Virus record (IMG/VR): IMGVR_UViG_3300028829_003508 | Span: 1-23,172 of that record | Source of the DNA: a virus | Strand: one strand, 5' to 3' | Length of the DNA stretch: 23,172 bases | Shown: one piece after another, positions 1 through 23,172 of the stretch | Numbering within the stretch: position 1 is the stretch's first letter | Layout of the letters: each line of letters begins with the position of its first letter | Position numbers and translations under genes: made by a program | The notes under the pieces: model-generated | Seen by the model: only the letters and a program-made list of their open reading frames with translations | Told to the model about the DNA's origin: nothing | Databases searched by the model: none

Positions 1-257
1 GCCATTCTAGATGCTTTGTCCATAGCTAGAGTATCTGGCTGATAGAATAACTCAGGCTCAGACTTAGGCACTGGTCGCTGTGCCTCAATACTGGCAAGCT
101 GCTCATCGTATCGGTTGATGGCGTCCTGAGTCGCAAGACGCAGAGCCTCTCCTGGGGAGGCCCCAGCCTCTTGATACACTAAAGCCGCATCGTCAAGAAC
201 CGATATCTCTTCCTCAGTAAAGCCTGTCGACTCTAGACAATCGTCAAATGTTTTCAT
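1..257 (-). CDS. N-terminus of a probable polyvalent/ejected virion protein (partial, runs off left edge)
   Basis: The ATG at 257 is preceded by GAGGAAC, a good ribosome site, and the frame stays open for 85 codons to the window edge. The visible part begins MKTFDDCLESTG and is acidic and helical (ALRLATQDAINRYDEQL). It is not a recognisable enzyme by itself. Its last residues, LAMDKASRMA, match the linker LPMDTASKMA just before the second ADP-ribosyltransferase-like domain of the neighbouring 1372-aa protein. In phage polyvalent proteins an S-x-R-M-A-R-A-x-E-x-GF run normally leads straight into the YHGT motif of an ART domain. I infer that a further ART-like domain lies just left of the window. 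The gene follows the 1372-aa gene after a 122-base gap and is the next gene of the virion operon. The reading frame is clear; the function is inference. Confidence 0.75.
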   Translation of the reverse strand, partial: MKTFDDCLESTGFTEEEISVLDDAALVYQEAGASPGEALRLATQDAINRYDEQLASIEAQRPVPKSEPELFYQPDTLAMDKASRM

Positions 258-270
258 TCTGTTCCTCAAG

Positions 271-360
271 CCTCTCAGATCGATTCTAAGAGGGGTTTAT
301 TTGGGGGTAGCCTATGGTACTACTTTAATCTGAACGCCTCTCACAGGGGCTCTCAGAGGC
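271..360 (-). other. Intergenic hairpins and CTCTCA repeats between two internal-protein genes
   Basis: The 122-base gap between the stop at 380 and the ATG at 257 holds two inverted repeats. At 271-293 a 9-bp stem (one G-U pair in the minus-strand RNA, 5-nt loop) ends just before the ribosome site of the downstream gene. At 336-360 there is a perfect GCCTCT/AGAGGC stem with a 13-nt loop. Neither is followed by a T-tract, so a terminator is not well supported. The heptamer (C/G)CTCTCA occurs four times. Such hairpins could be RNA-processing sites, as RNase III sites are in T7, but no experiment-like evidence is visible. Confidence 0.4.
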
Positions 361-379
361 TCTCACGTAGGATATTGTA

Positions 380-3300
380 CTAGTTAAGGCAATCCTTTAG
401 CAGTCGTTCATGCTTCTGTCTTATTATGTTGAGATCCTTCTTAGCCTCGTCATAAGACTTCTTAACCTCGGGTAAGTTTTCCCCAATTGTGTATGAGACA
501 CCAAGCTCGGCACTTGGAACCGCCTCACTTTCTATAGGCGACTGATTCAGGATTACAGGGCTATCGGATTGCTCAGGGTTAAAGGCTGCGTTAATGGATC
601 TTCCGTTTAATACCAATACGCTCTCGCCATGCTCATCAGGCATTCCAACAGCGTCATAATTAAGCGCACGAGCTATAACCCCTTTTATTCCTTGCCAATC
701 CCAATCCGCCTCTCCAGCATACTCACCGCCGTCTAGCTGATGTCCTGTTATTTCCTCGTATCGATCAACCCCCATGTCTGGAGGATTTTGATATTCCTTA
801 TTATGATAAGAGTATTCTGTATCTATAGCAAATTTATTCCCTGAGGCATATTCAAGAAGTTCATTTGCTTCATCATCTGTTATATCTTTACCGAATCGTT
901 CTCTTATCTTTTCTATCGCTTTTTTGTTTCCGTCATCATCATATAAAGCTTCATGGATAAAACCATCATGGGTCACACTATTCTTTACTACAAGCTCTTG
1001 AATCGTGCCGCCATGAGATTCCGCAACTTCCCTATCATAACTACCAAAAATGCCACCAAAAAGATTGCTATGATTTTTGCCTTGGGAGTCTACAGTTTTC
1101 CCATAAGGTAGAATTTCTTGTGATGGGGTTCCATCAGTTCCAGCGTATATAATATTGTCAACATCAAACCCCTGCTCCTTAGCTCTAGCCATTTTCGAGG
1201 CGGTGTCCATAGGAAGATCGGTGGACTGCTGGAGGACAACCCCAGTGTCGCTGTCCCAAGACCCATCGTTATAGATAGACTTGACCTGACCCTTGTTAAA
1301 GGCTAAATAATGCTTCGTCTCTGAGTTAACGCCAACCATTGGCTCTCTCCTTGATGAGTCTTCGCCCCATTTCTTGGATACGGTTGAGTCTATAATTCCA
1401 TCAAACCCCATCTCTTCTAGGGTCGCTCGAAGCAGTTCATTGATGCCTGATCGTGGGACATATGGGTCCTCCACATACATAGACGAGTTTGAGTTTGTCG
1501 CATAGTTCTTAATCTCCTCAAAGGTTAGTCCGCCACTATCCTCTGCCAGCTCGATTAATCCTTGGGCAAAGTCGTCGTAATTGAAGTTAGGCATATCATA
1601 CCCAACGGTCTCGATGGCTTCTAGGAACTCTACGATAGACCCACTTTGCTCAGGGTAGTCATACGCAGCTTCTGTGGCACGTTCAATAATTTCTTCTTCA
1701 GTGCCACCCTCACGCCTCGACCAATCCATTTGGTCTTCAACGTCATAAGTCGTTACAAAGTCAAAGACCGTTGGATTATCTCCCCCTATTTCGACAGGGT
1801 TTTGAATCGACATATACACTGGCATTACATTTGGCTGGTTGACGGTGATCTCTTCCTGAGCAATCACTAATGCATCGTCATACTCTATGCCTTGCTCATC
1901 CTCGATCTCCTCAGCCCTAATTGCAATCCTGTTCTGTAAGTCCCCGCCCTCAATGCTTGCGTAATTTACAGAGGCGTCCTCTGGGTTGTTTGTCGCGTGC
2001 TGCGCTACCCCTTGATCGCTGTCAGGCATAGACAGCAGCCGACCATCACTCCCTAACTCCGATACGTCGTTGGTTGTTCCAAAATATAATTGCAGTGGCT
2101 CAATCCTCCCAGTCTCGTCAACAAAAGAAGCCTTAGAGTTACCGAACCATTCCTTAAAACGTTGGTTCCTATCAACCCTAGCGTCTTCCTGTCTCAAGAC
2201 ATTGAGTAGCGAGTCTAACTGCTCAGAAACATCTTCCCCAGCCTCTTGCCTAGTGATTAGATCAACAAGCTCTGGGTTATCAATCTGCTTAATCTTAGCG
2301 ACCAGTTTATCCCTCTTGACTAATTCCTTGTCTATAGCCTCAACAAGCTCCTCAGCCGTGCTTAGAGCCTCTGTGGGGTCGATGCCGTAGCTACGCAATA
2401 CATCCCATGCCTCATGGTTCTCGTCGCTTATAACGGCTTGTGCTTGGTCTACGTCAATCCCCTCGAGGATTCTACGCGACTCATTAATTACCTGACCTGA
2501 CTCTATGACAGTGGCTATATCCTCAGTCGTTACGACGTCCTTCTCTACGACACTATTCATCTCATCCGCTGTTTCAACACGGAAGCCCATCTTCTTATAC
2601 GCATCCTCGACCGTTATTTCCTTCCCTGCTTTCCGCGCTCGGTTCACGTACTGAACGATATACGAGGGGAATAGTGCAGCGGCGTGTCTAGCTTCAGACT
2701 TGGTGTAGACACCAGCCTTTTCGGCTTGCTCCTGAACAGACTCCCATACCGTGTCTGCCTCAGATTTTAATTGACCCTCCTTTGTTACCATCTGCTTTAA
2801 AGTGCCAATCATGCTCGACTGCCCAACATTTATCTCGCTGTCAAGTAGATGAGTCTGATCAACCTTTATGTGGGGTCGTATCGCCTCAGTCAGGTCTTTA
2901 TTAGTTGCTACCTTAGAAAGAAAGTCCTCCATAGAAATAGACACCGCCCCACTCTCATCTTGGGCGAACAGTCCATTAAGCTCCTCATGCTGTAGGGCTA
3001 TCTCCTCCTCGATGTAGACCCTTTCACCGTTGGTTATGGTCTTAATGAAAGCGGCGTAGTCGCCTTGGGATCTCTGGTTAACAAGAGAGTCTTGGGCTAG
3101 AATAATACCCTCATCTAGTCTTCTCTGTCCGGCAAATGACGAGGCTATCTCAGCCTGTTTCTTCTGTGCAGAAATACCGACGGCGTCTAGCTTATTAGTA
3201 ACGCCCTCCGCTATGGCACTAGGTGCAGACATACCACCACCCATCATAAAGCCGATAACTGCTGCGTCACGTACCCGCTTGAAAAACTCGTCTGGAGGGA

Positions 3301-4498
3301 GATCGTCGTTAAGTACCTCTAGGTCATACAATATATTGGCAAGCTCTGTCACCACCTCTGACGCGGATTCTGTGAATCCTACCTTAAGCACTTTCTCAGC
3401 GATACCCATACCCTTCTTGAATACCATCCCAACAGGTATAGCCTCTGGACCAATCTCAAAGATTGTTCTCCAAAGCATGTCTTTCTGTGACTCGGCAACA
3501 TTCCGTTTAGTCTTGAAGGGTTTTTCAATGCCTCTGTGATTGTAAGTATCATCCTTCTCCGTTCTCGCTTCAGCGTAAAACGTCGGAGCCACCATCGAAG
3601 CCATAGCCGCCAACCCGCCTACCAGACCTAAAGGCGAAGCCGTGACCCCTAGCGTTACAAGCATGTTAGGGATTGAAAGTATCAGATTACTTGTAAAATA
3701 CTTTAGTGTGGCGTCTTCGGTATAAGGCATGTCCGCCTGAACCCTTGCCGCTGACTCTGCATATTTCTTGGCTGCCACATCCGCGTCGGCTTGAGCCACA
3801 GCCTTGGATTGCTCCATCTCCTCGGCTGGGATGTTATCAGCCATACGCTGTCGAGCCATCTCGGGAGTTAACCGCTGCCCAGTTTCCTCTATCCTACTGC
3901 TAGGTTCCTCAGCAAGCCTCTCAGCGGTCTTGGCGGCTGCATCCCATGCGTTAACCTCCGCCTCATTAATTGCCTGACTAGCCCCTGCCGGAACTTGCTT
4001 TGCCATGATCTCGCCAAAGGCACTGCTAAACTGATTCTTAAATATAGTAGACCAATCGGCTTCAGCTCTGTCAAACAGTAAGTGCGTGTTCTTTAGATTG
4101 TATAGATCATCGTGAGATATCGCTGCGTTATTCGGATCGCTTAGGAAGGTGGCAAGTTCTGGATGCTTCTCAGTAAGCTCACTTATATTCATCCCATTAA
4201 TCTTGTCTTGCTGCTCAACCCGACCCTTGTTCCTCATTACTACATCTGTAGGCAGATTTAATCGCTTGCCTAACTCTAAAGACCTAGCGTGATTATCTGG
4301 GTCTTGAGACACACCCATAAGTAGGGATTTATTTAGAAGCTCCTGCTGGGTTCTTCTGATGCTCGCCTCTGAGTCATAACCACTCTCGTCAGTTAAAAGC
4401 TCCTGCTGAGTCCTTCTAATAGTCTCCTCATAATCACCACGAGTGTTAGTTAGAACCTCGTCTATAGTACTTTCGTAGTTTGGGTTTATTTCGCTCAT
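380..4498 (-). CDS. Large internal virion (ejection) protein with two tandem ART-PolyVal-like domains
   Basis: This 1372-aa protein sits where T7 has gp16, the large internal core protein that is ejected into the host. Residues 1-260 are charged and helical, with IRRTQQELL repeated at 27-35 and 47-55. A hydrophobic stretch at 268-305 could enter a membrane. Residues 338-430 (TESASEVVTELANIL) resemble a segment common in phage internal proteins. From 779 a domain opens with RFKEWFGNSK and a YFGT motif at 805-808, and ends near 1090 (FNKGQVKSIYNDGS). This is the layout of the ADP-ribosyltransferase domain of phage polyvalent proteins. A second copy runs from about 1104 to 1320 (RAKEQGFD, YAGT at 1118-1121, NYDAVGMPDEHG). 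Both lack the His of the family's YHGT motif, so activity is doubtful. I see no lytic transglycosylase motif like that at the T7 gp16 N-terminus. The virion role is inferred from position. Confidence 0.85.
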   Translation of the reverse strand: MSEINPNYESTIDEVLTNTRGDYEETIRRTQQELLTDESGYDSEASIRRTQQELLNKSLLMGVSQDPDNHARSLELGKRLNLPTDVVMRNKGRVEQQDKINGMNISELTEKHPELATFLSDPNNAAISHDDLYNLKNTHLLFDRAEADWSTIFKNQFSSAFGEIMAKQVPAGASQAINEAEVNAWDAAAKTAERLAEEPSSRIEETGQRLTPEMARQRMADNIPAEEMEQSKAVAQADADVAAKKYAESAARVQADMPYTEDATLKYFTSNLILSIPNMLVTLGVTASPLGLVGGLAAMASMVAPTFYAEARTEKDDTYNHRGIEKPFKTKRNVAESQKDMLWRTIFEIGPEAIPVGMVFKKGMGIAEKVLKVGFTESASEVVTELANILYDLEVLNDDLPPDEFFKRVRDAAVIGFMMGGGMSAPSAIAEGVTNKLDAVGISAQKKQAEIASSFAGQRRLDEGIILAQDSLVNQRSQGDYAAFIKTITNGERVYIEEEIALQHEELNGLFAQDESGAVSISMEDFLSKVATNKDLTEAIRPHIKVDQTHLLDSEINVGQSSMIGTLKQMVTKEGQLKSEADTVWESVQEQAEKAGVYTKSEARHAAALFPSYIVQYVNRARKAGKEITVEDAYKKMGFRVETADEMNSVVEKDVVTTEDIATVIESGQVINESRRILEGIDVDQAQAVISDENHEAWDVLRSYGIDPTEALSTAEELVEAIDKELVKRDKLVAKIKQIDNPELVDLITRQEAGEDVSEQLDSLLNVLRQEDARVDRNQRFKEWFGNSKASFVDETGRIEPLQLYFGTTNDVSELGSDGRLLSMPDSDQGVAQHATNNPEDASVNYASIEGGDLQNRIAIRAEEIEDEQGIEYDDALVIAQEEITVNQPNVMPVYMSIQNPVEIGGDNPTVFDFVTTYDVEDQMDWSRREGGTEEEIIERATEAAYDYPEQSGSIVEFLEAIETVGYDMPNFNYDDFAQGLIELAEDSGGLTFEEIKNYATNSNSSMYVEDPYVPRSGINELLRATLEEMGFDGIIDSTVSKKWGEDSSRREPMVGVNSETKHYLAFNKGQVKSIYNDGSWDSDTGVVLQQSTDLPMDTASKMARAKEQGFDVDNIIYAGTDGTPSQEILPYGKTVDSQGKNHSNLFGGIFGSYDREVAESHGGTIQELVVKNSVTHDGFIHEALYDDDGNKKAIEKIRERFGKDITDDEANELLEYASGNKFAIDTEYSYHNKEYQNPPDMGVDRYEEITGHQLDGGEYAGEADWDWQGIKGVIARALNYDAVGMPDEHGESVLVLNGRSINAAFNPEQSDSPVILNQSPIESEAVPSAELGVSYTIGENLPEVKKSYDEAKKDLNIIRQKHERLLKDCLN

Positions 4499-4501
4499 TA
4501 A

Positions 4502-6265
4502 TTATTCCGTCCCAAGAAGTCTGTCTAATTCTTCCCCTACATCCAAAATTGTCGAATTGGGATTGCGTTCCCACCACTGAATCAGCGCAGCCCTTGCCGT
4601 ATTTGCTCCATGGGACGTCCAGTATTCTTTCTCTATTCTCTTGTCTACCTCGACGCCAAATACGCTTTCAACCCTGTTCTCCATGACTTGTTCGTAGCTA
4701 GGGGCGTCATCCTTCCTCCCGTTCCATAGATTATTATCCGCATCTAATAGTAGCGGATCGAGATGCGTATAAAGCCATTGGCTGTCAGGGAGTTGATTGT
4801 TATTATCCGCCTTATACTTTATGACTAGTTTGTCCATATGGGACTTGATTTGATTCTTGGTATCGTTAGCCAGTCCTGTGAGACTGTTAAGCATCTGCTG
4901 CTCGAAGGTGTAAAGCCCCTCGTCCTTCTTATCCCCAGTACGCGCAGCTTCCAACCTATTAAATAAGGTCTTGTGTGAGGCGTTAGTTAATGAAGCACGA
5001 TTAAGAGCATTTCCAGCCTGCTCATGGTCACCATTATTGATAAGTCTGGCAACAGCCTTATAGTGTTCAATATTGTCTTCCTTGATGTTAGGCTTCAAAA
5101 GCTTAACCATTCCCTCTGCACCCAACCTTTTTTGTAGGGCTAAAGGAAGCTCCGCAGGAGACGCGTACTTAGGTGCGCGTAATACTGTTACTTCGTGAGG
5201 CTCCATAGTGTCGGCTTCAGCAGCCTCTCTCTGCGGGTTCAATAAGTCAACAGCCTCTATTATCGCTGAGTTATAGTCTTGAGCCTTGACCGTAGCAATG
5301 AGGCTATTTGCCTGAATTGCTTTCGCCATCAAGAGCGCTCGTAGTTCTGGGTCTTTAGTATTAGCGACGGTATCCAGCATTGTATCCATATCCGCCCCGT
5401 TTTCAATCCACGCATCCTGTTGACCGTTTGCCTGATTCGTCCTGCCGTCAATAGCGTTCTGCTCCCGCATATCATTGAGTAGCTTAGGGTCAACCCATTG
5501 CTTATACCTCTCAATCAAATCAGCCTGTAGAACGGGCTTTCCATCAAGAAGGTTTAACTTCGTCATGATGATGTTAGAGGTGGTTTTCCTTGCCGTCTTC
5601 TCCGCCTGAACCTCTGATATATAGCCATGCTCCAACGCAATGTCTATCCGCTCTTGGGCTGAGTCTATAGCCGTCACCACCCCATCCTTCTCAACCAGTG
5701 CTGGGATCGCTAGGCTTAAGTGATTATTTAGATCCGCTACCGCCGTGTCTGCCTTAGCCTTGTTAGCGACGTTCCTCATCACACCTAACCCCTTAAACAT
5801 GGTTAGTGTTGACTCTGAGGTGAACGCCTTTCTTAGCTTATCGTTATTGATTTTTCTGCCGAACTGGTCGGATAGTTTATTTAAAGCAGTCCCGTACCGT
5901 TCCTCAATCGTTTCATGGTCTTTGTCGTCATTGAAGCTGTGATTAAGTTCAGCAACCGCAACATTGTAATCATTGATAGTGGTGTCGTAGTTGTACTTAT
6001 CGTCATCAAGCTGTTCCTGTTTCTTGACGGTTTGATAGTTCCCTACAGCGGATTGAACCTTTGATATCTGGTCAACCACCGTGCTATAGATGTCGGCGCT
6101 GTAATCCTTTGTAGGGGCTGGGGTCTTCAGTGCGATGGCAGCCTTCCCTGCTGGGCCTCTGACTGCGCTTAGATTGCCGTGGGCAACAGTTCCAGAGTTA
6201 CCACCAATACCAGTGCCTGATCCTGATTTCCTTGCTATGCTTCTATTGTCTGGGAGTTGTGGCAT
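4502..6265 (-). CDS. Internal virion protein (T7 gp15-position)
   Basis: This 587-aa soluble, mostly helical protein lies between the gp14-like gene and the 1372-aa gene, the place of internal core protein gp15 in T7 (747 aa, so this one is shorter). The first 50 residues are rich in Gly, Ala and Ser. A long charged, probably coiled-coil region follows (QTVKKQEQLDDDKYNYDTT, then EERYGTALNKLSDQFG near residue 125). I see no enzymatic motif, signal peptide or membrane segment. Its ATG overlaps the stop of the upstream gene as TAATG, and its own stop is three bases before the next ATG, so translational coupling is likely. Proteins of this kind form the core above the portal and are ejected with the DNA. 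I assign that role from gene order, not from clear sequence homology. Confidence 0.75.
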   Translation of the reverse strand: MPQLPDNRSIARKSGSGTGIGGNSGTVAHGNLSAVRGPAGKAAIALKTPAPTKDYSADIYSTVVDQISKVQSAVGNYQTVKKQEQLDDDKYNYDTTINDYNVAVAELNHSFNDDKDHETIEERYGTALNKLSDQFGRKINNDKLRKAFTSESTLTMFKGLGVMRNVANKAKADTAVADLNNHLSLAIPALVEKDGVVTAIDSAQERIDIALEHGYISEVQAEKTARKTTSNIIMTKLNLLDGKPVLQADLIERYKQWVDPKLLNDMREQNAIDGRTNQANGQQDAWIENGADMDTMLDTVANTKDPELRALLMAKAIQANSLIATVKAQDYNSAIIEAVDLLNPQREAAEADTMEPHEVTVLRAPKYASPAELPLALQKRLGAEGMVKLLKPNIKEDNIEHYKAVARLINNGDHEQAGNALNRASLTNASHKTLFNRLEAARTGDKKDEGLYTFEQQMLNSLTGLANDTKNQIKSHMDKLVIKYKADNNNQLPDSQWLYTHLDPLLLDADNNLWNGRKDDAPSYEQVMENRVESVFGVEVDKRIEKEYWTSHGANTARAALIQWWERNPNSTILDVGEELDRLLGTE

Positions 6266-7167
6266 TATCCGAACCTCGGTGATCGACTATAGGTAGTCGA
6301 CGGTCTATTTGATCTCGTCGTGGAGTTTACAACCGTTCTGGCAGCCCACCTGTCTGGTCCTGCAAATCCGCCTCTCCCACCACCCATACTAGCAGCCTTC
6401 GCGCCAGCGGTGCTTGGGGCTCTGCCAGCATATCCAGCAGCCGAGTTAATCCCGATAGATAAGAGATCACCCGTGAATGCCGTTTGAGCCTGACGACGTG
6501 CAGCCGTCTTAGCAGCCGCAATGTTATCTAGATTTGCTTGGTCATCCATCTCATGCTGCTGCCTTGCCATGTTATCTGCGTATCTAGAGTATTTATCCTC
6601 GTAGTCAGAGATCGCGTTTTGAAATTCCCCCTCAGCCATCTCAACACCCGCTTGGTATCCCGCATCAATCTGAGCCACGTCACCGTCATACCGCGCTAAA
6701 CGTGCCTTATATTTTAATGTGCGTGCAGAGTCCTTACCCTCCCATAACCTTGAGAGTGCATTGTACTCAGCCGTGGCGTCTATCTCTGCTAGGATCTCAT
6801 TAATATCCTCAGACGTTCCACCTGAAAACATAACACCAGTGGTGGCGTCAGAGGCTAAGATCCTTCCCTCACGATAAGCCTCAATAGCGTCTGGGTGGCT
6901 TAATGCTAGAGCCTTGAGAGCGTCGTCCTTATACCCCTTGGCGATCTCATCCGCTCTCTCATGCTCCATATCCCCAATCTGTCTAATGCGTTCAGCTCGT
7001 TCCTCATATCCTGAGTATCGAGGAGCTGCACGGAACTGTGAGACATAAGGCCTTGAGACGTAGTCAGACCCAATCTGATTGGCTTGCTTCTGAGCAGCTC
7101 TCTTCTTACCATAAGCCCCAAGCACCGAGCCACCAATCATTAACCCTGTGGTTATTGGGTCACCCAT
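6265..7167 (-). CDS. Internal virion protein (T7 gp14-like)
   Basis: This 300-aa protein starts with a short hydrophobic glycine-rich segment (TTGLMIGGSVLGAYG), then KKRAAQKQAN and a long helical middle. Its C-terminal tail is rich in Gly, Arg, Ser and Thr (PSTAGAKAASMGGGRGGFAG). A weakly hydrophobic N-terminus followed by Ala/Gln-rich helices is typical of the small internal virion proteins that, like T7 gp14, are ejected and placed in the outer membrane. It is longer than T7 gp14 (196 aa). The ATG at 7167 lies inside the end of the gp13-like gene (16-base overlap), which fits tight coupling. The assignment rests on gene order between gp13-like and gp15-position genes plus composition, so homology is probable rather than shown. 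Confidence 0.75.
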   Translation of the reverse strand: MGDPITTGLMIGGSVLGAYGKKRAAQKQANQIGSDYVSRPYVSQFRAAPRYSGYEERAERIRQIGDMEHERADEIAKGYKDDALKALALSHPDAIEAYREGRILASDATTGVMFSGGTSEDINEILAEIDATAEYNALSRLWEGKDSARTLKYKARLARYDGDVAQIDAGYQAGVEMAEGEFQNAISDYEDKYSRYADNMARQQHEMDDQANLDNIAAAKTAARRQAQTAFTGDLLSIGINSAAGYAGRAPSTAGAKAASMGGGRGGFAGPDRWAARTVVNSTTRSNRPSTTYSRSPRFG

Positions 7168-7514
7168 TGATATAACCTCCCATCTTTAGTTGTTTCTACA
7201 TACTCGAACCCTGTGTGCTTTAGGTAAGACTCAGAGGTCGGGTACTTTGTGGAGGCTATTGCGAAGACTGGCCCACGATAGCTCTCGATGATTTTCTTAA
7301 AAGCTCTTGTCGCTTTCATGACAGTAACTGGGTATTTCTTAGGGTCAATGACGCACTCACTGAATGCCTGTAACGGCTTAGTGTGAAGCACCCCTCCGAT
7401 CATTACGGGCTCCCCGTCCTCAAGAACAGTAATGCCACGAACAGATTCCTGAAAGGGCTCTCCATTCACGGCAATAACGTCCTCGTACTCCAATGGTCTA
7501 AATGTCGCTGTCAT
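7152..7514 (-). CDS. T7 gp13-like internal/assembly protein, GNAT-like
   Basis: This 120-aa protein has the size and order of T7 gp13. The C-terminal half is the best match: a helix with FKKIIESYRG, then a strand, then SESYLKHTGFEYVETTKDGRLYQW, which parallels SHIRFLKTIGAVFHEEYTRDGQF in T7 gp13 (recalled from knowledge). The pattern beta-helix-'F(L/K)(K)xxGF' is that of an acetyltransferase (GNAT) fold. The glycine-rich acetyl-CoA loop (Q/RxxGxG/A) is not evident, so I expect a non-catalytic scaffold. T7 gp13 is needed to build the internal core. The gene overlaps the tail tubular B gene by ATGA and overlaps the gp14-like gene by 16 bases. Confidence 0.75.
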   Translation of the reverse strand: MTATFRPLEYEDVIAVNGEPFQESVRGITVLEDGEPVMIGGVLHTKPLQAFSECVIDPKKYPVTVMKATRAFKKIIESYRGPVFAIASTKYPTSESYLKHTGFEYVETTKDGRLYQWVTQ

Positions 7515-10141
7515 TTATCGTGGGTCGTCACGGATAGAACCATTGCCTGTACCGTAACAGGATTGTTAGCCACGAGATGAACCCGAGAGTCCGTCGTCCA
7601 GCTACCCTCAATCCCAAACGCATCATGGTCGTACTCCTCAATTACCGCAGTAGTGTCTACCAGCTTCCCATTCTCATACGCGGGAAACGGCTTAACCGTT
7701 GCGTTAGTTGGACCGACCTTTAATGAGTTGGGGTAATAATCCCTTAATAGAAACGCCACCTGACTAATATTCTTCCTTTGACCTATAGCCGTACCCATTC
7801 CTGCCGCATACGCCAGTTTAGGGGACTTCCATGTAGCCGTGTATCGAAGTCCTGCCACAACGCTCGTGTAAGAGCCTGAGAGCGTCACAGAGCCGCTTTC
7901 TACTGTATAGTCACCCCTATCCTGCCCATCAGCCCAAACGCCCACAGTGAGCCCCTCAAGATGACTCAGCCCTGTTAAGGTAAGCCCTGGAGAGGTGTAT
8001 TCTACGAATGAGTCAAAATGCTTTGATGTCGTCGATGCCCTGCACTCAGTAATCATCGCCTGTTTAACAAAGTGCCGAGTGCCAGAGAAGTTGATCGTGT
8101 AGTAAACTTGATCCTCTTGATCTCCTGGGAGTACCACAACATCTTCAACCAGCCCAGAGTATGTGAGCCTGTACCAAGCCCGAACCCCTTCCACCGAATC
8201 TTGGAGGTTAACAATGACTGTCCCATCGTCTAGCACAACGTGAAGCCTAGTCTCAGGCTGTCGCTGTGTCACAATTCTTTTTATACCAGCCAATGCCAGC
8301 TCGGGATGTAGCACCATAATGTCGCTAGGGTGGTACTCATCAGCCTCACTCGACTGAGCCAACTCAAATACTTTAGTTCCTGACCTGTGGCAGAAGTAAA
8401 CATTCCTATCGATCTTTACATAATCGATTGCCTTACTGCCTTGGGTCGAAGTCTCCTTGAGATTTATATTGGTGGCGGTCAATGGCTCAGAGAATCCTGA
8501 TGACCGAATAGATATCTCACTACCAGCCGTGCCTGATATAAGCCTCATGGCTGGACACAACCAGCTCACGTTATCAACTGGTCCAAACCCTATAGTCCTA
8601 CGCAATGACTTAGAATCGCCTTCTACAGTGCTATCAAAGGATTGATATAGATCCGACACTGACGCAGTAAATTTATTCTTGCCTGCCCACCATGTGCGAC
8701 CCTCGTACAGAGCAACCGCTGAGGGGTAACCGTCACCAGCCGAATACTCTGAGCGATACCAGTTAAGGGTGGATGTGGTCTTACCAAAGTCATTAATCAC
8801 TTGAACCTGTGCGACAGTGGGGCTTGTTACGCTGACGACTCGACAATTACCACTGATCGAACCACCTGGGAATATTAATCCAGTCTCAGCAGTTCCTGAA
8901 GTATAGTCACCAGCCTTACACGCCAACCTATAATAGATGATTGAGTTATCAAGACCGTCGTCATAGACCACGCTAGACTGATTGGATGAGTAGGTCTTAA
9001 CGTCCTCCCATGCACCAATCTCAGCTATTGACCGCTGTAGCGTTATTGTCGCGGTCCATGTGCCGGATATGGTTACCTCGAACTTCCGAGTGTTACCAAC
9101 GCCCGTCACTTTTATACCTCCGGTCTCTTGGTTCTCACCACTAATGGATTGAGCGACCTCCTGTCCGGCAGACTCCAACTTGAAGAGTACGCCCTCATGA
9201 TCGCTCGTGGTGAAGAAATCCTTACTCGCAGTGAGTGTTGTGTTCCCTGATAATGCTGCTGGCGTTAACGACGTCTCATCAACATTGATCTGACCATACG
9301 GTCCGTCCTCGGATCTAAAGTCAACAACAGACCAAGACCTTGTCCCCCTGCGCTCAATCTTAAACCAAGGGATATCTTTTACCGCGCAGAATATAACATC
9401 TGCCGATTGATCGTATCTAATCAGTGGTAGTGAAGCCGTTGGGACTGCCGTGGGGATTGATAGCGTCCCTGCTGCCTCGATAGCTACTGAGTCAACAAGC
9501 GCCTCGTACTTCTTCGCGTTAGATAGCGTGATTGTGAAGTCGCCTGTGGGGGTAAACGCAAGGCTATGAGTCCCAGGAGATAGGTCACCTGAATATATGT
9601 CATACGAGTCAACTCCTGTCGTGCCTATGTCTATGTGAACATTAGCGTCAGCTATCACAATCCTGAATCCATGCTGAACATCAACCTCAGCCGTGATAGT
9701 CTGCCATCGCTTTGCTGTGCTTGACCCATCACCTATGAGCGACATGTACCCACCAGTCTTCCATGTTGATGCAGCTAATCCAGCATCAGCGTTAGTCCAA
9801 CTGGTCACGTTGCTTGTGAACGTACCGTTGGTTATCGTAGAAGTAACCCCCGTTCTAGTGACCACCGCATCATCCACCCAGATCTCGATGGCATTGTTGG
9901 TGAACTGAATAATGGCAGAGTCGTCTGCGTCAAACACGAACGGAATATTGTAGCTCTCGCCACTAAGGTTCCCTAAGTATTTATTGCCAACCCTGTAGTT
10001 CATTGCGCCTAAACGTTGAGGCTCAAAGTTTGTCATTGTCTCACACATGTCAGAGATCCCTTCTAGATCTACGCGACTCAATGCGAGTGGGGAGACTTCC
10101 CCCCTGTTGAATTTATTGACTAATGTATTCACTCTAGGCAC
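7511..10141 (-). CDS. Tail tubular protein B / nozzle (T7 gp12-like)
   Basis: This 876-aa protein opens with NKFNRGEVSPLALSRVDLEG, then a Cys and NFEPQRLGAMNYRVG. That is the well-known start of podoviral tail nozzle or stabilisation proteins (FxGGExSPxLxGRxDL, NFxxxxxGxxxRxG). The rest is beta-rich, with long Thr/Ser/Val runs that fit the beta-propeller and OB-like parts of the family. It is somewhat longer than T7 gp12 (794 aa). The start codon is GTG and shares its G with the TAG stop of tail tubular A (TAGTG), which supports this start. Six nozzle subunits below the adaptor ring are expected. The neighbours on both sides are tail and internal-core genes. Confidence 0.88.
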   Translation of the reverse strand: MPRVNTLVNKFNRGEVSPLALSRVDLEGISDMCETMTNFEPQRLGAMNYRVGNKYLGNLSGESYNIPFVFDADDSAIIQFTNNAIEIWVDDAVVTRTGVTSTITNGTFTSNVTSWTNADAGLAASTWKTGGYMSLIGDGSSTAKRWQTITAEVDVQHGFRIVIADANVHIDIGTTGVDSYDIYSGDLSPGTHSLAFTPTGDFTITLSNAKKYEALVDSVAIEAAGTLSIPTAVPTASLPLIRYDQSADVIFCAVKDIPWFKIERRGTRSWSVVDFRSEDGPYGQINVDETSLTPAALSGNTTLTASKDFFTTSDHEGVLFKLESAGQEVAQSISGENQETGGIKVTGVGNTRKFEVTISGTWTATITLQRSIAEIGAWEDVKTYSSNQSSVVYDDGLDNSIIYYRLACKAGDYTSGTAETGLIFPGGSISGNCRVVSVTSPTVAQVQVINDFGKTTSTLNWYRSEYSAGDGYPSAVALYEGRTWWAGKNKFTASVSDLYQSFDSTVEGDSKSLRRTIGFGPVDNVSWLCPAMRLISGTAGSEISIRSSGFSEPLTATNINLKETSTQGSKAIDYVKIDRNVYFCHRSGTKVFELAQSSEADEYHPSDIMVLHPELALAGIKRIVTQRQPETRLHVVLDDGTVIVNLQDSVEGVRAWYRLTYSGLVEDVVVLPGDQEDQVYYTINFSGTRHFVKQAMITECRASTTSKHFDSFVEYTSPGLTLTGLSHLEGLTVGVWADGQDRGDYTVESGSVTLSGSYTSVVAGLRYTATWKSPKLAYAAGMGTAIGQRKNISQVAFLLRDYYPNSLKVGPTNATVKPFPAYENGKLVDTTAVIEEYDHDAFGIEGSWTTDSRVHLVANNPVTVQAMVLSVTTHDK

Positions 10142-10761
10142 TAGTAATCTCCAGGACGTCCGTTATAACTCCCGTTCCTAAGTCTGGCAGAATTCCATGA
10201 GCCCCTCGGTAATGGCTTTGTGGGGTGTCTCATTGCATCCTTACTCTTAGCCTGCCTCTCTACCTTATTCCACTCCTGCTCGATCCTCTGCTGATCTGAG
10301 AGGTTTTTCATAGTGGGAGAAACTCTGAGTGCCAGCGTTACGGCTACCAGTGCGGAAAAGTATTCGGGCCATGACGCAATGTCATTGATGACCGTATTCT
10401 TAACGTACTGAACATAGATGTCATCGAGATCAGTGAACCAGTGAGTATCGCCTTCTTCATACTGACTCAGAGGCGAACGCATGTACTCATCAGAATAAAT
10501 GCCTGACACCTTGAGTAGGTCAGTGGGTTTAGTGTGACCCTTCTTATAGCCAAACTCAGTCTCGATCTCGTTGTCGTATGAGATCTTGACAGACTGTCGC
10601 AGAAAGACCCAGTCGTTATCCTCGGCAAGCCTAGCCACCAAGCCTTGGTCCCAAGCGTTGTCTAGCAAATACCGAGACTCTATATCGTTTGTCAGTGAAG
10701 ATAGATGGCGCTCCCCTAATAAAGTGAGTGCCTCGTTATATAATCCCAGTATAGTAGCCAT
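10141..10761 (-). CDS. Tail tubular protein A / adaptor (T7 gp11-like)
   Basis: This 206-aa protein has the family signature ILGLYNEALTLLGERHLSSL, followed by SRYLLDNAWDQGLVARLAEDNDWVFLRQ, and a C-terminal helix rich in charged residues. Size and motif match T7 gp11, which forms the ring between portal and nozzle and acts as the attachment point for fibres. Its ATG overlaps the stop of the upstream gene (TAATG), and its TAG stop is shared with the GTG start of the nozzle gene, so the three genes are coupled. No unusual features were seen. Confidence 0.9.
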   Translation of the reverse strand: MATILGLYNEALTLLGERHLSSLTNDIESRYLLDNAWDQGLVARLAEDNDWVFLRQSVKISYDNEIETEFGYKKGHTKPTDLLKVSGIYSDEYMRSPLSQYEEGDTHWFTDLDDIYVQYVKNTVINDIASWPEYFSALVAVTLALRVSPTMKNLSDQQRIEQEWNKVERQAKSKDAMRHPTKPLPRGSWNSARLRNGSYNGRPGDY

Positions 10762-11183
10762 TACGCAGCCGCTTTCTGTGTGAGTACTTCGTTAGCTTGA
10801 TCCTTGTTTTCCATTCCGTCTTGAATGATGTCACCCGTTAGCTTATCAACCAAGCACCATTTGCGTATCTTGCCCTTGTAGACGGACTCATACTCTCGGT
10901 TCTCAACATCATCACCTGATGTTAAATCGAAACTCTCAATGATCTTTATATAGAGTTTGTTTTCACCCTTGCGTTGAACAAAGGCACGGGCTAACCATGA
11001 GTTATCCTCGCATATTAATCTGATCTCATCTCGAGCCTGAATGAATCGTCCAGCGTGTTGCCAGAAGCTGGGCTCACATGCGTCATCAAGTGTGACGCCG
11101 ACAGGGACGATAGCCTGCCATAGTTGAAAGGAAAACTTGCCTTCTGTTAATCCTGTTCTATGAAGTGGAGTGTGTGTTGCCAT
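10761..11183 (-). CDS. Unknown 140-aa protein first in the tail block
   Basis: I do not recognise this protein. It begins MATHTPLHRTGLTEG and contains FSFQLWQAIVPVG, an acidic middle and a C-terminus rich in Gln, Ala and Lys. I chose the ATG at 11183 because AGAGGG sits 5 bases upstream. A longer in-frame ATG at 11222 lies in the loop of a terminator hairpin and has no ribosome site. It is the first gene after the terminator that follows the capsid genes, and it overlaps tail tubular A as TAATG. A role in head completion or tail attachment is possible from position only. Confidence 0.75.
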   Translation of the reverse strand: MATHTPLHRTGLTEGKFSFQLWQAIVPVGVTLDDACEPSFWQHAGRFIQARDEIRLICEDNSWLARAFVQRKGENKLYIKIIESFDLTSGDDVENREYESVYKGKIRKWCLVDKLTGDIIQDGMENKDQANEVLTQKAAA

Positions 11184-11198
11184 ATAACCCTCTGCATT

Positions 11199-11232
11199 AA
11201 AAAAAAGAGCCCCCTTCTGCATAAGGGGACCC
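11199..11232 (-). terminator. Intrinsic terminator after the capsid genes (T-phi position)
   Basis: On the minus strand GGGTCCCCTT pairs with AAGGGGGCTC: ten pairs, two of them G-U, with a 6-nt ATGCAG loop. Eight consecutive T follow directly. It lies between the small capsid-associated gene and the tail block, just where T7 has its major late terminator T-phi. Read-through would set a high capsid to lower tail-protein ratio. This is the clearest terminator in the window. Confidence 0.92.
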
Positions 11233-11243
11233 TAAAACGGATA

Positions 11244-11525
11244 TTAGTCCGTATCAGTGGCTACTATTGCCACGCCGTCTGATAGATCAGCAGCGCCGCC
11301 AGCAGCGACTGAGTTAACGATATAAAAGTGAGCCACACTCGCGTCAGAAGAACTCTGAAGCACGATGTCACCTACGTTCATACCTAAGTCATCCCCATTG
11401 GTTATGTAGCCTGTTACTCGGACTACAGTCGCCGCGTCAGTGGATGAATATATCCAGAAACTTGGTGATGCTGTACCCACAGCAGCAATTGCAAGCCGTG
11501 GTGGGTTAGTTGTTGCGTAAGCCAT
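11244..11525 (-). CDS. Small capsid-associated protein downstream of the capsid gene
   Basis: This 93-aa protein starts MAYATTNPPRLAIAAVG, then a WIYSSTDAATVVRVTGYITNG segment and a GMNVGDIVLQ segment. It is beta-rich and uncharged. Similar short proteins with NPPRL near the start and a 'gYftn...lGmxvGD' core commonly follow the capsid gene in podoviruses and siphoviruses. They are usually annotated as hypothetical virion, decoration or head-fibre proteins; the exact role is not known to me. A strong AGGAGAT lies just upstream of the ATG, as expected for a highly expressed virion protein. The terminator follows 12 bases after the stop. Confidence 0.75.
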   Translation of the reverse strand: MAYATTNPPRLAIAAVGTASPSFWIYSSTDAATVVRVTGYITNGDDLGMNVGDIVLQSSSDASVAHFYIVNSVAAGGAADLSDGVAIVATDTD

Positions 11526-11536
11526 AAGTTAATCTC

Positions 11537-12370
11537 CTAGCTGTAAGCTGAATCGTCATGAAGCATTTTCACAACACCAGCGTTTTGTAAAAGGGCAGAA
11601 CCCATAAACACGGAAGCGCGACACCAAGACTTGTCATTCTTTTCGTCGTAGCCAACATGAGTATCCATGGTATCCATGTCGCATGCATGACCAATCGCGT
11701 TCTTGTTGTACATGAAGCACGTAGCGCTAGACGTACCCGCACCATCAAGGGCAGGGTTAACAATCCAGTTCACACCCCACCACTTGAACGCATCATCCTT
11801 CGACACGCCATCAAATGGCTTAGTGTTAATGAAGTCAGCAGACGAGAACTCATTGATGCCCATCAGATAAGCATGATAAGCCGGAGTGATCTGTGCAAAG
11901 ACCTCATCACTTCCGCCTGCCGCAAACGCATTCGCCAGCTTAGTCTTAGCCTTTGATACTAACGCCAGAGTAGCTACAGCAGCAGCGCCCCAAGTTACAG
12001 ATGCCGTTGCCAGCTCTGTATTGATGTCTGTATCGATCTTGCGATTGATAACAGCCTGAGATGTACGCTGCATAAGCGCACGTTGATCACCCTGACCAGC
12101 GAAGATATTAAACCGAGTCTTCTCTGGAATGTCATGCCACTCAACCAGAGTCGCAGTCGTTTGGGTTAGCGAATCGGGTCGCGTAGGTATGTCACCGTTA
12201 GGGCCACGAGTTACGGCGGTTGCACCACCACTGTCCGCTACTAAGAAGACAGCAGAACCACCCTCTTTAACGAACTCTTTTACCACAGTCTTACGGACTA
12301 GGGATTCTGATTTCTCGAACCCAGCAATAGTCTCGTTGCGGTACTTTACTTGAAAAGCTGTTTCAGCCAT
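11537..12370 (-). CDS. Major capsid protein
   Basis: This 277-aa protein lies directly after the scaffold gene and before the terminator, as in T7 (gene 10). It starts MAETAFQVKYRNETIAGFEKSESLVRKTV, typical of the short podoviral HK97-fold capsid proteins. It contains IPTRPDSLTQTTATLVEW and an ITPAYHAYLM segment resembling the A-domain of that family. It is shorter than T7 gp10A (about 345 aa) and has no visible frameshift extension. A GAGG site 9 bases before the ATG and a long AT-rich leader fit strong translation. Function is secure from position and overall pattern, although I cannot align it here. Confidence 0.9.
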   Translation of the reverse strand: MAETAFQVKYRNETIAGFEKSESLVRKTVVKEFVKEGGSAVFLVADSGGATAVTRGPNGDIPTRPDSLTQTTATLVEWHDIPEKTRFNIFAGQGDQRALMQRTSQAVINRKIDTDINTELATASVTWGAAAVATLALVSKAKTKLANAFAAGGSDEVFAQITPAYHAYLMGINEFSSADFINTKPFDGVSKDDAFKWWGVNWIVNPALDGAGTSSATCFMYNKNAIGHACDMDTMDTHVGYDEKNDKSWCRASVFMGSALLQNAGVVKMLHDDSAYS

Positions 12371-12525
12371 TTCATATTACCTCAATAGAATTAAAAGAAA
12401 ATAAATGTTTTCCATGCTGGGTATCAGTGTCATGCTTTAGCGAGGTGTCCTTTCGGAGTCGAACCACATGAGCGCTGGGCTTTCTGAAAAACTGGTGGGG
12501 AGTTAACGTCGCCCCAAGACGGATA
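12371..12525 (-). other. Capsid gene leader (155-base gap)
   Basis: This is one of the largest gaps in the virion block. In the minus-strand RNA it starts with a short GGGG/CCCC inverted repeat around GTTAAC and then carries GTGGTTCGACTCC, which looks like the T-arm of a tRNA, though no full cloverleaf can be folded from it. An A/T-rich stretch (about 12380-12415) leads to the GAGGT ribosome site. I see no convincing promoter. An overlapping open frame of 84 codons covers this gap and the scaffold end, but it has no support. Confidence 0.35.
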
Positions 12526-13422
12526 CTAATGACCTCGTTGCTGATACGCCACTTGCTGCTCAAGTGCTTTATCGTAACGTGCTTGGAAGTCTGCGCTTTG
12601 ATACTTAGCCCTATCGGACGGGTCATCGCTTCGCATTAATTTATCAGCCTCACCTATGATGTCGTTCATTGCTGACATCTGTGCTGCCGTGTTTGGAACA
12701 ATACTTGCCATTGGATTAATCTGTCGACCAATGTCTGTGAACCAGTTCATAAACTCAGGAGAGTTGAACAGTGCAGTGCCGTCAGGCATACGCGCCTGAG
12801 AGAAGTCATCTCTAACACTCTCTGGTAGCCCCTCTAGCTGGTTCTGAATGATGTTTAGGTTAGTCTGGTAGTCATTACCCCAAGTCTCACGCAAAGCCTG
12901 TTGAGCCCCCTGTGCGTCGAGATTGTCTTGGGTGTAACGCTGATCCTCCGCCGCCTGTTGAGCCTCTCCTCGAGTGCCTAGGAACTCTGTCGCTAGGTCA
13001 GACATGACGTCAGGTGATACGTTATGATGATGTGCCGCCTTTAGTACGGCGTCCATAATGCCCTTGTCTTCCTCCCCTAGCACCATACCCTCGCCCAGAT
13101 TGAGCTTGTATTGATCTGGAGACTCAGGAACCCCTCGGCTTTGCCTGTATTCGGCTAACTGTTCTGGGGTCGCGTTATCTGGTAACTCACTACTCAGACC
13201 TTTTGAAATCTTGTCTCGTCCCTCCCAGAACGATTTAACAAAGTCATCCGTTGACTTGTATCGACCTAGCTGGGCTGCTTTCTTTTCATCACCCATACTA
13301 AAGTCATCACGCCAGTTCTCAGGCATGTACCCAAACGGTGTGTCCGGTGCGACGGTCTCTGTTACTGCTGTTGGCGTCTCTTGAGGTGTCGACTCTACAG
13401 TCGCGTCAAGTTCTTCAGTCAT
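12526..13422 (-). CDS. Capsid assembly scaffolding protein
   Basis: This 298-aa acidic, helical protein lies between portal and capsid genes and is close in length to T7 gp9 (307 aa). The N-terminus is disordered and Glu/Thr/Pro-rich. Next comes PENWRDDF and RYKSTDDFVKSFWEG, a motif usual in podoviral scaffolds, then RGVPESPDQYKL, also typical. The C-terminal 40 residues are basic and helical, the expected capsid-binding tail. The ATG overlaps the end of the upstream small gene by 8 bases. It should be lost or cleaved during head maturation and not be in the mature virion. Confidence 0.88.
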   Translation of the reverse strand: MTEELDATVESTPQETPTAVTETVAPDTPFGYMPENWRDDFSMGDEKKAAQLGRYKSTDDFVKSFWEGRDKISKGLSSELPDNATPEQLAEYRQSRGVPESPDQYKLNLGEGMVLGEEDKGIMDAVLKAAHHHNVSPDVMSDLATEFLGTRGEAQQAAEDQRYTQDNLDAQGAQQALRETWGNDYQTNLNIIQNQLEGLPESVRDDFSQARMPDGTALFNSPEFMNWFTDIGRQINPMASIVPNTAAQMSAMNDIIGEADKLMRSDDPSDRAKYQSADFQARYDKALEQQVAYQQRGH

Positions 13423-13651
13423 CTAATTTCCCTACTGCTATGTGTGTTGTGTGTAAGATTCGTTGACCCGTGTGAATTCTCCCTGAGAGAAACGCTGAGT
13501 CATGTGTGTCTCCGGCGTAAGGCATGTCATGCATTCTGCATAGCTTCACCATGATCGCGTTAAGACATAACGTCTGCTGCGGTGGTGTTGCCTCACCCCT
13601 GTGTACTGCTTGAATAGCTAGGATCTCATCCTTATGTAAGGCTAGATCCAT
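13415..13651 (-). CDS. Small unknown protein between portal and scaffold
   Basis: This is a 78-aa product if it starts at the ATG at 13651, seven bases after the portal stop, or 88 aa from a GTG at 13681 inside the portal gene. Neither start has a well-spaced ribosome site, so I prefer the ATG and coupling. The sequence has helical parts (NAIMVKLCRMHDM) and ends with SAFLSGRIHTGQRILHTTHIAVG. The 'F-x-x-G-R-x-x-x-G-x-x-I' ending recalls small structural proteins found at this place in other podoviruses (Bbp19-like), but I am not certain of the family. It overlaps the scaffold gene by 8 bases. Confidence 0.65.
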   Translation of the reverse strand: MDLALHKDEILAIQAVHRGEATPPQQTLCLNAIMVKLCRMHDMPYAGDTHDSAFLSGRIHTGQRILHTTHIAVGKLDD

Positions 13652-13658
13652 TACTACG

Positions 13659-15230
13659 TCAGGCTGCTGTTTCAATGTCACCCCCTGCTGCTGCCATTTC
13701 TGCCATCTGTTGAGCTTGCTGCTGCATTGCCTGCTGCTGCCTTGCTACCATTACATCCTCCTCAGTCCTTAACCATGACGCATTACCGCCCGAGCCAATG
13801 ATTGCGTCCCTAAGCCCAATGTCTGCATTAAAGTTACCAATAGCCTGCGGATCAACCTGTCCCGCCATTGTAGTAAACTCTACCGCCTGAACAAACAACT
13901 GACCCTTGATCTTCTCGCTAGCCTCTGAGATCGGTGAGCTAAACTTAAAGTCTAGGTCGATACCCTTCAGTGAATCAGGAACGTCATACGCCGATCCAAA
14001 CTTATTATTAACGGTCAGTAGGTCAAACGTGATCTCACACAGCTGACCATTGTATTCTTCCTCCATAGGTGAGAATAGTGGCAATGCCTGCCGCTGGAAC
14101 TCCGCCATACGCTCACTGACTTCATAAGCCGTCATCCCTGCCGTGTTTGGAAGTGTCAGTTTATTGAGATAGAAACCCTCTGCAATACTTGTCTGCAAAT
14201 CCTGATGCATCTGGAAGCCTAGAGGTAACCCTCCACGATCCAGCCCAAGGGGTCTTAGAACCTCACCAAGCCTCTCGTCATACTTCTCGTCAACCCAAGT
14301 CACCCCGCCAGCATATACGTTCACATCCGATCTGAGGGCGTTCTGTGTGGCTAGTAAAGGCGGTCTAACAAACAACTCACCCGCTTCTATTAGAGTGTGA
14401 GCCATCGCCTGCAATGTCCGAGCGTCAGGCAATGATGCCATCGTAGCGGGACTGTAGGCGTACTGTGAGCCAGCTAGGGTTGCGAACCTAGGGACAATGT
14501 AGAACTTATTCGTTATCCCCTTCTGCTCGAGGATGTGGTTGTTAGCCGTATCGATGAAAGTAGAGATGTACGGGTTCTGGTCGTCAGAGTCAAAGTGACC
14601 CACGGGCATAACGATATGCTGACATGGGACTTCCTGCTCAGGGTCCTTATCGAGTAGCTCTACCATCCGAGCATGTAGTGCATCCCTTCCGAACGTATCT
14701 GCCAGTTGTCGAATAGTAGGCTTCCACTTCCTTACCACCGTGCATACCTGACCGCGCTCGTCCTCAGACCACGCACAGTCCCTCAAGTGCCACGTCCTAT
14801 ACAGAAGCGAGTCGTACTTCATCGAGTACTCTGCCGACATTACTGCCTGACCGAATGTGAAGAAGTCATGATCCGCTTCCTTGGCTGCTCTCATGAACCC
14901 AGTCCCTTGGAACTTCATCAGACTAGCCTGACGCTTAGTCAACCATTCAAGATAGCTCTTACCCGCGTGATCCAACTCAGCCTCAGCAACTAGCTCAAAC
15001 CAGTTCTCACTTCGAAGCATCGACCCAGCGAGATTGGCTAGGTCACGTCGAGCCCGTACAGGGAAGCTATCAACTAAGTGATCACCGAACTCTCTACCGA
15101 CATTGTTAATCTCTGTGAAGTCTGCTCGCTCAGGATAGAAGTTGTCCGCAATGGCTTGCCAAAGTGAATTAACTCCTTGCTTTTTTCTGAACAGTTCATC
15201 ACAGTGCTTAATTAGTCGGTCTTTATTCAT
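13659..15230 (-). CDS. Portal protein (head-tail connector)
   Basis: This 523-aa protein is close in size to T7 gp8 (536 aa), with the family's N-terminus (DELFRKKQGVNSLWQAIADNFYPERADF). It also has ADHDFFTFGQAVMS, the usual 'fGtav' region, and the long stem-helix segment rich in Ala, Gln and Leu around LPDARTLQAMAHTLIEAGE. The C-terminus is a low-complexity Gln/Ala/Met run (about 495-515), expected for the crown. It forms the twelve-subunit ring through which DNA is packed and ejected. The ATG overlaps the preceding gene by ATGA with GGGGGAGAT directly upstream. Followed by scaffold and capsid genes. Confidence 0.92.
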   Translation of the reverse strand: MNKDRLIKHCDELFRKKQGVNSLWQAIADNFYPERADFTEINNVGREFGDHLVDSFPVRARRDLANLAGSMLRSENWFELVAEAELDHAGKSYLEWLTKRQASLMKFQGTGFMRAAKEADHDFFTFGQAVMSAEYSMKYDSLLYRTWHLRDCAWSEDERGQVCTVVRKWKPTIRQLADTFGRDALHARMVELLDKDPEQEVPCQHIVMPVGHFDSDDQNPYISTFIDTANNHILEQKGITNKFYIVPRFATLAGSQYAYSPATMASLPDARTLQAMAHTLIEAGELFVRPPLLATQNALRSDVNVYAGGVTWVDEKYDERLGEVLRPLGLDRGGLPLGFQMHQDLQTSIAEGFYLNKLTLPNTAGMTAYEVSERMAEFQRQALPLFSPMEEEYNGQLCEITFDLLTVNNKFGSAYDVPDSLKGIDLDFKFSSPISEASEKIKGQLFVQAVEFTTMAGQVDPQAIGNFNADIGLRDAIIGSGGNASWLRTEEDVMVARQQQAMQQQAQQMAEMAAAGGDIETAA

Positions 15231-15532
15231 TTATCTCCCCCACCGTGGAATCGACTGAAGTATTCCGCAGCCTTCTGACTGCCTGCGCCTCTGTTCTCGT
15301 CAAGTCGACGATTCGTCTTAAGGGCTCCATTCGGGTTGTATTGAGCCCCATCCATCCACCAAGGCATAGACTGAGGCATAGGCGGAGTTCCTCTAGCCTC
15401 CATCGCCTCTCGACTCATAGGGCTCTTGCCATCGTGATAGTAGCCACCGACCATCGATGCCTTAGACGGCTTGTATTTGACGTCAGGGTCTCTTGAGTTT
15501 AACCCTGAGAAATTCTTAACCGCTGATCCCAT
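15227..15532 (-). CDS. Unknown 101-aa protein upstream of portal
   Basis: I do not recognise this protein. It is rich in Gly, Ser, Pro, Met and basic residues (YKPSKASMVGGYYHDGKS, PPMPQSMPWWMDGAQYN) and looks largely disordered. It has no membrane segment or catalytic motif. It shares TAATG with the gene before it and ATGA with the portal, so it is firmly inside the operon and probably real. Small disordered genes at this place are common in podoviruses, and a virion or assembly role is an inference from position only. Confidence 0.7.
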   Translation of the reverse strand: MGSAVKNFSGLNSRDPDVKYKPSKASMVGGYYHDGKSPMSREAMEARGTPPMPQSMPWWMDGAQYNPNGALKTNRRLDENRGAGSQKAAEYFSRFHGGGDK

Positions 15533-15903
15533 TACTCTAAACCTCCAGACTTCTGTGTTAGTAAAGTTGCTGTCCGAGCTGAACCCTTCTTCGCCCTAGC
15601 TCTTTTCTTTGCCGCTAGTAGAGCCGCATTGTCCGGCAGTGGTTGCTCAATCTGCTCTGGGAGGTCTGGATACTCAGGATAGGCAGGCATTGCAGGGAAG
15701 TTGATTGTTGGATAAGCACCACCCCAGCCACCCTCGCCCCTCCAGCTCGTATCGATCTCATTCGGACCTAAACTCCACGGCGTAGGTTTGGGCATTGGGT
15801 TACCAAAGTCATCATAACCATAACGACCATCAGCTGGTCCAGCTTGGTTCGCCAACGTTGTATATGCCTTAGGCTTAGGCTTGGCTCCCTTACTACCGCC
15901 CAT
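15532..15903 (-). CDS. Unknown proline/glycine-rich 123-aa protein after terminase
   Basis: The N-terminus is basic (MGGSKGAKPKPKAY). The middle is Pro/Tyr-rich (PAMPAYPEYPDLPEQ) and the last 35 residues are Ala/Arg/Lys-rich, ending KKGSARTATLLTQKSGGLE. That ending, with a 'G-R/A-x-x-T-x-L-T' pattern, recurs in many small podovirus and siphovirus genes near the terminase; their function is unknown to me. It lies 31 bases after the start-side neighbour terL and shares TAATG with the next gene. GAGAGAAC just upstream of the ATG is a reasonable ribosome site. Confidence 0.7.
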   Translation of the reverse strand: MGGSKGAKPKPKAYTTLANQAGPADGRYGYDDFGNPMPKPTPWSLGPNEIDTSWRGEGGWGGAYPTINFPAMPAYPEYPDLPEQIEQPLPDNAALLAAKKRARAKKGSARTATLLTQKSGGLE

Positions 15904-15933
15904 TACGTTCTCTCATTTAATCTCTCCAGTTGT

Positions 15934-17289
15934 TTATCTAAGTCGTTTGGCGTACTGAGTCATCGAGCGCTTCTGAAAGTTAACCCGAGGGGTATGTTGG
16001 AACTCTGCACTCCCCTTTGCCTTTGTGATATCTTTGAATAAAGCCGTCAGTCCCCACACGAGCCAGTCGACACGATCCGGTGATCCTGTACCCTTATACC
16101 CGCTCAAGGTGAAGTCAACCATTTGGTTCTCAAGCTCAGGAAAGACACCAGCGTGTTTAACCTTGCCCTTTTCGTACAGTGCGGCTATCGGCTCGGCACG
16201 TATATGTTTGCCCCGAGTGGCAGTCACCATTTTAAACGCCATAGGAAGGTCGTCAGTCTCGATGACAGCCTCTACCATCGCACCCCCATAGTTGCCCTCG
16301 GCTACAACAGAGTCGGCTCCATTACGCTCATACGCGCTTGAGACGATACCTGACCACTCCCTCGGATGATACTTGCCGGATAAGTCTTCAATAATATAGC
16401 CCAGCCCATCGACACCTAAACCGCAGACGCCGATACCAACCTCATCATTGCTTGAGTCATCACCACCCGCACCGCCGCTTGGGTCAACGGCTACAACTAC
16501 ACGCTGCATTGCCGGAGTCTCACTGACTCGATGTATCGATATTAAATTGTGAGTCCACAGCGCACCGTCTGTTGCATCGCCATAAAGCCCGAGAAGGAAA
16601 CGTCTCCGCTCCCGCTCAGGCAGTTCTTCTAATGTCTGGATGTAGTCGTCAGCAAGATTCTCGCGGTTATCCTGCGGATTCAGTTTGTAAGTAGAGTACA
16701 TCTCAGGCTTCGCTGTCGACACACCTGAGACAGGGTCTTTCTTTAAATGAAAAAGCTTATAAACCCACGAAGCCGTATTGTCAGGGTTCAGGTCGTAATA
16801 AGCCTTGAGCGTCAGGTTTGACTTCTGAGCCAATCGGCTCATCATTACGTTGCGTGAGTACCACGGGATCTGGGAACACTCATTGAAGTAGAGGGTTGAG
16901 TACTCAGACCCTAATGCCTTCTCTACCCTGTCCTTATCGTCGAGACCTATAAACCAGATCTCAGACTTATTTGGGAGGGTCAACACGTTGAACTCCCCGT
17001 TGTAGTTGCACTGCTCCATCAGCCCTGGGAAAGCCTTCTCCATCACGTCAGGTAAGGTCTGCTTAACTAGGTTAGCAATAGCAGCGTTCTGTCTGAACCT
17101 GAGCGCAGCGTGTCTAGTCCGAGGTTCCTTCAGGCCTCTTACGATTAAGGCACGGACAAACAAGAACGTCTTGCCTGACCTGCTGCCACCCTCTAGGCAT
17201 ACGTGACGAGCATCAGTACCCAGTACACGCATTGCAGACTCTTGAGCTTGAGTCAATTTAAACTCTGTAGTCAATACAGGGTTATCCAT
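15934..17289 (-). CDS. terL: Terminase large subunit
   Basis: This 451-aa packaging motor has both expected domains. ATPase: Walker A GGSRSGKT at residues 34-41 and a Walker B-like STLYFNECSQ with Glu137. Nuclease (RNase H-like): AVDPSGG with Asp269, VVAEGNYGG with Glu331 and SPDRVDWLVWGL with Asp405 and Asp408. All key residues are present. The FPELENQMVDF segment before the last motif is typical of the Terminase_6C group. It is shorter than T7 gp19 (586 aa) and seems to be a different subgroup. Here it precedes the portal gene, whereas T7 places terminase last. The ATG at 17289 has a poor ribosome site (GATAATAAATG), so expression may be low. Confidence 0.96.
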   Translation of the reverse strand: MDNPVLTTEFKLTQAQESAMRVLGTDARHVCLEGGSRSGKTFLFVRALIVRGLKEPRTRHAALRFRQNAAIANLVKQTLPDVMEKAFPGLMEQCNYNGEFNVLTLPNKSEIWFIGLDDKDRVEKALGSEYSTLYFNECSQIPWYSRNVMMSRLAQKSNLTLKAYYDLNPDNTASWVYKLFHLKKDPVSGVSTAKPEMYSTYKLNPQDNRENLADDYIQTLEELPERERRRFLLGLYGDATDGALWTHNLISIHRVSETPAMQRVVVAVDPSGGAGGDDSSNDEVGIGVCGLGVDGLGYIIEDLSGKYHPREWSGIVSSAYERNGADSVVAEGNYGGAMVEAVIETDDLPMAFKMVTATRGKHIRAEPIAALYEKGKVKHAGVFPELENQMVDFTLSGYKGTGSPDRVDWLVWGLTALFKDITKAKGSAEFQHTPRVNFQKRSMTQYAKRLR

Positions 17290-17326
17290 TTATTATCAAC
17301 GCTCTAGCTCTCATGCTTGGGTGTAA

Positions 17327-17464
17327 TCACTCACAAACTTTTAAAGTATGCAAGCTGGGAGCCCGTTTGTGCTTTGAATACCCTCGTTTTGATGCTTTCT
17401 TCCTGTCCCTGTGGACATTTGAGCGAGTGAAGGTCTTCGCGTGTCTTGCTACAGGTGAGCGCAT
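17327..17464 (-). CDS. Possible 45-aa very basic peptide between the terminase genes
   Basis: The 183-base gap between small and large terminase genes contains this ATG frame. The product is very rich in Arg, Lys and His (FTRSNVHRDRKKASKRGYSK). No family is recognised. The ATG has only a weak GGG upstream. A second overlapping frame crosses the same gap, and only one, or neither, may be real. Listed because the gap is otherwise unexplained in a tightly packed operon. Confidence 0.25.
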   Translation of the reverse strand: MRSPVARHAKTFTRSNVHRDRKKASKRGYSKHKRAPSLHTLKVCE

Positions 17465-17472
17465 ATCCCAAC

Positions 17473-17766
17473 TTAAATGTCCTTATCCAAGGCTGTGAAT
17501 ATAATGTTAACCGGATTATCACTATTACCGCCAAGCTCAATCGATTTGAGGTCTGGCAGGATCTTACTGAGTTTCCTGAACTGTATGTCTGCGAGTAGTC
17601 GGTACTTGGCAACATCTGAGGATTCCATAGTAGGGATCAGCTCTTCTACCATTGCTAGTTGTCGTTGGATATGTGAGAACTGAATCTTAGAACGGAGGTC
17701 AGTTTCCTGTCGTTCCTTATTCCTACGCTTACGAGAATGCTCGGTTTCCTTTCTTGGCTTACTCAT
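17473..17766 (-). CDS. Probable terminase small subunit
   Basis: This 97-aa protein begins with a basic stretch (KPRKETEHSRKRRNKERQE) and has a helical centre (QLAMVEELIPTMESSDVAKYRL). It ends KLSKILPDLKSIELGGNSDNPVNIIFTALD. The C-terminal pattern 'K-x-LP-x-x-K-x-x-E-x-x-G-x-x-x-x-PV-x-I' is that of small terminase subunits, where the last part contacts the large subunit. It is short for the family (usually 120-180 aa) and a clear N-terminal helix-turn-helix is not obvious. GGAGGA lies just before the ATG. Position before terL agrees. The start overlaps the tiny upstream ORF by 8 bases. Confidence 0.6.
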   Translation of the reverse strand: MSKPRKETEHSRKRRNKERQETDLRSKIQFSHIQRQLAMVEELIPTMESSDVAKYRLLADIQFRKLSKILPDLKSIELGGNSDNPVNIIFTALDKDI

Positions 17767-17890
17767 AGTCCTCCGAGATATCTTCTATAACAAGACCCAT
17801 TTCTTTCAGTAGCTCATCGATATCCTGAGTGCTTGTCCCGCCCTCCAAGATATCCTTGATCGTTTCTTCCCTATTCATTTGATTTTCCAT
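17759..17890 (-). CDS. Possible 43-aa acidic leader protein of the virion operon
   Basis: This short frame (MENQMNREETIKDILEGG...) is acidic and helical and overlaps the next start by 8 bases (ATGAGTAA). It is the first frame after the putative promoter. The ATG at 17890 has no ribosome site; the in-frame ATG at 17878 has GGA at a normal distance and would give 39 aa. No family is recognised. Its overlap with the small-terminase start suggests coupling, which is the main argument that it is real. Confidence 0.45.
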   Translation of the reverse strand: MENQMNREETIKDILEGGTSTQDIDELLKEMGLVIEDISEDYE

Positions 17891-17911
17891 TCAGCGAACA
17901 TAACATATTAG

Positions 17912-17939
17912 ATGATAGCTATACGACAAGATTAGCCAA
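17912..17939 (-). promoter_or_regulatory. Putative sigma70 promoter for the virion operon
   Basis: On the minus strand TTGGCT and TATCAT are separated by 16 bases. The -10 box matches 5 of 6 consensus bases and the -35 box 4 of 6. It is back-to-back with the plus-strand promoter at 17953-17980, so the 80-base gap would fire in both directions. It is weaker than the early promoters. A late activator or other control may be needed; none is visible. Confidence 0.4.
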
Positions 17940-17952
17940 TTAGAATAAAGTG

Positions 17953-17980
17953 TTGCACCCTAGCTCAATATGAGTATAAT
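17953..17980 (+). promoter_or_regulatory. Sigma70 promoter 1 of the early cluster
   Basis: TTGCAC and a perfect TATAAT with a 16-base spacer. A CTCA-ATA-TGAG inverted repeat lies in the spacer and could be an operator half-site pair. From 17974 to 17997 it shares 24 identical bases with the promoter at 18554. It drives the gene at 18024, and its -10 excludes the upstream in-frame ATG at 17970 as the real start. Confidence 0.85.
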
Positions 17981-18023
17981 GCTTGGTATTGAAACAAATC
18001 AACCAACCAACCGAGGACTTACC

Positions 18024-18269
18024 ATGAAATCAGCAGGGAAAAACGAAGCCGAAGCCAAAGCAACCGCGCTCGCCGCGTCGATCAATAACAAGGGGTGCTA
18101 TGTTACGGTGTATGCTTGCTTCGGACTATTCATGAAGGTATCAAAAAGGCTGAATACGTTTGACCCATCTGACAGCCTGTTTGGTGTCTACTGGTTAAAC
18201 GGTAAAGAGAAGGAATTTACCACGGCGCAAAAAACTAAAGATGAACAATCAACGCCTTGCATGTCATGA
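18024..18269 (+). CDS. Unknown early protein, 81 aa
   Basis: It starts MKSAGKNEAEAKATALAASI and is basic at the N-terminus, with a central CYVTVYACFGLFMKVSKRL segment and a charged C-terminus. I do not recognise the family. The ATG at 18024 has GAGGA seven bases upstream. The longer ATG at 17970 lies at the promoter -10 box and is rejected. It is the first gene of the rightward cluster, and overlaps the next gene (ATGA). It is probably transcribed by host RNA polymerase at once after infection, so a host-takeover or anti-defence role is possible; this is inference. Confidence 0.75.
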   Translation: MKSAGKNEAEAKATALAASINNKGCYVTVYACFGLFMKVSKRLNTFDPSDSLFGVYWLNGKEKEFTTAQKTKDEQSTPCMS

Positions 18270-18550
18270 AAACCGAAATACTCTATGAATGGTGGGTTGA
18301 AACTTTCACTCCTGACGAATATGAGGACATAGAGGATTGTTACGATATCGATCTAAAGGAATGGCCTATTGATGCCCCGTCGGGTTTTGATATTCGATTA
18401 TGCCTGCGGCGATTGGCGGGAAATGACGCGGAAGGCATAACGGAAATGGGTTATGCATATATTGAAAACGGGGATTTAGAAAATTATTTTTGCTGCGGTC
18501 ACAAAGTACCAAAGCGGCATCATGATGCAATCAAAAATAAATTAAAATAG
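18266..18550 (+). CDS. Unknown acidic early protein, 94 aa
   Basis: It begins MKTEILYEWWVETFTPDEYE, and is strongly acidic in its first 40 residues (EDIEDCYDIDLKEW). A GFDIRLCLRRLAGND segment follows, then MGYAYIENGDLENYFCCG and a basic end. Acidic early phage proteins are often DNA mimics or inhibitors, but there is no further evidence here. The ATG overlaps the previous stop by ATGA. A TTG start 9 bases earlier is possible but less likely. No known family is recognised. Confidence 0.75.
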   Translation: MKTEILYEWWVETFTPDEYEDIEDCYDIDLKEWPIDAPSGFDIRLCLRRLAGNDAEGITEMGYAYIENGDLENYFCCGHKVPKRHHDAIKNKLK

Positions 18551-18553
18551 TTG

Positions 18554-18581
18554 TTGCCTTACGCGTAAGTATCGGTATAAT
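18554..18581 (+). promoter_or_regulatory. Sigma70 promoter 2, with a 12-bp palindrome in its spacer
   Basis: TTGCCT and a perfect TATAAT, 16 bases apart. The spacer holds the perfect palindrome CTTACGCGTAAG at 18558-18569, overlapping the end of the -35 box: a good place for a repressor or other regulator. Downstream of the -10 it is identical to promoter 1 for 18 bases. It drives the 56-aa gene at 18618. Confidence 0.85.
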
Positions 18582-18617
18582 GCTTGGTATTGAAACAACA
18601 CAACCGAGGGATTTAAC

Positions 18618-18788
18618 ATGAAAGCAAAAGTATTAAAAGCAAAGCGAGTTCGCGAAATGGGGGAAGCTTGGTGGGAATATTCGCGAGTTTTTACAGGCAC
18701 GTATACCGAATGCACTGCCTACGTTATGTCTCGACCTGACAGCGAGAAGCTTACGGTTGAGAGCGGCGTTACTCGCGCCACGTCGTAG
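18618..18788 (+). CDS. Unknown early protein, 56 aa
   Basis: It starts MKAKVLKAKRVREMGEAWWEYSR; the first 15 residues are very basic, followed by WWEYSRVFTGTYTECTAYVM. The ATG has CGAGGG seven bases upstream and the gene has its own promoter. No family is recognised. A strong hairpin follows ten bases after the stop, so it is probably transcribed as a single-gene unit. Conserved promoter, ribosome site and terminator together make it convincing despite its size. Confidence 0.75.
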   Translation: MKAKVLKAKRVREMGEAWWEYSRVFTGTYTECTAYVMSRPDSEKLTVESGVTRATS

Positions 18789-18798
18789 TAAAATAAAT

Positions 18799-18829
18799 GC
18801 CGGACAAGTATTAATAATACCTGTCCGGC
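18799..18829. terminator. Bidirectional hairpin terminator after the 56-aa gene
   Basis: GCCGGACA at 18799 pairs with TGTCCGGC at 18822-18829. Inside it, GTATT pairs with AATAC around an AAT loop, so the stem is long and nearly perfect. T-rich bases follow on both sides (AAACTTTTAAA on plus; ATTTATTTTAC on minus). The tracts are not ideal, so efficiency is uncertain. Confidence 0.75.
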
Positions 18830-18873
18830 TAAACTTTTAAACTAGAAAATAAATAATTGGAGAATAATAATTC

Positions 18874-18892
18874 GGGGCGGCATAAGTCGCCC
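18874..18892 (+). promoter_or_regulatory. Leader hairpin, copy 1 (loop GCATAAGT)
   Basis: A GGGCG/CGCCC stem with an eight-base loop, followed about 45 bases later by the ATG of the 60-aa gene. The same hairpin comes before two other genes of the cluster (19894 and 20360). Around it, 18830-18873 is AT-rich with no gene or clear promoter. It could be an RNA-processing or stability element, or a binding site for a regulator. Confidence 0.6.
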
Positions 18893-18936
18893 TAACAACA
18901 CTGAAACAAACAACCACAAACAGAGAGAAAACGAAA

Positions 18937-19119
18937 ATGAACATAATCAAAAAAGTATCTGACCGAATCACTGACCGGATGACTGAAACTAAAAACCCTT
19001 GTAAGTCTTTCAAAACAGAAGCGGCAGCAGAAAAAGCCGCACAGAAAATGAGCTTGACGGAACAGGAATTGAGAGAAGAGCGCGCTGCTATCAGTCATCT
19101 GCTACGGCGATTACTTTAG
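18937..19119 (+). CDS. Unknown early protein, 60 aa
   Basis: It starts MNIIKKVSDRITDRMTETKNPC; basic, helical, with an Ala/Glu/Lys-rich second half ending SHLLRRLL. It is preceded by GAGAGAAAACGAAAATG in the cluster's common leader style. No family is recognised. A helical, charged small protein of this kind might bind nucleic acid or a protein partner; this is only a guess. Confidence 0.65.
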   Translation: MNIIKKVSDRITDRMTETKNPCKSFKTEAAAEKAAQKMSLTEQELREERAAISHLLRRLL

Positions 19120-19126
19120 CGGCTAT

Positions 19127-19191
19127 GGGGTGTACATCTGAATCTAGGTATGTTCAAATAACCCCACTGAAACAAACAACCAACCGAGAGA
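19127..19191 (+). repeat. 65-nt leader unit, copy 1
   Basis: A 39-nt element (19127-19165) starts GGGGTGTACATCTGAAT and ends ACCCC, so GGGGT can pair with ACCCC, with an inner ACAT/ATGT stem. The next 26 bases, ACTGAAACAAACAACCAACC then GAGAGA, form the ribosome-binding leader of the gene at 19198. Both parts recur at 19632-19696, with identical total length and exact repeat of the first 17 and last 26 bases. It has no sigma70 consensus. Confidence 0.8.
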
Positions 19192-19197
19192 ATCAAA

Positions 19198-19422
19198 ATG
19201 AACGTAACAGATACCCAAATACAGCAAATCACAGATGCAATCATAAGCTCACGAGATTTTTGCGGTAATGAAAAAGACGCCGCTATTGACGAGATGGCAG
19301 AGATCGGGATACCTAAATCCGAATGGATGAAGTTTTATCGTATAGCTAATTTCCGCGCAAATAATGAATGGCGCAACCATCAAAAAGCGGCTGGCGTAAA
19401 ACCAAGGTATATCAGTTGGTGA
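19198..19422 (+). CDS. Unknown early protein, 74 aa
   Basis: It begins MNVTDTQIQQITDAIISSRD, with an acidic middle (EKDAAIDEMAEIGIPKSEW) and an aromatic/basic end (RIANFRANNEWRNHQK). The shape is that of a small helical protein. The start is well placed after the GAGAGA of the leader unit. It overlaps the following gene by GTGA if that starts at 19419. No family is recognised. Confidence 0.7.
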   Translation: MNVTDTQIQQITDAIISSRDFCGNEKDAAIDEMAEIGIPKSEWMKFYRIANFRANNEWRNHQKAAGVKPRYISW

Positions 19423-19607
19423 AAAGGAAATACGCATACGAAGTGCATACTGGGATGGGTAGTTATTACTACTCATCTTGGTTAAAAGCCTTTAAATTCT
19501 GCCAGAGACATAACCACATCTACAGGGGCGGCGAATGGGCTTATGTTACTGAAATGCACAATGGCAAAGGTAGCGTGTTCGTTATTTTTAAGCACAGATT
19601 ATTGTAG
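19419..19607 (+). CDS. Unknown early protein, about 62 aa
   Basis: From a GTG that overlaps the previous stop (GTGA) the product is basic and aromatic (KRKYAYEVHTGMGSYYYSS, then WLKAFKFCQRHN). An ATG at 19368 in the same frame would give 79 aa, but it would overlap the previous gene by 55 bases and has no ribosome site; neither start is well supported by one. The stop is certain. No family is recognised. Confidence 0.6.
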   Translation: MKRKYAYEVHTGMGSYYYSSWLKAFKFCQRHNHIYRGGEWAYVTEMHNGKGSVFVIFKHRLL

Positions 19608-19631
19608 AGGCGTTCAAAAAAATGTGAGATA

Positions 19632-19696
19632 GGGGTGTACATCTGAATTTACCTGATGTATATTTACCCCACTGAAACAAACAACCAACCGAGAGA
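19632..19696 (+). repeat. 65-nt leader unit, copy 2
   Basis: Second copy of the unit at 19127-19191. The outer GGGGT/ACCCC ends are kept. The inner part differs in sequence but forms a longer stem, TACATC with GATGTA at 24-29 of the element. Keeping a fold while changing sequence suggests an RNA function. The leader ACTGAAACAAACAACCAACC then GAGAGA is identical and gives the ribosome site of the gene at 19704. Confidence 0.8.
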
Positions 19697-19703
19697 CCTG
19701 ACC

Positions 19704-19886
19704 ATGACTTCATCTACACAAGAAACAATATACATTCATCTAACTCTGAAGGACGACCTAGCTTATAACTGGAGTGTAGAGCATAACGATGCTCGGAATA
19801 TGCAGATGGTTTTGAGGGCATACAAAGAGTCTTTCAGTATTGAAGCGGCTGAGCTGCAAATAGAAACCGCTAAGGAACTGGCGTAG
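19704..19886 (+). CDS. Unknown early protein, 60 aa
   Basis: Starts MTSSTQETIYIHLTLKDDLA; mostly acidic (pattern SVEHNDARNMQMVLRAYKES) with a beta-like start and a helical end (EAAELQIETAKELA). The ATG at 19704 follows the leader's GAGAGACCTGACC. A longer ATG at 19656 lies inside the folded leader element and is rejected. No family is recognised. Confidence 0.68.
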   Translation: MTSSTQETIYIHLTLKDDLAYNWSVEHNDARNMQMVLRAYKESFSIEAAELQIETAKELA

Positions 19887-19893
19887 GTCAAAC

Positions 19894-19913
19894 GGGGCGG
19901 CATAAGTCGCCCC
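19894..19913 (+). promoter_or_regulatory. Leader hairpin, copy 2 (GGGGCG stem, GCATAAGT loop)
   Basis: A 6-bp perfect stem, GGGGCG with CGCCCC, and an eight-base loop identical to copy 1. The gene at 19937 starts 23 bases later, after AAGGAAGCGAAA. The position between a stop and the next leader is the same as in copy 1. Confidence 0.65.
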
Positions 19914-19936
19914 ACGCTAAACCAAAGGAAGCGAAA

Positions 19937-20188
19937 ATGATTAAGGTGACAACAACAACATTATACAGAAACGGCGATACGCGAGAGCAGACAATCGCAA
20001 ACTCAAGCGGCGACTCAGTCGCAAAGGTTTATTTCCACATGAATAACAGGAGTGAATATTCTATCGAAGTATACCCAAGCGTTACCGATTGGATAGATAG
20101 CAAAACTGCAATAGCGCTCTCTAGTGATCTGTTACTGATAGTGAAGCACTGCGACGCTATAGCGCTATCACAGAAGGTGAAGGCGTAA
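19937..20188 (+). CDS. Unknown early protein, 83 aa, paralogue A
   Basis: It starts MIKVTTTTLYRNGDTREQTI, a two-strand beta pattern with central SEYSIEV and TDWID motifs, ending in a helix (SSDLLLIVKHCDAIALSQK). Residues 1-76 are 63% identical (48 of 76, no gaps) to the protein at 20398. The family is not recognised. Stop and next start share TAATG. The leader AAGGAAGCG is a good ribosome site. Confidence 0.75.
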   Translation: MIKVTTTTLYRNGDTREQTIANSSGDSVAKVYFHMNNRSEYSIEVYPSVTDWIDSKTAIALSSDLLLIVKHCDAIALSQKVKA

Positions 20189-20337
20189 TGAAGTATTACG
20201 TTTACACATCATCGGAAAGTTTCCAGTATACGCTGGAGGCAGTCTGGGCAGTCGAGGCGTGGGCAAAGGCTCACGCCCTATCTTTAATTAGCAACGGGAA
20301 AAAACCCGTGATATCAACGGAGAAATTAGAACGATGA
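20188..20337 (+). CDS. Unknown early protein, 49 aa
   Basis: It starts MKYYVYTSSESFQYTLEAVW, with a hydrophobic/aromatic middle (AVEAWAKAHALSL) and a basic end. It is tightly joined to the preceding gene (TAATG). No family is recognised and length is minimal, so it may be a companion of paralogue A. It is absent as a partner after paralogue B. Confidence 0.6.
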   Translation: MKYYVYTSSESFQYTLEAVWAVEAWAKAHALSLISNGKKPVISTEKLER

Positions 20338-20359
20338 AACATGACGCAGTAAACCATCC

Positions 20360-20373
20360 GCGGCATTAGTCGC
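20360..20373 (+). promoter_or_regulatory. Leader hairpin, copy 3 (degenerate)
   Basis: GCG, then the loop GCATTAGT, then CGC, before CCC. Only three stem pairs survive, and one loop base differs from copies 1 and 2. It stands before paralogue B as copy 2 stands before paralogue A, so gene and leader seem to have been duplicated together. Confidence 0.5.
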
Positions 20374-20397
20374 CCCATCACAACGAGAGAAACGAAA

Positions 20398-20664
20398 ATG
20401 GTAACAGTGACAAAAACAACCTTGTATAAAAATGGCGACATCAGCCAATTGGCCTTCGCAAACGCAATCGCCGATCCGATCGCGATAGTTTATTTCGATA
20501 TAAATGACAGGAGTGAATACAGTATCGAGGTAGCCCGAGGTGTTACTGATTGGATCGATGGCTCAACGGCACTGGCACTATCTGAAGATCTATTACGGAT
20601 AGTGAAGCACTGCGATTTCATCGCGGAAAAAATAACCGAAGAGCTGCGTACACCAGTATTTTAG
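20398..20664 (+). CDS. Unknown early protein, 88 aa, paralogue B
   Basis: It starts MVTVTKTTLYKNGDISQLAF and shares the TLYxNGD, RSEYSIEV, VTDWID and LLxIVKHCD motifs with the gene at 19937. It is longer at the C-terminus (ITEELRTPVF). The leader AACGAGAGAAACGAAAATG matches the cluster style. Conserved motifs between two diverged copies suggest that the family is under selection. Function is unknown. Confidence 0.75.
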   Translation: MVTVTKTTLYKNGDISQLAFANAIADPIAIVYFDINDRSEYSIEVARGVTDWIDGSTALALSEDLLRIVKHCDFIAEKITEELRTPVF

Positions 20665-20693
20665 GCTGAAGGCATACCTAGGGTAGGGGTAGC

Positions 20694-20730
20694 GCCTGAA
20701 ACAGGCTTAGAGGGGCTCTCAGGAGCCCTT
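20694..20730. terminator. Hairpins in the convergent gap (candidate terminator)
   Basis: Two inverted repeats: GCCTGAAACAGGC (20694-20706) and AGGGGCTC/GAGCCCTT with a TCAG loop (20711-20730). The gap separates the plus-strand early cluster from the minus-strand recombination operon, where terminators in both directions are expected. No good T-tract follows on either strand, so it is a candidate only. Confidence 0.5.
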
Positions 20731-20734
20731 AGAG

Positions 20735-21031
20735 CTATTCACCGAAGTAGTCAGTGAAATCATCTAGTCTCATCAGCACAAAGCACTCAGAGTACTTCTG
20801 AGACTTCTCATGCAGTACAACAATCGGCAACTGATCCTCGACCTTGCTCGCCTGAGCCTGATCCATTGCGTCCCACAGCCAACTCGGTAGAGACTTGCGA
20901 TGCTTTACTTCAATCGATAACCAGTCATGTGCTATGTCTGGACTGTCACCACGCTGACGACCTGAGACAGGGACCCTCTCCCCACCCAAGATCTTAGCTA
21001 TCGTTCGCTCGCAGGCTTTCCAAGTACTCAT
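20735..21031 (-). CDS. PD-(D/E)xK nuclease, Holliday-junction-resolvase-like
   Basis: This 98-aa protein has the nuclease pattern Glu8 (ACERTIAKILGG), Asp32 (SPDI) and Glu41-x-Lys43 (IEVKHR), then LPIVVLHEK. Spacing and length match small phage resolvase-type or VRR-like nucleases. Metal-dependent cleavage of branched DNA is likely but the exact substrate is not shown. The ATG overlaps the DUF3310 gene by ATGA, and it is last in the recombination operon. Confidence 0.75.
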   Translation of the reverse strand: MSTWKACERTIAKILGGERVPVSGRQRGDSPDIAHDWLSIEVKHRKSLPSWLWDAMDQAQASKVEDQLPIVVLHEKSQKYSECFVLMRLDDFTDYFGE

Positions 21032-21249
21032 TCTGACTTAATCGCGATGCGATTCTCGATCTCTTTACAGATGTAATACTGAGCTTTCCGCAGATCTTCG
21101 ATTGGAGTGTCTGATTTTAAGTCTGCCCTCCAGACGTATTTAATAACGTTACCCAAACAGAATGACATGTGCTTGGTTATATCGATGCACTCGATACCTG
21201 ACGGGTGTTGGACGTAATGCTTGGGTCTATTGATCGGGTCGTAGTTCAT
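21028..21249 (-). CDS. DUF3310 (SaV-like) protein
   Basis: This 73-aa protein starts MNYDPINRPKHYVQHPSGIE and has the full family signature: PxHY, HPSGIECIDIT, MSFCLGNVIKYVWRA and DLRKAQYYICKEI. T7 gp1.7, a nucleotide kinase, contains a DUF3310 domain; I am not sure this short form has that activity. The ATG at 21249 follows GGAGA and overlaps the previous stop (ATGA). A longer frame from 21303 lies inside the upstream gene and lacks support. Confidence 0.82.
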   Translation of the reverse strand: MNYDPINRPKHYVQHPSGIECIDITKHMSFCLGNVIKYVWRADLKSDTPIEDLRKAQYYICKEIENRIAIKSE

Positions 21250-21437
21250 TTCATTTTCTCCGATAGTTCGCCGTACTCCGATTTGACTCCGATTGACTCC
21301 CAATAATCCTTTGCCGCCTCCGCAATGCTCACGTCATCAAAGAACTCAGTATGATATCTCTGCCAGTTTTGGAATGCGTGATTCTCCCTTGTTAGCTCAC
21401 CAAGTTTTAGTTTCACATTTAGTTGCAGTAGTTTCAT
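21246..21437 (-). CDS. Unknown 63-aa operon protein
   Basis: It starts MKLLQLNVKLKLGELTRENH and contains HTEFFDDVSIAEAAKDYWES. It is helical and acidic. No family is recognised. It overlaps both neighbours by ATGA, which supports it as a real gene of the operon. Confidence 0.65.
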   Translation of the reverse strand: MKLLQLNVKLKLGELTRENHAFQNWQRYHTEFFDDVSIAEAAKDYWESIGVKSEYGELSEKMK

Positions 21438-21724
21438 AGCTTATCTTCTCGAATCAGAATTTCTTGTGTGCGAAAAATCGCTTCATAGAACGAGAGAATA
21501 ACATCCTCACGCTCCAACTCAGTCTTAACTCTATTGTCGATCACGTCGTGACATGATGAGCAACACCATGCACCATGAATATCAAGAGCCTTCATCCCCA
21601 TTCCGCCACCGTTCTTATGAGCCAACACGGTAGTGTCAGAATCAAAGTTGCAGTGCAGCGGAAGCCTGACTTGGCAGTCACGATCCTTTGCTTCCTTACG
21701 ATAAAAGTTCTTTGTTAGCCGCAT
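21434..21724 (-). CDS. DUF1364 protein, HNH-nuclease-like
   Basis: This 96-aa protein matches the DUF1364 pattern: FYRKEAKDRDCQVRLPLHC, TTVLAHKNGGGMGMKALDI and WCCSSCHDVIDNR. Cys17, Cys25, Cys55, Cys58 and His59 could bind zinc. The CHDxID segment resembles the end of an HNH nuclease. Phages carry it near NinB-like genes, and a role in recombination or DNA processing is likely. It overlaps the upstream HTH gene by 10 bases. Confidence 0.82.
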   Translation of the reverse strand: MRLTKNFYRKEAKDRDCQVRLPLHCNFDSDTTVLAHKNGGGMGMKALDIHGAWCCSSCHDVIDNRVKTELEREDVILSFYEAIFRTQEILIREDKL

Positions 21725-21915
21725 TGAACCATCCCCTCGGGTCTAGCCACATGCTTCCAGTTCTTGCCTTGCCGAATATATGAGATTGCTCTAGCACCCA
21801 CTCCGAACTCTGCCGCCAAGTCTTTAACATGCTCACCAGCAGCAAGTCTGTCAATGATCTCTATTACTTGATTCTCAGTTAACTTATTACGTCCATGGTC
21901 CTCACCTCTTTTCAT
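21715..21915 (-). CDS. Lone helix-turn-helix protein, homing-endonuclease-module-like
   Basis: This 66-aa protein has KLTENQVIEIIDRLAAGEHV, then DLAAEFGVGARAISYIRQGK and NWKHV. This is the DNA-binding repeat that commonly stands at the end of HNH homing endonucleases ('KLTE-x-x-V-x-x-I ... I-x-x-I-x-x-G-K-x-W-x-x-V'). No nuclease domain is attached. It could be a free DNA-binding regulator or a partner for the DUF1364 nuclease just downstream. It overlaps NinB by ATGA. Confidence 0.8.
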   Translation of the reverse strand: MKRGEDHGRNKLTENQVIEIIDRLAAGEHVKDLAAEFGVGARAISYIRQGKNWKHVARPEGMVQCG

Positions 21916-22481
21916 TTTCTCACTCCCGCTAATTTGTAAACATCTTCAGGGATTGTTAATTCTATCCCCGCCATTCTTGCATCCCTCTCGATCTCTCGAA
22001 GGACTTCTGAGAACTCTGCTGCCGTTAGCTTTGTAGTTGACAACATAGCTTTAACCCCCGTCATCAGCGGCTTCGCTAACCCTAGGTCCATTTCTTTAAG
22101 CTTCCTTATTGAGTCCCACATCTCACAATACAGTGGGTCTCTCATCATCACAGGGTGGACGTAGCGTCCTTTGAGCTTACGGTGGACTTCTTGCTTTGTG
22201 TCCTCGCCCTTCTGCTCCGCAATGTCTTTAACCCACAGCCAGTAGAGAGCGTTCTGACTGCTAGTCCTAAGACCTGTCTTGCGTAGCGGCTTGAAGTAGC
22301 GAACGCCACGTTGACCCTCAAACCACAGGCTGGATTTCTTTGACCCGCCTGTCATGTTGTCGCAATTTATTGAGACCACTGACGGAAATACTTCGACCTC
22401 AACGTCATTAGGTTCAAATATCTTTACGACATCCTGAAAGTCTTTGCCCATAGACGCTACATCCCCCCTTTCACTTATCAT
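21912..22481 (-). CDS. ninB: NinB-like recombination mediator
   Basis: This 189-aa protein carries the NinB family pattern PLRKTGLRTSSQNALYWLWV followed by DIAEQ, and KQEVHRKLKGRYVHPVMM. NinB of lambda binds single-stranded DNA and aids recombination with the host or phage systems. The first 60 residues look less conserved; an internal ATG at 22451 (MGKDFQ) is an alternative start. The first ATG overlaps the HNH gene stop by ATGA. Confidence 0.78.
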   Translation of the reverse strand: MISERGDVASMGKDFQDVVKIFEPNDVEVEVFPSVVSINCDNMTGGSKKSSLWFEGQRGVRYFKPLRKTGLRTSSQNALYWLWVKDIAEQKGEDTKQEVHRKLKGRYVHPVMMRDPLYCEMWDSIRKLKEMDLGLAKPLMTGVKAMLSTTKLTAAEFSEVLREIERDARMAGIELTIPEDVYKLAGVRK

Positions 22482-22939
22482 TTTGGTGCAAACTCCCCTG
22501 CATATTTTCTCTTGGCTCTGAGGTACTCAGCCCTAGCATCAATCTGGCAGTCAAAATAGCCTAGATGGATACCCTTGCCATGATGCCTGATCTGGGCTCG
22601 CCACTTACCCAAAGGCTCATGCCAGTCATGACCCCTCGCCTCGATGTTATGGTTGTTCTGCGATTGAGTAGCGAGTCGTAGGTTTTCGATGCGATCATCA
22701 GACTTGAGGCCAGCGTTATCAATGTGATCCACTTGTAGACCCTTGGGTATGTTACCGTAATGCATCATCCATACCAGTCGATATCGTAAATACTGCTTAC
22801 CATCCACCATGATATAAATTCTTCCGTCAGGCCTGAGATATCCTGCACTGTCACCAACTTTAACGCTATTACACGTTCTGACCTTCCGTATTAAAGCCCC
22901 ATTCTTATATTCAAACAGCTCATGTAATCGGTCTTTCAT
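22478..22939 (-). CDS. HNH endonuclease with AP2-like DNA-binding domain (homing type)
   Basis: This 153-aa protein has an HNH_3 core at residues 53-98: YRLVWMMHYGNIPKGLQVDH with His72, IENLRLATQSQNNHN with the Asn residues. An AP2-like domain follows at 108-148 (KWRAQIRHHGKGIHLGYF, DARAEYLRAKRKYAGEF). Such free-standing enzymes are usually selfish homing genes. The ATG at 22939 has GAAGGG upstream. A longer frame would need a TTG at 23017 and is rejected. It lies between the helicase and ninB, after an 87-base gap. Confidence 0.88.
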   Translation of the reverse strand: MKDRLHELFEYKNGALIRKVRTCNSVKVGDSAGYLRPDGRIYIMVDGKQYLRYRLVWMMHYGNIPKGLQVDHIDNAGLKSDDRIENLRLATQSQNNHNIEARGHDWHEPLGKWRAQIRHHGKGIHLGYFDCQIDARAEYLRAKRKYAGEFAPK

Positions 22940-23026
22940 TGATCTTACCCTTCTTTTGAATGAATTAATTATAATGCTAAACGTTCCAATCGATGGCGTA
23001 GGTTGGAATGTTTTCAAGCAAAGCCC

Positions 23027-23172
23027 TTAATAGGTGTGATCCCTGAACGCCTCGGTTAGCAGGAACTTGGGTTTATCCACGCTCAGAGAGATCTCGCCTG
23101 TTGCACCGCCCCGTTGCTTGCCTACAATCAGGTAGAAGTTTTCCTTCTCACCGACTACTTCACGGTGGAGGA
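23027..23172 (-). CDS. C-terminus of a DnaB-like replicative helicase (partial, runs off right edge)
   Basis: The visible 47 residues are LHREVVGEKENFYLIVGKQR, then GGATGEISLSVDKPKFLLTEAF. 'LIVxKxRxGxTGxxxL' is the end of the DnaB/gp4-type RecA-fold helicase domain (KQR followed by GGATG). The N-terminal part lies beyond the window. The gene is the first visible of the recombination operon. From the C-terminus alone a primase-helicase fusion cannot be excluded. Confidence 0.72.
   Translation of the reverse strand, partial: LHREVVGEKENFYLIVGKQRGGATGEISLSVDKPKFLLTEAFRDHTY

What the first reader, a model, noticed from the sequence alone, without database searches (positions are those of the whole stretch)
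539..2152. Tandem ART-PolyVal-like domains in a phage internal virion protein, both without the usual catalytic histidine
Seen: the 1372-aa protein has two copies of the ADP-ribosyltransferase layout of phage polyvalent proteins, at about residues 783-1090 and 1104-1320. The first opens with RFKEWFGNSK and the second with ARAKEQGFD, both typical lead-ins. Known: these domains use a His in a YHGT motif (H-Y-E type). Here the motif reads YFGT and YAGT. Inference: these could be catalytically dead copies kept for binding NAD, host proteins or each other, or they use another residue. Ejected with DNA, they could act as injected effectors.
Basis: partly seen in the sequence, partly recalled or inferred. 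Interest (0 to 1): 0.72.

Follow-up and report, generated by a model that had tools for sequence, protein, structure and literature searches.

The report
His-less ADP-ribosyltransferase pair in ejection protein
The last big protein that this short-tailed phage probably injects with its DNA ends in two different ADP-ribosyltransferase-type domains that both lack the usual active-site histidine; the second is a relative of the CRISPR inhibitor AcrIF11, looks like an acquired cassette, and belongs to a small virus lineage that has kept alanine at that site, so phages may carry altered anti-defence domains inside the particle.

Summary
The 1372-aa gene (380-4498, minus) is intact. F806 (YFGT) and A1119 (YAGT) sit where relatives have His.

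The domains are not two copies of one family. Domain 1 (about 778-1086) is ART-PolyVal (PF18760); it has also lost the strand-2 Tyr (now H834), reading F-H-Y-D against the published H-Y-D site. Domain 2 (about 1115-1300) belongs to the AcrIF11 anti-CRISPR family (NF052490 above cut-off; PDB 6kyf by sequence and by fold). It keeps AcrIF11's Phe, second His and Asp/Glu but not the first His.

Of 54 AcrIF11-like domains collected, 49 have His, 4 Ala and 1 Ser. The four Ala domains form one supported clade, all encoded in virion modules, and share two further fixed changes, so Ala looks kept rather than decayed. The domain-2 core is a sharp low-GC3 island, also seen in two other large polyvalent genes with His-less domains: it behaves like an acquired cassette.

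Gene order (300, 587, 1372 aa after the tail genes) matches T7 gp14-gp15-gp16, so injection is likely but inferred. Best reading: an injected effector with one dead ART domain and one remodelled AcrIF11-type domain. Catalysis is untested.

The parts
380..4498 (-). gene of the 1372-aa LPD22 / ART / AcrIF11-like protein, predicted ejection (internal virion) protein in the T7 gp16 position
   Evidence: intact ORF; LPD22; gene order
4082..4321 (-). LPD22, residues 60-139
   Evidence: PF18834, 59.6 bits against cut-off 28.6
1241..2167 (-). domain 1: ART-PolyVal, residues about 778-1086, reading F806-H834-Y846-D1033 against H-Y-Y-D in relatives
   Evidence: PF18760 34.0 bits alone; alignment of 31 relatives; AlphaFold2 pLDDT 88.9; Foldseek not significant
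2075..2086 (-). YFGT motif of domain 1, F806 at 2081-2083 (His in relatives)
1997..1999 (-). H834 at the strand-2 Tyr position of domain 1
1154..1204 (-). lead-in TASKMARAKEQGFDVDN (residues 1099-1115), shared with ordinary ART-PolyVal domains of L086 and L087
599..1156 (-). domain 2 core: AcrIF11-like domain, residues about 1115-1300
   Evidence: NF052490; 6kyf by phmmer, by profile E 6e-30 and by Foldseek E 1.9e-9; AlphaFold2 pLDDT 80.0
1136..1147 (-). YAGT motif of domain 2, A1119 at 1142-1144 (His in AcrIF11)
632..637 (-). D1288-E1289 of DEHG, the position of the catalytic Asp of AcrIF11 (D115/E116)
629..1168 (-). low-GC3 island, residues 1111-1290, GC3 0.256
551..604 (-). tail flank GRSINAAFNPEQSDSPVI (residues 1299-1316), resembling the tails of ART-PolyVal domains
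4502..6265 (-). 587-aa gene in the T7 gp15 position
   Evidence: position and size only; no family match
6265..7167 (-). 300-aa gene in the T7 gp14 position
   Evidence: position and size only

Best explanation
Shown: the C-terminal part of a gp16-position, LPD22-headed protein carries two different ART-family domains. Domain 1 is a degenerate ART-PolyVal domain (F-H-Y-D). Domain 2 is an AcrIF11-family domain of a rare clade with Ala at the strand-1 position but with the Phe, second His and Asp/Glu of AcrIF11; its core is compositionally foreign and sits between ART-PolyVal-type flanks. Inferred: the protein is packed in the head and enters the cell with the DNA, so the domains act before any phage gene is expressed. 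Domain 1 is non-catalytic and serves as scaffold or target-binding module. Domain 2 still binds NAD+ or a related ligand in a remodelled pocket (A1119, with the clade-fixed Q1167 and G1270) and modifies or blocks a host defence or takeover target; Cas8 of type I-F CRISPR is the obvious candidate by ancestry, but the target is unknown.
For: Families. Fold of domain 2: (6kyf E 1.9e-9, TM 0.71 by target length; the rmsd of 4.8 A is loose). Residue survey. Clade of WIN, L100, L101, L102 at 99/95 with the motif columns left out. All four lie in virion modules: L084/L100 between portal and MuF, L102 between portal and scaffold/major head genes, L101 in a 2583-aa protein with InPase and LPD23 beside a structural gene, and the window. 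Island: GC3 0.256 for residues 1111-1290 against a minimum of 0.41 in equal windows of other virion genes; the lowest-GC3 segment of the whole gene also falls on the domain in L101, L104 and L130. Precedent: chain B of the Anabaena phage A-4L pre-ejectosome (9k3a) is gp27, which has an LYHGT ART-like motif, and it is the second Foldseek hit of domain 2. ARTs in injected phage proteins are established in general (PMC5512222). The AcrIF11 H20A/Y46A and D115A mutants are inactive (PMC12421852), so the Asp that domain 2 keeps is the one known to matter.
Against: In related enzymes, loss of the strand-1 His costs most of the activity (at least 70-fold in diphtheria toxin; PMC7955679), so domain 2 may simply be inactive. 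Conservation of DEHG is partly built in, because the scan selected on it; only, whose pattern lacked DEHG, recovers L084 and L101 independently. The clade has four members. Packaging and injection rest on gene order. The target is unknown, and nothing shows that the host has type I-F CRISPR. No model with NAD was made and no coordinates were inspected.
Confidence: 0.42

Rival explanations
1. Both domains are pseudo-ARTs: injected with the DNA, they no longer use NAD+ and act by binding (host proteins, ADP-ribose, or each other), as PARP13 and TASOR do in animals.
For: Both lack the His that holds the adenosine ribose and the nicotinamide amide of NAD (role stated in PMC7955679). The double mutant H20A/Y46A of AcrIF11 is inactive (PMC12421852). 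PARP13 (Y-Y-V) and TASOR are inactive ART folds. Domain 1 has lost the Tyr too.
Against: Domain 2 keeps Phe, second His and Asp/Glu over long divergence, whereas PARP13 lost the acidic residue as well. Two co-fixed changes (Q1167, G1270) suggest rebuilding of the site.
Confidence: 0.35
2. The ART domains are passengers: the protein serves DNA ejection only, and both domains are decaying leftovers of former effectors.
For: Gp16-type proteins are mosaic and vary in size and domains (PMC8954989). Domain 1 is the only member of its set with F and H at the two sites.
Against: The ORF is intact with normal codon usage in domain 1. Ala in domain 2 is fixed in a clade, not random. A foreign island indicates acquisition rather than long residence and decay.
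Confidence: 0.12
3. An ordinary AcrIF11-type anti-CRISPR enzyme for which the strand-1 His is dispensable; the protein ADP-ribosylates Cas8f on entry.
For: Scores above the NCBIfam equivalog cut-off; DEHG, Phe and second His kept; Asp/Glu is the site whose mutation kills AcrIF11.
Against: 49 of 54 relatives keep His. The alpha-helical part thought to recognise the Csy complex is poorly conserved across the family (PMC12421852) and is longer here. No host or CRISPR type is known.
Confidence: 0.08
4. The domain assignment is wrong and there is no ART fold.
For: Foldseek finds no significant solved relative of domain 1 (best 6kyf, E 0.1, probability 0.51), and PF18760 scores below cut-off in the full-length protein.
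Against: PF18760 at 34.0 bits when scanned alone, roughly 25-39% identity over the whole domain to ART-PolyVal relatives, confident AlphaFold2 model; domain 2 is secure.
Confidence: 0.03

Closest known systems
AcrIF11 (PDB 6kyf, 8dwq; NCBIfam NF052490), ADP-ribosyltransferase anti-CRISPR of type I-F
   Same: Domain 2: family score above cut-off, best fold match, Phe-His-Asp/Glu pocket residues and DEHG motif
   Different: Strand-1 His is Ala; the aromatic residue at position 1167 is Gln; Arg/Lys at 1270 is Gly; longer insertions; fused into a large virion-module protein instead of a small separate gene; no CRISPR activity shown
ART-PolyVal (PF18760) of phage polyvalent proteins (Tox-ART-HYD2 clade, H-Y-D)
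   Same: Domain 1: profile match, WFGNSK lead-in, GFDGI Asp, tail motif; LPD22 plus ART-PolyVal in one protein also occurs in Limnohabitans phage DC33, L011 and L047
   Different: His to Phe and strand-2 Tyr to His, a combination seen in no relative collected
T7 gp16-type ejection protein and the A-4L gp27 pre-ejectosome protein (PDB 9k3a_B)
   Same: Gene order and sizes of the three-gene block; gp27 also carries an ART-like motif (LYHGT)
   Different: No sequence similarity detected to gp16; A-4L gp27 keeps the His
PARP13 / TASOR, inactive ART-fold proteins of animals
   Same: ART fold without the strand-1 His
   Different: They also lost the acidic residue; domain 2 has not

Membership tests
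ART-PolyVal (PF18760), domain 1 | profile score above the curated cut-off | tested here: met
   34.0 bits against 31.2 for the isolated region; 27.8 in the whole protein
ART-PolyVal (PF18760), domain 1 | His in strand 1 | tested here: not met
   F806
ART-PolyVal (PF18760), domain 1 | Tyr in strand 2 | tested here: not met
   H834
ART-PolyVal (PF18760), domain 1 | Asp in strand 5 | tested here: met
   D1033, conserved in 31 of 31; identity with the published Asp is by alignment, not by structure
ART-PolyVal (PF18760), domain 2 | profile score above the curated cut-off | tested here: not met
   no match for residues 1084-1372 even at E 10
AcrIF11 family (NF052490), domain 2 | profile score above the curated cut-off | tested here: met
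   50.6 and 55.5 bits against 50
AcrIF11 family (NF052490), domain 2 | ART fold of AcrIF11 | tested here: met
   Foldseek 6kyf E 1.9e-9, probability 1.00, on a model of mean pLDDT 80.0
AcrIF11 family (NF052490), domain 2 | first His of H-F-H-D | tested here: not met
   A1119; His in 49 of 54
AcrIF11 family (NF052490), domain 2 | Phe, second His and Asp of H-F-H-D | tested here: met
   F1151, H1162, D1288; which His is meant is inferred from spacing
AcrIF11 family (NF052490), domain 2 | ADP-ribosylates Cas8f and inhibits type I-F CRISPR | not testable with these tools
   needs an experiment
Phage polyvalent protein | large multidomain protein with LPD and effector domains | tested here: met
   LPD22, ART-PolyVal, AcrIF11-like
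Phage polyvalent protein | packed in the virion and injected | not testable with these tools
   gene order only
T7 gp16-type ejection protein | largest gene at the end of the three-gene ejection block after the tail genes | tested here: met
   300, 587, 1372 aa after tail genes; T7 196, 747, 1318 aa (PMC8954989)
T7 gp16-type ejection protein | sequence homology to gp16 | tested here: not met
   no Pfam or PHROG match to gp16 families in the whole-protein scans; so filed by position only

The most novel reading that the evidence does not exclude
A clade of AcrIF11-type domains has exchanged the ART histidine for alanine, moves between phages as a low-GC cassette, and is built into ejected virion proteins, so that the particle itself delivers an anti-CRISPR or related anti-defence activity with an unusual NAD site before any phage gene is expressed.
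Probability: 0.2. Interest if true: 0.85.

Novelty: new variant of a known kind. Interest (0 to 1): 0.6.

Why it matters
If domain 2 still works, it shows an ART site without its strand-1 His and gives a natural example for the open question of what AcrIF11-type domains need for catalysis and for target choice. It also links a known anti-CRISPR enzyme family to virion-borne polyvalent proteins; no paper in the searched open-access library holds both 'AcrIF11' and 'polyvalent'. Delivery with the DNA would remove the usual delay of anti-CRISPRs, which must first be made. If both domains are dead, the case is a clean example of injected pseudo-ARTs.

Tried and rejected
Whole-protein scan of IMG/VR found no relative. 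Relatives found through the tail genes (L006, L007, L009) are near-identical phages but their contigs do not contain this gene, so no dN/dS could be computed and the residues could not be confirmed in a second contig. MAFFT of domain 1 against domain 2 alone gave no meaningful register. A PDB profile search for domain 1 found nothing, and Foldseek was not significant for it. One genome scan with the narrow YAGT set found nothing. A pattern scan for YxGTxG....E[I/V]xPYG, blind to the strand-1 residue and to DEHG, found only L084 and L101, both Ala. Considered and rejected: two copies of one domain (different families); a sequencing slip (at least two base changes per site, and Ala recurs in three other contigs); the H-Y-E site type for the ART-PolyVal domain.

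Full report
1. The observation. The ORF at 380-4498 (minus) encodes 1372 aa and is intact. YFGT is at 805-808 and YAGT at 1118-1121; the codons at the strand-1 position are TTT (F806) and GCT (A1119). The window is an IMG/VR record of 23,172 bases with no larger genome behind it.

2. What the two domains are. Domain 1 matches ART-PolyVal PF18760, 34.0 bits alone against a cut-off of 31.2, but 27.8 in the whole protein. Its relatives in IMG/VR are roughly 25-39% identical. Domain 2 does not match PF18760. It matches NF052490, AcrIF11 family, 50.6 bits in the whole protein and 55.5 alone, cut-off 50, and PDB 6kyf, AcrIF11, E 1.2e-8 by single sequence and 6e-30 by profile. An AlphaFold2 model of domain 2 (pLDDT 80.0, pTM 0.76) has 6kyf as its best solved match (E 1.9e-9, probability 1.00, TM 0.71 by target length). 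Domain 1 folds confidently (pLDDT 88.9), but Foldseek finds nothing significant; the best hit is again 6kyf, E 0.1. Its assignment therefore rests on the Pfam profile and the alignment.

3. The active sites. Domain 1 reads F806, H834, Y846, D1033; among 31 aligned domains His is present in 30 at the first site and the window alone has Phe; a motif survey gives 72 of 73 His after correcting three HGST misreads. One scan pattern allowed only His or Phe there, the other was blind to it, so these counts are partly conditioned. AcrIF11 is described as H-F-H-D, and its H20A/Y46A and D115A mutants are inactive (PMC12421852). Domain 2 reads A1119, F1151, H1162, D1288-E1289.

4. A His-less clade. Scans collected AcrIF11-like loci from viruses and genomes (phages and plasmids). 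In 54 distinct domains the first site is His in 49, Ala in 4 (window, L100 which is the same record as L084, L101, L102) and Ser in 1 (L104). The scan selected on DEHG, so conservation of Asp/Glu there is partly built in; Phe (54 of 54) and the second His (50 of 54) were not selected on. With the motif columns removed the four Ala domains form a clade at 99/95, and L104 falls elsewhere. The branches inside the clade add up to about 4 substitutions per column, so an unchanged Ala is more than inertia. Two more positions are fixed in the clade and different outside it: Q1167 (H, Y or F elsewhere) and G1270 (R, K or once Y elsewhere). A pattern blind to both the first residue and DEHG recovered only L101 and L084, both with Ala and DEHGES (sequences).

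5. Where they are encoded. In L084 the domain is a 295-aa gene between portal and MuF genes; in L102 a 233-aa ORF between portal and scaffold/major head genes; in L101 a 2583-aa ORF with InPase and LPD23 after a structural gene. L104 is a 2747-aa protein with LPD1, LPD5 and LPD38. Small stand-alone AcrIF11-like genes all have FHG or YHG. Other fused relatives keep YHG or FHG, and L124 and L130 carry ART-PolyVal beside the AcrIF11-like domain, so the pairing recurs.

6. A cassette. Third-position GC is 0.49-0.51 in the rest of the gene and 0.46-0.55 in seven other virion genes, but 0.256 in residues 1111-1290; the lowest equal window elsewhere is 0.41, and the likelihood gain of 19.7 compares with at most 10.9 in 200 permutations. 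The island coincides with the AcrIF11-like core, while the flanks (MARAKEQGFDVD, and RSINAAFNPEQSDSP) resemble those that enclose ordinary YHGT ART-PolyVal domains in L086 and L087 and an AcrIF11-like core in L147. In L101, L104 and L130 the lowest-GC3 segment of the gene also falls on the AcrIF11-like domain; in L124 and L117 it does not. Permutations treat codons as independent, so the significance is approximate. The simplest reading is that the core was grafted into a resident ART-PolyVal frame.

7. The protein. After terminase, portal, scaffold, capsid and tail genes come genes of 120, 300, 587 and 1372 aa. T7 gp14, gp15, gp16 have 196, 747, 1318 aa in the same order, and part of gp16 is placed in the host cytoplasm (PMC8954989). 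The 1372-aa protein begins with LPD22 and shares its N-terminal region with Pseudomonas phage UFJF_PfDIW6 gp16, which follows genes annotated as internal virion proteins, and with DC33, L011 and L047, which have LPD22 plus ART-PolyVal with His. No sequence match to gp16 was found, so packaging and injection are inferred. Anabaena phage A-4L gp27, solved as chain B of a pre-ejectosome (9k3a), is the second Foldseek hit of domain 2 and carries LYHGT, a structural precedent for an ART-like domain in such a protein.

8. Mechanism and verdict. Shown: two different ART-type domains, the His losses, the clade, the island, the gene order. Inferred: injection, ligand, target. I favour a non-catalytic domain 1 and a remodelled, ligand-binding and possibly catalytic domain 2 that acts on a host target at entry (0.42). 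The main rival is that both are binding-only pseudo-ARTs (0.35), given that the His matters at least 70-fold in diphtheria toxin (PMC7955679). By the membership tests, domain 1 fails two defining residues of an active ART-PolyVal and domain 2 fails one of AcrIF11, so neither is filed as an active member; domain 2 is filed as a new variant.

Noticed in passing
L161 8519-12001 (Desulfobulbus elongatus): AcrIF11-like domain with His in one 1161-aa protein with ArdC-N, MPTase-PolyVal and Toprim domains, apparently an anti-restriction and anti-CRISPR combination of a mobile element.
   Followed up: partly
L094, L095 and one search hits: AcrIF11-like genes (FHGT/FHGS) annotated as hypothetical on many conjugative enterobacterial plasmids, in L094 next to parM (247 plasmid records matched, 238 of them conjugative).
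   Followed up: no
L167 20116-25269 (Anabaena phage A-4L gp27): The 1717-aa 'tail protein' present in the pre-ejectosome structure 9k3a has an ART-like LYHGT...GTYFS motif that no Pfam or NCBIfam model finds.
   Followed up: partly
L004 (PQ492659.1, Limnohabitans phage DC33): The record is classed as Inoviridae although it is 39 kb and carries a very large (about 3100-aa) LPD22/ART-PolyVal gene; the taxonomy line looks wrong.
   Followed up: no
window 19937-20188 and 20398-20664 (+): Two similar small ORFs (83 and 88 aa) side by side, a tandem duplication of unknown function.
   Followed up: no
window 7152-7514 (-): 120-aa gene between the tail genes and the ejection block, weakly like phrog_308, annotated as internal virion protein (E 0.0012).
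   Followed up: no
L090 (Pasteurella phage Pmp11): Divergent AcrIF11-like domain in a reading frame annotated only as misc_feature, with YRHAT at the strand-1 place and DENG for DEHG.
   Followed up: no
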